NCBI RefSeq assembly: GCF_013166655.1
Contig: NZ_JABKCA010000002.1
Span: forward strand, 1 to 64,000
Source of the DNA: Lentimicrobium sp. L6
GTDB lineage: Bacteria; Bacteroidota; Bacteroidia; Bacteroidales; UBA12170
Reading direction: 5' to 3'
DNA length: 64,000 bases
How positions within the stretch are numbered: position 1 is the first letter of the stretch; each line of letters opens with the position of its first letter. Positions 1-64,000 of the stretch are shown piece after piece. Below the pieces are notes generated by a model. The model saw nothing but the letters and a program-made list of their open reading frames with translations, made no database searches and was not told the origin of the DNA. The translations under genes and the position numbers were made by a program.

Positions 1-146
1 AGTATAACGATATTGGCATAGGGTAGTACTTCATTGGTGTTTTTATCAATGATGGTTCCTCGAATCACATGGCTTTCGTCATTTTGTCCTTGAGAAAACA
101 GGGATATGAGAAGAAAGAAGCTTAGTATAATGGTATTTGTTTTCAT
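1..146 (-). CDS. Partial TonB-receptor-type or CarboxypepD_reg-domain outer membrane protein, N-terminus only
   Basis: Only the first 48 codons lie in the window; the gene runs off the left edge. The reading frame opens with an ATG at 146 and encodes a signal peptide (a basic start, a run of Ile, Leu and Phe, then SQGQ), followed by a stretch of the type VIRGTIIDKNTNEVLPYANI. That is the first beta strands of the carboxypeptidase-regulatory-like domain that precedes the plug of many Bacteroidota TonB-dependent receptors, and that also occurs on other surface proteins. It is seen directly that this is a secreted protein with that domain; the receptor identity is inference. It is too short to name a substrate. 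Confidence 0.6.
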   Translation of the reverse strand, partial: MKTNTIILSFFLLISLFSQGQNDESHVIRGTIIDKNTNEVLPYANIVI

Positions 147-266
147 AAGTCTATGACTGTTCAGCTATTGAATAAGTTACATTCGTTGCTTATTTTTATG
201 TAAAATTAATTGAAAACAACTATACATGGATGTTTTTAAATATTGTTAAGATTTGGGCAAGCAAAA

Positions 267-294
267 AAATAGCCGCAGAATCCCACGGCTATTT
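267..294 (-). terminator. Rho-independent terminator downstream of the S9 peptidase
   Basis: Read on the minus strand, a perfect 9-bp stem (267-275 with 286-294, AAATAGCCG arm) with a 10-nt loop is followed at once by a run of seven U residues. It sits about 180 bases after the stop codon of the peptidase gene. Confidence 0.75.
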
Positions 295-358
295 CTCTTA
301 GATTATTAAGTAGTTTATATAGTGCTTGAACTTACGTGTTTGATTCATAAAGTTTAAA

Positions 359-446
359 TTCGAGCCTACCTGACGGCTAGGCAGGGCTTGCGAAGTCCTA
401 GACTTGGGAGTTTACTTTTGTAAATGACCAATTTTAGGACAAGCCT
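359..446. repeat. Structured intergenic element with nested inverted repeats
   Basis: The gap 147-476 contains, besides the terminator, a GC-richer patch. Arms CCTACCT (365-371) and AGGCAGG (379-385) can fold. GGCTTG (385-390) plus GTCCTA (395-400) are complementary to TAGGAC plus AAGCC (435-445) with a small bulge. Base composition differs from the AT-rich surroundings, as in short palindromic repeats scattered in genomes of this phylum. No ORF is convincing here. Confidence 0.35.
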
Positions 447-476
447 AACGAAGAAGTCGGACTTTATGGGCAAACA

Positions 477-3128
477 CTATTTGCTTCTCTTCTTACTAGG
501 AGTAGCCTTATGTTCCCTATTCATTTCAAATATATCGGTACTAATGGAATAATCTCCAATGAGATGACGGCAGAAATAATCTGCTTTGCGCCAGAAGAAA
601 TAATCACCATGTCCACCAAAACCATGTCGCTGACCAGTCATAATAAACAGGTCGAAACGTTTATTGGCTTTTATTAAGGCATTGGCCATTCTCAAAGTAT
701 TTCCAGGATGTACATTATTATCAATATCACCAGTAACCAGCATTAAGTGACCTTTTAAATTCTTTGCTAAATCACTATTTTTCTCAATTTGATATACAAA
801 AGTGGTATCACCATCATCTGATACTTTTTCTTCAACTCCATGATGACGCTCACTCCACCAACGGTTGTAGATATTGTTTTCATGATTACCTGCAGAAGAA
901 ACAGCAACTTTATAAAAATCAGGATACTGTAATAAAGCTGCTGTCGACATAAAACCACCACCTGAATGACCAGAGATACCCACTTTATCGATGTCGATAA
1001 AATCAAAGCGATCAGCTAGTTGTTCCACTACATATTTCTTGTCTGCTAAACCATAGTCACGTAAGTCTCCGTAACCATAAGTGTGATACCACTGTGATCT
1101 ATTTGGAGAGCCTCCTCTATTTCCTAATGAAATAACAACGAAACCCAATTGAGCCATTCTGTCATTTCTATCCATACGAGGAGAGAATTTGAAACTCATG
1201 GCTTCGGTTTGAGGCCCAGGGTACACATATTCTAAAATTGGATAAGTCTTAGTAGAATCCATTTTGAATGGTTTATACATCACTCCATAAATATCAGTAA
1301 TACCATCGGCAGCTTTAGCTTTAAATGGTTCTGGGAATTTATAACCGGCAGCAAATAATGAAGATAAATCGGCAGTTTCTAATTCCATGACTAGATTTCC
1401 TGAGCGGTCTCTAATCTCCGATTTAGGCGTTGTATTCACTCTTGAATAGTTATTGATGAAATAATGATAAGAGTCGCTTAATTTGGAGCTATGATAGTAA
1501 TTTCCTGTATTGAGTAGTTTAATATCGCCACCTTTTAATGAAACACTATACTGGTGGGTGTAATATGGGTTTTCATTGGCTTCTTTACCTTGAGCAGTAA
1601 AGAATAAAGTATTTGTTTTTTCATCTACTTTAGCAGAATATTCGTCTGTTTTCCATGGTCCAGAAGTCAATTGACGAACCAAAGTTCCATCAATATCATA
1701 AAGATAGAAATGCCCCCATCCTGTACGTTCCGACCAATGGATAAATTGCTTCTCATTATTGAAAAGGATTGGAGTTCTAGTATCCAGATAAGTATTCATA
1801 CTTTCTTCAAGAATAACAGAAACTTCACCTGAATTTAAATCAGCAACACAAAATTCAAATTTCTTTAAATCACGACTGCTCCTGGTAAAGTAAAGTTTAT
1901 CAGAGGATTCTGAAATCCATTGTGAAGCCAAGTGATCAGCTAGCTTTTCTTTATTGGTGAAAGATTTGCTGGAAACATTAACCCATTGGTTTTTGAATTT
2001 ATTAGTTTGAATTTTTATATGTTCTTTGGTTTCTGCATCAAAAACCAAGAGTTCCACTTCTGTGGTGTCTTTTTCGCCTGGCATTTGGTATTTATAGGTT
2101 TCCAATTTGGGGCGTGGATTCTTCAATACATCAATCACCCATAATTCATTTAAGTGACGATCGTCGGAACGAATTAATGAGAACTTTTTAGAATCTTGGG
2201 ACCAAGTTACCCAAGCACTTCTTCTTTTCTTCATTTCTTCTTTAATCTCTTTCTCTGTATCGTTATTCTGAGCAGTGTATCCACCACCATAGCCATAGTT
2301 CTTCACTCCATCATTTGTGATTTGGTACTCAACAATAGTAGAGTCTTTATGATCCTCATCATCTTTTTGTTTGTCTTCCTCTTCTTTTGCTTTCAAGTAG
2401 TTGGCATAATCCATCCAATACAAATTATAATCTCTAGCAAAAATGATAATGCTATCGTTTGGTGAAATATTAGCCCAGTCTGGATCTTTTATTTCTTTTT
2501 TCCAGTCTTCTATTTCTTTAAGCTCACCAGTTTCGATGTTATATTCTAGGTGAAAGACTTTTTTCTTGGGTTTGTCTTTTTTAGCTTTCTTTTTCTTATC
2601 AATCTCTCCGTCTTTTTCCTTTTCGTCGTCTCTTTTATCTTCCTCTTCTATTTCTATCACTTTTTCTTCTTCTTTTTTGACTGATGTAGAATCAGTAACA
2701 TCCTCTTTCTTTTTTTCTTCAAACTGGGTGCTAGTTACATCAAAACGAAAGGTTTTATCTCCTTTTTCGAAGTCAGGTTTAATATCTGGAAGATGTTGTA
2801 AATCATAAGGATCCTTAGTAATTAATGTTAACTGAGTAGCCATGTGGTGATTATCGAAAAGTGGTTTTTTGCTTTTCTTTTCCAAATCAACTAAATAATA
2901 GAAAGTACCTTCAGTGGTTTTGTAGGTATACCAAAACTTATCTCCTGATTCTAACCATTTGGGTCTGACATCGAGACTAAAAACCATGTTTTTGATTTTT
3001 GTGGGACTAAAGCGCTCAGCCATTCTGTAATCTGCTTTGTCGATGGGTGTCTTTTGAGCAAAACTTTGAAAAATAAATGTACTCAATAGCATTGTCAATA
3101 CAATACTTTTGTAGAATTGTAAGTTCAT
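477..3128 (-). CDS. S9 family prolyl oligopeptidase / dipeptidyl peptidase IV-like exported peptidase
   Basis: An 883-residue exported serine peptidase. It has a signal peptide (residues 1-25, ending FAQ), a beta-propeller region and a C-terminal alpha/beta hydrolase domain. Catalytic residues are visible: Ser722 in GHSGGG, Asp803 in the GDIDNNVHP stretch and His835 in GQRHGFG, the usual DPP-IV order. Such enzymes remove N-terminal dipeptides from peptides in the periplasm. The frame stays open for 39 more codons upstream, but ATG 3128 is chosen because it starts a clean signal peptide and a likely promoter lies between 3169 and 3194. Residues about 137-191 form a very Lys/Glu/Asp-rich low-complexity insert in the propeller region. 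The gene is monocistronic, with terminators on both sides. Confidence 0.88.
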   Translation of the reverse strand: MNLQFYKSIVLTMLLSTFIFQSFAQKTPIDKADYRMAERFSPTKIKNMVFSLDVRPKWLESGDKFWYTYKTTEGTFYYLVDLEKKSKKPLFDNHHMATQLTLITKDPYDLQHLPDIKPDFEKGDKTFRFDVTSTQFEEKKKEDVTDSTSVKKEEEKVIEIEEEDKRDDEKEKDGEIDKKKKAKKDKPKKKVFHLEYNIETGELKEIEDWKKEIKDPDWANISPNDSIIIFARDYNLYWMDYANYLKAKEEEDKQKDDEDHKDSTIVEYQITNDGVKNYGYGGGYTAQNNDTEKEIKEEMKKRRSAWVTWSQDSKKFSLIRSDDRHLNELWVIDVLKNPRPKLETYKYQMPGEKDTTEVELLVFDAETKEHIKIQTNKFKNQWVNVSSKSFTNKEKLADHLASQWISESSDKLYFTRSSRDLKKFEFCVADLNSGEVSVILEESMNTYLDTRTPILFNNEKQFIHWSERTGWGHFYLYDIDGTLVRQLTSGPWKTDEYSAKVDEKTNTLFFTAQGKEANENPYYTHQYSVSLKGGDIKLLNTGNYYHSSKLSDSYHYFINNYSRVNTTPKSEIRDRSGNLVMELETADLSSLFAAGYKFPEPFKAKAADGITDIYGVMYKPFKMDSTKTYPILEYVYPGPQTEAMSFKFSPRMDRNDRMAQLGFVVISLGNRGGSPNRSQWYHTYGYGDLRDYGLADKKYVVEQLADRFDFIDIDKVGISGHSGGGFMSTAALLQYPDFYKVAVSSAGNHENNIYNRWWSERHHGVEEKVSDDGDTTFVYQIEKNSDLAKNLKGHLMLVTGDIDNNVHPGNTLRMANALIKANKRFDLFIMTGQRHGFGGHGDYFFWRKADYFCRHLIGDYSISTDIFEMNREHKATPSKKRSK

Positions 3129-3168
3129 GTTTGATAATTTAATTTGTAATATCTTATTGGTGGCTTCG

Positions 3169-3194
3169 CAAAAATCTCGATGTAAATCTATCAA
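3169..3194 (-). promoter_or_regulatory. Probable promoter of the S9 peptidase gene
   Basis: On the minus strand a TTG (3194-3192) is followed after 15 bases by GATTTTTG (3176-3169), close to the Bacteroidota -7 consensus TAnnTTTG. It lies about 40 bases upstream of the chosen ATG and inside the upstream frame extension, supporting the shorter start. Confidence 0.35.
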
Positions 3195-3244
3195 AAAAAG
3201 AGAAAGGATGAAGAAATATTTTGAATAATATTTTTTCAAGGTCA

Positions 3245-3279
3245 CAAAAAAACCTATCAGCTACAAAACGGATAGGTTT
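3245..3279 (-). terminator. Rho-independent terminator of the M14 carboxypeptidase gene
   Basis: On the minus strand a 9-bp stem (AAACCTATC, 3279-3271 with 3258-3250) and 12-nt loop are followed by a run of U residues. It begins 23 bases after the carboxypeptidase stop codon. Confidence 0.8.
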
Positions 3280-3301
3280 GATTTATTTATTCTTGTGGAG
3301 G

Positions 3302-5971
3302 CTATTGTATAAGCAATCTTTGTGCTTGATATTCGCCATTTGAATTACTCACTTTTACCACATAGACACCACTTAAGTATCTTGAGATATTTAATTTTAG
3401 GTCTTTTTGGTTTTCAATGAGTTGAATAGACTGAATGAGTTCGCCAGACATATTATATACTTCTAAATAATCTGCTTTATTTTCCAAAAGAGAAATATTA
3501 ACCCAAGTTTTAGCAGGGTTTGGGCTGAGTGTGAATTCAGGAAGTTTATTTATGGATTCGATGCCTGTACAGATATCTACTGTGAGTACCATAGCATCTG
3601 TTGCTGTAGTACTACCCTCTGCGGCAATACTTAAGTTAACTTCGCCATTGGCTATATCATTTGTTCCAGGTGTATATATGGTTTCGGAGCTGTTTGTATT
3701 ACTAAAGCTTCCATCTCCATCGCTTGTCCAGCTCAGTGTTGAATAATTGGCAGCAAAAGCATTTAGTTTTGCAGTTTCATTGGTGCAAATAATTTGGTCG
3801 GGACCCGCATTTACCATGGTGGTTAAAACTGGAGGGATTTCTATATAGTCTACCCATGCTTTATCTAACCCGCCAATAGCACCTCCATCTTTTGTATATT
3901 TCCATTCTAATTCATGATTACCTTCATCAAGTTGGAATACTACTTGAGTCCAGCCAGTTTCTCCACTCCAGCTTCCTAGTGTTGCACCATCAACTAAAAA
4001 GTGAAGAAAATCATACCCTGACTCACTACTAACTTTTGTATAGAAGCTCACGATACCTGAAGCTCTGTCTTCTATTTCCAATGTCATTATTGAACTTTGG
4101 TTGTTACCGATTGCTCCTGAAACAACTGAGTAGTTATTATCCCAAGAGTTGTTTCCATCGATAGTCCAAGGATTTGATGACATACTAAATTCTTCGCCAA
4201 TCTCTCCACTTTCAAAACTGATGGCTTGAGCAGGTAATAAAACGAAGTTGATTATATAATGGTCTTCATTAATATCTTGTTCTATAAAGAATGGAGCATA
4301 ACCTTCCCTAGAAACTCTAATTCTATTGTTGCTGAAACTCACATCATTTATATTATAAACACCATTTGCATCAGTATAAGTTGCCGGAATTGGAGAGTTT
4401 AAAATGCTAATTTCAGCGCCTTCAATATTTTCACCTGTTACACCATCAATCACGCTGCCATATATAGGGCCACTTTCAGCTCGCTCTAAATAAACATCTT
4501 GAATAGTGATTTCATTTGCTGTGATTTCTAATGCAGAGAAGGTCTGTGGAATATATCCATAAGCAGAAAAAGTTACATTAAATTCGCCTTCTAGCAACAA
4601 ACGGTAGTAGGCACCAAATTCAGTATTGCTCATATATGGTTCTCTGTAATCTCCTTGATCATCAAGTCCTTCTATAAATACCTCAGCAACTACTGCTTCA
4701 TTAGTTTCTGCATCGTATACATGGCCTCTTAATGTTTGGTGGTTTGCTCTGTTTAAAACTAGCAGAGCAGATTCAATATTGTCTTCCACAATTTGTGGAA
4801 CCTGACTTGCTGGTGGAATAAACTCTTGACCTAGTTCTACGGTAAAACAGAATATTCCATGCTTTCCATAGGCCCAATCGTCTGTAATTCCTGCAGCTGG
4901 GTATAGCTCATTGGATTGTTCTGGAATATAATGACCTGAACCCACTATGTTAGGAATGGTCTCGGCCATATTTATTGCCAATTCTTCCATGGCATAATGG
5001 TCGGGAGCTTGGGTAGTAGCAGAGTAAGCATAAGGAAATAGGACTAATTCGCTATAACTGTGGAATGAAATACCAGTAGTAAAGTGATGACTGGCCAATA
5101 GTTCCTTCATTGTATATGCTTCTGGTTCAGAAAATGCACCAGGGCCATGAAAAAGATCGCTTGAAGGAGTGCCAGAAGCACCAGAACCACCAAATTCCCA
5201 CCCATAGTTTCTATTTAGATCTACACCGTCAGGGCCCTCACTCATGCTGGTGAATATTTCATCGTTATTATTATCCGCTGCATTTTTTCTCCACCATGTA
5301 TTTATTTGGTCTAGTACTACTTCGTGACCATCAGGATTTACTATTGGTACGATATAGATTTCAGATGCATTTACCATATTGGTAATATCACTGTCAGTCC
5401 CATAATTATCTAATAAGTGATTGACAATTCCCATCACCACTTCGGTGGAAATTGGTTCGCGAGCATGGTGCGCACCCATATAGTAAACCGCTGGCTCATC
5501 TTCGTTTTCATTCACATTGTCAGATATTTTCAACATCCAAATATCATGTTGATAATCTTCGTAATTCGTCATCCCACTATTAAAATATTCTTTTCCATGA
5601 CTGTCTCCAATGTCAGTTAATGTGCATATTTCAGGATAGTCAATTGCTAGTTGTTGTAATTCGGCTAATACTTCATCATAAGTTCTGTAACCATCGATAC
5701 CTTTTTGCTGACTCAAATGAGCTTTATTTTTTTTAGCTGTTTGTGTGATTCTTAGTTGGAAATCCTCATCAATCAATTCCTGATACTTTTCTTGACTAAT
5801 TAAAGCATCAAGATATGCACCTTCTTTATAGGCAGTAATTTCTAATTTCTTTTGTTTGAATGTTTTTAATTCGTTTTGTCCTGCATTATCAAGCCTAACC
5901 ACCATCTGGTCTTGCGCTTGAATTTGAATAGTTATAATTAAACTAATAAATAGAAGAAATATGTTTTTCAT
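3302..5971 (-). CDS. M14 family zinc carboxypeptidase, T9SS-secreted
   Basis: An 889-residue secreted metallocarboxypeptidase. A signal peptide (1-20) is followed by a propeptide-like stretch and an M14 domain (about 90-405). The zinc ligands are visible as His169 and Glu172 in HAREP and His304 in FHSYSE. Asn253-Arg254 for substrate carboxylate binding and catalytic Glu379 in FTVELGQEF are present, so the enzyme should be active. Then come two carboxypeptidase-regulatory-like beta domains (about 410-570), a jelly-roll/MAM-like stretch (about 590-690), an Ig/PKD-like stretch and a C-terminal type IX sorting domain (about 812-889, starting LSPNPAKTWVNIS). It is probably exported to the cell surface or medium for protein degradation. 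Monocistronic, with a terminator after it. Confidence 0.9.
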   Translation of the reverse strand: MKNIFLLFISLIITIQIQAQDQMVVRLDNAGQNELKTFKQKKLEITAYKEGAYLDALISQEKYQELIDEDFQLRITQTAKKNKAHLSQQKGIDGYRTYDEVLAELQQLAIDYPEICTLTDIGDSHGKEYFNSGMTNYEDYQHDIWMLKISDNVNENEDEPAVYYMGAHHAREPISTEVVMGIVNHLLDNYGTDSDITNMVNASEIYIVPIVNPDGHEVVLDQINTWWRKNAADNNNDEIFTSMSEGPDGVDLNRNYGWEFGGSGASGTPSSDLFHGPGAFSEPEAYTMKELLASHHFTTGISFHSYSELVLFPYAYSATTQAPDHYAMEELAINMAETIPNIVGSGHYIPEQSNELYPAAGITDDWAYGKHGIFCFTVELGQEFIPPASQVPQIVEDNIESALLVLNRANHQTLRGHVYDAETNEAVVAEVFIEGLDDQGDYREPYMSNTEFGAYYRLLLEGEFNVTFSAYGYIPQTFSALEITANEITIQDVYLERAESGPIYGSVIDGVTGENIEGAEISILNSPIPATYTDANGVYNINDVSFSNNRIRVSREGYAPFFIEQDINEDHYIINFVLLPAQAISFESGEIGEEFSMSSNPWTIDGNNSWDNNYSVVSGAIGNNQSSIMTLEIEDRASGIVSFYTKVSSESGYDFLHFLVDGATLGSWSGETGWTQVVFQLDEGNHELEWKYTKDGGAIGGLDKAWVDYIEIPPVLTTMVNAGPDQIICTNETAKLNAFAANYSTLSWTSDGDGSFSNTNSSETIYTPGTNDIANGEVNLSIAAEGSTTATDAMVLTVDICTGIESINKLPEFTLSPNPAKTWVNISLLENKADYLEVYNMSGELIQSIQLIENQKDLKLNISRYLSGVYVVKVSNSNGEYQAQRLLIQ

Positions 5972-6072
5972 TTGATGTAAATTATATTATGATTATAAGA
6001 CCAATAACATGGTTATGAGTTGCCAAATATATTCATAATTTTTCCTTTTACCACATTAGAATGCTTTTTTTG

Positions 6073-6080
6073 TACTTTCG
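6073..6080 (+). promoter_or_regulatory. -7 box of rsmA promoter
   Basis: TACTTTCG matches the Bacteroidota -7 consensus TAnnTTTG in seven of eight bases. It ends only four bases before the chosen ATG (6085), so the transcript would have little or no leader. It also lies downstream of the ATG at 6061, arguing against that earlier start. Confidence 0.45.
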
Positions 6081-6084
6081 CCAA

Positions 6085-6852
6085 ATGAATCATGTAAGAC
6101 CCAAAAAGCAACTCGGACAGCATTTTTTAAATGACAAGAGTATTGCTGCAGATATTGTGAATGCCTTGAGGGAAGATACTCAGAATCTTTTAGAAATTGG
6201 ACCAGGAACTGGAGTCTTAACAGATTTTCTCTTGGAGAAACCCATTGGTAATTTTCAAATCATTGAAATTGACAGGGAATCAGTAGCTTATTTATTGGAA
6301 GTGCATCCTGATTTAAAAAGCCAATTGATTTTAGGAGACTTTCTTCGATTAAATTTAGAGGAGGTTTTTCCCGAGAAATATAGCATAGTTGGTAATTTTC
6401 CCTATAATATCAGTACTCAGATTTTGTTTAAAGTGTGGGACGATCGGCATAAGGTGGAAGAAGTAGTTGGGATGTTTCAGAAAGAAGTAGCTGAACGAGT
6501 AGCTGCTGGTCCAGGTTCAAAAACTTATGGTATTCTAAGTGTATTGTTACAAGCTTTCTACCATATTGAATATCTTTTTACTGTGGAACCTGAGGTTTTT
6601 AATCCCCCTCCGAAGGTAAAGTCTGGAGTTATAAGGTTGCGTAGAAATGGTGTGAAAGAATTAGATTGCAATGAGAAGATCTTTAAGACAGTGATTAAAA
6701 CAGCATTTGGTCAAAGGAGAAAAACCATTTCAAACTCTCTTAAAACCATGGGTTTTAAAGATCACCTTGAAGAACTTGGACATTTAGCCATCAAAAGACC
6801 AGAACAATTAGGAGTAGCCGAATTTATTGAAATCACAAAAGTGCTTTCTTAA
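6085..6852 (+). CDS. rsmA: 16S rRNA dimethyladenosine transferase RsmA (KsgA)
   Basis: Transfers methyl groups from S-adenosylmethionine to two adjacent adenines in the 3' terminal helix of 16S rRNA during small-subunit maturation. The 255-residue protein opens with the family start (VRPKKQLGQHFL). It has the SAM-binding motif EIGPGTG (37-43) and the catalytic NFPY motif (104-107), and ends in the small helical domain; the length is usual for the family. ATG 6085 is preferred over the in-frame ATG at 6061, because homologs begin next to the RPKKxxGQHFL motif and a promoter box lies between the two. It stands alone on the plus strand between minus-strand genes. Confidence 0.95.
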   Translation: MNHVRPKKQLGQHFLNDKSIAADIVNALREDTQNLLEIGPGTGVLTDFLLEKPIGNFQIIEIDRESVAYLLEVHPDLKSQLILGDFLRLNLEEVFPEKYSIVGNFPYNISTQILFKVWDDRHKVEEVVGMFQKEVAERVAAGPGSKTYGILSVLLQAFYHIEYLFTVEPEVFNPPPKVKSGVIRLRRNGVKELDCNEKIFKTVIKTAFGQRRKTISNSLKTMGFKDHLEELGHLAIKRPEQLGVAEFIEITKVLS

Positions 6853-6912
6853 GAGTTTAGAATAGTTTTGGTTTTGTGCGAATAGCCAAAAAGGCATTGA
6901 AAAGTAAAATGT

Positions 6913-6943
6913 TATAGCCATTTCGAAAAGCTCAATGGCTATA
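6913..6943. terminator. Hairpin between convergent genes, possible bidirectional terminator
   Basis: A perfect 10-bp inverted repeat (TATAGCCATT at 6913-6922 with 6934-6943) and 11-nt loop lie between rsmA and the convergent barrel gene. No strong U run follows directly on either strand, though both sides are T- or A-rich, so terminator function is inferred from position. Confidence 0.45.
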
Positions 6944-6996
6944 AAGCCAGATATTTTTTTATAGTGCTAAAAGTTAAAAGCAGCAGTGGGTAGCTA

Positions 6997-8730
6997 TTAA
7001 AAAGCAAAATGGATGCCACCCATAAATCCAATACTTTGCACAGGATATTCATACCAAATATGATATTGGTCAGAGAAGATATTCGTAACCTTCAAGAAGA
7101 AGCCCAAGTCTTTGCTTAAATGATAATCGGCCATTAAGCTGAAATCCATCCAGGGTTCAACTGTTTTTTCTCCCTGATAAAGATTATACATTTTCGATTG
7201 TCCCAATAGTAAACCTGTTACTTTCAAGTTTTCTAGAACATAATATCCTACTTTCAATTTATAAGTAAAGGATGGCTTTTGCCATGCTCTAGTAGCGGTA
7301 TCCATGGTGAAAGATTGGTATTTTCCCATGAGTTCTACATTCCATCTTTCAGTTTTAAAGAGGAATTCCATTCCGGCACCTAATTGCTGGCCTCCATCAT
7401 AAATCACTGTGAAAGTATTGTTATAGGGTGAAGTTACATCTGTCACATACATAGGCATATTCTCAAATGCGGATGTTTCTACGAATGCATGATAGTCGAG
7501 AAAGCTTAAATAGTGACCTTTTAGACCAACTTTTACTTGGTATTTATTCTCAGTATACATCAATGGAATCACAGGGCTTATAAAGTTGTTTTCTGTACTT
7601 AATCCAAATACGCTATTATTATAGATTCCACCATTAACATGGGCGTATAGTAGGAGTTGGTCACCCAATAAACCGACTTCTAATTTTATACGTGGAGCTA
7701 TTCGAACATTGGTATTGCTATCTAAACCCATGCTTAATTTGGCTCCCAATTCTAAAGTTAAGTTTTCGTGCTTAATCTGGTAATAAGGAGCTATGTCGTA
7801 TAAACCATGGAAATAGCTTTCGGAGCTATCAATAGAAGGGGTGAGGCCTGAAAAGTTAAACTTAGTGCTGTAAGTTTGAGTATTGAAAGCAACTCCAATA
7901 TGCTGCTGATCCACATTAATCCAGTCTACTGGATGCTCGTAATAGGCATCAATATCAATTAGATGTTCAGAGGTTTTAAATATATCCCAGAAATATTTAT
8001 ATCCCAATTGAATTTTCCAATCTCGGAATTTAGTATCAAAATTCCCCAAGATATCCCCATTGAAACCAATATGGGAAAAAACTTGATTAATATCGTTTTT
8101 TAAAGCTTCAGCACTTGAGCTAGGAAAGCTAAGAATAGGATAATCTTCTAATCTGAAGCCATATTGATGGATTTGATTTCTTTTATAATCAACAGAAAGA
8201 CTTGTGGTTTGCTTTCTTCTTACACTTTTAGTCCATACCTTTGCAGTAGTTAAAGAACTTCCTGAATAGGCAAATTTATCAATTCCACCATTGGTAGAAT
8301 AGTGACGAACATGAACACCCACCTGAGAAGTTTTGCTCATTTCGCTATTCACAAATAGTTCACCGTAAATGCTATTATATAAACCATAACCTGCTTTGGC
8401 AAAGTTTTGTGCATATTTCGGATTTTTTCTGTCTACAAATTTTGCAGCAGTCAATTTCTCCAGAGAATAATTGGTCTCGAATAGTTGAGGCGTTGTTAGA
8501 TAGTCAATTTTGAGTTTTTGTGCCCTATTGGTATCTGCTTGAGGTTGAAAATTGAGTTTTTGTGCCTTACTGATGCTTGGATTAAATGGTGCAATAACCA
8601 TTACTTCCTCATCGGTATCCATTTCTTCAACCTGCGCTACACTCAATAGTGGAAACCAAACTAGGAAGGCTAAAATGAACTTAAAGCCTATTTTAATACT
8701 GTTGATATATTGATGATGATTTACTTTCAT
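6997..8730 (-). CDS. TonB-receptor-like outer membrane beta-barrel protein
   Basis: A 577-residue protein with a hydrophobic signal segment (about 14-32, ending SVAQ). It continues with a short acidic, Pro-containing N-terminal section (VMVIAPFNPSISKAQKL) and then amphipathic beta strands to the end, closing in Phe (IHFAF) as barrels do. The N-terminal stretch resembles plugless TonB-receptor-like proteins of Bacteroidota that are encoded next to a very large TPR protein, as here. Function is unknown. It is the second gene of a two-gene operon: only 24 bases separate it from the TPR gene upstream. Confidence 0.65.
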   Translation of the reverse strand: MKVNHHQYINSIKIGFKFILAFLVWFPLLSVAQVEEMDTDEEVMVIAPFNPSISKAQKLNFQPQADTNRAQKLKIDYLTTPQLFETNYSLEKLTAAKFVDRKNPKYAQNFAKAGYGLYNSIYGELFVNSEMSKTSQVGVHVRHYSTNGGIDKFAYSGSSLTTAKVWTKSVRRKQTTSLSVDYKRNQIHQYGFRLEDYPILSFPSSSAEALKNDINQVFSHIGFNGDILGNFDTKFRDWKIQLGYKYFWDIFKTSEHLIDIDAYYEHPVDWINVDQQHIGVAFNTQTYSTKFNFSGLTPSIDSSESYFHGLYDIAPYYQIKHENLTLELGAKLSMGLDSNTNVRIAPRIKLEVGLLGDQLLLYAHVNGGIYNNSVFGLSTENNFISPVIPLMYTENKYQVKVGLKGHYLSFLDYHAFVETSAFENMPMYVTDVTSPYNNTFTVIYDGGQQLGAGMEFLFKTERWNVELMGKYQSFTMDTATRAWQKPSFTYKLKVGYYVLENLKVTGLLLGQSKMYNLYQGEKTVEPWMDFSLMADYHLSKDLGFFLKVTNIFSDQYHIWYEYPVQSIGFMGGIHFAF

Positions 8731-8754
8731 AATTATGAATCTTAAAAATTAAGG

Positions 8755-11700
8755 CTATTGTTGTTCTGGATCTAATGTTACGCTGTCAGTTTCTGCTGGC
8801 GTATTTAGTTCTCGTTCTTCTATGGCTTCTAATTCTTCCACCACTTTCTTTTTCTTTAGGGCCATATTAACAAGTACAGAATCCTCTTGATTATCTATAA
8901 TACTTTGCAGTGTTTGCAAGGCTTGGAATGTATTGTCATATTTTACATAGATATCTGCCAATAAGATAAAACCCTTAGTAATCCATTCGTCATATGAGCC
9001 ATATTCGTTGATAAGCTCAAAAACTATTTTCTCTGAGTCTTTATAATTGGTTAATTTATACTGAATGAGCGCTTGGTAATATTTAGCCTCTGCAGCACTT
9101 TCTCCTTGCATGAGGTTAGATACTATGGTGTATTCTCTATTAGCCAAACTTAAATCTCCAGTTTTTAGAGCTGCATGTGCCATATATGAATGGGCCTTTT
9201 TCATGGTAGGTTCAGAAACTACTTTCGATGTTAAAATGGTTTTACCAATGACCAATATGCTATCGTTTTGCCCCATTTGCTGAAAGCATTCTAATTGTCC
9301 ATCGAGACTTTCTGAGAGATATATCTCGCTAGAAGCAATATTAAACAGTTGTTGATAGTTTCTAAGAGCCATTACATAGTTTTTGTTGTATCTATATATT
9401 CGTGCCGATTTAAGAAGAGAGGATTCTCTAAAGGCGGCTTTTGAGTTAGTCAATACAAACTGATAGTCGAGTAGGGCTAGATCGTATTCACTGGTTTTAA
9501 GCAAGCATTCGCCTCTATAAAAGTGAGCGTTAATACTAAAAGCACCTTGTGGATATTTCTCTAAATAATGATTAAAACCAGGTACTGCTTCTCGGCAATT
9601 CCCGTTCATATATACATTTTCTGTGGCCATATAGGTGATACTATCTTGCTCATTATTACTAATATTTACGAACGGAATATTCTTTACATAAACAAAGAAA
9701 TCATCAGCTGCATTCGATTCTACGTATATATTTCGGATACTTACTAGTGCTTCCTTTGATTCTTTAGTACCAGAATAATTTTGAACTACTTGCTTCAATA
9801 CTTGTAAAGCCTCTTGCTTTTTGTCCATGTTATAATAGGTTAACCCAATTTTTAAAAGGGCTTGTCTTTTAAAAGGGCTGTTAGGATAATCTTTCACCAA
9901 GTTATTGAAGCTATTGATGGCTTTTTGACTTTGTTCGAAGATCAGATAGGTTGTCCCTAGTTCATATAAGGCATCATCCCCTAAATCTGATTTCGGATAT
10001 TGGGAATAGAAGTAATTTAACTCCTCCGTCTTTTGTTGAAGGTTACCATCAGCACCATGGGCTAATGCTCTTTGGTAGAGGGCATAGTCGGCGTTGGATT
10101 GTTTTAAATCGAAAGCTGATCCATAATAGGTAATGGCATTTCTATAATCTTTAAGAAGATAGTAACAGTCTCCACTTCTTAAATAGGCATCCGCTATTAA
10201 TTTCTCAGGTGATTTTCTGTCATTGATTACTTTTGAATACCATTCTATAGCATTTGAATAATCATCTAATCTATAATAAGAAAAAGCAATATTATAATTA
10301 AGTTTATTGGCTTCATTAATTTGATGGATCTTATAATCGCTTGCAAGTTCTTTCCATGCTTTAATGGCTTTATAATAGCTTTTCATTTGATATTGACAAT
10401 CGGCAGCCCAGAATTTTGCTTGCAGACTCATCTTTTTGTCGGATGGATACTTGCGCGATTTTTCAAAAAGGTCAAAAGCATCCGTATATCTGGATTCTTG
10501 ATAGAGTTCTGTAGCTCTATTGAAGGCAATTCTTTGATAGGCTTTATTGAGGTTTTCACTTCTATTGGGGATGCTTTCAATAGCGGATAAGGCTCCTTTA
10601 TAATTCTTAGAGGAGAGAAATAAATTGACCAAATAGCCATATGCTTCGTTTTTCCGAGGTGAATTGGGATAGTTTTTGATGTAAGTGTCTATAGCTGTAA
10701 TGGCTCGATTATAAGGGTCGTTGCTCAGTTCAAAAGATATCTTAGCAAAGTTAAACATGGCATCTTCTTGTATGGTCTTATCAAAATCCATTTGATAGGC
10801 CGCATAAAAAGTTTTTCCAGCAAACTCTTTTTGATTGGTTTTTAGATAGCAATTGCCAAGATTATATAAGGCATTTTGTGAAATAGCTGCGTTTTTGTTC
10901 CCTACTTTCTCGAAGTACTTAATGGCTTTTTCATAATTATCAACTTTCATATAGGCAAAAGCCAACTGGTAATAATCCGATTTTTCATATCCAGAATTGC
11001 TATTAGACTTGTAGAACTCTAAATACTCTATGGCTTTATCATACTTTTCTTGTTTGAAATAGGCATCGCCCACTAATTTGGCAATTTCATTTTTCCTTGG
11101 ACCTCTGGCCTCCTCAAAAAGGGCAGGAGCTGTTTCTAAAAGTTTATCATAATTTTCTTCTTGGTAGAATATTTGGCAAATGTAATAAGGGACAATAGAT
11201 TTAAAAGTTGAATTATCCCGAAGACTTTCAAATCCTTTTAATGCTGAAGGGAAATTCTTCTCATCATAGTTGATATGTGCATAATAGTAGGTGGCAGAAT
11301 GTGCATAAGAAGATTTGCTGTCTTTTACTTTATAGAAATTAGTCTTGGCTTTTTTGGGCTTGTCGTTCATGAAGTAGCTATAAGCCAATTTGAAGAAATA
11401 GGTGTTTCTATCCTCTGGTTCCAGATTTGCTGGGCGTACTTGTTCGTATTCAACTACCGAGTTTTTGAATTTCTTATGCTTAAAATAGTAGTCTCCTCTT
11501 TCTTTTTTCAAAGTTTCGAGTTTACTATAATGGGGATAGTCATTTTCAAATTTCTCTACTAATCCTGGTCCTTCTCTTAGATCTAGTTTTAGGGAAATTA
11601 ATGCATTATAATATTCTAAATCTGATAATTGACTTAGGTTTGCCCTTCCCTTTTTTAAATCATGAATGAGGGTTTGAGCCGCTAAAAGCCTATTATTTTC

Positions 11701-11838
11701 TGTTAAATCGCTTAGTAGAAGTTGTTGAGACTGGAACTCCTTATTGGCCTGAGAGCTTTGTGCCGCCAAGTAGTTGGCAGAGAAAAGGGATAATGATAAA
11801 CTTAATATGCTATAGAATAATCTTTTTCGCATGGTCAT
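8755..11838 (-). CDS. Large exported tetratricopeptide repeat protein
   Basis: A 1027-residue protein with a signal peptide (about 1-26, ending LAAQ). It is built of many TPR helix pairs from about residue 100 to 990; repeated patterns such as ALYxLGxxYL and AIxYYxxA are easy to see. The C-terminus is short and acidic. TPR arrays of this size are protein-binding scaffolds, and this one would sit in the periplasm or be anchored at the envelope. Pairing with the barrel gene downstream suggests the two products work together, but no function is known to me. Two in-frame ATGs (11838 and 11832) are equally possible starts. Confidence 0.8.
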   Translation of the reverse strand: MTMRKRLFYSILSLSLSLFSANYLAAQSSQANKEFQSQQLLLSDLTENNRLLAAQTLIHDLKKGRANLSQLSDLEYYNALISLKLDLREGPGLVEKFENDYPHYSKLETLKKERGDYYFKHKKFKNSVVEYEQVRPANLEPEDRNTYFFKLAYSYFMNDKPKKAKTNFYKVKDSKSSYAHSATYYYAHINYDEKNFPSALKGFESLRDNSTFKSIVPYYICQIFYQEENYDKLLETAPALFEEARGPRKNEIAKLVGDAYFKQEKYDKAIEYLEFYKSNSNSGYEKSDYYQLAFAYMKVDNYEKAIKYFEKVGNKNAAISQNALYNLGNCYLKTNQKEFAGKTFYAAYQMDFDKTIQEDAMFNFAKISFELSNDPYNRAITAIDTYIKNYPNSPRKNEAYGYLVNLFLSSKNYKGALSAIESIPNRSENLNKAYQRIAFNRATELYQESRYTDAFDLFEKSRKYPSDKKMSLQAKFWAADCQYQMKSYYKAIKAWKELASDYKIHQINEANKLNYNIAFSYYRLDDYSNAIEWYSKVINDRKSPEKLIADAYLRSGDCYYLLKDYRNAITYYGSAFDLKQSNADYALYQRALAHGADGNLQQKTEELNYFYSQYPKSDLGDDALYELGTTYLIFEQSQKAINSFNNLVKDYPNSPFKRQALLKIGLTYYNMDKKQEALQVLKQVVQNYSGTKESKEALVSIRNIYVESNAADDFFVYVKNIPFVNISNNEQDSITYMATENVYMNGNCREAVPGFNHYLEKYPQGAFSINAHFYRGECLLKTSEYDLALLDYQFVLTNSKAAFRESSLLKSARIYRYNKNYVMALRNYQQLFNIASSEIYLSESLDGQLECFQQMGQNDSILVIGKTILTSKVVSEPTMKKAHSYMAHAALKTGDLSLANREYTIVSNLMQGESAAEAKYYQALIQYKLTNYKDSEKIVFELINEYGSYDEWITKGFILLADIYVKYDNTFQALQTLQSIIDNQEDSVLVNMALKKKKVVEELEAIEERELNTPAETDSVTLDPEQQ

Positions 11839-11948
11839 AATATTTGATATTGCTAAATTACCAACAAATGAAAACTGGCTAAAGCTAAGCTTTGATAGAT
11901 GATAACATCGTATTGTTGATAAACGGAAAGATTATGAAAATCGTATAA

Positions 11949-11984
11949 CAAAAAAAAGAGCCACTCTTTTGGAGTAGCTCTTTT
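11949..11984 (-). terminator. Rho-independent terminator of the Fn3/T9SS gene pair
   Basis: On the minus strand a stem of 12 pairs with one mismatch (11984-11972 with 11966-11954; AAAAGAGC arm) and a 5-nt loop is followed by a U run. It lies just after the stop codon at 12003. Confidence 0.8.
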
Positions 11985-12002
11985 AGAATATTTGTTTTGT
12001 AA

Positions 12003-13487
12003 TTATTTCACTAAAAATCTAATTACTTTGCTTTCGTTGTTTTGATTTAATTCTAAGAAATAAATTCCTTGGTTTAAATCTTCTATGTTAATATTTTCAT
12101 TAAAAAGTCCTGTTTTTACATCAACAGATTGATTGGAAACAGTTTTTCCTAAAATATCAGAAATTACAATATCAAGATTACCACTTTGTTTAGCAATAAA
12201 AGATAAAGCCATAGATGTAGTAGCAGGATTTGGGAATAAGCTTACTTCAGAGATGTTAGTTAATTCTTCAACTCCTACATTAATAATATTAAACATAAAA
12301 GTTTCAGCATACTCAGAATCATCATTCTCTCTTGTCGCTTTAACCGACCAATAATAGCTAGTATTTCTATCTAAAACTGGAAGAGGATAGCTACCTGTGT
12401 TATTGTCAACTGTATACATCATTCCATCTGATAAATCAGCATTTTCACTTAAAACAATTTCATAACCAGCAGCACCTTCTATAGTTTCCCACTCTAGCTT
12501 AGGGCGAAGTGTATTTACTTCCTGATTGTTTTCAGGACTTGTTAATTCTGGTGAAGCTATCATGGTGAATTTATAAACTTCAGACCATGGAGATGTACTA
12601 GTAGGAGTAGTTGCTTTCACTCTCCACCAATATTCATGGCCAAATTTTAAAAAGTCAGGTTCTGCTTCATCATTTAGAGTAATAATAGTAACAGGTTCTG
12701 TAAATACTTCATCAGTACTAACTTCTAATGTATATTCAAAATCATCACCTTCATCACCTAATTTGTCCCATTTTAGAGTTAGGTCAAACTCTTCGTCAGT
12801 GGTATTGTTACTGGGTTTGTCTAGTTCAACAGTAGGTACTGTTTCGAACTCTCTAATTTCAGACCATGGGCTAAATCCATCTGCATGCATAGCTCTAACT
12901 CTCCAATAATGTACTTTCCCAAAAAGGAGATAGTCGGTAATTTGTTCGAAAACAACACCTTCAGCATTGATCATGCTGTGGTATGGGCTGTCAAAAGTAT
13001 TTACAGTGTCAATGTCGATATCAAATCCACCAACACCTACAATGGTCTCACCATTACTTCTGTTTTTCCATTTTAGTTCCGCTAAAATGTCAATACCATC
13101 TTTACCATCATTTGGCTTAGAAAGTTCAACTTCTGTAAAAACAGAGAATGTAAAGGTATCACTCCATTCAGAAGTACCATTGTTATCCGTGGCTTTTACT
13201 CTCCAAAAGTATTCTTGACCAAATAGTAAGTTACTATTATAATAAGCAGAGATCTCATTCTGGTTTTCATCAACAACTAAGTTTGTAAAACTAGCATCAG
13301 TTGCTAATTGTACATGATAGGTGATTTCTCCAACTCCTGAAACGGCTACCCAATCCAAAACTGCATCTGGCATAGCTGTTTCAAATTCATTTTCGGGTGA
13401 TGTAAGTTGCGGTACGGTCACTTTTTGAGCAAATCCTAGCTGTACCACTAATAACATGATAAATATTCCGTAAAATTTCTTCATCAT
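12003..13487 (-). CDS. Fibronectin type III-repeat protein, T9SS-secreted
   Basis: A 494-residue secreted protein with a signal peptide (1-20, ending GFAQ). About four consecutive Fn3-like repeats follow (about 25-400), each with the pattern LxxPxxxxxxxxxxxxLxWxxxxxxxxYxxxxxxD and a later WRVKA or WSVKA strand. A C-terminal type IX sorting domain (about 418-494, starting LFPNPATTS, ending KVIRFLVK) completes it. No catalytic domain is visible, so it is probably an adhesive or structural surface protein. It follows the BNR-repeat gene by 22 bases and is co-transcribed with it; both are T9SS cargo. Confidence 0.8.
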   Translation of the reverse strand: MMKKFYGIFIMLLVVQLGFAQKVTVPQLTSPENEFETAMPDAVLDWVAVSGVGEITYHVQLATDASFTNLVVDENQNEISAYYNSNLLFGQEYFWRVKATDNNGTSEWSDTFTFSVFTEVELSKPNDGKDGIDILAELKWKNRSNGETIVGVGGFDIDIDTVNTFDSPYHSMINAEGVVFEQITDYLLFGKVHYWRVRAMHADGFSPWSEIREFETVPTVELDKPSNNTTDEEFDLTLKWDKLGDEGDDFEYTLEVSTDEVFTEPVTIITLNDEAEPDFLKFGHEYWWRVKATTPTSTSPWSEVYKFTMIASPELTSPENNQEVNTLRPKLEWETIEGAAGYEIVLSENADLSDGMMYTVDNNTGSYPLPVLDRNTSYYWSVKATRENDDSEYAETFMFNIINVGVEELTNISEVSLFPNPATTSMALSFIAKQSGNLDIVISDILGKTVSNQSVDVKTGLFNENINIEDLNQGIYFLELNQNNESKVIRFLVK

Positions 13488-13509
13488 TATATCTTTTATT
13501 TATTAATAA

Positions 13510-16353
13510 CTATTTAGAAATAACCAATTTAGTTTGATATTGCTTCTGACCATCTGTTAATCTAACAATATATGAACCGTTTTGAAGGTTATAAAGATCA
13601 AGCTCTAAATTTGAATGATCTGCTTGATTGTTGAATTGTTGATTCATAATTAGTTTACCACTAAGGTCAAATATATCTACACTTACTGATGAACTATTTA
13701 TTGCATGATAAGCAATATTAATTAGGTTCTGTGCAGGATTTGGATAGAGCTCAATACTTCCTTCCTTAGCAATAGGAGCGTTAAACTCTTCAAAACCAAC
13801 AAAGTCTTTACTCACATATACTCCACCGCCAAATGTACCTACATACATGGCTCCATAATTATTGGCTCCTGCATAGAATAAATAATTATCTCCTACTGGG
13901 AATTTAGCAGAAGGCCAATTAACATTTTGTTGTCTGATGGCAAATACAGGAACATTACCAAATGCAGCATCTTCATAGATCCATTCAACAGGATTTGCAT
14001 CAAAATTCGATGTGATGAACATTCCATTTTCAGTACCAATAAAAACAAGACCATCAGCATTTACTTCAAAAGAAGAGGCATAAGCTGGCATTTTTGGAAG
14101 GTTTCCTTGAATACTTGAAAACTCAGGTGCATCACTCATGCCGTTTGTAGAAGCAAAAACATAATCCGTGTTGCCATAGTTTCCTAGAGTGAAAACAATG
14201 TTCTCAGCATCTTTAGGATCAACTGAAACAGAAGTAACCGCTTGGCTTGTAGATAACGCAATTTCTTGTGTTGCTATAATACAGCCAGGTCTGTTAATGT
14301 CGGCTTGTTCTTCTGAATGAGCTCTAGAGATGTTTGAAAGTCTATATAACTTACCTTCTAAAGTACCAACCCAAACATAATTAGCATCTGCCGAATATGC
14401 CATACAAGTTGGTAGGCCTTCAATCTCGCTAATTTTCCACCAAGTAGGAATTGCTGTATAGTCAAGCATTCCTGTGGTCATATAAACAGCATCTTGTGTT
14501 GCTATGAAAGCTTTTGTAGAAACGATATCTCGAACAAGAGCAGTCCCTGCTGAATCAACATTTTGGTCTAAAATAGCTTTGAATGGAAACTCATAAGAAT
14601 TACTTTGTACATAAACTTCTTCACCAGCTTGGTAAGCTCTTGTACGAGCTACAAATTCTGCTGTATCTGTAGAATAAGGGTCATTTGTTGTTTCCCACAT
14701 TAAAAATGGAGTCATAAACTCTTCACCTATTTCAATGTCATTTATAATAGTTGGGTCTTGATTTATACCGTCGTCCTCTGATCTCCAGAAATTACCATTT
14801 TCATCAGAACAAACTACAAATTCAGGGTTGATAAAACTGATATGGTTATAACCACCTGTTTCAGCACTAGCAGAACCAAATTTGCCCACTAGCATTTCAA
14901 TTGCTTGCTTAGAGCCATTGTCTTCAATTCTATGAACACCATTAAATTGAGAACCTGCTAATACAGCCCCCCCTTTAGATGCGTTTACTGTAAAATATTC
15001 AGAAGTGTTATAGCCACGGTTAATAATTTCTGTACTACCAAAACCATTTGTTGTGAGGCTCATTCCTCCATCACTACCAATAATGGCATTTCCATTTCTT
15101 GAGGCATCAAATACAATGGTATTTATACCAAAATGAACATAGTTTGAAGTAAAACCATTAGGGTAAGGGGGGAAATTACCATTTGTTATTTGAGTCCAGT
15201 TATAATAACCAGTAGATTGTGATTCATATCCTTGATAAACATCGTAGGCTCCAAGGTACACTTTCTTTTCGTCCGTAGGAGAAACCGCAATGGCATTATT
15301 TCTTAATCCTTGACCATAATAGATATCACCAATTGAAGAGCCTCCAGGATAAACTACTCTCCAAGTCAAACCTTTATCAGTAGTTACATAAACATTATGT
15401 AATGAGCCTTCTGTAGTTACGTAACTTGCATAAATATAATCAGCATTCGTTGTTGAGATATCAAATTTAATATTTCCAAATGAACCTGAAGGTAGCATTC
15501 CTTCTTCTTCTCCAGAAATTAATGTGAAACCTATTGCACTTCCTGTAGAAATATATGCATTTCCTGCTACAGCTGTTATAACAGAACCATTCTTTACTAT
15601 AACATCGCAGCTCTTTCCTGAAAGTTCAGTATCACCTGCTTTTGCCATAGTCCATTCAGCTCCATTAAAATACTTTAAACCAGTATTGGTTGCTGCAAAT
15701 AAATTTCCAGAACCATCAACGGCTAATTTCTGGATAAATGCCCAATCACCTTCAGGGTTAGAGCCATCAGGTGCTGTACCTGGCATTAACTCAAACGTAG
15801 TTCCGTTGGTTGATTTGTATATCCCTTTTCCAATAGTACTACCTTCTGAAAGCTTATCTGCTGCAGGCTCAAGGCTTACTCCAGTACCTACATAAATAGT
15901 TCCATTATCTGCTTGGCAGATAGAAGAAACATTCAATACATCATCTAACTGAACCATGGACCAAGTAGCGCCATAATTTGTAGATGTCCATAAACCACCA
16001 GAAGTACTACCGGCGAAAAATGTGTTACCACTTGCGTCAGTGTTATCGATGATCACTGCTTTTGTTGGTCCACCATAGTTGAGTGGTCCCATTGAAGTCC
16101 ATTGGTAAGTGGATGCTTGCGATTTAAAATGACTCATTAATTGAGATGATTCTCTCGCTGAAATCACATCAGTAATGGAAATGGTTCCAGTGTGCTGATT
16201 CGTCTTGATTTTGGAGAAGTACTCACCAGATGTCATTTTTGAATTCTTGTTGATAGGATTATTGTCATTTCCATCAACAGAAAAGGCCATCAAAACTGAT
16301 GTTAAACCTGCAAGAAAAACTACAAAGGTAAATCGTAAAAATCTATTTTTCAT
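13510..16353 (-). CDS. BNR/sortilin-like beta-propeller protein, T9SS-secreted
   Basis: A 947-residue secreted protein. After the signal peptide (about 1-26) come many repeats of the BNR/sortilin VPS10 type, recognised by motifs such as TNYGATW, TDKGLTW and STNGMSD within blades of WVGTxxGxLY character. A type IX sorting domain follows (about 873-947, starting LYPNPAQNLINIAY, ending KLVISK). Propellers of this kind bind glycans or proteins, or act as glycosidases; no active-site residues could be assigned, so the function stays open. It is the first gene of an operon with the Fn3 protein and has a recognisable promoter. Confidence 0.8.
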   Translation of the reverse strand: MKNRFLRFTFVVFLAGLTSVLMAFSVDGNDNNPINKNSKMTSGEYFSKIKTNQHTGTISITDVISARESSQLMSHFKSQASTYQWTSMGPLNYGGPTKAVIIDNTDASGNTFFAGSTSGGLWTSTNYGATWSMVQLDDVLNVSSICQADNGTIYVGTGVSLEPAADKLSEGSTIGKGIYKSTNGTTFELMPGTAPDGSNPEGDWAFIQKLAVDGSGNLFAATNTGLKYFNGAEWTMAKAGDTELSGKSCDVIVKNGSVITAVAGNAYISTGSAIGFTLISGEEEGMLPSGSFGNIKFDISTTNADYIYASYVTTEGSLHNVYVTTDKGLTWRVVYPGGSSIGDIYYGQGLRNNAIAVSPTDEKKVYLGAYDVYQGYESQSTGYYNWTQITNGNFPPYPNGFTSNYVHFGINTIVFDASRNGNAIIGSDGGMSLTTNGFGSTEIINRGYNTSEYFTVNASKGGAVLAGSQFNGVHRIEDNGSKQAIEMLVGKFGSASAETGGYNHISFINPEFVVCSDENGNFWRSEDDGINQDPTIINDIEIGEEFMTPFLMWETTNDPYSTDTAEFVARTRAYQAGEEVYVQSNSYEFPFKAILDQNVDSAGTALVRDIVSTKAFIATQDAVYMTTGMLDYTAIPTWWKISEIEGLPTCMAYSADANYVWVGTLEGKLYRLSNISRAHSEEQADINRPGCIIATQEIALSTSQAVTSVSVDPKDAENIVFTLGNYGNTDYVFASTNGMSDAPEFSSIQGNLPKMPAYASSFEVNADGLVFIGTENGMFITSNFDANPVEWIYEDAAFGNVPVFAIRQQNVNWPSAKFPVGDNYLFYAGANNYGAMYVGTFGGGVYVSKDFVGFEEFNAPIAKEGSIELYPNPAQNLINIAYHAINSSSVSVDIFDLSGKLIMNQQFNNQADHSNLELDLYNLQNGSYIVRLTDGQKQYQTKLVISK

Positions 16354-16791
16354 ACCCGCTTGTTTTTATTTTGAATTAATTTCGTAATATTTCTAAAATA
16401 GTGGCACAAGGTACATTAAATTTGATTGATTACAAATTTTCGAAACCAATTTGTTTTAACATATTTTAAGGTTTTATTGATGTTTTACATCTAATTATGT
16501 TAAAATAATTTAACGAGCATGATTCATCATAAATAATTTGCGTTTGATATTGGTCTAAGATATTTAATATCAGGTATATGTACGGTAAAAGATAAGGGTT
16601 TTATTACTAAGTGTTTTTCTGAGGTAAGCATTTCGAAATTAGGGGAAACTTTTAAGTGGAAATGGCTAATATCAATCAAAAAGAGGCGGATTTTCACTAA
16701 AATTCTCATCCCTTTTTTGGATTTCGGTTCGGATTTGGCTTCCAAAATGTCTTGTGAGCTCAAAAATCATGTCAGAAATGACCCAAAATCG
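16354..16791. other. Intergenic region with one promoter, otherwise featureless
   Basis: This 438-base gap separates batE from the BNR-protein gene. Apart from the promoter at 16406-16436, nothing convincing was found. A 78-codon minus-strand frame (16527-16763) has no recognisable domain or signal and is not called. Confidence 0.5.
16406..16436 (-). promoter_or_regulatory. Promoter of the BNR/Fn3 operon
   Basis: On the minus strand a -33 element TTTG (16436-16433) is followed by a 19-base spacer and TACCTTGT (16413-16406), a one-mismatch -7 box. Both elements and the spacing fit the Bacteroidota promoter. The leader would be about 45 bases. Confidence 0.5.
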
Positions 16792-17550
16792 CTATATAAT
16801 TTCCATGTTTTCGCTCTCGATCCAACCAATGCTTCCATTCTGAATTTTGATTTTCTTCCACTCACCTACCTGATCAAGTATGCTCACTTTTGTTCCTTCA
16901 TGAATAACAAATAAATCGACACTGCTTTTGGCGGGAGAACTTTTTACAGTGATGCTAGGAGTGAAGATAATGGCTTCATCATGCTGTTTAAAAGATGAGT
17001 ACTTCTGATAAGTCAGAAAAAAAGTAAATACAGATAAGCTTAAAAATACAAATGCAGTCCAAAAACCTAATTTCTTGATAATGATTTTGTTGGAGAGGAA
17101 ATATATGGTTAGTAGCAATGCGAAAAATGAAAATAGGATCAATCCTATTTTTGCCCATACATCTATGGGGAAATGATTGTATAGGCTTTGATACCAATTA
17201 ATGAAAAATAATCTAGGTATTTCTTCAATTCTATCTGGAATCATTGAATTACATAGTTGAAGATTAAAAATAATGTTTTCATCGCTGGGTTTCAGCTTTA
17301 AAGCTTTTTCGTAATACAATATGGCACTTGGTATTTCCTGCAATTTAAAATAGGTATTGCCTAAGTTGTAATATAGTTCTGGAGATTGATATCCGCTGTC
17401 GATTATGGATTGATAAACTACTGCTGCTGTATCGTATTTTGCTTCAGCATATAAGTCTTGGGCAGTAATAATTTTGTTTGAGAAATCTTGTGCAAAAGAC
17501 CCCAAAGAAAATAAGACCGCAAGACAAGTAATGATTATTTTTGCTTTCAT
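16792..17550 (-). CDS. batE: BatE-type protein: TPR plus SH3-like domain
   Basis: Last gene of the Bat operon. The 252-residue product has a signal peptide (1-20), two TPR units (about 25-105, with LYYNLGNTYF and ILYYEKALKLKP), two membrane segments (about 135-185) and a C-terminal bacterial SH3-like domain (about 195-250, with the VKSSP, EGTKVSIL and WKKIKI pattern). This order is that of BatE, which is thought to act with the VWA proteins BatA and BatB in envelope stress tolerance; the biochemical role is unknown. It starts 8 bases after the batD stop. Confidence 0.8.
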   Translation of the reverse strand: MKAKIIITCLAVLFSLGSFAQDFSNKIITAQDLYAEAKYDTAAVVYQSIIDSGYQSPELYYNLGNTYFKLQEIPSAILYYEKALKLKPSDENIIFNLQLCNSMIPDRIEEIPRLFFINWYQSLYNHFPIDVWAKIGLILFSFFALLLTIYFLSNKIIIKKLGFWTAFVFLSLSVFTFFLTYQKYSSFKQHDEAIIFTPSITVKSSPAKSSVDLFVIHEGTKVSILDQVGEWKKIKIQNGSIGWIESENMEII

Positions 17551-17558
17551 GTTTCTTA

Positions 17559-19412
17559 TTATTTTAATTGGTCTTCAATTTTACTGATGATATTTAATCC
17601 TTGTTGATAGACTTTTTCCATCATACTATCTTTATCACCTGGTGCAAAGCGTGCAAATTCACTATTATTTAATGTATCAATAAATTCTCGAATCACATTT
17701 TCATTAACTCCTTTTTCTAACAATTTATCATTTACAGTATCGCTGGATAATTCCGATAGTGGAATGTTGAATTTGTCACTCACATAGCCCCATAAAGCTT
17801 GGCCTATTTCATTATAGAAGTCTGCTTCTTGGTGTGCCTTTAAAAACTCATGAGATTTTTTCAATCGTTTTTTGGCCACTTTTGTAGCGTTTTTGTTTTT
17901 CATTAAACTGGTATTTCCTCTTCTTTTTCTTTCTCGCTGCCATACCATGATGATAAATAGCATGATAATAATAGGGCTGATAAGAAGAATATAGAATGAA
18001 TAAGAGCCAAAGAAAAAATGCTCATATGGTTCCAATTCGAATGGCATTAGGAATATGTATCTAATATCCTTTCCAATATAACGAATGTCTTCTTTTGAGC
18101 TTCCTCCGTAAGTTACATTTTGCTGATTGGTATTATTAGATTTATTCACCTTTATTTCATAAGAATCACTACTTAATTTTTTATATTGTTTTTTAACGGG
18201 GTCGAAATAGGAGAACTCAACAGTAGGAATTTCATAGGTTCCAGCACTTCTTGGTATTACGGTGTATTCATAAGTTTTGTAACCATTAATACCTTCTTTG
18301 TTTTTTCTGGTTTTTGTAGAAATCTTAGGATCGTAAACCTCGAAATCTGCAGGAAAACTGACATTTAAATCAGGAAGTAAATCCACATTGCCTTGGCCAC
18401 TAATGGTATACTTCAAGGTGATGGCTTCATTGGCCATTAGTTCTCTATGATCGATATTAGAACCTAAGGAATATTGGCCTACAGCTCCTGTAAAATTTAC
18501 GGGCTTGTTGGCATTTGGGAGGTCTTTTATTTCTAAATTCAACTGATTAGAAAAAAGTGTCTTTTCAATATTTCTGTAATTATTACTAAAAAAGGGATCA
18601 TTAAAGAAGCTATCGAAGAAAGGATCGTTGGATGAAGTTCTTTTATTACTCGTTTGAACTTGCACTACACAAGACAAGGACATGGGTTCAATTTCTAACT
18701 TGCCTGTTTTTTGAGGAAATAATGCTGTCCTTTTTAAATCCGCAACAATATATTCTTCTCCATTAATGATTTCATTTCTTTGATTTAGTTTTCCATTATT
18801 TTCCAATAGCTCTACATTCCAGAAACCATTGAAAGACGAAAGTTTATCTATGCTTAAATTTGAAACTGGGACTTTGGTGTAAATTCTATAAGAAACTATG
18901 ATTTGTTCGCCAAGATATGCTGATTTTTTATTGCTGAACGCCTTTATATACACATCGTCAGCTTTTAGACTTCCTTTGTTTTCATTAGATGAGCTTTGTG
19001 TCTTAGTAGATTGGTTAGGACTTTGTCCTGCTTTAACAACATTGATAGTTTTAGTTGTGGATTGATAGGATTTTCCATTAACCTTAATTTCTGCAGCGGG
19101 AATTTCAACTTTACCCTCTTGTGTTGCAGCTAGTATATAAGTATAACTGACATTTATATTCTGAGAAACCTTTCCGTTGATGATCTGAATACTGCTATTC
19201 TGTCCTCGGCTGGGTCCACTAAGTATTTGTAGCCCTGATAAAGCTGGAGGTGTAAACTGATCCACATCAGCGTTAATCTGATAAGTGAGTCGAAATCGTT
19301 CTCCAAGTCGCACTTGAGCTGGTGCGGAAACCTTAAAGTCCACTTCTGCTGCTTGCATTTGTATGCCATACAAGCCAAGCATGAGGATGAAAAATATGAT
19401 GATTCGCTTCAT
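17559..19412 (-). CDS. batD: BatD-type oxygen tolerance protein
   Basis: A 617-residue protein with a signal peptide (1-21) and a long beta-rich periplasmic part made of repeated Ig-like modules. These show the BatD signatures: an N-terminal VDFKVSAPAQVRLGERFRL type stretch and later VKAFSNKKSAYLGEQI-like strands. One transmembrane helix lies at about 460-485, followed by a basic cytoplasmic tail with helices. The family occurs between batC and batE in Bacteroidota Bat operons. It probably forms the periplasmic part of the BatA/BatB membrane complex, which is inference. A 94-base gap separates it from batC. Confidence 0.85.
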   Translation of the reverse strand: MKRIIIFFILMLGLYGIQMQAAEVDFKVSAPAQVRLGERFRLTYQINADVDQFTPPALSGLQILSGPSRGQNSSIQIINGKVSQNINVSYTYILAATQEGKVEIPAAEIKVNGKSYQSTTKTINVVKAGQSPNQSTKTQSSSNENKGSLKADDVYIKAFSNKKSAYLGEQIIVSYRIYTKVPVSNLSIDKLSSFNGFWNVELLENNGKLNQRNEIINGEEYIVADLKRTALFPQKTGKLEIEPMSLSCVVQVQTSNKRTSSNDPFFDSFFNDPFFSNNYRNIEKTLFSNQLNLEIKDLPNANKPVNFTGAVGQYSLGSNIDHRELMANEAITLKYTISGQGNVDLLPDLNVSFPADFEVYDPKISTKTRKNKEGINGYKTYEYTVIPRSAGTYEIPTVEFSYFDPVKKQYKKLSSDSYEIKVNKSNNTNQQNVTYGGSSKEDIRYIGKDIRYIFLMPFELEPYEHFFFGSYSFYILLISPIIIMLFIIMVWQRERKRRGNTSLMKNKNATKVAKKRLKKSHEFLKAHQEADFYNEIGQALWGYVSDKFNIPLSELSSDTVNDKLLEKGVNENVIREFIDTLNNSEFARFAPGDKDSMMEKVYQQGLNIISKIEDQLK

Positions 19413-19506
19413 GTTATTTTAAGTATTCTCTAAATTAGTTGGCAAAAGTAATCATTACCTATATATTTCCTATATCAATACGCAAAGTTTCAGTGTCTAA
19501 GCCGTT

Positions 19507-20286
19507 TTACCAATCTTTTTCCGACTTAATAACTTTGGCATTCTTTTTCTTTTCTTTTTTCAGTTTCTCTAAAGTTTTCTTTTCATTATTCTTTAAAGCT
19601 TCCAACATTCGTTCTGCATCTTTTTTACTAATCTTTTGCGCTTGTTGTTCGTTTTGGTTGCCTTGTTGATTTTGTTGATCTTGCTGCTGTTGGTCTTGGT
19701 TCTGTTGATCTTGTTGTTGCTGATCTTGGTTTTGCTCCTGTTGGTCTTTGTTTTGTTCCTGTTGATCTTGATTCTGATCTTGCTTGTCCTTATCCTGATC
19801 TTGCTTGTCGTCTTTATTTTGATCTTGATTTTGTTGCTCTTGTTGAGCTTGCTTTTGGCGAGCATATTCCAAATTATAACGAGCTTCTTCGTTTTCAGGA
19901 TTAAATTTTAAAGCTTGCTTATAGGCCGCAATACTTTCGTTCAGCTTTCCTCCTTTTAAAAAGGAGTTTCCAAGATTATAGGCCGTATTGGATTTTTCAA
20001 AATTAGATATTTTCTCAACACTGCTGTTAGCAAAGACTTCTGCCGCTTTTTCGTAGTTTTCTTGTTCATATAAAGCATCACCTAAGTTGAACTGTGCCGA
20101 TTGTTTCTGAGGATTCTTATCCAAAGCTTTACGGTAGTTAATCTCAGCTTCGTTGAAGTTCCCATTTTGGAACTCTTTATTTCCTTGGCGAACCAATTTC
20201 TTGTCTGATTGTGCTAGACTCGTCATTGGTATGATGAATCCAAGCAGGATAAAAAACAAGACAATATTTCTGTTTGTATTATTCAT
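19507..20286 (-). CDS. batC: BatC-type TPR protein with Gln/Asp-rich linker
   Basis: A 259-residue protein with a signal peptide (about 1-25), three TPR units (about 30-140, ending NPENEEARYNLEYA), a low-complexity linker (about 145-215) made almost only of Gln, Asp, Asn and Lys, and the conserved basic C-terminus AERMLEALKNNEKKTLEKL finishing in KDW. The final KDW and the preceding helix are typical of BatC. The linker is encoded by a degenerate short-period repeat in DNA (about 19640-19850), which opens spurious frames on both strands. Its start overlaps the end of batB by 8 bases. Confidence 0.85.
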   Translation of the reverse strand: MNNTNRNIVLFFILLGFIIPMTSLAQSDKKLVRQGNKEFQNGNFNEAEINYRKALDKNPQKQSAQFNLGDALYEQENYEKAAEVFANSSVEKISNFEKSNTAYNLGNSFLKGGKLNESIAAYKQALKFNPENEEARYNLEYARQKQAQQEQQNQDQNKDDKQDQDKDKQDQNQDQQEQNKDQQEQNQDQQQQDQQNQDQQQQDQQNQQGNQNEQQAQKISKKDAERMLEALKNNEKKTLEKLKKEKKKNAKVIKSEKDW

Positions 20287-21325
20287 TTTTGCTTGTTTTT
20301 GTTTCGAAAATATTAAATCTGCCAGCCCATTTGCTACGTTTGTCGGTGATAAATAAATCCATCACTAAGAAAAATAAAGCTAAGGCTAAGAATATTTGAA
20401 AACGATCTTCATAATCGGAGAAGATTTTGGCCTCGTATTTTTGCTTTTCCATTTTATTGATGCGATCAAATACATCTTTTAAACCTGCAGTGGTGTTATT
20501 GGCTCGGACATATATTCCTTTTCCAGCGGCAGCTACTTTTTGAAGCGTGATTTCATCGAGCTTGGTTACAACGGTTTTTCCGCTTAAGTCCTTTTTGAAA
20601 CCCGTCTTTTGGCCATTAGAATAAGTCGGAATAGGAGCGCCTTCTGGTAAACCGATACCAATGGTATAAACACTGATGTTATTTTTAACAGCCTCCTCAG
20701 CTGCAGCTACTGGATTGTCCTCATGGTCTTCTCCATCAGTAATGACGATAATAGCCTTGTCATGCTTACTCTTTTCAAAAGCCTCCATCGATAAATTGAT
20801 GGCTTGTCCAATACTAGTCCCTTGTGTTGGGACTACGTCTGTATCTATGGTATTGATAAAGAGTTTGGCTGCGCTATAGTCCGAGGTGATGGGTAATTGA
20901 GTATAAGCTCTTCCGGCAAATACTACAATTCCTATTCTGTCTCCCTCGAGCTGGTCAACTAGCTTACTGATGGCCCGTTTGGCTCTTTCTAACCTGTTGG
21001 GTTTGATGTCTTCCGCCAACATACTATTGGATACATCCAAGGCAATCATCAAATCCACTCCTTGTCTCTCTACCTTATCTAGCTTACTTCCTATTTGTGG
21101 ATTGGCTAAACCAATAATGATAAATGTATATATTACGGAGTAGACACCAAATTTCCACCACAGTTTCTGCTTAGGTTGTTCCGGCATTAGTTTTTTTACT
21201 AATGATAATTCACCCAGTTTTTTCATTCTGGCTTTCCTCTGCAAAATCATATAATAGAAAAGCACGAAGAAAACGGGCAAGGCTGCTAGCCAATACAAAT
21301 AGTTTATGTCTTCAAATTTTATCAT
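20279..21325 (-). CDS. batB: BatB: VWA-domain membrane protein
   Basis: A 348-residue membrane protein. Two N-terminal membrane helices (about 8-28 and 58-78) precede a von Willebrand factor A domain (about 90-290) with a complete metal-ion-dependent adhesion site: DVSNS at 97-101, the Thr of TQGTSIG and Asp of TDGEDHED. One transmembrane helix lies near the C-terminus. VWA proteins of this kind bind partners through a metal ion, and MoxR-type ATPases often act on them. It follows batA by 10 bases and overlaps batC by 8. Confidence 0.88.
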   Translation of the reverse strand: MIKFEDINYLYWLAALPVFFVLFYYMILQRKARMKKLGELSLVKKLMPEQPKQKLWWKFGVYSVIYTFIIIGLANPQIGSKLDKVERQGVDLMIALDVSNSMLAEDIKPNRLERAKRAISKLVDQLEGDRIGIVVFAGRAYTQLPITSDYSAAKLFINTIDTDVVPTQGTSIGQAINLSMEAFEKSKHDKAIIVITDGEDHEDNPVAAAEEAVKNNISVYTIGIGLPEGAPIPTYSNGQKTGFKKDLSGKTVVTKLDEITLQKVAAAGKGIYVRANNTTAGLKDVFDRINKMEKQKYEAKIFSDYEDRFQIFLALALFFLVMDLFITDKRSKWAGRFNIFETKTSKNE

Positions 21326-21335
21326 TTATAATTTC

Positions 21336-22331
21336 TTAAGGCAATGTTTTTAACCAAGTATACTTTAATATAAGGAGTAGAAGAAATAATAAAGCGGCCG
21401 CTATAGCCCAAATATGAAATTCTTCTCCTTTTTTACTAAATACCGTTACGTCTATTTTTGACTTCTCCAATTCATCGATGGCTTGATAGATTTCTTGTAG
21501 CTTTTTATTGCTTGTCGCTCTAAAATATCTACCATCAGTTAATGCCGCTACTTGTTTCAGTAATGGTTCATCTATTTTTACTTCCATTTGTTGCATCTGA
21601 GTTCCAAAAGGAGTTTGAACAGGGTAGGGAGCAGTTCCCATAGTTCCCACACCTATGGTATAAACTCTAATGCCATACATTTTTGCAATTTCAGCAGCCG
21701 AAGAAGCATCCAAAGCTCCCATATTGCTCACTCCATCAGTTAGTAATATGATGACTTTACTAATGGCCTTACTATCTTTTAAACGAGAAATGGCTGTGGC
21801 AAGTCCGTCGCCAATGGCTGTACCATCCTCTATCATTCCACTTTTAACATTTGTGAATAAACTACCAAGGACGGTATGGTCAGTAGTTAAAGGGCATTGT
21901 GTAAAAGCTTCTCCACTAAATATCACCAATCCCATTCTGTCGTTGGGTCTTCCTTTGGAGAAGTCAATGGCTACTTTTTTAGAAGCTTCCAAACGGTTGG
22001 GCTTGAGGTCTTGTGCTAACATACTGCTGGAAACATCCAATGCCATCATGATGTCGATACCTTCTACGGAGACATCCTCTCTTTTGCTGCTGGTTTGAGG
22101 TCTGGCAATCGCAATAACGAGTAAGCCAAGTACTAGCATTTTTAGTGCAAAGGGAAGATGAATAAGTCTTTGGCGTAAGCTGATTGGAGCGCCTTTTAGG
22201 TTCTCCAAACTAGAAATTCTCATTTTGGCAAAATTACCTTTATGCTTCCACCAATACCATGCGGTAAGAGCAGGAATGAGTAAAAGGAGCCAGAAATATC
22301 CCGGATTTGCGAAATCAATATTATTGAACAT
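21336..22331 (-). CDS. batA: BatA: VWA-domain membrane protein
   Basis: A 331-residue paralog of the next gene. It has a membrane helix at about 10-28, another at about 60-77, a VWA domain with intact MIDAS residues (DVSSS at 99-103, DGTAIGDG, TDGVSNMG) and a C-terminal membrane helix (about 305-325). Batch genes of this type were first described as Bacteroides aerotolerance genes; the molecular role is unresolved. Its start codon lies inside the end of the preceding gene (11-base overlap), so translation is probably coupled. Confidence 0.88.
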   Translation of the reverse strand: MFNNIDFANPGYFWLLLLIPALTAWYWWKHKGNFAKMRISSLENLKGAPISLRQRLIHLPFALKMLVLGLLVIAIARPQTSSKREDVSVEGIDIMMALDVSSSMLAQDLKPNRLEASKKVAIDFSKGRPNDRMGLVIFSGEAFTQCPLTTDHTVLGSLFTNVKSGMIEDGTAIGDGLATAISRLKDSKAISKVIILLTDGVSNMGALDASSAAEIAKMYGIRVYTIGVGTMGTAPYPVQTPFGTQMQQMEVKIDEPLLKQVAALTDGRYFRATSNKKLQEIYQAIDELEKSKIDVTVFSKKGEEFHIWAIAAALLFLLLLILKYTWLKTLP

Positions 22332-23298
22332 CTTTTACCTCCTTGTTTTCTGTTGGCTTCATTTCTTGTACCGCTTTTATAATCAATTGTTTCGTCTCGT
22401 TTACAAAGTCTGTACAATTATTCAAGCTGGTATCATTTTCAATAGCCGAAGCTCCAGATTTAGCAAACTTTACCAAATCCGATAATTCTAAAGAAGCTTG
22501 CAGCTTTTGAAGGGCTTCAGTATTGATATTCTCTTTTTTAAGCGAGTCCATGATTTCGAAACTCACCATTTCTGCTGCTTGAATACCAAATCTACCTTCA
22601 ATATAAACTCTAATAATATCAATAAGCTCGGTATGGTATTCCTTTAGCTGATCTTGTTGCCAAAGTTTTTTCAGCCTGAGTTTTTCTAGGTCGAGAATGG
22701 CTTGTTCATGTGGTGGAAGACTTGGTTTCTCTTTCTTTTGGAATAGAGGTTTGTTCTTTTTCTTCCTCTTAATGAAGTAGAAAATGGCAAAAATAACCAA
22801 TCCAAAAGCAAAGGCTGAAGCTATCCATGGTAAAAACTCAGCGATGGTGTATGGCTCTGCCATGGGTCTAACAATAGGCTTAATATCTTTGGTGGTATCT
22901 ACTTCAACAGTAAATACATTCAAAAGAAGGGGTTCGCTTTGTAGGACTTGAAAAGTAGTATCTCCCTTCTCCATTAATCCAAATGGGAGCGGAGGGATAA
23001 TATGATAGCCTGTGTCAAAAGAGGTGATGACGAGCTGTTGTTGTAATAATTGCTGACCATCTTCTGTAAATATTGTATCAATATTAGTTCTAGAGACAAT
23101 CTCTAAAAGGGAGGTAATGGTGTCATTAAATACAGGGAAGAGACCGAGTTTGTTGGCGGGTAATTGATATTTTAAATCAAGCTTCACCTGTTCACCAATT
23201 AAAATAGCATTAGTATCAGAACTCACCGATACATTTTGAGCAAAACTATTCCAGCTCAATGCCAATAATAATATGATTAGTTTCCAATTGTTTTTCAT
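22321..23298 (-). CDS. Bat-operon membrane protein, BatD-like small form
   Basis: A 325-residue protein with a signal peptide (1-20), an Ig-like periplasmic domain (about 22-140), one transmembrane helix (about 155-177, followed by KRKKKNK) and a helical cytoplasmic domain. It recurs between the DUF58 gene and batA in Bacteroidota Bat operons and resembles a shortened BatD or DUF4381-type protein in layout; no catalytic residues are visible. Its ATG overlaps the stop codon of the DUF58 gene in a TAATG arrangement, and its end overlaps batA by 11 bases. Confidence 0.7.
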   Translation of the reverse strand: MKNNWKLIILLLALSWNSFAQNVSVSSDTNAILIGEQVKLDLKYQLPANKLGLFPVFNDTITSLLEIVSRTNIDTIFTEDGQQLLQQQLVITSFDTGYHIIPPLPFGLMEKGDTTFQVLQSEPLLLNVFTVEVDTTKDIKPIVRPMAEPYTIAEFLPWIASAFAFGLVIFAIFYFIKRKKKNKPLFQKKEKPSLPPHEQAILDLEKLRLKKLWQQDQLKEYHTELIDIIRVYIEGRFGIQAAEMVSFEIMDSLKKENINTEALQKLQASLELSDLVKFAKSGASAIENDTSLNNCTDFVNETKQLIIKAVQEMKPTENKEVKDVQ

Positions 23299-24173
23299 TA
23301 GGCTCGTGCTTCTCGTTTTTTAAACATGGCCACCAAAGGCTTAACATAATCAGTTCCAGTGCTAATTTCTGCCAAATCGACTCCCGATTTTTTGAAAGTT
23401 TCTTTGGTTAGGATTTCATTCTTTCGGGCAGAATCAGCATAGAATCTTCGGATGGCAGCACTAGCGGTATCTATCCATTTGGTTTCTCCTGTTTCGGAAT
23501 CTTCCACTTGAATTAAACCCACATTAGGAATTTCATTTTCTCTTTGGTCGAAAATCCGAACCGCCATTAAATCATGCTTATTGCTGGCAATTTTTAAAGC
23601 GTCCTTAAAGTTGGGGCTTTTGAAATCGGATAGCACAAAAGCAGTACAACGTTTTTTAATGGCATTGGTTAAGAATTTCAAAGCTTCAGAAACATCCGTT
23701 CCTTTACTCTCCGCTTTGAAATCCACCAATTCTCTAATGATTCTTAAAATATGTGTACTTCCTTTTTTAGGTGGAATGAATTTTTCAATCTTATCGCTAA
23801 AGAAAATAACACCTACTTTATCATTATTTTTAATGGCTGAGAAAGCAAGAACAGCAGATATTTCTGTAAGTACATCTTGTTTAAAAGATTCTACAGTACC
23901 AAACTGATGAGAAGCCGAAACATCAATCAATAACATTACTGTCATTTCTCGCTCCTCCTCAAATATTTTGATGAAAGGGTGGTTGAAACGCGCAGTTACA
24001 TTCCAATCGATATTACGCACATCATCGCCATATTGATATTCTCGAACCTCGCTAAAAGCCATTCCCCTTCCTTTAAAAGAAGAGTGATATTGGCCAGCAA
24101 AGATTTGATTACTCAATCCTCTGGTTTTGATTTCTATCTTTCGAACCTTCTTAAATATCTCTTTTGCAGTCAA
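23298..24173 (-). CDS. DUF58 domain protein of the Bat operon
   Basis: A 291-residue cytoplasmic protein with the DUF58 signature (EVREYQYGDDVRNIDW at about 42-57) and a VWA-like fold starting at LLIDVSASH. DUF58 proteins nearly always accompany MoxR ATPases and are thought to be adaptors in complex assembly. The start is a TTG at 24173: two in-frame TAA codons stand a few codons upstream, no ATG occurs before residue 37, and homologs begin just before the KKVRKIEIKTRGL motif that is present here. It overlaps the next gene by one base. Confidence 0.88.
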   Translation of the reverse strand: MTAKEIFKKVRKIEIKTRGLSNQIFAGQYHSSFKGRGMAFSEVREYQYGDDVRNIDWNVTARFNHPFIKIFEEEREMTVMLLIDVSASHQFGTVESFKQDVLTEISAVLAFSAIKNNDKVGVIFFSDKIEKFIPPKKGSTHILRIIRELVDFKAESKGTDVSEALKFLTNAIKKRCTAFVLSDFKSPNFKDALKIASNKHDLMAVRIFDQRENEIPNVGLIQVEDSETGETKWIDTASAAIRRFYADSARKNEILTKETFKKSGVDLAEISTGTDYVKPLVAMFKKREARA

Positions 24174-24259
24174 GTTTCGCTTTTTTAATTATTAAATGAA
24201 AGGTTAATCCTCATTCAAACATCCTCAATCTGAAATCATAAATCCTCAATTAATACTCC

Positions 24260-25252
24260 TTAAGGTACTTCAACAGTATTCAAGATTTCGTTGATGATGT
24301 CGACAGAAGTAATATTTTCAGCTTCCGCTTCGTAAGTTAAACCAATTCTATGGCGCAATACATCATGAGCTACTGCTCTAATGTCTTCTGGAACCACATA
24401 ACCTCTTCTTTTGATGAAGGCATAGGCTTTTGCAGCAAGGGCTAAGCTAATACTTGCACGCGGAGAACCACCAAAGGCAATCATGGGCTCTAGTTTTTCC
24501 ATGCGGAATTTGGCAGGATAACGAGAGGCAAATACGATATCGGTGATATACTTTTCAATCTTTTCATCCAAGTACACTTCTCTTACAACTTCTCTAGCTT
24601 TGATAATATCCTCAGGTTTAACCACTGCATTTACCGTTTCGAAAGTGTTGGAAATATTCTGACGAAGAATTTGCATTTCTTCTTCTTGCTTAGGATAGTT
24701 AATCACTACTTTCAGCATAAATCTATCCACTTGAGCTTCAGGTAAAGGATATGTTCCTTCTTGTTCAATAGGATTTTGTGTGGCCATTACTAAGAATGGC
24801 AAGGGAAGAGGAAAAGTCTCAGAGCCTATTGTAACTTGACGTTCCTGCATGGCTTCTAATAACGCCGATTGAACTTTTGCCGGACTACGATTGATTTCAT
24901 CTGCCAAAACGAAGTTGGCGAAGATGGGTCCTTTTTTAATTTGAAACTCTTCTTTCTTCTGGCTATAAATCATAGTACCCAAAAGGTCGGCAGGTAAAAG
25001 GTCAGGGGTGAACTGAATACGGGCAAATTTCCCATCCACAGCTTTTGATAGAGTAGTAATGGCTAAAGTTTTAGCTAAACCAGGAACTCCTTCTAATAAA
25101 ATGTGACCATTGGAGAGCAAACCGATCATTAAACTTTCGGTCATGTGCTTTTGCCCAACAATTACTTTATTCATTTCGAGGCTTAGAACATCGATAAATG
25201 AACTTTCTAACCTAATTCTTTCATTCAATTCTCTAATATCTGTTTGCATCAT
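24260..25252 (-). CDS. MoxR-family AAA+ ATPase heading the Bat operon
   Basis: A 330-residue AAA+ ATPase. Walker A (EGVPGLAKT), Walker B (LADEINR), sensor 1 (ATQNPIEQEG) and arginine-finger regions (EAQVDRFM) are intact. MoxR proteins are chaperone-like ATPases acting on VWA-domain partners, here very likely the BatA, BatB and DUF58 products. It is the first gene of the operon, behind a clear -7 box. Two successive ATGs (25252 and 25249) are possible starts. The gap to the DUF58 gene is 86 bases. Confidence 0.92.
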   Translation of the reverse strand: MMQTDIRELNERIRLESSFIDVLSLEMNKVIVGQKHMTESLMIGLLSNGHILLEGVPGLAKTLAITTLSKAVDGKFARIQFTPDLLPADLLGTMIYSQKKEEFQIKKGPIFANFVLADEINRSPAKVQSALLEAMQERQVTIGSETFPLPLPFLVMATQNPIEQEGTYPLPEAQVDRFMLKVVINYPKQEEEMQILRQNISNTFETVNAVVKPEDIIKAREVVREVYLDEKIEKYITDIVFASRYPAKFRMEKLEPMIAFGGSPRASISLALAAKAYAFIKRRGYVVPEDIRAVAHDVLRHRIGLTYEAEAENITSVDIINEILNTVEVP

Positions 25253-25567
25253 TTTGCATTCGTTTTAATTAAGATGTGCAAATATACTCAGCCCATCGGA
25301 TTGTTGAAAAAATCCGCGGTTAAAATTTGTTAAGCAGTGTTTATGAAAAGTTAAGAAGGAGGTGAATTTGTGATTTATTGGTTTTATTTCTTAGAAAAAA
25401 TCATGCACTTTACTGTTTCAGATTCTGCAAATATTGTGGTTGGAAGGTAGGAGCCTGAAGCTAGAAGTAAATGTATTTCGGACTTCTAAACCAGAGTAGT
25501 TTTTTAATATTTCAAAAGGATTGATTCGTATTTAGATAAAGAATAGTGTTTTTTTTTTGAGCTTTTA
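25253..25567. other. Intergenic region between MFS gene and Bat operon
   Basis: The 315-base gap holds the moxR promoter at its left end. The remainder is AT-rich with a run of nine T residues at 25551-25559, next to the end of the MFS gene. No ORF, RNA or strong hairpin was recognised. Confidence 0.5.
25279..25286 (-). promoter_or_regulatory. -7 box of the Bat operon promoter
   Basis: TATATTTG on the minus strand is a perfect match to TAnnTTTG. It lies 27 bases upstream of the moxR ATG, giving a leader of about 20 bases. No clear -33 TTG is present. Confidence 0.5.
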
Positions 25568-26731
25568 TCAAGCGCGTTTTCTAGCCCAAATAAATATACT
25601 TAAAATGAAACCTAGAAAAACGGAAACTAATAAAACACTAAAACTAATCTGAAGCCCAAAATGCTCTGCTAAAAATCCAAGAACAACAGGCCCAGTTAAA
25701 AAGCCTACATAGCCTACGCCAGCCATAAAAGCGATACCGCTGGCGGGATTTACTCCTTCAATATTTGCAGAGAGACGGTATACTTCGGGTACAATGATGG
25801 AGAAGCCTAATCCAACGGTGAAGAATCCAACAATACTAACTAGGGGATGGCCTAATAAAACCAATGAAAAACCTATTAAAGCTAGAACGTATCCAGCAAG
25901 AATAATTTGCCATGCTCCAAATTTTGAACTCAGATAGTCACCGCTAAAACGTCCGATGGTCATGGCCAATGAAAATCCTGCATAACCAAGCCCTAGGTAA
26001 TTCATATTGGTCTTGGCGATGTCTTTTAAATATAAGCCGCTCCAGTCGGCAATGGCGCCTTCCGATACCATTCCTATAATGGCAATGGCTCCAATAAGCC
26101 ACAGCGTTTTGTTTTTGATGGCGCTTCTTGTTGGGGCACTTTCGGTCTCCTGTGTTTTATTAACGATGTGAAAGTATTTCTTTTTGAAGAGAATTTGAAG
26201 GAGTATGACACTAGCTAAAGCCAGAAGAATATGTAAAAGTGGATTATTGAGCAGGACAATAATAATGGTCCCAAAGCCAGCAGATATCATTGCACCTAGG
26301 CTGAAGAATCCATGGCAAGTGGACATGATATTTATTTGTCTTTCTCTTTCAACGGTGGCAACTAAGGAGTTGATGGCAACTTGCATGATACCAGAACTGA
26401 TTCCAAATAGATACATGGTAAAACAAAGCCAATAAAAGGATGGGGAGATAAATAAGGTGCTGATAAAAATAGCAACCATTAAAATGCTTATTAAAGACGA
26501 TTTACCTTCCCCAATTGATGTCACAATCTTTTTTCCAAATGGAAGAGAGGATACCGAACCAAATGCAGCAAAGAACAAGGCGATTCCCAACTGTCCTTCA
26601 TTCATATTTAGCTTTTCGATGATGCTTGGGATATAGATAACCCATGTACCAAACATAATACTGAGAGATAGGTATAATTGCGCAAAAGGAAATATCTCTA
26701 GCTTTTCTTTAATATTAAATTTGAGCTTCAT
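25568..26731 (-). CDS. Major facilitator superfamily transporter
   Basis: A 387-residue polytopic membrane protein with about twelve hydrophobic segments and a cytoplasmic loop near the middle (KKKYFHIVNKTQE region, about 185-205). This is the two times six helix layout of the MFS. Motifs such as FAAFGSVSSLPFGKK and GYAGFSLAMTIGRFSGDYL fit the loop 2-3 and loop 8-9 signatures. It resembles YbjJ/FucP-type members, but the substrate cannot be told from sequence. It stands alone between the Bat operon and the B12 operon; co-transcription with either is not evident. Confidence 0.8.
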   Translation of the reverse strand: MKLKFNIKEKLEIFPFAQLYLSLSIMFGTWVIYIPSIIEKLNMNEGQLGIALFFAAFGSVSSLPFGKKIVTSIGEGKSSLISILMVAIFISTLFISPSFYWLCFTMYLFGISSGIMQVAINSLVATVERERQINIMSTCHGFFSLGAMISAGFGTIIIVLLNNPLLHILLALASVILLQILFKKKYFHIVNKTQETESAPTRSAIKNKTLWLIGAIAIIGMVSEGAIADWSGLYLKDIAKTNMNYLGLGYAGFSLAMTIGRFSGDYLSSKFGAWQIILAGYVLALIGFSLVLLGHPLVSIVGFFTVGLGFSIIVPEVYRLSANIEGVNPASGIAFMAGVGYVGFLTGPVVLGFLAEHFGLQISFSVLLVSVFLGFILSIFIWARKRA

Positions 26732-26805
26732 GGTTTGGTTCTAAATATGCTGCAAATATGCTGTTTTTCCTTGGCTTAGAAAAATGCCAATTCAAGACTT
26801 CAAGC

Positions 26806-27900
26806 TTATTCCATCTTAAAACAAAAACTTCCAGGGTTCACGCCAGCTTTAAAAGAATCCAACAGATGACCTTGAGGATGGTATCTATAAATAATTCCGT
26901 TTTGTTGATAATCTATGGCATCTGCAATATAAACTTGTGAAGAGGTGGGGTGGATGGACAAGCCATAAAAGCCTCCATAAACTCCAGTATAACTACTTTC
27001 TACAAAAGGGACTTCTGGAAACTGAGGCTCCTCTGTGGTCATTCTAAATACATGGCGATTGATGAAGTAAAGCGTGTCTTGGCTTCCATTAATACATAAT
27101 TCGGAAGGGTTGTCTTCTAAATCAAATCGAAAAAGCTTTTCGATTTCTAAGCTTTGAGCATCAATTTTTACTAGAGCTGGCCTTTCGTGTGCATAAGGAC
27201 TTTCGGCATATCCACCATCGCATAAAACCCAGATTTTATTATTCTTGTCCATCACCATGCTACTGGGTTGAGCCGGAACTTCTATGGAATCTATAACTTG
27301 ATCAGTATTGCTATCGATAACTAAAATTTGATTATCAAAAGACCAACAATTCGTAAAAACCAAATTCTCATATTGAATCATTTGTTCGGTACTGTGTTGG
27401 TAGTAATTAGGATTATTGTTGTTCACATCAATGCTGCCAGTTTTCTTATAAGTACTAGGATTAACAATAGTGATGGCTTTGGCATGTAAATCTGTAATGT
27501 AAGCTTTTTGGTCGTTGAGAAAGTGAATATAACGAGGAGAGTTTAAACCAGTAATGCTAGCTGTAAACTCTAAAGTATTAGCATCCGCAACATATACCTT
27601 ACCGCTATTGTTGACTACGATAAAGGCTTGTCCGTTATGAATTTCCATAGATTGAACTACATCTCCTAAAGGAGCTGAGTTTCTAGCATAAAAAATGTGA
27701 TTATAAATCCGTTTTTTCTCAATATCATAAAAACTCAAAGAGGCATTTCCATACATGAAATTTCCTTCGTTTGTAATAAATACTCCAGATGTATTATTTA
27801 ATTTGAAATAAATGGTTTCTACTGGTTCCTTTTGACATGAGGTTGTAAGAAGGTAAATAGATAAAAATAAAAAGAGGTTTATAATTGAATCAATTTTCAT
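26806..27900 (-). CDS. BtuG-like surface beta-propeller lipoprotein (cobamide binding)
   Basis: A 364-residue lipoprotein: a short signal peptide ends in the lipobox TTSC with Cys22, followed by a YncE/DUF5074-type beta-propeller (blades such as GKVYVADANTLEFTASI, ITIVNPSTYKKTGSI and ILVIDSNTDQVIDSI). In Bacteroides, BtuG is a surface-exposed propeller lipoprotein that captures cobalamin and hands it to BtuB. Third place in a riboswitch-led operon just after a BtuB-type receptor gene makes the same role likely here. The reading frame is open upstream to 28278, but that part is translated repeat sequence without domain; ATG 27900 gives a proper lipoprotein signal. The gap of 361 bases to the receptor gene is filled by palindromic repeats. 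Confidence 0.8.
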   Translation of the reverse strand: MKIDSIINLFLFLSIYLLTTSCQKEPVETIYFKLNNTSGVFITNEGNFMYGNASLSFYDIEKKRIYNHIFYARNSAPLGDVVQSMEIHNGQAFIVVNNSGKVYVADANTLEFTASITGLNSPRYIHFLNDQKAYITDLHAKAITIVNPSTYKKTGSIDVNNNNPNYYQHSTEQMIQYENLVFTNCWSFDNQILVIDSNTDQVIDSIEVPAQPSSMVMDKNNKIWVLCDGGYAESPYAHERPALVKIDAQSLEIEKLFRFDLEDNPSELCINGSQDTLYFINRHVFRMTTEEPQFPEVPFVESSYTGVYGGFYGLSIHPTSSQVYIADAIDYQQNGIIYRYHPQGHLLDSFKAGVNPGSFCFKME

Positions 27901-27908
27901 CTTTTTTA

Positions 27909-28230
27909 CCCCGGCCCCAAGGGGAGAAAGCTGAAAATTGCTGAGGTTTTTTAAACTGATTAAAGAGTATGATGTTAAACTTAATAATTGAAAAATAATA
28001 TTTTTAAAACCAGATGCTTTTTCGCTCCCCTTGGGGTTGGGGCAATCGAAAAAGAAGCTTCTCGCTGAATCATTTTTAATTGGTTTTGCCCCGACCCAGA
28101 TGGGAGCCCAATTAAAAATAGATTGCCTATTAAGAAAGGAATGAATAGGTCCATCTTCACCAATGAGAATAGGATTACTTATATCAGATGCTTTTTTGCT
28201 CCCCGTGGGGTTAGGGAAAACAAAAAAGAA
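27909..28230. repeat. Cluster of four REP-like palindromic repeats in alternating orientation
   Basis: Four copies of a short G/C-rich palindromic unit of the type CTCCCCtTGGGGttGGGGc lie at 27909-27926 (reverse), 28025-28043 (forward), 28088-28107 (reverse) and 28198-28216 (forward). The two forward copies sit inside a 46-bp direct repeat (28011-28056 and 28185-28230) that begins CAGATGC plus a T run and ends in an A-rich AAAGAA stretch; the two copies differ at only a few positions. They form two inverted pairs, like bacterial interspersed mosaic elements, inside the untranslated spacer between the receptor and the BtuG-like gene. Confidence 0.7.
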
Positions 28231-28261
28231 TTTTGAAATGTTACTTATTCTAAACTTCATA

Positions 28262-30307
28262 CTATTTCCTCCATCCAATTTGTAAATTTACTGAATAATA
28301 TCTTCCGGGCATTGCACGCCATAATACAGTCATATAGTCTCTGTCAAAGATGTTCTCAACTCTAATACCAAATCTGGCTTTGAGCTTTTTCCAATTAAAT
28401 CCTTTTTCAAAGCTAAGATTTGTTAAAGAATAAGCTAAAAGAGGTTTTTCAAAATCTGATAATTCGTTAGAGCTGGTGGTATACCTTTTTCCAATGATGG
28501 AATTGTCAATGTTTAGTTCCCAAGATTTGTAATTCACTCCTATCATTAAATTAGCGGTATGACGAGGAATATAGATTAATTGTTTTCCTCTGCTTTCATC
28601 AACAGATTCTACAGCATTTTCATTGGTGGTTATGGTAAGGGCGTAATTGGCAATGGTTTTTAGTTTCCAATTTCTATAGAAATCCATATTGTATTTTAAA
28701 GTGCATTCGACTCCTCGGGCAAAAACTTTCTTAATATTATCTGCTTCCCAATAAATGGCACCGGTGGAAGAGGGATGCCAAACTATCCAATTTTCAATTA
28801 TAGAAGCATAGATATTGATGTTTGATTCTAAATTCCAATTGTTTTTGGCTTGTTTAAAACCTAAACCCAGTTCTGCGGTATACCCGTCTTCGGGAAGTAG
28901 GTCTGGGTTTCCGCCAGGAATCCAGTATAAGTCGTTAAGGTTAGGTTTGTGGTAATTTCGACTGGCATTAAATTTTATGCTCCAAATATCTTTTTGGTCC
29001 AATTGATATTCAATACCCAATGATGGAATGAGAAAAACGAAAGTATCATCATAATATTCGCTTCGGAGGAGGGCATAAGCTGATGTTCTTTCGTTGATTT
29101 GAAGATTGAGCTGTGCCAGATAACTCAACTCTACTCGTTCTTCCTTATATCCCGTTTTTTTGGTAGAATCATAAATATCTACTTGGTGAAAATTTGCATC
29201 CAAAGAGGTTTTAAAGTGTAGAGACTCCTCTTCTTTATATTGATATTCCAAGTGGTTAAAACTAGATTTTTCTTTACTTATTGAATTGAAATTATTATCT
29301 AATTCTGTTGATTTTCGAAAATAATGCAATTTTGTATAGTTGATACCACTTGTGAATTCCCATCTTGAATCTCCTATGTAGTATTTCCAAGCTCCAATAG
29401 CTCTTAGTTGCTCATCTTCTCGATATTCTATTCTGTTGAATATTTGATAATCCACACTGTCAGGTGTTTGAATCTCTTCGATGTTATAGCCTTCGTAAGA
29501 CATGAGCTGAGGAAGATTTCTGAAATTATGATGGCCCCAGATTTTTAAAGAGAGCAAATGATTTTTCTTCAATTTCCCATAAAACTCTTGTAGGAAACCA
29601 TATTTCTCATAATCCGCATTTTTCTGGACATCGTCTCTGTATGGAAGTACTCCATAGTTGTAGAATGGAAAGTCGTTCTCTGATTGGTCGTGAAAAACTC
29701 TAGTTTTCGATTGAAACTTAGAGTTCCCCAAGGCCAATTCTGCAAATTCTTTAAAAGTAGAAAAGCTCTCTATATGTTGAATGTATTTTACTGAAATTCG
29801 ATTACTCCAATCTGCTTTGTTTTCAAGACTAATACTTCCTCCTAAGGCACCACTTCCAGCACTTAAAGAGCTTCCGCCATGAAGCAATTCTACTCTATCG
29901 ATAAAATAAACAGGAAACTGAGAGAAATCTACATCGCCCCGCATGGGTGAGTTGAGACTCATTCCATTCCAATTGACTTGAGTATGAGAAGCTGCCGTTC
30001 CGCGAAAAGAAGCGGTGGCGGAGGAGCCTCTTCCATAAGATTTTATGAATACTGGAGTGCTGGCCGTCATGAGGCTCGATAGAGATTTTGAGCTCAAGCT
30101 TTGTAAAGCCATGGTGTCTATCCTCGATTTGCTCATGGCTACTTCTTCAATGGGTTTTTGAGCTTTAACTTCTACTGTTTTTAATTGAAAAGTATCCTTG
30201 GTGATTTGAGCATTGATATTTTGACTCCAAAAAAGAGAGACAGAAAGAAAAGCAAAAATTTTAAAGAATAGTCTTCTATTATAAGCTGTGATATTTATTA
30301 TTTTCAA
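28262..30307 (-). CDS. btuB: BtuB-type TonB-dependent vitamin B12 receptor
   Basis: A 681-residue outer-membrane receptor. A signal peptide (about 1-33, ending NINAQ) and a probable TonB box (LKTVEVKAQ) precede a plug domain (about 45-155: RGSSATASFRGTAASHTQVNWNG, VELLHGGSSLSAGSGALGG) and a 22-strand-type barrel ending YSVNLQIGWRK. The cobalamin riboswitch at the head of the operon and the BtuG-like gene after it point to cobalamin or cobamide uptake. No ATG precedes the signal peptide within a sensible distance; a TTG at 30307 gives a normal signal peptide. An ATG at 30490 would add 61 residues encoded by repeat-like sequence. Gap to the first gene of the operon: 182 bases. Confidence 0.82.
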   Translation of the reverse strand: MKIINITAYNRRLFFKIFAFLSVSLFWSQNINAQITKDTFQLKTVEVKAQKPIEEVAMSKSRIDTMALQSLSSKSLSSLMTASTPVFIKSYGRGSSATASFRGTAASHTQVNWNGMSLNSPMRGDVDFSQFPVYFIDRVELLHGGSSLSAGSGALGGSISLENKADWSNRISVKYIQHIESFSTFKEFAELALGNSKFQSKTRVFHDQSENDFPFYNYGVLPYRDDVQKNADYEKYGFLQEFYGKLKKNHLLSLKIWGHHNFRNLPQLMSYEGYNIEEIQTPDSVDYQIFNRIEYREDEQLRAIGAWKYYIGDSRWEFTSGINYTKLHYFRKSTELDNNFNSISKEKSSFNHLEYQYKEEESLHFKTSLDANFHQVDIYDSTKKTGYKEERVELSYLAQLNLQINERTSAYALLRSEYYDDTFVFLIPSLGIEYQLDQKDIWSIKFNASRNYHKPNLNDLYWIPGGNPDLLPEDGYTAELGLGFKQAKNNWNLESNINIYASIIENWIVWHPSSTGAIYWEADNIKKVFARGVECTLKYNMDFYRNWKLKTIANYALTITTNENAVESVDESRGKQLIYIPRHTANLMIGVNYKSWELNIDNSIIGKRYTTSSNELSDFEKPLLAYSLTNLSFEKGFNWKKLKARFGIRVENIFDRDYMTVLWRAMPGRYYSVNLQIGWRK

Positions 30308-30420
30308 AGCAGAGGTATTGGTATAATCTAATCTTTCAATGGGGTGGATTTCAACAATAATAAATGAGAATAATTCTGTGCAAATATAAATAATCTTCTT
30401 TGTGAAACTCTGTATAATAG

Positions 30421-30465
30421 CTTTGCCACGAAGAAACACAAAGGATTTCGCAAAGTGCCACCAAG
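30421..30465 (-). repeat. Interspersed repeat, TTTGTGGC type, copy 1
   Basis: A stretch of about 45 bp made of repeated CTTTGTG/GTGGC words, reading on the minus strand GGTGGCACTTTGCG and then ATCCTTTGTGTTTC. It matches, with substitutions and one indel, a plus-strand copy at 42800-42843. It lies in the untranslated gap before btuB. Confidence 0.55.
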
Positions 30466-30489
30466 AATGAAGAAGTGTTTGCCCAGCCA

Positions 30490-32913
30490 TTATCTTTTGA
30501 TGATGGTTTTGGAGAAGGAATTACCTTTGCTATAAACTTGAATTAAATAGACTCCGCTCTTAAGTTCTCCCAGATTTACTCGTTTTGCCTCTTTTACCTC
30601 TTTTACCAATTGACCTTGATGATTATAGATTTTCAGAAGATCAATATCATTGTTTTCTGAGGATTCTATATGGATAAGATCCTCAAAAGGATTGGGGTAA
30701 ATAGTAAAATGGAGTGGATTGAGTTCTTCAATTCCAGTGGCATCGGAAATAATGATTTGTGCTTTATGTGCTCCTATGGAAATTAGGTGTTGACCAAGGA
30801 TGTTGATGCTAAACTCAGCTTCTCCATCAGAATTAGTTGAGACTTGTTGACCGTCATTGACCAAGCTTTCTTCATTTAATGATAGCAATGCATTTGCAAT
30901 GGGCTTTCTTTCCAATAATTCTACAATTCCTGATTCATAGAATTGACACCGCTCTTCCATGAAATGAGTTGTAATGAGTTCGTCAGGTTTTGAGGTGTAG
31001 GTGCTTAGTGTTATTTGATTGATGGTCCATTCCTCTCTGGAATCTGGCACATGATAGATTAGAATTTCATCTTCATCTTGTATTTCGATTTGATGCATAT
31101 TCCTAGCAAAATGATCATCATTTAGTTTTATAATCCATGTTCTGGATTTACTATCGTCGCTATGGTTTCCACCGTAGCCATAGTAGTAATTTAAACTTGA
31201 ATGTTCTTCTTCTGGAACTTTCCATAAGTAAAGAGCGCCATCTACTATTTCGTCGTCCTTAAATTTAAAATCCTCTCCAAGTCCAGTGCTTTCAAAAATA
31301 GAAGCTATGGCATGGGCTAGACTTATATTTTCTACACTACCGATTCCGTAATCTTGAGCTGCATTATCTACATAAGGGTTAAGGTCAAAATGGTCAATAT
31401 TAACTGCTTGCCGAGAAAGTATATTATGGTCATCGGTTTGGATAGTGATATATACCTTCTTACTGTGGCTTTCTGCTAATATTTGTATGGCTAATGAATC
31501 AATAATTTGAGGAAAACCTTCAGCCTGAGCATAGATATAGGTATTACCCTCCTCTAATCCTTTGATATAGGTTTCATTGTTTCTTTCAAAGATTTCTAAT
31601 AATTCGGGATTTTTAGCATGCCATAGTGTTTCTAATCCTAAAATAGCTTCGTTATTTTGATCTTTAATGATAGCATTTATTTCAATTTGACTTTGTGAAT
31701 GAATGCTCTGTGATTCTAATATGATTTCGATGGAGGAGGGCTCCGAAACGAGAATCTCGAAACTATTCGAAATATACTCCTGATTTTGAACTTTTGCAGT
31801 GATAATGGTAAGGCCAGCTTGATGAGTCTGAATGAGTCCATTGGCATCTACTGTGGCGATATTGGTATTTGAGGAGTTCCAAATGATATTTTGACTTGCT
31901 GCCGGAATACCAGAAATAAAATGAATGGCTTCTGCTTGTAAGCTCCTGTTTATTGTTATTGTTTTTGGCATATCCGACAAGGCTAATAAATTGATCTCCC
32001 CAGTGATAGCGCTATTAGGGCTGACGTCTATAATACCGGAAATCTCAGTGGAAGCTTCCCCCAATCCTCCCATGGAAGTATTCATGGCATTGGTGATTTT
32101 AATAAAATCTATATGGTCAAGCGCTACTCTGTTTCCATTTTCATCTCTGGCCCAACTGATATCCATGGCATCGCCACCTGAATTTTCTAAGTCGCTGGTA
32201 TAAGGATTATCAGGAATGTCATAGGGTTGGCTGCCTCTGGTTCTGTTATCTGCAAAGCCAAAGTATCTTTCGTAAGATTTTATCATGGATGGAGTGGAGA
32301 GGTCAATATCACCTTCAACTTTCATGCCTTGTAGAGTGTAAAGTTCTTGGTTTATACTAGGGAATAAGATCGGAGATGGGTAATAGCTTTGTTGGTGGAA
32401 ACTGTTTTTATAAACGTATCCAGAATCTTGATTGCTGTCCACCCAAAGTACATCGGTAGCTGAGTTTTCATTGGGATTGAAATAAGTGACAGCATAATCC
32501 ATTTGACTTTGGTTCAAATAATAGTCGCTCCCTGCCAAAAGATACCATTGGTCATCAGCCAGTCCATTATTATTCTCATCTTTCATGACTTCTACCATTG
32601 CTGCTTCGCTCCAATCAGGCAAAGCATTGGTGAATATGGTAAAATCAATTCCAAATGGATTGTTGGGATGGTTTTCTACACTTTCTTCCATTTTTACAAT
32701 AATATGACCGCCAAATGCGCCCAAAGAAACCAATCCGCTTGTTCCTCCAATAATGCTTTGTGCAGCATACGGAGAGCCAAATGCACCATCGTTAGTAAAT
32801 TGTCCTGGAGCAGGTTTGTAATCAATAATTTCCGACACATACTGTGCCTGACCCAGCAAGTTAAAGCTGAATAGGAGGATTAGAGTTGCAAATTTAATAA
32901 TTGACTGGCTCAT
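30490..32913 (-). CDS. T9SS-exported surface protein of the B12 operon, possible cobamide-binding protein
   Basis: An 807-residue secreted protein, first gene behind the cobalamin riboswitch. Visible parts: signal peptide (1-23); a cell-surface domain (about 24-300) with YKPAPGQF, SLGAFGGHIIV and VMKDENNNGLADDQWYLLAGS; a Big_2-type Ig domain (about 310-390, WNSSNTNIATVDANGL); a second Ig-like stretch (about 395-480); a domain (about 485-635) with the look of DUF4430, the fold of the transcobalamin C-terminal domain; a short beta stretch; and a type IX sorting domain (about 735-807, TIYPNPFEDLIHI). The domain reading at 485-635 is uncertain. Position and regulation suggest capture of cobamides at the cell surface; this is inference, not shown. 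Confidence 0.7.
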   Translation of the reverse strand: MSQSIIKFATLILLFSFNLLGQAQYVSEIIDYKPAPGQFTNDGAFGSPYAAQSIIGGTSGLVSLGAFGGHIIVKMEESVENHPNNPFGIDFTIFTNALPDWSEAAMVEVMKDENNNGLADDQWYLLAGSDYYLNQSQMDYAVTYFNPNENSATDVLWVDSNQDSGYVYKNSFHQQSYYPSPILFPSINQELYTLQGMKVEGDIDLSTPSMIKSYERYFGFADNRTRGSQPYDIPDNPYTSDLENSGGDAMDISWARDENGNRVALDHIDFIKITNAMNTSMGGLGEASTEISGIIDVSPNSAITGEINLLALSDMPKTITINRSLQAEAIHFISGIPAASQNIIWNSSNTNIATVDANGLIQTHQAGLTIITAKVQNQEYISNSFEILVSEPSSIEIILESQSIHSQSQIEINAIIKDQNNEAILGLETLWHAKNPELLEIFERNNETYIKGLEEGNTYIYAQAEGFPQIIDSLAIQILAESHSKKVYITIQTDDHNILSRQAVNIDHFDLNPYVDNAAQDYGIGSVENISLAHAIASIFESTGLGEDFKFKDDEIVDGALYLWKVPEEEHSSLNYYYGYGGNHSDDSKSRTWIIKLNDDHFARNMHQIEIQDEDEILIYHVPDSREEWTINQITLSTYTSKPDELITTHFMEERCQFYESGIVELLERKPIANALLSLNEESLVNDGQQVSTNSDGEAEFSINILGQHLISIGAHKAQIIISDATGIEELNPLHFTIYPNPFEDLIHIESSENNDIDLLKIYNHQGQLVKEVKEAKRVNLGELKSGVYLIQVYSKGNSFSKTIIKR

Positions 32914-33050
32914 TTTATTGTTTATTTATTTCGCAAAAACAGTAGAAACTGAAAAAGATGAGGGCAGGCTTTGAAGGAAGCAATCGGCTAGTGTAGGAAA
33001 CCAGCAGATGATTAGCTTTTTCACCGAAAGCACTCAAATCTTTATCTGTT

Positions 33051-33195
33051 GGCAGGTCTTCTGACTTACTCCATTCTGTGGAAGCCTTCCCGGTTGCGAA
33101 CCAGTGGCATATTTTCCACGAAATATATGGAGCTTACAGCAGCGGGAACTGTTCAGGATTTACACCTGATTCCCTATTAATCCGATAATACCATT
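33051..33195 (-). ncRNA. Cobalamin riboswitch
   Basis: On the minus strand the leader contains the B12-box core (33174-33137): GGGAATCAGGTG, then AAATCCTGAACAG, then TTCCCGCTGCTGTAA. It is followed by CCACTGG and CCGGGAAGG segments, and closes with the conserved AGTCAGAAGACCTGCC (33066-33051), which pairs back to the 5' GGT. These are the invariant blocks of the adenosyl/hydroxocobalamin riboswitch. The aptamer ends about 140 bases before the ATG of the 807-residue protein. Binding of cobalamin is expected to switch the operon off. Confidence 0.93.
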
Positions 33196-33201
33196 TTAAC
33201 G

Positions 33202-33245
33202 ATATGGAATTTCATAAAGTCAAATTGGTATAAGCTGGAACCAAT
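33202..33245 (-). other. 5' hairpin of the riboswitch leader
   Basis: An 8-bp perfect inverted repeat (AAATTGGT and ACCAATTT on the minus strand, about 33247-33222) lies between the promoter and the riboswitch aptamer. It may protect the 5' end or be part of an extended aptamer; its role is unknown. Confidence 0.35.
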
Positions 33246-33252
33246 TTCGCTG

Positions 33253-33260
33253 CAAAAGTA
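33253..33260 (-). promoter_or_regulatory. -7 box of the B12 operon promoter
   Basis: TACTTTTG on the minus strand matches TAnnTTTG fully and is followed by GCAG. Transcription would start near 33247, about 50 bases before the riboswitch aptamer. Confidence 0.55.
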
Positions 33261-33341
33261 GAAATATTAGTTGAGGTGGAATGTTAAATTCTGAAAAATG
33301 ATAAAATAGTAAGTACAGATGAACAGGTTGTTGATTAATAG

Positions 33342-34625
33342 TTATTTGTATTTCTGATCTATCATGAATTTAGCATCAAGATATAACATAGAATCTACTG
33401 TGATTCCTCTAGATTTTGCTTTTTCTTGGATTTTTTCAAACCATTTTTTATCAGATTGAATCTGTTTCATCATGGCTCTAATGTCTTTCTCCAAGTTTAT
33501 GTAATTTTGACTTGCATGTTCAAAAGATTCGATAAAACCAAAGGGGAATCTGTCAAGGTTCGCTTCAGTGGTGAAAAGCAGCAGGATGTCAGCTTTTCTT
33601 ATTGCTTCGGAATAATTGATATTCTTTACTTCATCTGTCATCTGTAGTTTGTCGATAAAAATCTGTTGATTATAATACCAAAACTCACCATGACTAAATG
33701 CCTTTTGATGAATACCTAAACGATATAATTGCCAGAAAAAACTATCTGCAATACTTATTACTTTAGGCTTATAAGCCGATTCATCTTTAAAGCTTATTTG
33801 GGGATAGGTCATTAATGGAATAGGAACAGGTAGGCCTAAGTTTAAAGCTTTTTCAATGTCGCTATCTTGTTTGTCAGCAATAAAAGACTTGCTAATATCG
33901 TCAATTTGAACATCAACTAAGTTCTTATTCAAAACCAATTCCATTTTTCTGAGGATTGAATCAACTATCAGAGGCATGCTTCCTTGACTCCAATGAATTC
34001 CTGTTTTTGGATAAAGAACTATTTCAGAGCCATCTTTCATATTTAAGAAAGCAGCATTAAAATCGATAAATGGAATATTGGACTTAGTTAAGATAGAAGT
34101 ATAAACTTCATAATTTGTGATGCTTCTTTCTTTGTTCATGGAATCAGGAATGAATTCAGGATAAAAGAAACCCTTTCCTGGTGCAATTACTATTATTAAT
34201 TGGGTTTGATGCTTCTTTAATTCTTCTTGAATAGCTAATAGTTTATTAATTCTAGAATTAATTTTCTTTTCACCTATAAAATTAGTTCCAAAATAGGAGT
34301 CGATATATTGTTGTTCATATAGATAGTCGTTCTTTCCAATGATTACGTTTTGAGCACTTACTTTATTGAATAAACTATATTGCAGTTGATTATAAAGCCT
34401 TACAAACGAACTCCTAAAGCCAAAATGGTCATTAAAGAAGGTATCATATTTATTTTGGAATTCCCCAGAAAACCAATCTTGAATTATAAACACTGGTTTT
34501 TGCTTGAGGGTATAGCTTCCTTCTAGAGGCTTAACAAAAACCTTTTGAGTATAATACTGCAAAAGAGGAAGCGTTAAAGCTAAAATGATGATGATAATTC
34601 CTATATTTTTCGTCTTGTTTTTCAT
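33342..34625 (-). CDS. AlgX/AlgJ-like SGNH-type O-acetyl transfer protein
   Basis: A 427-residue protein with one N-terminal signal anchor (about 8-28) and a periplasmic SGNH-hydrolase-like domain of the alginate O-acetyltransferase AlgX/AlgJ group. Visible motifs are DHFGFR near residue 65, IVIAPGKGFFYPE, the Asp/His box TGIHWS and the Ser-containing block IADSFF. Such proteins move acetyl groups onto extracellular polysaccharide or wall sugars, fed by an MBOAT membrane partner. The partner gene is directly upstream, with a one-base TAATG overlap. The polymer that is modified cannot be told; no polysaccharide synthesis genes are adjacent. Confidence 0.75.
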   Translation of the reverse strand: MKNKTKNIGIIIIILALTLPLLQYYTQKVFVKPLEGSYTLKQKPVFIIQDWFSGEFQNKYDTFFNDHFGFRSSFVRLYNQLQYSLFNKVSAQNVIIGKNDYLYEQQYIDSYFGTNFIGEKKINSRINKLLAIQEELKKHQTQLIIVIAPGKGFFYPEFIPDSMNKERSITNYEVYTSILTKSNIPFIDFNAAFLNMKDGSEIVLYPKTGIHWSQGSMPLIVDSILRKMELVLNKNLVDVQIDDISKSFIADKQDSDIEKALNLGLPVPIPLMTYPQISFKDESAYKPKVISIADSFFWQLYRLGIHQKAFSHGEFWYYNQQIFIDKLQMTDEVKNINYSEAIRKADILLLFTTEANLDRFPFGFIESFEHASQNYINLEKDIRAMMKQIQSDKKWFEKIQEKAKSRGITVDSMLYLDAKFMIDQKYK

Positions 34626-36055
34626 TAGAACCTAAAATATATAAATGGATTAAAATCACTGCTGGTGATGGCGCTAAGGCAGATGGCTAAGCTTAATATG
34701 GCTAGAATTATAGAAATGAAATACCTCGATGTACTGTATTGCTCAGAAAAGAATACTTTATTCTCCCATTTTTTGCCTGTTTTTAAGAGTGTAATAAACG
34801 AAAATAAGACTGCAATTACTAATATGAACCAAAATTCTGATGAGGTTTTTGTGGGGACTGAAAAGTCGAATTTAAATAAACTTCTTAAGAAATATTTTAT
34901 TTGATTAAAGCTCTCAGATCTAAATATAACCCAACCAATGATGGTTATAAAAAAAGTGAGAATGATACTTGGATATTTACCTACCTTTTTACTGAACTTA
35001 AGTAGGAATAGCTTATCAAGAATTAAGAAGAAGCCATGGAAAGCCCCCCAGATCACAAAATTCCATGCTGCACCATGCCAGAGACCAGAGATTAAAAATA
35101 CCAGCCAAAGATTAAAATAGAGTCTTTTTTTTGAGGATACTCTACTTCCCCCCAATGGAATATATAGATAATCGCGCATCCAACTTCCTAGGGTGATGTG
35201 CCATCTACGCCAAAATTCAGTTATGCTTTGTGAGGTATAGGGATTATTAAAGTTTTCAGGAAATTTGAAGCCCATGATTCTACCAAGTCCAATGGCCATA
35301 TCGGAATACCCAGAAAAGTCAAAATAGATTTGGAAGGTATAGGCTATTATTCCTATCCAGGCAGCTGAGCTTGTTAATTCTCCATCTGCCAAAGCAAAAG
35401 CTTGGTCGGCTTGTGCTCCTAATACATTAGCTATTAAAACTTTTTTCGCTAGCCCAATACAAAATCTAAAAAATCCCAATAACTTGTTGTCTAAGGTCTC
35501 TAAATGCTGGCGATTCTCTATCTGATCCGCAATTTGATTGAACCTCACAATAGGTCCTGCAATCATTTGAGGAAATAGCATAATATAAACTAGATATTGG
35601 ATGGGATTCTTAAGAGGTTTGTGAACACCTCTAAAGACATCGATAGAATAAGTTAGTGTTTGAAAAGTATAGAAAGAAATGCCTATGGGTAAGGCCACTT
35701 GTGTCCATTGGAGGTTCTCGAAACCCATAGAATGGAGGACGAAGTCCAAATTCTCCACAAAGAAGTTGGCATATTTAAAATAGAGTAGGAGGCCAACATT
35801 TATAGAAATGGATAATGCCAATAAGTATTTTCGATGTATTGAGTTAGGGGAGTGGTACATGTTATTGATGATATAATAATCAAGAATAACAGAACCTATA
35901 ACTACAAATACAAAAACGGGTGCCCCCCAAGCATAAAAGAAAATGCTAGCAAATAGGATGACCCAGTTTTTATAATTGTTGTTTTTGAAGAGGTGATATA
36001 ACAACAAAAAAACAGGTAGAAAGTATAAAAGGAATAGGCTGCTACTAAATACCAT
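34625..36055 (-). CDS. MBOAT family membrane O-acyltransferase (AlgI-like)
   Basis: A 476-residue membrane protein with roughly ten hydrophobic segments. It has the MBOAT signature: SGFSDMAIGLGRIMG, FNNPY with SITEFWRRWHITLGSWMRDYLYIPLGG, and the catalytic His327 in LWHGAAWNF. AlgI-like proteins pass acetyl groups across the inner membrane to periplasmic acetyltransferases. It is the first gene of a pair with the AlgX-like gene, sharing one base at the stop/start junction. Confidence 0.9.
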   Translation of the reverse strand: MVFSSSLFLLYFLPVFLLLYHLFKNNNYKNWVILFASIFFYAWGAPVFVFVVIGSVILDYYIINNMYHSPNSIHRKYLLALSISINVGLLLYFKYANFFVENLDFVLHSMGFENLQWTQVALPIGISFYTFQTLTYSIDVFRGVHKPLKNPIQYLVYIMLFPQMIAGPIVRFNQIADQIENRQHLETLDNKLLGFFRFCIGLAKKVLIANVLGAQADQAFALADGELTSSAAWIGIIAYTFQIYFDFSGYSDMAIGLGRIMGFKFPENFNNPYTSQSITEFWRRWHITLGSWMRDYLYIPLGGSRVSSKKRLYFNLWLVFLISGLWHGAAWNFVIWGAFHGFFLILDKLFLLKFSKKVGKYPSIILTFFITIIGWVIFRSESFNQIKYFLRSLFKFDFSVPTKTSSEFWFILVIAVLFSFITLLKTGKKWENKVFFSEQYSTSRYFISIILAILSLAICLSAITSSDFNPFIYFRF

Positions 36056-36080
36056 TTGATCGATTTCAAATTTGATGGCA

Positions 36081-36088
36081 CAAAGCTA
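36081..36088 (-). promoter_or_regulatory. -7 box of the MBOAT operon promoter
   Basis: TAGCTTTG on the minus strand matches TAnnTTTG fully, 25 bases upstream of the ATG at 36055. Confidence 0.45.
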
Positions 36089-36160
36089 AAAAAAATGAAG
36101 GTTGAACTATGAAAAGAAAAAAGTGTTTGTGAATTTAAATATCTTCATCATATTAATAGA

Positions 36161-36583
36161 TTAGTGATAAAGAAAAACAGGTAATCCATCCTCACAAATG
36201 ATATCACTTGGCTCAGGAGGAATGGTGCAATCAGATATAATCCCCCATTTTATATTATACAGATCTTGTTGATGGGTATAGAATTTGACTTTGCTTAGAA
36301 AAGCGTTTTCATCAATTTTCTGATGATAAGCCATAAAACCAACTGGGCCACCACAAGCCTTTTGACCATAAGCTACAAGCTTCCAGTCTTCGGAGTTGGT
36401 GCAAGAAACAGAGGCAGAAATACTAGAAATTTCTATAAATAAATCGGAAAGAAATTTCAGATCTTCTGCTTGTGAGCTAGTGTCTTTAATTTCTCCTCTT
36501 ACAATTTCTTCTTCATCATTGTTTTTGTCGCATGCCATCAATATTCCCATTGCTAAAGCAAAGACGATAATTAACCTTTTCAT
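36161..36583 (-). CDS. Small Cys-containing lipoprotein of unknown function
   Basis: A 140-residue lipoprotein: the signal peptide ends in the lipobox LMAC with Cys18, followed by an acidic linker and a compact domain with four further Cys residues (VSCTNSEDWK, KACGGPVGF, SDCTIPP, IICEDG). Conserved-looking words are GGPVGFMAYH and EDGLPVFLYH. I do not recognise a named family. It stands alone between the acyltransferase pair and the divergent penicillin-acylase-family gene. Confidence 0.65.
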   Translation of the reverse strand: MKRLIIVFALAMGILMACDKNNDEEEIVRGEIKDTSSQAEDLKFLSDLFIEISSISASVSCTNSEDWKLVAYGQKACGGPVGFMAYHQKIDENAFLSKVKFYTHQQDLYNIKWGIISDCTIPPEPSDIICEDGLPVFLYH

Positions 36584-36709
36584 TCATTTTGTTTTTGATA
36601 AAGCTAAAATACTGAAAAATAGGATGGTTTTTTAAATAATTTTGAAATATTTGTTAATTGGTCATGTTTTAATTGGTTTCCTATCTTTACCTTTTGAAAA
36701 TTTAATCTT

Positions 36710-39091
36710 ATGAAAATCCTTAAACGTTTATTATTAGTCATAGTTATTATTCTAATTTTGTTATTTGGAGCCCTCTGGTTTTATCTGGATTATCAAAGCC
36801 CTAAGTATAGCGGAGAAATAGTATTGCAAGAACTGGAAGAAAAAGCAGAAGTGGTATTTGATGAATATGGAATCCCACATATCTATGCCCAAAATCAGAG
36901 AGATGCTTATTTCACCTTGGGATATGTTCAGGTGCAGGAGCGACTGTTTCAAATGGAGCTTTATAGGAGATTGGTTCAAGGAAGAGCCTCTGAAATATTT
37001 GGCTCCTCTTTAATTTCCACAGATAAATACTTTCTCACTTTAGGATTAAATGAATTAGCAAAAGAAGCTGCTGAAAAACATTATTATCAAAATCGAAATG
37101 CCGAGTATCATGCGGCCACTTATTCATATTTGGAAGGAATAAATGCTTTTATTGCTGAAGATAGGTTGCCGGTAGAATTTCAATTGATAGGTTTTAAGCC
37201 GGAACCTTTTGCCGTTGAAGATATGTATGGCAGTTTGTACTTGACTGCTCTTGGGTTTTCTTTCGCACAGAATGAAGATTTACTTTTGAATTTTATTAAT
37301 ACTGATCTTGGGCCAGAGTATTTAGTTGATTTTTCTGAGGATTTTATCCCAAATTTAGATAAAAAGCAAGCCTATGTGAATCAATTAATGATGGAGCAGC
37401 TAGAGCATTCGATGAATGAAATGGGATTGCCACTTTGGGAAGGAAGTAATGCATGGGTATTATCAGGTCGTAAAACAAAATCTGGAAAAGCCATATTGTC
37501 CAATGATACTCATGTAGGGTTCAGTCAGCCAGCTATATGGTATGAAGCCTATCTTGAATATCCGGGTTATGAGTTTTATGGACATTTCTTGCCAACTGTT
37601 CCTTTTGGTATTATTGGCCATAACGATCATTTGGCTTGGGGTTTGACTATTTTCCCATTTGATAATATGGATTATGTGCAATTAGAATCCATTGGAAATC
37701 CAGCTAGCTATATTTATTTTCAAGATACAGTGGATTTCGAATTTGTTGATTATGAGATAGTGGTGAAAGATGGTGAAAACGAAAGGTTTACACTTAAATC
37801 CTCGAAACTGGGCCCAGTTATCAATCACATAGAACCTCTGATTGATTCCCTTTATACTTCAGATATTACACTCAATTGGTCTATTTATCATCTGGAGAAT
37901 ACTTCTGTTCAAGCCTTATATAAAATGAATCAGGCTCAAAACATGCATGATTTTAAAGAAGCTATTTCGTTGATAGATATAGTGGGTCTAAATGTGATGT
38001 ATGCCGATGCAAAGAATAATATTGCATGGTGGGGATGTGGAAAAATACCTAGAAGAGATAGTTTGAGTCAGAGTTTTAAGTTTCTAAATTCTGCCGATGG
38101 AAAAGATAAGCAAATGGGTTTTTTGAGTTTTGATGAGAACCCTAAGGTGGAGAATCCCATGTCAGGATTTATAGCTACGGCTAATAATAATCCAGTTTTG
38201 AGTGGGGGTAGTTTTGTGCCCGGTAATTATTTGCCATCAGATAGAATTGATTTGATTACTAATGCCTTAATAGAAAAAGATGATTGGGATTTAGACGCTT
38301 GTCGAGCCCTCCAGCTTGATCATCAATCTATGGTGAAAAGAGATTTAGCCTATTTTATCAGTACTCAGTTAATCGATTTGCCAAAACAAGGGTTATACAG
38401 AGAAGTTGCCGATAAACTATCAAAATGGGATGGGAATTATAATCTGCATGGTGTAGAACCTGCTATTTTTTCTCGACTTTATTTCAATATTGCCCAGCAA
38501 GCTATGGCTGATGAATTAGGCCCCGCCCTTTTCAGTAAAGCTTGTAAAACATACTTATTGAAGAAGACTTTACCCTCGCTGATTAAGAATGGAACTTCAC
38601 CATGGTGGCTGAAAAAAGGTTCTGAGGAGTCTAGTACTAGAGCTCAGGTGTTAACAATCGCATTTATGATGACTGTAGACGAGTTGAATAGTGAATTGGG
38701 TCCAAAAGTGAAAGATTGGAAGTGGAGCAAAGTGCATACGCTTACTCATGAACATCCCATGGGATCGAGAAAGCCATTAGATAAAAGTTATAATGTTGGT
38801 CCATACCCAGTGGCCGGCGGAAATCAAGTTCTCAATAAAATGGAATATGCACTTACAGGTGATGTTATTCATCAGGTAACTTCTGGTCCAGCACTTCGGA
38901 TACTGATTGATTTTGAAAATGTAGGTGGAGGCTTGAATATTTCTCCGACGGGACAATCTGGAAATTTCAGAAGTCCTCATTATAAAGATCAAGCTGAGAT
39001 GTTTGTTAATGGGGAGTATAGAGGAATGTTGATGGATAGAAAGGCAATTATAGCAGGGGAACACCAAGTATTAAACTTGTTGCCCCGTTAA
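36710..39091 (+). CDS. Penicillin acylase family (Ntn-hydrolase, S45) amidase
   Basis: A 793-residue N-terminal-nucleophile hydrolase of the penicillin/cephalosporin/acyl-homoserine-lactone acylase family, made as a precursor that cuts itself into two chains. A membrane or signal segment (about 7-26) is followed by the alpha-chain region (AEVVFDEYGIPHIYAQN, YVQVQERLFQMELYRR), then the processing site with nucleophile Ser246 in EGSNAWVLSG, the first residue of the mature beta chain. Oxyanion and acid motifs follow (ATANNNPV and later THEHPMGSRKPLDK). Length is typical. It acts in the periplasm; the amide substrate is not predictable. Its stop overlaps the convergent oxygenase gene by four bases. 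Confidence 0.88.
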   Translation: MKILKRLLLVIVIILILLFGALWFYLDYQSPKYSGEIVLQELEEKAEVVFDEYGIPHIYAQNQRDAYFTLGYVQVQERLFQMELYRRLVQGRASEIFGSSLISTDKYFLTLGLNELAKEAAEKHYYQNRNAEYHAATYSYLEGINAFIAEDRLPVEFQLIGFKPEPFAVEDMYGSLYLTALGFSFAQNEDLLLNFINTDLGPEYLVDFSEDFIPNLDKKQAYVNQLMMEQLEHSMNEMGLPLWEGSNAWVLSGRKTKSGKAILSNDTHVGFSQPAIWYEAYLEYPGYEFYGHFLPTVPFGIIGHNDHLAWGLTIFPFDNMDYVQLESIGNPASYIYFQDTVDFEFVDYEIVVKDGENERFTLKSSKLGPVINHIEPLIDSLYTSDITLNWSIYHLENTSVQALYKMNQAQNMHDFKEAISLIDIVGLNVMYADAKNNIAWWGCGKIPRRDSLSQSFKFLNSADGKDKQMGFLSFDENPKVENPMSGFIATANNNPVLSGGSFVPGNYLPSDRIDLITNALIEKDDWDLDACRALQLDHQSMVKRDLAYFISTQLIDLPKQGLYREVADKLSKWDGNYNLHGVEPAIFSRLYFNIAQQAMADELGPALFSKACKTYLLKKTLPSLIKNGTSPWWLKKGSEESSTRAQVLTIAFMMTVDELNSELGPKVKDWKWSKVHTLTHEHPMGSRKPLDKSYNVGPYPVAGGNQVLNKMEYALTGDVIHQVTSGPALRILIDFENVGGGLNISPTGQSGNFRSPHYKDQAEMFVNGEYRGMLMDRKAIIAGEHQVLNLLPR

Positions 39092-40035
39092 ATCAATCCT
39101 AATTCTCGCAAACGTTCAGTTAAGAACTCCCCAGCTGTAATATCATCAAATTGTTTTGGATTTTCTTGGTCAACACAAGCTGCTAAGCAATCTAGTTTCA
39201 TATCGCTAACCGGGTGCATAAAGAAAGGAACAGAATATCGCGAACTTCCCCAAGATTCTTTTAGTGGGTTGGTGACCTGATGAACTGTTGATTTTAATTT
39301 GTTATTGGTATGACGAGAAAGCATATCACCCACGTTTATCATCAGCTCATCGGGCTGAGCAATGGCGTCTATCCAATCTCCATGATGATTTTGAACTTGT
39401 AAGCCTTTTCCCTGAGCGCCCATGAGGAGGGTGATTAAATTAATATCGGTGTGGGCTGCAGCTCTTACCGCTTCTTTTGGTTCTTCAGTAATAGGAGGAT
39501 AATGAATGGGGCGCAAAATACTGTTGCCTTCTTTTATGTATTTATCGAAATAGAATTCTTCTAAACCAACAAATAAAGCCAAAGCTCTTAAAACATAGAT
39601 GCCTGTTTTCTCCAACTTCTCGTACACCTCTTGTCCTACTTTATTAAACTCAGGTAACTCTTCCACCATAACATTCTTTGGGTAGATCTCTTTGTATTTA
39701 GAATCCTCAGAAATATTTTGTCCAAAATGCCAGAATTCTTTTAAATCACCTTCTGTTCTTCCTTTTGCCGATTCCTTTCCAAAACCCGTATATCCTCTTT
39801 GTCCGCCAATGCCTTCTATTTCATATTTTACTTTGGTTTTTAAAGGAAGTCCAAAAAAGCTTTCACACTCCTGATACAGTTGATTTACTAATATCTCTTC
39901 TAGGAAATGGCCTTTTAAAGCCACAAATCCTATTTCCTGATAAGCTTTTCCAATGGCTTGTACAAAGTCGTTTTTGCGTTTCGCATCATCAGAAGTAAAG
40001 TCATTTAGATTTACAGAAGGGATAATATTGGCCAT
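39088..40035 (-). CDS. 2-oxoglutarate/Fe(II)-dependent oxygenase, isopenicillin N synthase family
   Basis: A 315-residue soluble enzyme with the non-haem iron dioxygenase N-terminal domain (about 1-120) and a double-stranded beta-helix. Iron ligands His195, Asp197 and His252 and the 2-oxoglutarate-binding Arg266-x-Ser268 are present, so it should be catalytic. The family includes many bacterial oxygenases of unknown substrate; the name of the family does not imply beta-lactam synthesis. It converges on the penicillin-acylase-family gene, overlapping four bases at the stops. Confidence 0.85.
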   Translation of the reverse strand: MANIIPSVNLNDFTSDDAKRKNDFVQAIGKAYQEIGFVALKGHFLEEILVNQLYQECESFFGLPLKTKVKYEIEGIGGQRGYTGFGKESAKGRTEGDLKEFWHFGQNISEDSKYKEIYPKNVMVEELPEFNKVGQEVYEKLEKTGIYVLRALALFVGLEEFYFDKYIKEGNSILRPIHYPPITEEPKEAVRAAAHTDINLITLLMGAQGKGLQVQNHHGDWIDAIAQPDELMINVGDMLSRHTNNKLKSTVHQVTNPLKESWGSSRYSVPFFMHPVSDMKLDCLAACVDQENPKQFDDITAGEFLTERLRELGLI

Positions 40036-40207
40036 TTTATTTGTTTTAAATTTAGGAAAGCTAAAGATATAAAATTCTTGTAAATCCTGATAGCGCTGTG
40101 CTAGTGTAGTTTATATTTCATAATGAAAAACATATAACTAGCTTATGTTGAATGGTTCTAAGCTGCTTAAAACTTTCTTTTTACTCCTTTCCATTCAAAA
40201 TATTATG

Positions 40208-40215
40208 TAATTTTG
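40208..40215 (+). promoter_or_regulatory. -7 box of the ClC channel promoter
   Basis: TAATTTTG matches TAnnTTTG and is followed by CAC. The leader to ATG 40259 would be about 38 bases. Confidence 0.45.
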
Positions 40216-40258
40216 CACCCCTTAAAAAAAGAGGAGTTTTAATTCTATAAATCAGCCC

Positions 40259-42025
40259 ATGAGCATGATAAGTTTCCTTAGAAAATACAGTTTAAAAAGT
40301 TTGAGTACCAAGCAGGTAACCTATATTATTAGTATTGTGATTGGGTTTTTTGTAGGGTTAGCAGCGGTGATTATTAAAAAAGCTGTGCATCTAACACAAT
40401 GGCTCTTGACCCATAGTTTTAGTGCAGACATGGAACATTACCTGTTTTTTATATATCCCACAATAGGTATTTTTCTGGCTGTATTGTATATGAACTTTAT
40501 CATTAAGAAAAAAGTGGGACATGGTATTCCAGCTGTGCTTTATGCCATATCAAAACAAAATGGAATTATCCCTAAACATAATATGTTCTCCTCCATCTTC
40601 ACGGCGAGTTTTACCGTAGGTTTTGGTGGTTCAGTAGGGTTGGAGGGACCAACGGTATATACTGGAGCAGCCATAGGAAGTTATTTTGGCCAGATTTTAA
40701 AAACCAATTATCGTCAAACAATATTCTATTTAGGTTTTGCCAGTGCTGCGGCCATGGCGGCAATCTTCAAAGCGCCAGTTGCAGGAATTGTATTTGCCTT
40801 AGAGGTGATCATGCTTGATCTTACTATGGCGGCATTGCTTCCTCTTTTATTGTCTTCTGTTACTGCGGTAATGGTTAGTTATATGTTTATGGGTCAGGGT
40901 GCTGTTTATCATATTGAACAAGTAGATCCTTTTCTTTTGAAAGATGTGATTTGGTTTATCCTTCTAGGCGTTTTTACAGGTTTAGTAAGTACCTATTTTA
41001 CCAAGGCTTATATTAAAATAGAATCTATTTTTTCTTCCATGAAGAAATGGTATACCAAGCTTTTAGTAGGAGGAACTGTTTTAGGGGGCTTAATATTTTT
41101 GTTCCCATCTTTATATGGAGAAGGTTATGATGCCATTAACACCGCATTGCATGGCGAAACTTCTAATCTATTTGCCAACTCGGTTTTCTTCGATTTTAGA
41201 GATGATGTTTGGGTGGTATTTGCCATGATGGCTATTATCTTAATCACTAAGGTGATTGCTACTTCTGTTACTTTTGGCGCAGGAGGTATTGGAGGTATTT
41301 TTGCACCTTCTTTATTCTTAGGAACCTATGCTGGCTTACTATTCTCAAAGACAGTTAATTATTTTGGTTTCGAAAATTTATCTGAAAAGAATTTTGCCTT
41401 GGTGGGTATGGCTGGTATTATTTCGGGAAATCTACATGCTCCTTTAACCGCTATCTTCCTTATTGCTGAGTTAACGACTGGGTATACGCTATTTGTTCCC
41501 TTAATGCTCACTTCTGCTTCTTCCTACGCAACGACCAAATTATTTGTTACCAATTCAGTATATACCCATCAGTTGGCTAAACGAGGGGAATTAGTAACCC
41601 ACGATAAAGATAAGGCGGTTATGCAAATGCTTTCGGTGAAGGATTTAATAGAAAAAGATTTCAAAACTATTGAGCCTTCAGCTACTCTAGGCGAATTAAT
41701 TGATGTGGTAGCTGATTCTAAACGCCATGTTTATCCAGTCGTAGATGAAACCAATGAGTTCCATGGAGCTATAACCCTCGATGAGATCAAACATATCATG
41801 TTTAAGCCAGAATTATACGATAAATATACTGTAGAGGATTTAATGTTTGTTCCTGTATCCAAGGTCGATCCAGAGGAAAGTATGGAGGAGGTTGCTAAAA
41901 AATTCAATAAATCGGGTTATTATAATATGCCTGTCATTAAGAATGGTAAGTACTGGGGTTTTGTAAGTCGTGCCAATGTGTTCTCCGCCTATAGAAAATT
42001 ATTAAAAGATTTTTCTGACGATTAA
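40259..42025 (+). CDS. ClC family chloride channel/antiporter with CBS domains
   Basis: A 588-residue membrane protein. ClC motifs are seen: GHGIP (87-91, with His where many members have Ser), GSVGLEGP with the gating Glu129, and GIGGIFAPSLFLG. About ten membrane segments end near residue 440, followed by two CBS domains (about 450-580; the first contains VKDLIEKDFKTIEP, the second VEDLMFVPVSKV), which usually sense nucleotides. Glu129 is the external gating glutamate. Whether it is a channel or a proton-coupled exchanger cannot be decided. The His in the selectivity motif could shift ion preference. Confidence 0.9.
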   Translation: MSMISFLRKYSLKSLSTKQVTYIISIVIGFFVGLAAVIIKKAVHLTQWLLTHSFSADMEHYLFFIYPTIGIFLAVLYMNFIIKKKVGHGIPAVLYAISKQNGIIPKHNMFSSIFTASFTVGFGGSVGLEGPTVYTGAAIGSYFGQILKTNYRQTIFYLGFASAAAMAAIFKAPVAGIVFALEVIMLDLTMAALLPLLLSSVTAVMVSYMFMGQGAVYHIEQVDPFLLKDVIWFILLGVFTGLVSTYFTKAYIKIESIFSSMKKWYTKLLVGGTVLGGLIFLFPSLYGEGYDAINTALHGETSNLFANSVFFDFRDDVWVVFAMMAIILITKVIATSVTFGAGGIGGIFAPSLFLGTYAGLLFSKTVNYFGFENLSEKNFALVGMAGIISGNLHAPLTAIFLIAELTTGYTLFVPLMLTSASSYATTKLFVTNSVYTHQLAKRGELVTHDKDKAVMQMLSVKDLIEKDFKTIEPSATLGELIDVVADSKRHVYPVVDETNEFHGAITLDEIKHIMFKPELYDKYTVEDLMFVPVSKVDPEESMEEVAKKFNKSGYYNMPVIKNGKYWGFVSRANVFSAYRKLLKDFSDD

Positions 42026-42036
42026 TTATTTATTTC

Positions 42037-42044
42037 TACTTTTG
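42037..42044 (+). promoter_or_regulatory. -7 box upstream of the barrel pseudogene
   Basis: TACTTTTG matches TAnnTTTG, 24 bases before the ATG at 42068, so the broken gene may still be transcribed. Confidence 0.45.
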
Positions 42045-42067
42045 AGGGGTAAATCAAAACCTTAAAA

Positions 42068-42751
42068 ATGAAAAAGCTATTTATTACCCTCCTCGTTTTA
42101 TTGTCGGTTTCTTCTTTTGCTCAGAATCATTTTATAGGAGTTCAATTTGGAATGAATTCTTCAATGACCTTTGGTAAAGAATTATTTACAAATGTAAATC
42201 TATCTACCTCATTTACTACAGGCTTGACCTATAATTATCGATTTAAAAATAATTTTCTTTTTGGATCAGGTTTAACCTACGAAAGAAAAGGATATCAAGA
42301 TGATTCTTTTTTATGTGATTATATGGGGAATAATCAAGATGATATGGGAAGATGGTTTGGAAGTTCAACTATTGAAGTTCAATATACTTGTATTGGGGTG
42401 CCGCTTAAAGCGGGTTATCAGATTGGGAAATGTTGGACGGCTTAATTTTATTTGGGTCTGGTTCCATCATATTTATTGGATGGAAAATTAATGGAACCTT
42501 TTATCAATAATGATGAGACTCTTGAAGAAAGGGTATTTGATTTTACAGAGAGGGTCGACCGTTTTAAGTTATTGGTGATGATAGAGCTAGGTTCAGATTA
42601 TCAATTAAATAATTGCTGGGCCTTATGTTTAAATGTAAATTATATGACTGGGTTTGATCGTGTAATTTATACGGGTTTTAATAAGCCTGATCCTTATGAT
42701 CATCGTCTTAATATTTCCCTAGGAGTAAAATATGCTATAAAGTCAGAATAA
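42068..42751 (+). pseudogene. Outer membrane beta-barrel protein (PorT-like size) with in-frame stop codon
   Basis: The frame starts with a good signal peptide (1-19, ending SFAQ) and continues with beta strands (HFIGVQFGMNSSMTFGKEL, TTGLTYNYRFKNNF, GSGLTYERKGY), but stops at a TAA (42443-42445) after 125 codons. The same frame goes on directly to 42751 with matching beta strands (YLGLVPSYLLDGK, LGSDYQLNNCWALCLNVNY, LNISLGVKY). Without the stop it would be one 227-residue barrel of the outer-membrane beta-barrel type common in this phylum. A single base change such as AAA to TAA explains it; a sequencing error or readthrough is also possible. Confidence 0.75.
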
Positions 42752-42799
42752 CATTTATCTTTTGTGCTTACCAAACTATTCAAAACAAATTCGTTTTCT

Positions 42800-42843
42800 T
42801 TTTGTGGCCCTTTGTGCCATCCTTTGTGTTTTTTGTGGTATAA
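42800..42843 (+). repeat. Interspersed repeat, TTTGTGGC type, copy 2
   Basis: About 44 bp of repeated TTTGTGGC/CTTTGTG words, similar to the minus-strand copy at 30421-30465. The region 42752-43126 otherwise holds only the pdxJ promoter and AT-rich sequence; the small minus-strand frame over it is a by-product of the repeat. Confidence 0.55.
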
Positions 42844-43006
42844 CTATCCTATATGTCAGAAAAATGGAAAGAGCTATTTGGCTTATGATGAAATCTTTTG
42901 GTAAATGAGAACTGATATTAACTTCATTAATAAAAATACTTTTGAAGTAGCTCGAGTCTCTTAATTCTAGCTTCTTCAAAAATTGTAAATGCGAACATTT
43001 TCTTAT

Positions 43007-43014
43007 TAACTTTG
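43007..43014 (+). promoter_or_regulatory. -7 box of the pdxJ promoter
   Basis: TAACTTTG matches TAnnTTTG and is followed by CAG. The leader to the ATG at 43127 would be about 105 bases. Confidence 0.45.
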
Positions 43015-43126
43015 CAGCCTATTTCTAAGCAAAATCTTTTGTTTTAGAATGCAAACCTTGCACTATTATTCAATTATAGAAGAAAAGGGTGTGAGCTAAA
43101 ATAACACATTGAAAAACAATATTTTA

Positions 43127-43858
43127 ATGGAAAACCAGACCAAGTTAAGTGTAAATATAAATAAAGTTGCCACCCTCAGAAATGCCAGAGGTGGTGATAT
43201 GCCCAATGTTTTAAAAGTAGCTTTAGATTGCGAACGATTTGGAGCCCAAGGAATCACGGTACATCCTCGTCCCGATGAGCGTCATATTCGCTATGCCGAT
43301 GTATTTGAACTTAAGCCTCAATTAACAACCGAGTTTAATATTGAAGGCTATCCCAACGAGAGCTTTATGAAATTGGTATTAGATTCAAAACCTGCTCAGG
43401 TAACTCTCGTTCCCGATCCTCCTGGAGTATTAACTAGCAATGCCGGTTGGGATACCATTAAGCATGAAAGTTATTTAAAGGAAGTAGTGGCAGAATTTCA
43501 AGCTAATAATATCAGAACTTCTATTTTTATAGAAACTGATGCCAAACTGATTGAAAATGCTGCCAAAATTGGAACCGACAGAGTGGAACTTTATACCGAA
43601 AGTTATGCTACTGATTATCCCAAAGGAAAAGAAGCAGCCATTAGAGCTTTTGTGGAAGCTGGTAAAATAGCTCAAAAAGTGGGCTTAGGTTTAAATGCAG
43701 GTCATGATTTGAGTTTAGAGAATTTGAGATATTTTGCAGAAAATGTTCCTGGATTGCTAGAAGTAAGTATTGGTCATGCTTTAATAAGCGATGCGCTTTA
43801 TTTTGGTTTGGAAAATACCATTCAGATGTATCTCAACCAACTCAGGAATATCAAATAA
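43127..43858 (+). CDS. pdxJ: Pyridoxine 5'-phosphate synthase PdxJ
   Basis: Condenses 1-deoxy-D-xylulose 5-phosphate with 3-amino-2-oxopropyl phosphate to pyridoxine 5'-phosphate, the last step of de novo vitamin B6 synthesis. The 243-residue TIM barrel has the family N-terminus [17 protein letters not shown], the [13 protein letters not shown] active-site stretch with conserved His, the VTLVPD strand, the IFIE strand and the C-terminal [10 protein letters not shown] and [12 protein letters not shown] phosphate-binding segments. A TTG six codons upstream is possible, but ATG 43127 gives the usual length. It is followed at 54 bases by an esterase gene that may be co-transcribed. Confidence 0.96.
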
Positions 43859-43912
43859 TAGTAAAACAAACTCTAAGTACTTCAAGTACTTTAGGCATTT
43901 TATTACTTTTTT

Positions 43913-44692
43913 ATGCAACTATTTTACAGAAAATTTGGCCAAGGAAAGCCACTCATTATACTGCACGGATTGTTTGGTATATCAGACAACTGGGTCAGCT
44001 TTGGCAAGAAAATAGCTGAATTGGGTTATGAGGTTTATATACCAGATCAAAGAAACCATGGACAATCTCCCCATAGTTCTGCTTTTAATTATTTAGCTCT
44101 TGTTGACGATTTGTTCGAGTTTGTGGATGAACATGAATTAGAGGATGCCATTATTTTAGGTCACAGCATGGGAGGAAAAGTAGCCATGCGATATGCATTG
44201 GAGAATCCTCACTTTTTGTCTAAGTTGATTGTAGTGGATATTAGTTTACGAGCCTACGAGGCACGACCTCATCATAAAAACATCATCCGCGCCATGAAGA
44301 AAGTCGATTTCTCAATGGTGACCTCGAGGAAGCAAGTTGAAGAGATTTTGGCGGAAAATATTTCAGATACAAAAATCAGGTTATTTGTGATGAAAAATCT
44401 TCACCGAATCAGTCAAACCAAATTTGAATGGCGATTGAACCTAGATGGGATTTGTGATAATCTGGATCAGATGTTTGATGGGATTGATATTCCAGAGCCA
44501 TTTACTAAGCCCAGTTTATTTATTCGTGGAGGGGCTTCCGATTATATAATAGATGAAGATATAGCACCTATTAACGAAGCTTTTCCAGATAATCAGCTTC
44601 ATACCATTGATGGCGCAACGCATTGGGTGCATGCGGAGGCACCAGACTTGTTCTTTCATTATGTGTCAGAATTTCTTCAAAAAGACCAGTAA
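43913..44692 (+). CDS. Alpha/beta hydrolase, YbfF-type esterase
   Basis: A 259-residue cytoplasmic alpha/beta hydrolase. Oxyanion motif LHGLFG (18-23), nucleophile Ser85 in GHSMGG and the histidine in GATHWVHAE are visible, with the cap domain between. Length and motifs match YbfF-like esterases acting on short acyl esters or acyl-CoA. A cytoplasmic location is inferred from the missing signal. The spacer before it contains a tandem AGTACTT repeat. Confidence 0.82.
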   Translation: MQLFYRKFGQGKPLIILHGLFGISDNWVSFGKKIAELGYEVYIPDQRNHGQSPHSSAFNYLALVDDLFEFVDEHELEDAIILGHSMGGKVAMRYALENPHFLSKLIVVDISLRAYEARPHHKNIIRAMKKVDFSMVTSRKQVEEILAENISDTKIRLFVMKNLHRISQTKFEWRLNLDGICDNLDQMFDGIDIPEPFTKPSLFIRGGASDYIIDEDIAPINEAFPDNQLHTIDGATHWVHAEAPDLFFHYVSEFLQKDQ

Positions 44693-44759
44693 AATCTGTA
44701 TTTACTAATTTATCAAAACCTTTTCGTAAAATTATAGTATAAGAATCAAAACTATTGTG

Positions 44760-45938
44760 ATGGATTTGTCGATTTATTTTGACCCAATTAATATTGAGGA
44801 TTTTAAGTTTATACGGAGGAGCAGCCGCAAATCTTTCGGTGATATGATACTGAAGAATATGGAAGGCTCTTATTTTCCTGATTTGGAGGAGGTTCAGATA
44901 GCACTAATTGGTGTGCCAGAAGAACGAGCCCAAGTGGGGAATCCTGGTTGTGGTTCAGGTACGGATATCATTAGAGATTATTTTTACGATTTATTTCCTG
45001 GGAATTATCAAGCCAGAATTGCTGATTTGGGAAATCTAAAGCTAGGCCATAGCATCCAAGATACTTATTATGCCTTAACAGCCGTTTGTTCTGAGCTTTT
45101 GAGCAATCAGATTGTTCCTGTCATTATTGGAGGAAGTCAAGATTTAACTTATGCTAATTATAGAGCTTATGAAGATTTAGGTCAGATTATAAATATTGCT
45201 GCCATCGATAATCAGTTCGATTTAGGCGAAAACGATGAGGAGCTTAATTCTCGTTCCTATCTTTCTAAAATCATACTCCATCAACCCAATTTCTTGTTCA
45301 ACTATACTAATTTAGGTTATCAAACTTACTTTGTTGATCAAGACGCTATTCGTTTAATGGATAACCTCTTCTTCGATACTTATCGTTTAGGTAATGTTCG
45401 TTCGGATATGAAAGAAGTAGAGCCCATGGTGAGAAATGCCGATATGATTAGTATTGATATTTCGGCCATCAGACAAACCGATGCTCCGGGTAATATGAAT
45501 ACCACTCCAAATGGCTTTTTGGGCGAAGAAATGTGTATGATTACTCGTTATGCCGGATTAAGTGATAAGTTGAGCTCTATTGGCTTTTATGAGTATAATC
45601 CGGATATGGATTTTAATGGACAAACCGCTCATCTCATTGCTCAAATGATTTGGTATTTTGTAGATGGCTTTTATAGTAGAATGCAAGACTATCCCATTGA
45701 TAAGAAGAGCTTAGATTATAAAAAGTTCATGGTGAAATTAACCAATCAACAGGACGAACTAGTTTTCTTCAAGAGTAATAAAACCGATCGTTGGTGGATG
45801 GAAGTAGATTGCACGGCTACCGTAAAAGCAAAATATGAGCGTCATTATTTAGTGCCTTGTAGTTATCAAGACTACGAGAAAGCATTATCCGACGACATCC
45901 CCGAAAGATGGCTACAGGCTTATCAGAAGTTGATGTAA
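44760..45938 (+). CDS. Arginase/formimidoylglutamase-family protein with degenerate metal site
   Basis: A 392-residue protein with the overall arginase-superfamily fold. The three metal-binding blocks are recognisable but altered: GGSQD (124-128) replaces GGDHS, DNQFD (150-154) replaces DAHxD, and SIDISAIRQTD (231-241) replaces SxDxDxxDP. The positions of two His and one Asp ligand are Gln127, Gln152 and Ser235. Bacteroidota formimidoylglutamase-like annotations often cover such proteins, but loss of half the manganese ligands argues against ordinary ureohydrolase activity. It could be a non-catalytic or differently acting relative. ATG 44760 is used rather than the GTG one codon earlier. It converges on the next gene with an 8-base gap. 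Confidence 0.75.
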   Translation: MDLSIYFDPINIEDFKFIRRSSRKSFGDMILKNMEGSYFPDLEEVQIALIGVPEERAQVGNPGCGSGTDIIRDYFYDLFPGNYQARIADLGNLKLGHSIQDTYYALTAVCSELLSNQIVPVIIGGSQDLTYANYRAYEDLGQIINIAAIDNQFDLGENDEELNSRSYLSKIILHQPNFLFNYTNLGYQTYFVDQDAIRLMDNLFFDTYRLGNVRSDMKEVEPMVRNADMISIDISAIRQTDAPGNMNTTPNGFLGEEMCMITRYAGLSDKLSSIGFYEYNPDMDFNGQTAHLIAQMIWYFVDGFYSRMQDYPIDKKSLDYKKFMVKLTNQQDELVFFKSNKTDRWWMEVDCTATVKAKYERHYLVPCSYQDYEKALSDDIPERWLQAYQKLM

Positions 45939-45946
45939 TCTAAAAA

Positions 45947-47362
45947 TTAAACCAATTCTTTTAGTTCCGATTTTGAAAATAAATCTGGGAGAAATCCGCT
46001 TAATTCGGAATGTAATTCCTTTAATTTCATGTTGATGTATTTATTTTTCGGCACTTCTTTGGAAGACTGAATGATAATATCTTTGAGCTGTGTCTCGCTA
46101 ATCTTTCCTTCCATATATTTCGCTAAACTTACATACCAGAGTATGGTAGGGACATATCGAGCTTTGCCCAAATATTCTTTTTCCTTAAAAGCTAAATTAT
46201 ATCTCTTTTCTAATTGGATGACTTGTTGATATTTTTCTTGTTTGAGGAGAGACATAAAATAAGGACAAAAGAAAATATGCCACCTGACTTTAAATATTTC
46301 TTTTTTATAGGCTCCAAGAAAAGTTTCCCCATAGCTTTCTGCGCATGAATACTTATAACATTTGTTCAGAACTCTTAAATATACTGATACAAAGCCAATT
46401 CGGGTATACATGCTATTGGTTCTTTTTAATTGAGGAATGCTCTCCTGCATTAAGTTTAAAGCCTCGGTGTTTTTATTGTTAATGATGAGGATATTGCACA
46501 GCTTGATTAAGTAAAATAGAAAGTCTGAGTTTTTTTGTCTGACACTTAGGTAGGCGTATTTCTCTGCCAGATCCATTTCTCTTAGCATGGAATGCATCAT
46601 GGCTCTGTTGGAATAATAATTGGCTAATATTCGTTTTGAATAAAATTTACTGGTTTGAATTTCCTTATCAAGCTCGTCATAAATCCCTCTGAGTTTGTCA
46701 AATTGTCGATAATTATAATGGATGTAAGTGATTCGGATAAATGCTTTGTAACGAGTAAAACCATCAACTATTTTATTCTGAAAAGTACTCAATAAAAATT
46801 CTTCCCATTGTTTAGAATCACCAAGTGAAGTGGTATGTTGATTGATGATATCTACAGCAGATATATTCATTTCTCTGTTTAGTTCTAATGCTTCTAGGTG
46901 TGCTGTCTCGTATTTTTGAAGGTATTCTTGTACTGATTTGTAATAGAATATCCGAGTACGAATCAGTAAAAAATCCCTATAGGAATTGAGCATTTCGTAA
47001 AAACGGATGAAATTGAAAGAAGAGGGGTTGATGGTCTTGGTATACTTCAATAGATTTTTTTCATCTTCAGGAAGTAAGTTGTCCATGTTGATTTTCATCT
47101 CCATCTCCATAATCCACTCAAAAAAAACATCCACATCTACACTGCTTAGCTTTTCGCTAATCCATTTCATTAAATTGGAATACCTCCTCTTGTCAATATT
47201 TAGAGGGAAATCTTTGGTACTATTGGGATGACTTACATTGTATCTGATAAATTCTAAAATCCTTAAAACATCCTGATTCTCAAATTTCTGAATGGAATCA
47301 ATATAAGCCAGTTCGTGTGGATATAGAAGGTTTGCGAATGTTGAGAATTTATTTAGTTGCAT
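45947..47362 (-). CDS. Helical-repeat protein of unknown function
   Basis: A 471-residue protein without signal peptide or membrane segment, largely alpha-helical and rich in Tyr, Leu, Lys and Asn. Helix pairs from about 190 to 460 (such as RILANYYSNRAMMHSMLREMDLAEKYAYLS) look like degenerate TPR units. I do not recognise the family. It is monocistronic: a terminator for the neighbouring esterase operon lies upstream, and its end nearly touches the convergent arginase-family gene. Confidence 0.6.
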   Translation of the reverse strand: MQLNKFSTFANLLYPHELAYIDSIQKFENQDVLRILEFIRYNVSHPNSTKDFPLNIDKRRYSNLMKWISEKLSSVDVDVFFEWIMEMEMKINMDNLLPEDEKNLLKYTKTINPSSFNFIRFYEMLNSYRDFLLIRTRIFYYKSVQEYLQKYETAHLEALELNREMNISAVDIINQHTTSLGDSKQWEEFLLSTFQNKIVDGFTRYKAFIRITYIHYNYRQFDKLRGIYDELDKEIQTSKFYSKRILANYYSNRAMMHSMLREMDLAEKYAYLSVRQKNSDFLFYLIKLCNILIINNKNTEALNLMQESIPQLKRTNSMYTRIGFVSVYLRVLNKCYKYSCAESYGETFLGAYKKEIFKVRWHIFFCPYFMSLLKQEKYQQVIQLEKRYNLAFKEKEYLGKARYVPTILWYVSLAKYMEGKISETQLKDIIIQSSKEVPKNKYINMKLKELHSELSGFLPDLFSKSELKELV

Positions 47363-47429
47363 GATTTTTAATCCCTTTTATGGTCTTTCAAAATTAAAGT
47401 AATTTGCTGAGATATCATCTTTTCAATTT

Positions 47430-47462
47430 GAAAAAACCGCTTCCTCATATGAGAAAGCGGTT
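47430..47462 (-). terminator. Rho-independent terminator after the esterase lipoprotein gene
   Basis: On the minus strand an 8-bp stem (AACCGCTT, 47462-47455 with 47442-47435), extended by three more pairs past one mismatch, is followed by a U run. It lies 24 bases after the stop codon at 47486 and ends the long minus-strand run. Confidence 0.8.
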
Positions 47463-47485
47463 GAAGTTTGAGAAATATAAATAGA

Positions 47486-48433
47486 CTAATTGATAAATAA
47501 TTTCATTTCCTCAATGACAATTTCTGGCTTTTCAAACATTAGGAAATGGCCACATTTGGGTATCATAATCAATTTACTATCGGAAATGTGTTCATGACCA
47601 TATTTAGCTATTTTGCTTGTAGTGCCTGGGTTAAGGTATCTGTTGGGTATGAGATTGTCATTCTCTCCAAAAAATATTAATGTAGGTATTTCTAGCTGGT
47701 CTAATTTGTCAATAATCGGTTCGTTTATCATTCCGGCAACCGATTTACTGACGGCATAACAATATCCTCCAAAATCAGAAGCTTCTCTCATGGCCATTCT
47801 ATCAGTCATCATAAATTCTGCATCTTTTGGCATATTATAAAAATTGAAAGCCAAATTGGTTTCTATTCCTTCGTAAGTTGTATTGTGAACTAAAATCGGA
47901 GTCATAATATCTTCAAACCATTCTTTTTGACCAGGAGTAAAGCGTTCAAATCCTGCAGGTGCAAATAAAATCAGATTATTCAGCTGTTCTGGCCAGCTTA
48001 AGCCATAAACTACGCTGATTTGTCCGCCCATGGAATGTCCTGCTAGCGAGAATTTATCTATTCCAAGCTTCCCTGTTATTTCATGAATGATGTCGGCATA
48101 GAAGCTCATCATACCACTATGTGGAGCTTTGCTTGATTTTCCATAACCAGGTAAGTCAATAGCGATACAGCGGTATTTTTTGCTGAGTTCGGGAATGAGT
48201 TTGTCATAAGCAGGAATATAAGAACCTAAACCATGAATAAAAATAATGGTTTCGGTGCCACTGCCTTCGTCAGTATAGGCCACTTCAATTTCATTGTCGA
48301 GCTGAATCGTTTTTACAGGAACTCTATAATTTAAGTCTTGAAAGCTCTTCAGTTTTGGGATGTTTTTATAGGGAGCGCAAGCTGTCATACTAATAATGGC
48401 GAATAATAGGATGCTATATTTTATCATTTTCAT
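47486..48433 (-). CDS. Alpha/beta hydrolase lipoprotein
   Basis: A 315-residue lipoprotein (lipobox MTAC, Cys19) with an alpha/beta hydrolase domain: HGLGSY oxyanion region, nucleophile Ser134 in GHSMGG, the Asp in GENDNLIP and the His in PKCGHFLMF. It probably cleaves esters outside the inner membrane. The frame is open far upstream, into the preceding barrel gene, but ATG 48433 gives the lipoprotein signal, ten bases after that gene's stop (48427 is also possible). Its place at the end of a run with CoA and ketoacyl enzymes suggests it frees a short acid that the locus then uses; this is inference. Confidence 0.8.
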   Translation of the reverse strand: MKMIKYSILLFAIISMTACAPYKNIPKLKSFQDLNYRVPVKTIQLDNEIEVAYTDEGSGTETIIFIHGLGSYIPAYDKLIPELSKKYRCIAIDLPGYGKSSKAPHSGMMSFYADIIHEITGKLGIDKFSLAGHSMGGQISVVYGLSWPEQLNNLILFAPAGFERFTPGQKEWFEDIMTPILVHNTTYEGIETNLAFNFYNMPKDAEFMMTDRMAMREASDFGGYCYAVSKSVAGMINEPIIDKLDQLEIPTLIFFGENDNLIPNRYLNPGTTSKIAKYGHEHISDSKLIMIPKCGHFLMFEKPEIVIEEMKLFIN

Positions 48434-48443
48434 ATCTCTAAAT

Positions 48444-50063
48444 TTAAAATAATAACCATTTATAAACGATAAATACGGTCCAGGGATTTGGAGGTCGAAC
48501 ATCGTAACTACCGTTAATATCGGAGCTGTAGTTGCTGTCATTGCTGTCGAAGAATTCTCCGAGCCACATATCGGCTCCGTGAAGTTCAACGCTCATAAAT
48601 GCGCCTAGTTTGTATTTGATAGCTGCATTAAGCTCAGTTCCAATATTGCTTCCGCCATTTTGAGGAACTACATTACTAAATCCTTGTGCCATTCCTATTT
48701 TTATATTCAATTTGTGAGGAATGATGTCGTGATGTGCATTTAAAGTAAAGGCATTTAAACCATATCCCATATTTGATAAATCTGAGACTACAGGAGTGAA
48801 TCTGTTTACTACGTTAATATGTGGAAACAATAGATATGCCCCAGAACTGATGAATATGGAAGCAGGTAATCCCCATGTATTTCCAGTAATAACACCAGTA
48901 TATTTTCCATCGCTAATTCCATTTGGATCTCCAGAGGAGTATACGTAGTCTACAGATACATAATCGTTTAGTGTTTGTCCGTAGCGGTAAGCGCCTCTTG
49001 CATTTAAGGCAAAGCCACTGACGTCTACTCCATCTTCCCAACCTTCTTGGTTTACGTTAACATGCCCAAGATTATAGCTGAAAAAACCGGAAAGCTGATA
49101 TCTATCCATGATAAAATCTGGATTTCTACTAAAGAAAGTACCTAGCCAATAAATATCAGCGGTATAATCATTGGTACCAAAATTAAATAGATAAGCTCCA
49201 TTATAGGCAGTTAATACACTGGTTAGTCCTTGTCCAAAAACAGAGACTCCTCCGGTATTTTTTCCTCGGTCGAGAATGCCATAAACAGAAGCTCCAACAT
49301 TCCAGTATTTAGGAAGTTTTCTACGATAGAAGAATTCTAAAAGAGTCACGTCATCGCTTAATTCAGTACTGTTTTCATATAATTTGTAATAACCGAGTTT
49401 AAGCTTAGATAAATCTGTATTTCTTCTCACTGAAATACCAACTGCATCCGAACCCCAATAGGCTAATCGATATCCGGTATAGGTCATTTTGTCGAAAAAG
49501 GTCCTGTAAGGATTGAATGGGGTGTCATAGAGCCTTTGTAAACCCACATTGATGGCCCATCCCTTTGCAGGAATAAATTCTATTTCTACATTTTGAGTTT
49601 GTATGTTTACTTGGTCCCCAGAAAGGGCGCCTCCTTTGTTTCCACCAACGCCATAGGCTTGATCTCCCCAAGTCCAATCAATTTCAAAAGAAGCTCTGAG
49701 GAGGGCTTTACCTTTAAATAATTTGGGTTCATAGATAAAAAAGGGTATTAATCGTTGTTCCCCATAATAAGAGGTCTTGCTAGAAGAAGTAGTTGAAGAG
49801 TTTTGACCAAATAATCGACCCACTAATTGACCATTAAATAAGCTGCTCTCCGGATACATGTTCGTAGAAACTCCTTGTGTAATGAAAAAGGCATAGAAGG
49901 TCAGTTCTTTGTTTAATCCAGCTTCATAGGGAAGGTCTTGTTCAAAAAGGGTAGAGGAGGAGGAGGTATTTTGTAATTGATTCTCTGTATAATTAGCTAC
50001 CTGACTAAAGCCGTAAAAGCTTGTAAATAGCACTCCTATTATCAACAGTATTTTCCGTTTCAT
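48444..50063 (-). CDS. Outer membrane beta-barrel (porin-like) protein
   Basis: A 539-residue protein with a signal peptide (1-20, ending GFSQ) and beta strands to the end, closing WTVFIVYKWLLF, a typical barrel C-terminus with terminal Phe. Strands such as GKALLRASFEIDWTWGDQAYGVGG, GWAINVGLQRLYDTPFNPYRTFFDKM and AYRYGQTLNDYVSVDYVYSSGDP resemble alginate-export/OprB-like porin families. The substrate is unknown; neighbours suggest small organic acids or their esters. A terminator-like hairpin precedes it, and the esterase gene follows by ten bases. Confidence 0.65.
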   Translation of the reverse strand: MKRKILLIIGVLFTSFYGFSQVANYTENQLQNTSSSSTLFEQDLPYEAGLNKELTFYAFFITQGVSTNMYPESSLFNGQLVGRLFGQNSSTTSSSKTSYYGEQRLIPFFIYEPKLFKGKALLRASFEIDWTWGDQAYGVGGNKGGALSGDQVNIQTQNVEIEFIPAKGWAINVGLQRLYDTPFNPYRTFFDKMTYTGYRLAYWGSDAVGISVRRNTDLSKLKLGYYKLYENSTELSDDVTLLEFFYRRKLPKYWNVGASVYGILDRGKNTGGVSVFGQGLTSVLTAYNGAYLFNFGTNDYTADIYWLGTFFSRNPDFIMDRYQLSGFFSYNLGHVNVNQEGWEDGVDVSGFALNARGAYRYGQTLNDYVSVDYVYSSGDPNGISDGKYTGVITGNTWGLPASIFISSGAYLLFPHINVVNRFTPVVSDLSNMGYGLNAFTLNAHHDIIPHKLNIKIGMAQGFSNVVPQNGGSNIGTELNAAIKYKLGAFMSVELHGADMWLGEFFDSNDSNYSSDINGSYDVRPPNPWTVFIVYKWLLF

Positions 50064-50082
50064 TTCTAAGGATTTAGATGAT

Positions 50083-50119
50083 AAAGGACCGCTTCTATAT
50101 ATTAAAAGAGCGGTCCTTT
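50083..50119. terminator. Hairpin between lipoprotein and porin genes
   Basis: A perfect 11-bp inverted repeat (AAAGGACCGCT, 50083-50093 with 50109-50119) and 15-nt loop lie between the two genes. Reading on the minus strand, only UUU follows, so it may be a partial terminator or an RNA-processing site that sets relative expression. Confidence 0.5.
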
Positions 50120-50138
50120 TGATTAAATACTATAAGAA

Positions 50139-50945
50139 TTAATATCTGACATACTTTTGGATGTTGGTTTCTCCAAATGCACCACCATTAGTGCTTCCAA
50201 ATCCTTGAGCTGCGGTAGGAGGAATGTTTTGTGTTCCTGATGTTTGAACCACCTCATACCACAATTTCTCTGGGTCTTGCTTTACTTGGAAAATACCTGA
50301 TACATCAGCAGCATAAGGCTCAACTTGTGTAATAATGATATCCCAAATATCCTCAACTTCTGATCTTTCAATAGTAAAGGTACCATTGAAAATAATGTCA
50401 GGAGTAGTGCTGGTATTACCATTGCTGTATTGATGAACTAAGTAAGTGAAATCGTCATTAAATTCAGCATAAATAGAATCCACTAAGAAATAAGTCACCA
50501 AAAGAGGAGCAACATTTTCACCTGTGGAATACCATTTTCCAATAATACCTAATTCAGCGGCTAGGTCGGCGCTTTTTGAGGCCCCAGATGCTAAAGATTC
50601 TCCTTTATCATCATAAACAGAGGTTTTTGTAGCTACAGTTACCTTGGTGTTTTCAGGAATAATAGAGGTATAATCTAAGGTAATATTTACAGACGCACTT
50701 CCCGCTGTATGTGCTATGGCGTATGTAAAATCCACACCAGGAATAGTGACTTCGATATTGGCATCGGTTAAATCACCAGATGCGCTAGAAGTTGCATAAA
50801 CGCCTTCTGAAAAGGTAAGAGTAACTAAATTTCCGGCAGCATTAAGGCCGTTCATTGTTGGTGCAGGGTTTTCAGTATCTTTTGTACAAGATGCAAAAGA
50901 TATAACCAATAATGCGAGTAAAGAAACTAATAGATTGTTTTTCAT
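50139..50945 (-). CDS. Ig-like domain lipoprotein
   Basis: A 268-residue lipoprotein (lipobox FASC, Cys20). The first half is an Ig-like domain of the Big_5/SbsA type (NLVTLTFSEGVYA, then NTKVTVATKTSVYDDKGESL, the pattern that detects breaking points in functions of sequence). The second half is a lipocalin-like or calycin-like beta region (GKWYSTGENV, FNGTFTIERSE, IWDIIITQVEPYA). No catalytic residues are seen. It lies between the KAS III-like pair and the porin, separated from the porin by a hairpin. A role in surface binding is a guess. Confidence 0.65.
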   Translation of the reverse strand: MKNNLLVSLLALLVISFASCTKDTENPAPTMNGLNAAGNLVTLTFSEGVYATSSASGDLTDANIEVTIPGVDFTYAIAHTAGSASVNITLDYTSIIPENTKVTVATKTSVYDDKGESLASGASKSADLAAELGIIGKWYSTGENVAPLLVTYFLVDSIYAEFNDDFTYLVHQYSNGNTSTTPDIIFNGTFTIERSEVEDIWDIIITQVEPYAADVSGIFQVKQDPEKLWYEVVQTSGTQNIPPTAAQGFGSTNGGAFGETNIQKYVRY

Positions 50946-51122
50946 TTTATTGTAAGTTTTATAATTGATTTATTGATAATTTTCAAAATTAATTAATTGT
51001 GAATTTAACTGGGCTTAATCGTAATAATTGTTAGCCTAGGATTATTTTACTAAATATGGTTATAAATATTTTAAATATCATGTAATCAGGTGGTTAAATT
51101 GAAATAAAATAGCCCTGACAAA

Positions 51123-52154
51123 TTAAGTAATTTTACCCCAGCTAATCACATTCGCAGCCCAAGCATATCCTATCCCGGCCGATATCATGGATATTATACT
51201 TCCTTCTTTAACCTGTCCTGATTGTAAAGCCAGGTGTAATGATAAAATTTGATCTATTTGTCCAAGATGACCATAGTTTTCAAGATATATGCTGTTCTTT
51301 TCTTTTAAACCAAGTTCATCGAGGATATAGCTGTGCATAGATCGTTTGAAGTGAAGTACAGCAAGGTAATCTAACTGGTTTTGTTCTATTCCTGATTTCA
51401 TAAACGCTTTCTCAATACATTCTAGCCAGTTTTTCATGGAGACTTCATTGAGTCTTGTTTTCATGTGTTCTACATCAAAAACTTGAAGTGATTGATAAGC
51501 CTTGTCTACATTTTCTTTGGTGATGGGATGGCAAGTTCCTCCATACAGAACTCCAACATCTCGTGCGAGACTGCCATCGGTAATGATGTGAGAACTATGC
51601 AATAGGTTTTTATTCATTCCCTTATGTAAAATGATAGCTCCGCCTCCGGCGCCAAGGTTAAACATCATCGATAAGCTGGTGTCTGTATAATCTACAAAAT
51701 CACCATTTCGGTATCCTCCAGCAATAAGTACCGTATTGATGTCTGGATCTGAGTTCATCATGTCTTTCGCCACTTTCATGGCAGAAACGGTGCTGCAGCA
51801 TCTTTGCTGTAAATCGAAGGCCCAAGCTTTCTCTGCGCCAATTTTTTCTTGAATATAGATGGCTGTAGTTGTGAGTGGATATTCTTTCCACTCTTCGCCA
51901 ATGCTAATGATGAGGTCGATATCCAAAGGGTCGACTCCAGTGTTCTTTAAAGCATCAAATGTGGCCCAAACTCCCATTTCTTGAGTTCCATCATTCTCAC
52001 CTGGGATGGGTTTTTCAATAATGCCTAATTTCTCAATAATGGCCTCCTCCGTCCAAGTGCCTTGGGTAGCATCAGCAATTTCCTTGGCAGTCATTTTATT
52101 TTCTGGAAGATAAATTCCAGTTCCAAGTATCCCTATATTATTTGTTGTATTCAT
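51123..52154 (-). CDS. Ketoacyl synthase III-like protein, divergent copy 2
   Basis: A 343-residue thiolase-fold protein of the FabH superfamily. The nucleophile region is QQRCCSTVSAM with Cys119 in the catalytic position and Cys120 next to it. The block that should carry the catalytic His reads LAVLHFKRSMH (His268, shifted by one position), and the Asn block is ENYGHLGQID, with His296 for Asn. It ends in GYAWAANVISWGK, typical of a separate FabH-like subfamily. A canonical decarboxylating Cys-His-Asn triad is therefore missing. Start ATG 52154 (a TTG two codons earlier is possible). It follows the paralog by 26 bases. Confidence 0.8.
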   Translation of the reverse strand: MNTTNNIGILGTGIYLPENKMTAKEIADATQGTWTEEAIIEKLGIIEKPIPGENDGTQEMGVWATFDALKNTGVDPLDIDLIISIGEEWKEYPLTTTAIYIQEKIGAEKAWAFDLQQRCCSTVSAMKVAKDMMNSDPDINTVLIAGGYRNGDFVDYTDTSLSMMFNLGAGGGAIILHKGMNKNLLHSSHIITDGSLARDVGVLYGGTCHPITKENVDKAYQSLQVFDVEHMKTRLNEVSMKNWLECIEKAFMKSGIEQNQLDYLAVLHFKRSMHSYILDELGLKEKNSIYLENYGHLGQIDQILSLHLALQSGQVKEGSIISMISAGIGYAWAANVISWGKIT

Positions 52155-52180
52155 ATGCAATGTGAATTTAAAACCCGGTT

Positions 52181-53188
52181 TTAATAAGTGAAAAGATTGC
52201 TACCTACCGCAAGTCCAGCTCCTGAAGCGATGAACATAACTTTGTCGCCTCTTTTAATATTCCCATCCTTTATGGCATGATGAAAAGCAATAGGAATACA
52301 GGCAGAGCCCGTATAGGCGTATTTATCCATAATGCAAGTGGTTTTTGAGTAGGGGAGATTTAACTCATCCATCACTTTTAAGATGACAGATTTATTAATT
52401 TGCGTGAAAATAAAATGGTCAACCTCCTCTAATTCTGTTTTTGATTTTTCTAAGAGCTTTTTAGCAACCATTGGCCATAGCCTCACATTTCTATTGCTTG
52501 GCATGGGTTTTAAACTCATCAATCCAAACTCATTGTTTTTTAATTTCTCGAGAGTTATGGGGTTTTTGGCCGCGCCAGAATAAATACCAATGAAATCCCA
52601 TTGTGTTCCATCGCTCAATAGTTGGCTATTGATATAATCTGAGGAGTCTTGGCTTTGATTTTCTATGATAATAGCACCTGCACCATCAGAGAATATGGGA
52701 TAAGAAAAAACGTCATCTTCACGAATAAAAGCTGGCATGTTATAGACGCCTATCACTAAGGCATATTTGATACTAGGATCTGTTTTTAATATTCTTACCG
52801 CATTATCATAGGCAATAGTAAAGCTGGCACAAGAAGCGGAAACATCAAAAGTGCTGGTCCATTTCTCTGCTCCTTGAATTCTGCCCTGAACTAGAATGGA
52901 AGTCGCAGGAGTTATGAATTCTGGAGTGTCTGTACCTACAATGATAAGGCCGATATCTTCTGCTTTTATTCCACTGTTTTTAATGGCATCTAATCCTGCT
53001 TTGGTCGCAAAATCTGCAGTGCTTTCCTCTATGCCTCTTAATTTAGCAATATGTCTATGTTTGATGCCTAGCTTATGTTCCATCTTTTCTTCATCAAATG
53101 TGATGGAGGTGAGCTCCATAAGCTCTTTATTGGAGATGGCTTCTCCAGGAACATACATTCCAGTGCCTATTATTTTTGTTTTATTCAT
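52181..53188 (-). CDS. Ketoacyl synthase III-like protein, divergent copy 1
   Basis: A 335-residue FabH-superfamily protein. Cys120 in DVSASCASF is kept. The His position reads FTQIN (Thr262 for His), and the Asn block reads KYAYTGSACIP (Tyr292 for Asn). An enzyme with Cys alone could carry or transfer an acyl group, but not carry out the usual malonyl-ACP condensation. ATG 53188 is chosen over 53224, since the KIIGTGMYVPGE stretch starts family members and the gap to the CoA-transferase gene is then ten bases. It may pair with the next gene product as a heterodimer, as FabH-like pairs in quinolone synthesis do; this is inference. Confidence 0.82.
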   Translation of the reverse strand: MNKTKIIGTGMYVPGEAISNKELMELTSITFDEEKMEHKLGIKHRHIAKLRGIEESTADFATKAGLDAIKNSGIKAEDIGLIIVGTDTPEFITPATSILVQGRIQGAEKWTSTFDVSASCASFTIAYDNAVRILKTDPSIKYALVIGVYNMPAFIREDDVFSYPIFSDGAGAIIIENQSQDSSDYINSQLLSDGTQWDFIGIYSGAAKNPITLEKLKNNEFGLMSLKPMPSNRNVRLWPMVAKKLLEKSKTELEEVDHFIFTQINKSVILKVMDELNLPYSKTTCIMDKYAYTGSACIPIAFHHAIKDGNIKRGDKVMFIASGAGLAVGSNLFTY

Positions 53189-53198
53189 GGTTTTGTGT

Positions 53199-54509
53199 TT
53201 AAATAAATCCGACTTTTTCAGCATCGCTTCTCAATTGCGCTCTAAAATCAGGATGTGCGATTTTGATCAATTCCTCTGTTCTTTCTTTTATAGATTTGCC
53301 CCGGAGGCTGGCGATACCAAATTCTGTAACAATATAGTCTGTATTGCTACGATGTAAGGTAACAGCAGTTCCGGCAGGTAATACAGTGACGATGGTGGAG
53401 ACGCTTCCTCCTTTTGCTGTGGAGCGACAGGCGATGATGGATTTGCCTTTCCCGTCTGTGCCTTCCACAGCTCCAACGGCAGTGTCTGCTTGTCCACCAG
53501 TTCCTGAATATTGGCTAGTACCTATAGATTCACTAGCTACCTGTCCCATTAAATCGACCATGATACAGGTGTTAATAGAGACCATTTTCGAATTGAGTTT
53601 GATGAGTGCAGGATCGTTGGCGAATTTCCCTCTGATAAATTCAACAGAGGGATTATTGTCAAGCCATTCATATAGTTTAGGTGAGCCCATGGCAAAAGTG
53701 CAAACGAATTTGTCTTTATAATAGGATTTCTTTTTATTGGTGATGACTCCAGCTTCATATAATTCCATCATGCTGTCTACCAGCATTTCGGTATGTACTC
53801 CTAAATCCTTCTTCCCTTTTAAGGAAAGAGCAGCTGCATTTGGAATGTCGCCAATTCCTAATTGTATGGTAGAGCCATCCTCCACTAACGATGCAATATG
53901 GTTGCCAATCTCCATAGCTGTTTCATCAGGTTCTGGGGAGGGTAAGGAAGGGGCTGCTTGAGTATTTTCTACAAAATAGTTCACATCACTAATGTGAATA
54001 TGTGTGTCGCCTAAGGTTCTAGGGAGTTCTTCATTAACTTCCAGCACAACGATATCAGCGGATTCCAGAATGTCTTTTTCGTAGGTGATTCCTAAGGATA
54101 GGGAAACAAAACCATTTTTATCAGGAGGTGTACATGTTCCAATAAATAGATGAGGGCGTCTATTGAAGAGTCTGTCGAGCCCAGCTCGGTGAAGCATATT
54201 GGGAACATAAGTTACTGTTCCTGTTTTTTCTTTTAAGGCTTTTCTGGAGCCAGGGGCATGAAACCAGCTGCAAAGTTCAAAATGCCCTTTCATCTCTGGA
54301 TTCATATAGAACTCATAGGCTTTCAAGGTCAATACAGAATAAACCTTTACATTTTCCACTCTTTCTTTTGCCAAGTGAAATTGCTCCATGCAGCCTTGTG
54401 GTTCGCTGGCACACTGAGCAACTATGATATCAGAATCGGATTTTATTAGATTGGCGACCTCTTTGGTGGAGATCAACTTGTTGTTATATATTTTTTGATA
54501 GTCTTTCAT
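53199..54509 (-). CDS. Acetyl-CoA hydrolase/CoA-transferase family protein (4-hydroxybutyrate/butyrate type)
   Basis: A 436-residue family I CoA-transferase. The catalytic Glu241 lies in GVHTEM; downstream GQVASESIGTSQYSGTGGQADTAVGA is the CoA-binding signature of the 4-hydroxybutyrate and butyryl/propionyl-CoA:acetate CoA-transferases. It would swap CoA from acetyl-CoA onto a short acid. It overlaps the symporter gene by four bases (ATGA) and is followed by the two KAS III-like genes, so uptake and activation of an acid are transcribed together. Confidence 0.85.
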   Translation of the reverse strand: MKDYQKIYNNKLISTKEVANLIKSDSDIIVAQCASEPQGCMEQFHLAKERVENVKVYSVLTLKAYEFYMNPEMKGHFELCSWFHAPGSRKALKEKTGTVTYVPNMLHRAGLDRLFNRRPHLFIGTCTPPDKNGFVSLSLGITYEKDILESADIVVLEVNEELPRTLGDTHIHISDVNYFVENTQAAPSLPSPEPDETAMEIGNHIASLVEDGSTIQLGIGDIPNAAALSLKGKKDLGVHTEMLVDSMMELYEAGVITNKKKSYYKDKFVCTFAMGSPKLYEWLDNNPSVEFIRGKFANDPALIKLNSKMVSINTCIMVDLMGQVASESIGTSQYSGTGGQADTAVGAVEGTDGKGKSIIACRSTAKGGSVSTIVTVLPAGTAVTLHRSNTDYIVTEFGIASLRGKSIKERTEELIKIAHPDFRAQLRSDAEKVGFI

Positions 54510-56065
54510 ATCTGTGCTGATTTATTTGAGAATTTATTTTGATAAGCCATGATGATAAGCCCAGAACTTACTGAAATAATAATGGCTGTAGAAGAAGCAA
54601 TAGCTGGATTTCTGATGCTTCCTTCTAAGTATTTGGTATACCATCCGAAATCTATTTGATATTTACTCACTAGTATAGGGAGTAAATAATATACTGTAAA
54701 ATGAGTGGCGAAAGCGATTATTGAGGCAAAAAGAGCAGGCTTTATATTGTTTTTTTTGGAGAAAATCCCATATAAAATAGGAAAAAAGGCTACTGAGAAA
54801 TAAGCATAAACCCCATTCTGAGCTAAAATGGCCACGCTTAATTTAGGATGAAGAATTTGGTCGTAAGTAATAAAAAATGCAGTGAATCCTAAGGCTATTA
54901 TTACGAGACGATTAATCGTGATCATGGCTTTGTCCGACTTAATATGTTTTCCAAAAAGCACTTCGATAATATCATTAGTGATACTTGTAGAAACGGATTG
55001 TATCAAACCTTCTAGTGTTGACATTCCTGCAGAAATGAGCCCCAGAATAACTATTAATCCAATGATAACGGAGAAGAGTCCGTTTGAGAAAACCTGAAGT
55101 ACATAAGCAGGTATAATGCCGTCTGTTTTAAGTGCTTGTCCTTCTATGGTCATGTCTGGGAAAGTGAGACGAGCATACAGTCCAACAATAATAACAGCGT
55201 AGAAAATAGTTTGAGCTATTACAGCAGTAGTGAGGAATTTATTGACATCTTTTTCCTCTTTTAGAAGCAGTGATTTGGTGATGATATGGGGTTGACAGAC
55301 CACTGCGATTCCAACAATGATTTGAGCGAAAATAATCTCATAATAATCACGAAATAAAATACTTCCGGGGTTTGGACTTGTGGCTAAGCTAGGATCTATT
55401 GTTGATATTTTTTGAAAGAAGGCATCAATTCCTCCTCTGAAATGTTCGTAACCAGAACCAAGGAGGATAAAAGCCACTACAATCATGATAATAGCTTGAA
55501 TGGTGTTGGTATAAACCATGGAATTTGCCCCTCCGAACATCATATAGCCAAATACAAAAACAATTAAGCCTATTAAAATATATACTTCCTCAATATTCAA
55601 GGATTTGGACAGGACTTTTGTAATCGCAACCAGTATTAATACAATAAAGGTGAGTAAAAAAGTAGACAAGAAGGCCATCATCAAAGCGTAGTTTTTGCTT
55701 TTATATCTGATTCCTATCCATTGTGCTAGGGTGAGTGCGTTTACTGATTGTCCATATTTTCTAAATGCTTTGGAGAGTATGACCAAAGACACCATGGATG
55801 CAATGGGGAAAAATATACCAAATGAAAGCACTCCACTAAAGCCATAAATAGCAATAAGTCCAGGATTAATGACAAAGGTGGCTGCGCTGGTAATACTGGC
55901 GGCCAATGAAAGGCCTACAGCAATAGGAGAAAAAGTGACGTTTCCCACCGCGTAATCTGAAATATTCTTGATGGATAGGGCTCCTTTGATAACGAAGTAT
56001 AAGACCATAATGGCATATATCGAAATCAAAATCCATGTTCCTGTAACTTGAAGAGAGGTTGCCAT
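54506..56065 (-). CDS. Sodium:solute symporter family transporter
   Basis: A 519-residue membrane protein with about thirteen hydrophobic segments, and the SSS signatures GLSLAASITSAATFVINPG near the N-terminus and ILGLISAGMSTLEGLIQSVSTSI in the middle. The family takes up acetate, lactate, pyruvate, proline, sugars and similar solutes with Na+. Next to the CoA-transferase gene (4-base overlap), a monocarboxylate or hydroxy acid is the likely substrate. Substrate assignment is inference. Confidence 0.85.
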   Translation of the reverse strand: MATSLQVTGTWILISIYAIMVLYFVIKGALSIKNISDYAVGNVTFSPIAVGLSLAASITSAATFVINPGLIAIYGFSGVLSFGIFFPIASMVSLVILSKAFRKYGQSVNALTLAQWIGIRYKSKNYALMMAFLSTFLLTFIVLILVAITKVLSKSLNIEEVYILIGLIVFVFGYMMFGGANSMVYTNTIQAIIMIVVAFILLGSGYEHFRGGIDAFFQKISTIDPSLATSPNPGSILFRDYYEIIFAQIIVGIAVVCQPHIITKSLLLKEEKDVNKFLTTAVIAQTIFYAVIIVGLYARLTFPDMTIEGQALKTDGIIPAYVLQVFSNGLFSVIIGLIVILGLISAGMSTLEGLIQSVSTSITNDIIEVLFGKHIKSDKAMITINRLVIIALGFTAFFITYDQILHPKLSVAILAQNGVYAYFSVAFFPILYGIFSKKNNIKPALFASIIAFATHFTVYYLLPILVSKYQIDFGWYTKYLEGSIRNPAIASSTAIIISVSSGLIIMAYQNKFSNKSAQI

Positions 56066-56162
56066 TTATAGTTTTTAAATTTTTATTGACTTGTGGATAA
56101 TTACCTTTTAAAATTACTTTTTATCTTTTTATTCTGAAACTTGAATTCTAGATTTTATAAAC

Positions 56163-56226
56163 AGATGAGCGGTCCAAAAAAAGAGGAAAATTCATTGATA
56201 AAATCACTCCTTTTGAACAGCTCATT
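56163..56226. repeat. Long imperfect hairpin between SDR and symporter genes
   Basis: ATGAGC (56163-56168) and GCTCAT (56219-56224) form the base of a long imperfect stem that continues with GGTCC/GGAC-like and A-rich/T-rich arms. It may be an mRNA-processing or partial termination site within the run of genes. Confidence 0.3.
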
Positions 56227-56233
56227 GTAGGGC

Positions 56234-56977
56234 TTAAACAGTCATGCCTCCATCTACGCTAATCACAGTTCCGTTTACGTAGGAGGAGTCTTCGGATGCC
56301 AAGAAAAGATAAGCTTTTGCAATTTCTTCAGGAGCTCCTAGCCTTTGTAATGGTACTTTAGCTTTCATAGCATCAAGAACATTTTCTGGCATTTTCATCA
56401 CCATTTCTGTGGCAATAAAACCAGGAGCTACAGCATTTACATTGATGCCTTTTCTTCCTAATTCTCGAGCCCATGTTTTAGTCATTCCTATCAATCCAGC
56501 CTTTGTGGCTACATAATTGGTTTGCCCAAAATTTCCATATAAGGCCACTACTGATGAGGTGTTGATGATACGGCCTGATTTAACAGCGAGCATATGAGGG
56601 ATAACGCATTTTGTGCAATTGAAAACGCCAGTAAGGTTTACATCAATTACTTGATCCCATTGCTCTCTGGTCATTTTGAGGAGGGTAGAGTCGCGAGTAA
56701 TCCCAGCATTATTGATTAGGATGTCAATTTTTTGATATTTTGAAATCACCTCTTTCACACTGTTTTCTACTTCTTCGAAATTGGCGGTATTAACCTTCAT
56801 AAAGAAAGCCTGGCCTCCTTTTGTTGTGATTTCCTCAATGGTTTCTTTTGCTTTGTCTTCGTTTAAATCCCAAACGATGACCGTGGCGCCTTCTGCTGCA
56901 AATATTTCAGCTCCAGCTTTTCCAATTCCACCTGCTGCACCTGTGATGATGGCGACTTTATTTTCTAATTTTTTCAT
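56234..56977 (-). CDS. SDR family acetoacetyl-CoA/3-oxoacyl-ACP reductase
   Basis: A 247-residue short-chain dehydrogenase. NAD(P)-binding TGAAGGIG (12-19), the NNAG motif (89-92) and a catalytic tetrad of Asn114, Ser142, Tyr155 and Lys159 are present. It is close to FabG and PhaB, which reduce 3-oxoacyl thioesters. The thiolase gene directly upstream (50 bases) makes acetoacetyl-CoA to 3-hydroxybutyryl-CoA, or the reverse, the natural reading. FabG function in fatty acid synthesis remains an alternative. Confidence 0.85.
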   Translation of the reverse strand: MKKLENKVAIITGAAGGIGKAGAEIFAAEGATVIVWDLNEDKAKETIEEITTKGGQAFFMKVNTANFEEVENSVKEVISKYQKIDILINNAGITRDSTLLKMTREQWDQVIDVNLTGVFNCTKCVIPHMLAVKSGRIINTSSVVALYGNFGQTNYVATKAGLIGMTKTWARELGRKGINVNAVAPGFIATEMVMKMPENVLDAMKAKVPLQRLGAPEEIAKAYLFLASEDSSYVNGTVISVDGGMTV

Positions 56978-57027
56978 ATAATTATATTTTTTTTATTCCC
57001 TTGACTATTACAATAAACTTTGGAATA

Positions 57028-58212
57028 CTAATTCATGTTTTCAATGATAAGGGCTGTGCCTTGGCCTCCTCCAATGCATAAGGTAGCTAAACCTTTTTTT
57101 GCGTGACTTCTTCTCATTTCATAAAGAAGGGTAGTTAGTATTCTTGCACCAGAAGCTCCTATGGGATGACCTAATGAGATGGCACCACCATTCACATTGA
57201 TTTTATTGACATCACATTTTAAATCTCGTGCTACAGCAATTGACTGTGCTGCGAAAGCTTCATTGGCTTCAATGAGATCTATTTCATTGATGTCCATGTT
57301 TATTTTTTTCAAAGCTTTCATAGTTGCAGGAACTGGCCCGTAGCCCATAATGGTAGGATCGAGAGCAGCACTGGCATAGGAAAGGATTTTTGCCATGGGT
57401 TTTAATCCTAGTTCTTTGGCTTTGTCTGCTGACATGATAATTAACATAGAAGCACCATCATTTATACCTGAAGATGTTGCAGCGGTTACCGTCCCGTCTT
57501 TTTTAAATGCGGGTCGTAGCTTTGCAAGCTTTTCTAGTTTAACTCCAGCTTTTGGAAATTCATCCGTATCAATGATGATTGGATCTCCTTTTCGTTGTGG
57601 AATTTCGATGGGGATGATTTCGTCTTTAAATTTCCCATCAATTTGTGCCTTTTCAGTCTTGTTTTGACTAGAGACCGCAAATTGATCTTGTTCCTCACGA
57701 CTGATATTCCATTGTTCAGCAATGTTTTCAGCGGTAATGCCCATGTGATAATTATTAGTGGCATCTGTTAATCCATCTTTAATCATGCTGTCAACAATTT
57801 CACCGTGACCCATTTTTTGGCCAAATCGAGCTTTAGGTAAAAGGTAAGGAGCGTTTGACATGCTTTCCGTTCCTCCGGCCAGTATAATATCAGCATCATC
57901 GAGCATAATCATCTGTGCAGCTAAATTTACTGCCTTTAATCCTGAGCCACATAATTTATTAATAGTCATGGAAGGACTGGTATAAGGAATGCCTGCGTTT
58001 ATGCTGATTTGTCGAGCAATATTCTGGCCCAAACCTGCTGATAGTATATTGCCAATGATGGCCTCGTCAACTTGTTCAGCTTTTATTCCAGCTCTCTTAA
58101 TAGCTTCTTTGGCAGCTATGGTTCCTAATTCTGTGGCGGATAGTTTTGATAAACTTCCTCCGAAATTTCCTATGGCTGTGCGAACAGCTGATACGATAAC
58201 AACTTCTTTCAT
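57028..58212 (-). CDS. Acetyl-CoA C-acetyltransferase (thiolase)
   Basis: A 394-residue thiolase. Active-site Cys88 in [11 protein letters not shown], His349 in [10 protein letters not shown] and Cys379 in LCIGGGQG are all intact; the length is that of biosynthetic PhaA/AtoB thiolases. It joins two acetyl-CoA to acetoacetyl-CoA or splits it. It is the first gene of the acyl locus and has a 417-base upstream gap. With the SDR gene it forms a phaA/phaB-like module, but no PHA synthase is in the window. Confidence 0.93.
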
Positions 58213-58629
58213 CTTTGCTTTATTTTGAATAGCAAATTAAAGGATACTGGACAGGAAAGAGGAATGTGATTCGTAAAATGTGGGTATTGACAAATTTGTT
58301 GTAAATGGTAATGAAATTATTTAAGTTGCATTGAATCAGAAATATAAGTGTGTTTAATATGGGCTTGACAATCTTTAATTCGTCGGGATATTAGTATTGA
58401 AAAACATTTATTTTGTTTTGAAAAATCTATGATTAAGTTAAAATCTATTTCTAGATAACTGAATGAGGATGTTCGTTTTGTGAGGTCTGGAGGTTGGAGC
58501 GAGGAGGACAGTTATCTTGCTAAGGAGAGCATTATATAAAGTTTTTCAAACTTCATTATTCAATATTATGGATGCTTTGATTTTTGTGAAAATAAGAAAA
58601 GTGAACATGGAATCAAATTTGAATCCTAT
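58213..58629. other. Intergenic region upstream of the thiolase gene
   Basis: The 417-base gap is AT-rich. TTAATTTG on the minus strand about 25 bases before the thiolase ATG resembles a weak -7 box. A short purine-rich patch (around 58486-58510) stands out, but no ORF or strong hairpin was found. Confidence 0.4.
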
Positions 58630-58917
58630 TTAATCCTCCCTAACAATAATAAAGATATCCTCATGAGGCTTTTTCATCATAAAGCGTTCTCTGGCGAACT
58701 TTTCGATGTTTTCTTTATTATTAAATAAGGTATGATAGGTGAGGCTATCTTGGTGAAGCTCGTTTTTGTAAAACTCTTTTTCTTCTTTTAAATCGGAAAG
58801 CTCGCTCATTAGTTTATACTGGGCTCTGAAATTATACTGATCAAATATCAACAGATAACCCAAAAAGATAAGAGTAGCAATGATGAATCTGTTTTTTAGT
58901 ATTTTAATCACTTTCAT
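58630..58917 (-). CDS. FtsB/DivIC-type septum formation initiator
   Basis: A 95-residue bitopic membrane protein: basic N-terminus, one transmembrane helix (about 11-27), a coiled coil (about 30-60, SELSDLKEEKEFYKNEL) and the conserved NIEKFARERFMMKKPHEDIFI segment that follows the coil in FtsB/DivIC proteins. These link FtsL and FtsQ in the division complex. The gene follows uridine kinase, but a terminator and a new promoter lie between them. Confidence 0.85.
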   Translation of the reverse strand: MKVIKILKNRFIIATLIFLGYLLIFDQYNFRAQYKLMSELSDLKEEKEFYKNELHQDSLTYHTLFNNKENIEKFARERFMMKKPHEDIFIIVRED

Positions 58918-58933
58918 GGATTCCGATTTTGCA

Positions 58934-58941
58934 CAAATATA
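58934..58941 (-). promoter_or_regulatory. -7 box of the divIC-like gene
   Basis: TATATTTG on the minus strand is a full match to TAnnTTTG, 16 bases before the ATG. It directly abuts the U run of the uridine kinase terminator. Confidence 0.45.
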
Positions 58942-58972
58942 AAAAGCCTAGCTAAGAATAATCTGGCTAGGC
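58941..58972 (-). terminator. Rho-independent terminator of uridine kinase
   Basis: On the minus strand a 7-bp G/C-rich stem (GCCTAGC, 58972-58966 with 58952-58946) and 13-nt loop are followed by five U residues. It lies 36 bases past the udk stop. Confidence 0.75.
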
Positions 58973-59007
58973 ATAAATTTCTTTCAACTATTTATTGTTA
59001 GAATCCT

Positions 59008-59625
59008 CTAATCCACTTCGTGTAGGCTTTGGTTGATTTTAGTGGCTAAAATATCAATAGCCACATGATTTTTTCCTCCTTGGGGTACAATCACATCGGC
59101 ATATTTCTTGGTAGGTTCAATAAATGTTTGATGCATGGGCTTAACCCAAGTTTGATAATGCTCTAAAGTTTCGATATAGGATCTTCCTCGTTCTTCCATA
59201 TCTCTTCTGATATTCCTCATCAGTCTATCATCAGCATCGGCATCCACGAAAACCTTCACATCCATTTTGTCTCGAAGTTTTCGGTTGGTCATCACCAAAA
59301 TACCTTCAATAATCATCACACGAGATGGTTTTACCTCAATGGTTTCTTTGCCCCGAGAACATGTTACATAATTATAGGTTGGCATTTGTATGGTCTCATT
59401 GGCTAGTAATTGATCTACTTGTTTGTTTAATAATGCAAATTCAATGGAACCAGGATGATCAAAGTTGATTTTAGTTCTTTCTTCTGGTGTAAGGTGACTA
59501 TTGTCCCTATAGTATGCGTCCTGAGGAATGACGGTTACCGAACCTTCAGGAAGCGAATTGACCATCTTTTTTACAACAGTTGTTTTGCCGGACCCAGAAC
59601 CGCCAGCTATCCCAATTATTAACAT
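59008..59625 (-). CDS. udk: Uridine kinase
   Basis: Phosphorylates uridine and cytidine with ATP or GTP in pyrimidine salvage. The 205-residue protein has the Walker A motif GGSGSGKT (8-15), the QDAYYRDN substrate segment, NFDHPGSIEF, PTYNYVTCSR, the Walker B-like VMIIEGILV strand and the RRDMEERGRSYIETLEHY lid, all typical of Udk. Length is usual. It has its own terminator. Confidence 0.95.
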   Translation of the reverse strand: MLIIGIAGGSGSGKTTVVKKMVNSLPEGSVTVIPQDAYYRDNSHLTPEERTKINFDHPGSIEFALLNKQVDQLLANETIQMPTYNYVTCSRGKETIEVKPSRVMIIEGILVMTNRKLRDKMDVKVFVDADADDRLMRNIRRDMEERGRSYIETLEHYQTWVKPMHQTFIEPTKKYADVIVPQGGKNHVAIDILATKINQSLHEVD

Positions 59626-59826
59626 GAATGTGGTTTTAAATTAACTCAACAAATTAAGCCATTTTAATTGAGAACCACAATATATTGATGGCTTTAGTTT
59701 TACTTGAGATTTGTTTGCCAGTGTTAAATAATCTTAAGACAATAAATGTTTCTTGTATTTCCTGTAAGAATTTTTAATTATTTTGCACTAATCGTAAAAA
59801 TCAATAGGCTAATGTGAATTTTTAAT

Positions 59827-59834
59827 TAAATTTG
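59827..59834 (+). promoter_or_regulatory. -7 box of the dsbD promoter
   Basis: TAAATTTG is a full match to TAnnTTTG. The leader to ATG 59904 would be about 63 bases. It lies over the upstream TTG that would otherwise extend the frame. Confidence 0.4.
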
Positions 59835-59903
59835 CCTTTTGAAAAAAATTTACAAAGTACCTGTGACTTTTTAAAAAAATTAGAAACTTATAATAATAAA
59901 CAC

Positions 59904-61880
59904 ATGAAAAAGTTTTTTTTACTACTTGTTTTTCTTGTAGCTTCATTAGGAATACAATTACAAGCACAAGTTTTAATTCCTGTAAAGTGGAATATTTCAT
60001 CTGAGCAAACATCAAAAGATGAGGTTGTGATTACCTTCGATGCTAGTATTGATGAGCATTGGCATTTGTATAGTCAGCATATTGATATGGCTCCTCCAGC
60101 TACAACATTTGGCTTTGAGGAAAATGCAGATTACGAATTGGTGGGAGAAATAGAAGAAACTGAAAGTATTGAGGAGTTTGACAAGAACTTCGATATGATA
60201 TTGAAGTATTTTGCTCATGAAGCTACTTTTACAGCCAAATTTAAGTTGCTGACAGAAGAAAAGGTAGTGATTAAAGGCTATGTGAACTATATGGTTTGTG
60301 ATGATACTCGTTGTCTCCCTCCCACGGATGAGGAGTTCGAGTTTGTATTTAACGCGCCAGAAGTTGAAGAGGCTGTGATTGAAGCTGCTTCTACAAATAA
60401 TCTTACAGGTGAAGGAGAAAATAGCTTAATGGGCTTTTTTATTGTGAGTTTCTTATTTGGTTTAGCGGCTATTTTAACACCATGTGTATTTCCTATGATT
60501 CCTATGACCGTGTCTTTCTTTATGAAAGGTGGAGAAAATAAAGCCAAAGGTAGAATGGAAGCTTCAGTTTATGGTATTTCTATTGTTGCTATCTATGTAT
60601 TTATTGGTTCTGTATTAGCTGTTGTTGCTGGCCCTGGAATTGCAAATTTCTTGTCTACTCACTGGCTTCCTAATATTCTATTCTTTGTTATCTTCGTTAT
60701 TTTTGCGGCTTCCTTCTTCGGAATGTTCGAAATAGTTATGCCACACTGGTTGGTAAATAAATCTACCGCCAACGAAGATAAAGGTGGTTTCTTAGGCCCT
60801 GTATTTATGGCCCTAACTCTAGTGTTGGTTTCTTTTAGCTGTACTGGTCCTATTGTTGGTACTATTTTGGTTGAAGCTGCTGGTGGCGCTTTTCTCAAGC
60901 CCATTATAGGTATGTTGGGATTTTCTTTGGCATTTGCATTACCATTTACTTTATTTGCTTTCTTCCCTCAGTGGTTAAACAAGTTGCCAAAATCTGGTGG
61001 ATGGTTAAATTCAGTAAAAGTAGTTTTAGGTTTCTTAGAATTGGCTTTAGGTTTAAAATTCCTAAGTATGGCCGACCAAACTTACCATTGGGGATTATTA
61101 GACAGAGAAGTGTATTTAGCACTTTGGATAGTGATTTTCTTCTTAATGGGACTCTACTTATTAGGTAAATTAAGATTTGCCCACGATAGTGAATTGAAAG
61201 TACTTGGAGTGCCTCGTTTATTTTTGGCCATTGCAACCTTCTCTTTCGTGGTTTATATGATTCCAGGTATGTGGGGGGCACCTTTAAAAGCACTTTCAGG
61301 ATATATGCCTCCAATGACTTCTCAGGATTTTGATGTCAATAAAATTGCTAGAGAAAATGCCGGAAGTGGCGGGGGAGTGGCTAAGAAAGAATTATGTGAA
61401 ACACCAAAGTTTTCTGAGTTCTTACATCTTCCTCATGGTTTAGATGGTTATTTTGATTACGATCAAGCCTTAGCTTGTGCTAAAGAGCAAAACAAACCTG
61501 TGTTTATCGATTTTACTGGTCATGCCTGTGTGAATTGTCGCGAAATGGAAGCCAATGTTTGGTCTGACCCTACAGTGTTAGATATGTTAAGAAACGATTA
61601 TATAGTTACTGCATTATATGTGGATGATAAGTCTAAACTTCCAGAAAGCGAATGGGTGACTTCTGTATATGATGGTAAAGTAAAAAAGACCATAGGTGCT
61701 AAGTTTGCTGATATGCAAATAGCTAAACATAATGTAAATGCACAACCCTATTATGTATTACTTAATCCTAATGGTGAAATGTTGACCCAGCCAAAAGCTT
61801 ATGATTTAAATGTGGCAAATTACGTTGAGTTTTTAAAGACAGGTTTGAAAAACCATAAAGAAGGTAAATCCTTGAAATAA
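59904..61880 (+). CDS. dsbD: Thiol:disulfide interchange protein DsbD
   Basis: Passes electrons from cytoplasmic thioredoxin across the inner membrane to periplasmic thiols. The 658-residue protein has a signal peptide (1-22), an N-terminal beta domain with Cys132 and Cys137, a membrane domain of about eight helices (about 175-480) with Cys194 in TPCVFPMIP and Cys313 in SCTGP, and a C-terminal thioredoxin-like domain with the CVNC centre (542-545). All three Cys pairs are intact. ATG 59904 gives the signal peptide; the frame is open further upstream from a TTG. It stands alone with a strong terminator. Confidence 0.93.
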   Translation: MKKFFLLLVFLVASLGIQLQAQVLIPVKWNISSEQTSKDEVVITFDASIDEHWHLYSQHIDMAPPATTFGFEENADYELVGEIEETESIEEFDKNFDMILKYFAHEATFTAKFKLLTEEKVVIKGYVNYMVCDDTRCLPPTDEEFEFVFNAPEVEEAVIEAASTNNLTGEGENSLMGFFIVSFLFGLAAILTPCVFPMIPMTVSFFMKGGENKAKGRMEASVYGISIVAIYVFIGSVLAVVAGPGIANFLSTHWLPNILFFVIFVIFAASFFGMFEIVMPHWLVNKSTANEDKGGFLGPVFMALTLVLVSFSCTGPIVGTILVEAAGGAFLKPIIGMLGFSLAFALPFTLFAFFPQWLNKLPKSGGWLNSVKVVLGFLELALGLKFLSMADQTYHWGLLDREVYLALWIVIFFLMGLYLLGKLRFAHDSELKVLGVPRLFLAIATFSFVVYMIPGMWGAPLKALSGYMPPMTSQDFDVNKIARENAGSGGGVAKKELCETPKFSEFLHLPHGLDGYFDYDQALACAKEQNKPVFIDFTGHACVNCREMEANVWSDPTVLDMLRNDYIVTALYVDDKSKLPESEWVTSVYDGKVKKTIGAKFADMQIAKHNVNAQPYYVLLNPNGEMLTQPKAYDLNVANYVEFLKTGLKNHKEGKSLK

Positions 61881-61901
61881 AATATTCATCTTTGATGAGA
61901 G

Positions 61902-61934
61902 AAAAGGAGTTCCTATTTGGAGCTCCTTTTTTTT
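61902..61934 (+). terminator. Rho-independent terminator of dsbD
   Basis: A 12-pair stem (61902-61913 with 61919-61930, one G-U pair) with a 5-nt loop runs into eight T residues, 22 bases after the dsbD stop. Confidence 0.9.
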
Positions 61935-62331
61935 ATGGACTCTATTATGAATTATTGTTAATCACTTCTGTGTAATTGAAAAATGACTGGTTTATCCCCT
62001 AACTAAAAGCGAAAATGCAAATATATTTCTACAAAAAACTATAAAGAATAAAGAGTTATATGCGTCAATTAATTACTATTAATCAATACTGTCCAAAATA
62101 CGTTTCATATTATAAAAAGATTCTTTACTTCATTGCATTTCGTTCAGAAAGACAATGTATTAGAATATGACTCCATGGAAGAATGGGCTTTATTTTTTCA
62201 ATGGCAAAATCAAACCCATTCTTCCAGTTTCCTTACCAAAACACTTGTCACTCCGATGCGTAGCGAGGAGTCTATTGTAATTATTAGGACGCTATTGACT
62301 TTTAATAAAGGATTTCTAAGTCCTTTGTTTT
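61935..62331. other. Intergenic region with inverted repeats
   Basis: No convincing gene. A 12-bp perfect inverted repeat (TGGAAGAATGGG at 62176-62187 with 62215-62226, 27-base spacer) and a smaller palindromic patch, ACTCC (62250-62254) with GGAGT (62267-62271), occur close together. The open frame crossing the region is an upstream extension of the next gene. Confidence 0.5.
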
Positions 62332-62339
62332 ACTTTTGC
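62332..62339 (+). promoter_or_regulatory. -7 box of the vitamin-salvage operon
   Basis: TACTTTTG is a full match to TAnnTTTG, followed by CAG. It ends three bases before the ATG at 62343, so the mRNA would be nearly leaderless. Confidence 0.5.
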
Positions 62340-62342
62340 AGA

Positions 62343-62606
62343 ATGAGAACATCTATAGAAATAAGTTATTATCCTTTAAAGGAAGAGTTTATTCCGCCTA
62401 TTCAATCATTTATTGACAGACTAAATACCTACAGTGAAATCAATGTGGAAACCAATGGTATGAGTACCCAAATATTTGGTGAGTATGATGATGTAATGGC
62501 TATTGTGACCAAAGAAATGAAAGCAGCCATGGAATTACCCTATTCCATTTTTGTGATGAAAGTCATCAACGCTGATTTGCAAATACATCCAGGTGCAAAT
62601 GTCTAG
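62343..62606 (+). CDS. Thiamine-binding-like small protein (MTH1187/YkoF type)
   Basis: An 87-residue protein: ISYYPLKEEFIPPIQSFIDRL, then EINVETNGMSTQIFGEYDDVM and AAMELPYSIFVMKVI form a ferredoxin-like beta-alpha-beta repeat. This is the pattern of the MTH1187/YkoF thiamine-binding family. The frame is open 70 codons upstream across repeat sequence; ATG 62343 is the family-like start and sits right after a promoter box. It overlaps the transporter gene by eight bases, suggesting coupled translation and a shared vitamin substrate. Confidence 0.7.
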   Translation: MRTSIEISYYPLKEEFIPPIQSFIDRLNTYSEINVETNGMSTQIFGEYDDVMAIVTKEMKAAMELPYSIFVMKVINADLQIHPGANV

Positions 62607-63306
62607 TTTGTTCGAATTCTTATTGGAGCCTTATCAAACGGCTAGTATATTTCATATTCTTCTCGAAGTTCTAGCAGCTATATTTGGAATTGCTAGTGTT
62701 TTCTATGCGCGTAAGGAAAGTATTTTGGTATTCCCTACAGGAATCATCAGTACGGTTATTTATGTTTACTTGCTTTCCCAATGGACGCTTTATGGCGATT
62801 TAATCATTAATATTTATTATACCATCATGAGTATTTATGGTTGGTATATGTGGAGTAGAGTGGATGGCGATGAAAATCATATTCCCATATCCCGAACCAA
62901 TACTATGGATAAGTTTAAAGCTTTCGGAATCTTCGCTTTCACAAGTGTTTTTGTGATTGTGGTTTATCGCTATTATAATGTGATGCCAAATCACTTGGGC
63001 TTTTTTGAAAGTATAGATTTTGCTATTGATAAATTAGGCTCTGGAAATGTTGAGGAATTTAGATTGGCCACTCCCTATTTAGATACATTTACCACTGGTA
63101 TTTTCTTTGCAGGAATGTGGCTCATGGCCAATAAGAAAATTGAAAACTGGACGCTTTGGATTGTTGGGGATGTGGTTTCTATTCCTTTGTATTTGGTAAA
63201 AGGATATGGGTTTACGGCCATTCAATATACGGTATTCTTAGTTTTGGCTATTATGGCTTATTTCACATGGAAAAAGAGTATTCAACAAGCTGTAGCAAAA
63301 AGATAA
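62599..63306 (+). CDS. PnuC-family vitamin transporter
   Basis: A 235-residue membrane protein with seven or eight hydrophobic segments and PnuC-type words: EVLAAIFGIASVFYARKESILVFP near the N-terminus, INIYYTIMSIYGWYMW in the middle and a WIVGDVVSIPLYLVKG stretch. PnuC proteins take up nicotinamide riboside by facilitated diffusion, and close relatives (PnuT) take up thiamine. The thiamine-binding-like gene before it favours thiamine, while the NadR-like gene after it favours nicotinamide riboside; this cannot be resolved by reading. ATG 62599 is used rather than the GTG two codons earlier. Confidence 0.85.
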   Translation: MSSLFEFLLEPYQTASIFHILLEVLAAIFGIASVFYARKESILVFPTGIISTVIYVYLLSQWTLYGDLIINIYYTIMSIYGWYMWSRVDGDENHIPISRTNTMDKFKAFGIFAFTSVFVIVVYRYYNVMPNHLGFFESIDFAIDKLGSGNVEEFRLATPYLDTFTTGIFFAGMWLMANKKIENWTLWIVGDVVSIPLYLVKGYGFTAIQYTVFLVLAIMAYFTWKKSIQQAVAKR

Positions 63307-63307
63307 T

Positions 63308-63832
63308 ATGGTAAAGAAAATCCTTATTACTGGGCCTGAAAGTACAGGGAAATCAACGCTGGTTCAGGCATTAGCTGAATACTTTAAAGCCCAATATGTT
63401 TCTGAATATGCTCGTGAATATCTCGAAAAGCTAGACCGACCATATAACGAAAATGATTTGCTTGAAATTGCTAAGGGGCAGATACAATTAGAGGATGCCA
63501 ATTTAGAAAGAGATTCTCTTTTATTTATTGATACCGATCTTACGGTCATGCATATTTGGAGTGAAGAGAAATTTGGCAGGACGAGTGATTGGGTATTGCA
63601 AGAAGTGAGATCCAGAACTTACGATTTATACTTGGTTCCAGATATCGATCTAGAATGGACCTACGATCCACAAAGAGAAAACCCGAATGATAGAGAGCGA
63701 TTAATGAAACTATATCAGAAATCATTTGATGAAAGAGGAATTAAATATCATATGATTAATGGACAGGGCGAACAGCGTTTTCAGAATGCCATTGAGATTG
63801 TGGAACGCTTTTTGAATGGAATGAATCAATGA
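63308..63832 (+). CDS. NadR/Ttd14-like ATP-binding protein
   Basis: A 174-residue AAA-type P-loop protein: Walker A GPESTGKST (8-16), the EYAREYLE segment, IDTDLTVMHIW and the DIDLEWTYDPQRENP segment, as in the kinase domain of NadR (ribosylnicotinamide kinase). It starts one base after the transporter stop. It probably phosphorylates the vitamin brought in by the PnuC-type transporter, trapping it in the cell; whether that is nicotinamide riboside or thiamine is open. Confidence 0.82.
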   Translation: MVKKILITGPESTGKSTLVQALAEYFKAQYVSEYAREYLEKLDRPYNENDLLEIAKGQIQLEDANLERDSLLFIDTDLTVMHIWSEEKFGRTSDWVLQEVRSRTYDLYLVPDIDLEWTYDPQRENPNDRERLMKLYQKSFDERGIKYHMINGQGEQRFQNAIEIVERFLNGMNQ

Positions 63833-63891
63833 TAGAATGAATAAAGGAGTTAATGATAGAATGTTAGAATTGGTCAAACTATTCAATCATT
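63828..63891. repeat. Short tandem and inverted repeats after the NadR-like gene
   Basis: AATGATAGAATG occurs at 63828-63839 and 63852-63863 (24-base period). A near-complement ATTCAATCATT follows at about 63881-63891, so a weak hairpin can form. The rest to the window end is AT-rich with no gene. Confidence 0.35.
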
Positions 63892-64000
63892 ACACCATTA
63901 AAACATTCACTCATTAAAAACAAAATATAATAATCCAAAGTTTAGAGAAATTGTAAAAATCAAATAGCAAAAAAAGTAAAGATTTCAGTATTCTATATTA

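Follow-up and report, generated by a model that had tools for sequence, protein, structure and literature searches.

The 64,000-nucleotide stretch of Lentimicrobium sp. L6 DNA analyzed here (the window) very probably carries a riboswitch-controlled cobamide uptake operon of the order btuH(T9SS)-btuB-btuG, in which the first gene encodes a BtuH-domain protein with a T9SS tail. We infer its regulation, secretion, anchoring, cobamide binding and hand-over from the features described below, all of which lie on the minus strand.

As proposed in the first-pass annotation of this DNA, which had placed a complete cobalamin riboswitch at 33051-33195, a search with the cobalamin riboswitch model identified an aptamer at 33034..33207 (Rfam RF00174, E 8.7e-23), scoring 96.4 bits compared to a gathering score of 31.5 and spanning model positions 1-189, i.e. 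the full length. This riboswitch is the sole Rfam match within the window. The leader between the aptamer and gene 1 (32914..33033) is presumed to form the expression platform of the riboswitch, and the leader RNA (32900-33246) folds better than 100 of 100 shuffles (z -3.5). Of the 'good promoter' likewise announced at this site, a candidate Bacteroidota-type -7 box (TACTTTTG, 33253..33260) stands, being a perfect TAnnTTTG that fits by position; however, the motif occurs in the window at a frequency near chance (100 found vs 87 expected from shuffles), and no clear -33 box was seen upstream of the operon. Judged by position only, a promoter ahead of the riboswitch is plausible.

Gene 1 (30490..32913) encodes a protein of 807 amino acids, residues 22-298 of which (32020..32850) are a BtuH B12-binding domain. 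Using phmmer, these residues matched Bacteroides BtuH2 (7biz_A, E 3.7e-27) and the H-domain of BtuG1 (8blw_B, E 1e-33), and the model matched 7biz_A with a Z of 28.4 and 2.3 Å over 253 residues and the BtuG1 H-domain with a Z of 26.9. The full-length model is of middling confidence (pLDDT 67), which counts against the favored explanation. Homology extends over the ~270-residue B12-binding domain by which the BtuH family is recognized, as in PMC8941943. The phosphate, ribose and corrin contacts Q38, N96 and H173, nearly invariant in 91 BtuH domains, are kept in gene 1. Among the B12 contacts of 7BIZ, Q333, N399, H476 and L578 are kept, whereas F401, Y510, W511 and W577 are changed to L, M, I and G, respectively.

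These four changed contacts count against a cobamide uptake operon as the best explanation, and they lie at positions that vary across the BtuH family, lipoprotein forms included. Among T9SS forms, the change of W577 to G is common only to the gene 1 product and that of its closest congener. The replaced aromatic contacts, this one included, are compatible with a BtuH domain that does not bind cobamides and instead belongs to a B12-regulated adhesin or serves another ligand. We consider such a loss of binding very unlikely, given that the three most conserved contacts remain, that the aromatic positions are variable in lipoprotein BtuH as well, and that this protein, the only BtuH in the genome, is encoded in a riboswitch-btuB-btuG operon.

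The BtuH domain is followed by an Ig-like Big_2 domain (residues 307-392, 31738..31995; Pfam Big_2 25.6 bits, Z 12 to Big_2 domains), and residues 738-807 at the end of the protein form a T9SS type A sorting domain (30493..30702; TIGR04183, 49.2 bits vs a cut-off of 23), the model of which matched the solved T9SS substrate CTDs 8gl8_D and 8glk_D with a Z of 9.5. On reading the sequence, the N-terminus shows a plain signal peptide and no lipoprotein anchor. SprA (590 bits) and PorV (422 bits), the two parts of the T9SS machinery searched for, are both present in the genome. Gene 1 combines the features expected of a T9SS type A substrate, namely a C-terminal type A sorting domain, an N-terminal signal peptide and the machinery in the genome. 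That it might be an unknown T9SS protein merely sitting in the operon was ruled out by its BtuH homology together with conserved synteny.

A T9SS tail was found on 26 of the 90 BtuH proteins examined, and 24 of these 26 are encoded by genes adjoining btuB on the same strand; the riboswitch (RF00174) was present in 21 of 25 loci scanned, and the tail was detected by NCBIfam in all 14 relatives tested. The operon with a T9SS-tailed BtuH is hence a recurrent type in Bacteroidales and not peculiar to Lentimicrobium sp. L6. The earlier proposal that a T9SS protein forms a third component of cobamide capture in this organism was right in that a further part is real, yet this part is a BtuH domain, a known kind, and recurs in relatives. 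A second family of predicted T9SS substrates, propeller-like and with no sequence match in the PDB, has a member encoded on another contig.

The BtuH domain forms the very C-terminus in all 46 lipoprotein forms and is N-terminal in most T9SS forms, so that in both it lies at the opposite end from the anchor and would face away from the anchored end. T9SS cargo is either released or anchored. The gene 1 protein might accordingly be released as a soluble or vesicle-borne, siderophore-like cobamide carrier that is retrieved by BtuB-BtuG, instead of being held on the cell. Apart from the fact that T9SS cargo can be released, cobamide capture by vesicle-linked BtuJ in Bacteroides (PMC12751083) and the occurrence of BtuH2 in the supernatant as well as in membrane fractions (PMC8941943) speak for such a carrier; however, a free carrier would have no need for a BtuH domain positioned distal to the anchor, as it is in lipoprotein and T9SS forms alike, and we regard release as possible but unlikely.

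BtuH has been characterized in Bacteroides as a B12-binding lipoprotein (PMC8941943). Similar to BtuH2 of B. thetaiotaomicron (BT_1956, 7BIZ; PMC8941943), the gene 1 product has a B12-binding domain, recognizable both in its sequence and in its predicted fold, together with Ig-like accessory domains and a riboswitch-linked btuB-btuG setting. In contrast to BtuH2, a lipoprotein with a C-terminal BtuH domain, it carries a plain signal peptide, an N-terminal BtuH domain and a C-terminal T9SS tail, as well as an extra domain at residues 485-645. In BtuG1 of the same species (8BLW), a BtuH domain likewise provides an additional binding site beside the BtuBG complex, but is fused to the propeller lid, whereas in L6 it resides on a separate T9SS-tailed chain. 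The accessory cobamide-binding lipoproteins BtuJ and BtuK (PMC12751083) share riboswitch-linked surface capture of cobamides and differ in being lipoproteins, some of them vesicle-linked, and, for BtuJ, in having a DUF4465 fold.

Gene 2 (28262..30490), composed of a Plug and a barrel, encodes a TonB-dependent receptor that, by sequence, is BtuB: it matched Bacteroides BtuB2 (8bmx_C) with E 1.3e-91, and its best NCBIfam model was TIGR01779 (TonB-B12), with a score below the equivalog cut-off of that model. A siderophore-type receptor was ruled out, the Bacteroides BtuB matches being far above all others. As a dispersed repeat with six genome matches (74-100% identity) fills 30375..30492 between gene 1 and btuB, the start of btuB is probably the TTG at 30307. 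Between btuB and btuG, 27994..28230 contains two 63-nt direct repeats (27994-28056 and 28168-28230; 79% identical), and the start of btuG is probably the ATG at 27900, downstream of these repeats, from which the protein begins with a lipobox, LTTSC. Taken with this lipoprotein signal, a DUF5074 match (116.5 bits) and similarity to BtuG2 (8bmx_D, E 3.4e-109) identify the seven-bladed propeller encoded by gene 3 (26806..28278) as BtuG. Domain matches have in this way confirmed the T9SS-tailed secreted protein, TonB receptor and propeller lipoprotein that the first-pass annotation had placed on the same strand after the riboswitch, and the comparison it proposed with BtuG, BtuB and BtuH turned out positive for each. 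The BtuB2-BtuG2 and BtuB3-BtuG3 pairs of B. thetaiotaomicron (PMC10404256) are alike in their receptor and propeller lid, adjacent genes and strong sequence matches, with no difference of weight found; btuH comes first in the L6 operon. An MFS transporter gene (25568..26731; MFS_1 90.7 bits) lies 74 bp downstream of btuG and is possibly part of the operon. It also neighbors the operon in a congener (L039).

The extra domain at residues 485-645 (30979..31461), conserved in five proteins, might be a second, predicted cobamide-binding domain of the beta-grasp type, distantly related to the beta domain of transcobalamin and intrinsic factor (DUF4430). Among the 50 best structure matches of its model, about 11 were entries for transcobalamin, intrinsic factor or haptocorrin, aligned over 90-95 residues with Z values of 4.7-5.0; moreover, related genomes encode genuine DUF4430 proteins within their cobamide gene clusters, and one such protein has a T9SS tail and belongs to a btuB-btuG-btuH operon. 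However, the separate model is poor (pLDDT 43), and SUMO folds score equally or higher at Z ~5. These residues gave no Pfam match and no PDB sequence match, nor did a four-row DUF4430 alignment match any PDB sequence, and hhalign against DUF4430 aligned the expected W..KLND...DEI segment with a probability of 4.7%. We therefore find this assignment unlikely; it would supplement, not replace, the btuH(T9SS)-btuB-btuG explanation. A broader picture, in which some Bacteroidales export several cobamide binders through the T9SS under riboswitch control (BtuH in this operon and the propeller-like protein of the other contig) and the 807-residue chain joins two unrelated binders, BtuH and a transcobalamin-like beta domain, appears quite unlikely.

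The genome encodes MetH, and CobS was not found in it, suggesting that Lentimicrobium sp. L6 needs cobamide and probably salvages it. In the model we favor, the riboswitch would leave the operon on when intracellular cobamide is low. The signal peptide would take the gene 1 protein across the inner membrane, and the T9SS would export it through the outer one; the protein would be held on the surface by its C-terminal end, showing the BtuH domain at the outer, N-terminal end. This domain would catch cobamides for transfer to BtuG, the lid of BtuB, and BtuB would import them with TonB energy. Since BtuH2 does not bind stably to BtuBG in Bacteroides (PMC8941943, PMC10404256), such a transfer is a model in that genus as well.

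The BtuH component itself is known; what differs is the predicted delivery by the T9SS and the reversed domain order. In the open-access literature, we found no report on point linking the T9SS with BtuH, BtuG or cobalamin uptake, the word 'secretion' being absent from the BtuH paper. B12 capture in Bacteroidota has so far been studied through the lipoproteins of gut Bacteroides. If true, our findings would mean that the same binding module is also used with another delivery and anchoring system, unrelated to the first, in which the domain order is reversed and the module still faces away from the anchor. This would tie the T9SS to vitamin uptake and offer, beyond the model of gut Bacteroides, a clear case that can be tested.

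The three-gene operon is headed by a complete cobalamin riboswitch on the minus strand (33207–33034; 96.4 bits, E 8.7e-23), as the first-pass annotation had proposed and as the Rfam covariance model confirmed, and this element was the sole Rfam match across the 64-kb window. The fold of the leader RNA beat 100/100 shuffles (z −3.5), and reading frames of 807, 742 and 490 codons follow downstream on the same strand. The "good promoter" claimed in front of the riboswitch stands only in part: a perfect TAnnTTTG (33260–33253) occupies a fitting position upstream of the aptamer, but the motif occurs in the window at a frequency near chance, so that this candidate −7 box is favoured by its position only. 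The riboswitch is immediately preceded, on its own strand, by AlgX-like and MBOAT acyltransferase genes (33342–36055), and both congeners (L038 and L039) have similar genes at this place.

The receptor and propeller genes, previously described as a TonB-dependent receptor and a propeller lipoprotein and compared to BtuB and BtuG of Bacteroides, proved to be of these types. The best matches of gene 2 (28262–30490, minus strand) were Bacteroides BtuB2 (8bmx_C; 1.3e-91) and another two BtuB entries from Bacteroides (1.4e-90), with BtuB1 (5.6e-20) and E. coli BtuB (about 1e-9) far behind, while gene 3 (26806–28278, minus strand) carries DUF5074 (116.5 bits) and matched BtuG2 at 3.4e-109. Judged by sequence similarity, the two are ordinary BtuB and BtuG, and their listed starts are probably wrong. 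In our reading, the btuB signal peptide starts at the in-frame TTG 30307, past a dispersed repeat (30375–30492, between gene 1 and gene 2; 6 matches in the genome), and the btuG lipoprotein signal MKIDSIINLFLFLSIYLLTTSCQKE begins at ATG 27900, preceded by two 63-nt direct repeats (27994–28056 and 28168–28230). Both operon gaps are filled by these repeats, and the start calls for btuB and btuG were misled.

In the gene 1 product (30490–32913, minus strand), residues 24–297 are similar in sequence to both BtuH2 (chain 7biz_A; 3.7e-27) and the H-domain of BtuG1 (8blw_B; 1e-33). In B. thetaiotaomicron, BtuH2 is a lipoprotein that binds B12 very tightly through its C-terminal domain, and its gene aids growth at low B12 (PMC8941943). 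An AlphaFold2 model built from 14 proteins (mean pLDDT 67) superimposed on 7biz_A with Z 28.4 (2.3 Å over 253 residues) and on 8blw_B with Z 26.9. Gene 1 had been proposed to supply a third component of cobamide capture; the operon is real and its purpose was rightly guessed, but the component is BtuH. The BtuH domain is followed by Big_2, a further Ig-like stretch, a domain at residues 485–645 and, for type IX secretion (T9SS), a type A sorting domain (TIGR04183, 49.2 bits). In the model, this last domain resembles the RemZ and NucA C-terminal domains whose structures were solved with the T9SS translocon (Z 9.5). The N terminus looks like a plain signal peptide, with GQAQ at its end and no lipobox. 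Whereas BtuH2 is a lipoprotein with a C-terminal B12-binding domain, gene 1 combines a plain signal peptide, an N-terminal BtuH domain and a T9SS tail.

When the published BtuH2 contacts (PMC8941943) were mapped onto 91 aligned BtuH domains, Q333 and N399 (BtuH2 numbering) were present in every ungapped row and H476 in all but three. Gene 1 keeps these residues (Q38, N96 and H173) together with L578 (L284), and is changed at F401 (L), Y510 (M), W511 (I) and W577 (G), positions also variable in lipoprotein BtuH, the alignment near 510–511 being uncertain. Ten diverse members all share, unchanged, an acidic loop of gene 1 (D112-N114-N116-D120); calcium sites are conserved in BtuH2 (PMC8941943). 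The protein is likely to bind cobamide, perhaps with altered affinity.

The middle domain (residues 485–645) may be DUF4430-like. Its conserved pattern resembles, by eye, that of DUF4430, a C-terminal domain of vertebrate B12 carriers (PMC4350170); no Pfam match was found, and hhalign against DUF4430 returned a probability of 4.7%. A separate model was poor (pLDDT 43), and its best matches (Z about 5) were SUMO folds, tied with transcobalamin, intrinsic factor and haptocorrin. Relatives also have DUF4430 proteins encoded in their cobamide gene clusters; in one case the protein is T9SS-tailed and belongs to a btuB-btuG-btuH operon.

Elsewhere in the genome (96.5% complete), we found the T9SS parts SprA and PorV, MetH and one FecCD permease, and did not find CobS. 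Two further cobalamin riboswitches, at paralogous loci (L036:8740–11017 and L037:3068–5174), each precede genes for an ATP-pyrophosphatase-like protein and a BtuF-like lipoprotein. Another (contig C46, L035:3028–4599) precedes the gene for a T9SS-tailed, propeller-like protein of 435 residues, without a Pfam propeller match or a PDB match. Its homologues in related genomes follow a cobalamin riboswitch in 7/7 cases, and within the genus its gene is present in exactly the genomes having the window operon. Its presence suggests a T9SS branch of the B12 regulon, in which any function given to it is a guess. Riboswitch-preceded T9SS propeller-like proteins with an extra domain (FTFDDVQYWVGSGSKQALFVVDWNDG... 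in L170) were also seen at L170, L173 and L174.

A scan of a species-genome collection found more than 80 BtuH loci; the 80 most like the gene 1 protein, with ten earlier ones, made 90. In this sample, which leans towards the window type and whose fractions are no population estimates, we used a self-made tail profile and inspected the N termini to sort the proteins into 26 with T9SS tails, 46 lipoproteins and 18 with plain signals and other, weak or truncated tails. TIGR04183 (NCBIfam, independent of this profile) was found in 14/14 T9SS forms tested. Among the 26 listed T9SS forms, btuB lies directly downstream in 19 and upstream on the same strand in 5; of 25 loci scanned, 21 had a riboswitch, and of the four without one, three start within 0.5–2.8 kb of a contig end. 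The form of ~805 residues with the middle domain was present, among the BtuH matches listed, in the window, two congeners and two Prolixibacteraceae. In the order relative L045 (6159–11678), btuB and a btuG lipoprotein gene are followed by a T9SS-tailed BtuH among further genes, including one for a BtuG-like (DUF5074) propeller whose tail is weakly T9SS-like and one for a T9SS-tailed protein combining DUF4430 with PQQ repeats. In BtuH of some gut Bacteroidales (L109, L125 and L095, the L095 match lying slightly under the Pfam cut-off), a C-terminal dockerin type I-like domain replaces the T9SS tail or lipid anchor.

The BtuH domain ended at most 6 residues from the C terminus in 46/46 listed lipoprotein forms. 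In the listed T9SS forms, the BtuH match started at most 17 residues from the chosen start in 23/26, the profile including part of the signal peptide, and was followed by 77–837 residues in 26/26. The anchor of a lipoprotein is at its N terminus, that of a T9SS type A protein at its C-terminal end, so that in both designs the BtuH domain would face away from the anchor. In a tree that is unrooted, and hence gives no direction, and whose anchor labels are rough, most lipoprotein BtuH fell into one well-supported set (62 rows, 99/96) and most T9SS forms outside it; a few T9SS forms (L042, L045 and L106) lay inside, indicating that the anchor changed more than once.

No report of a T9SS-delivered BtuH variant was found in the open-access papers searched. 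The new part is the predicted delivery of BtuH by T9SS with reversed domain order, which is, on the sequences compared here, a recurrent variant, and this domain order is the best hint that the gene 1 protein would work while held on the cell.
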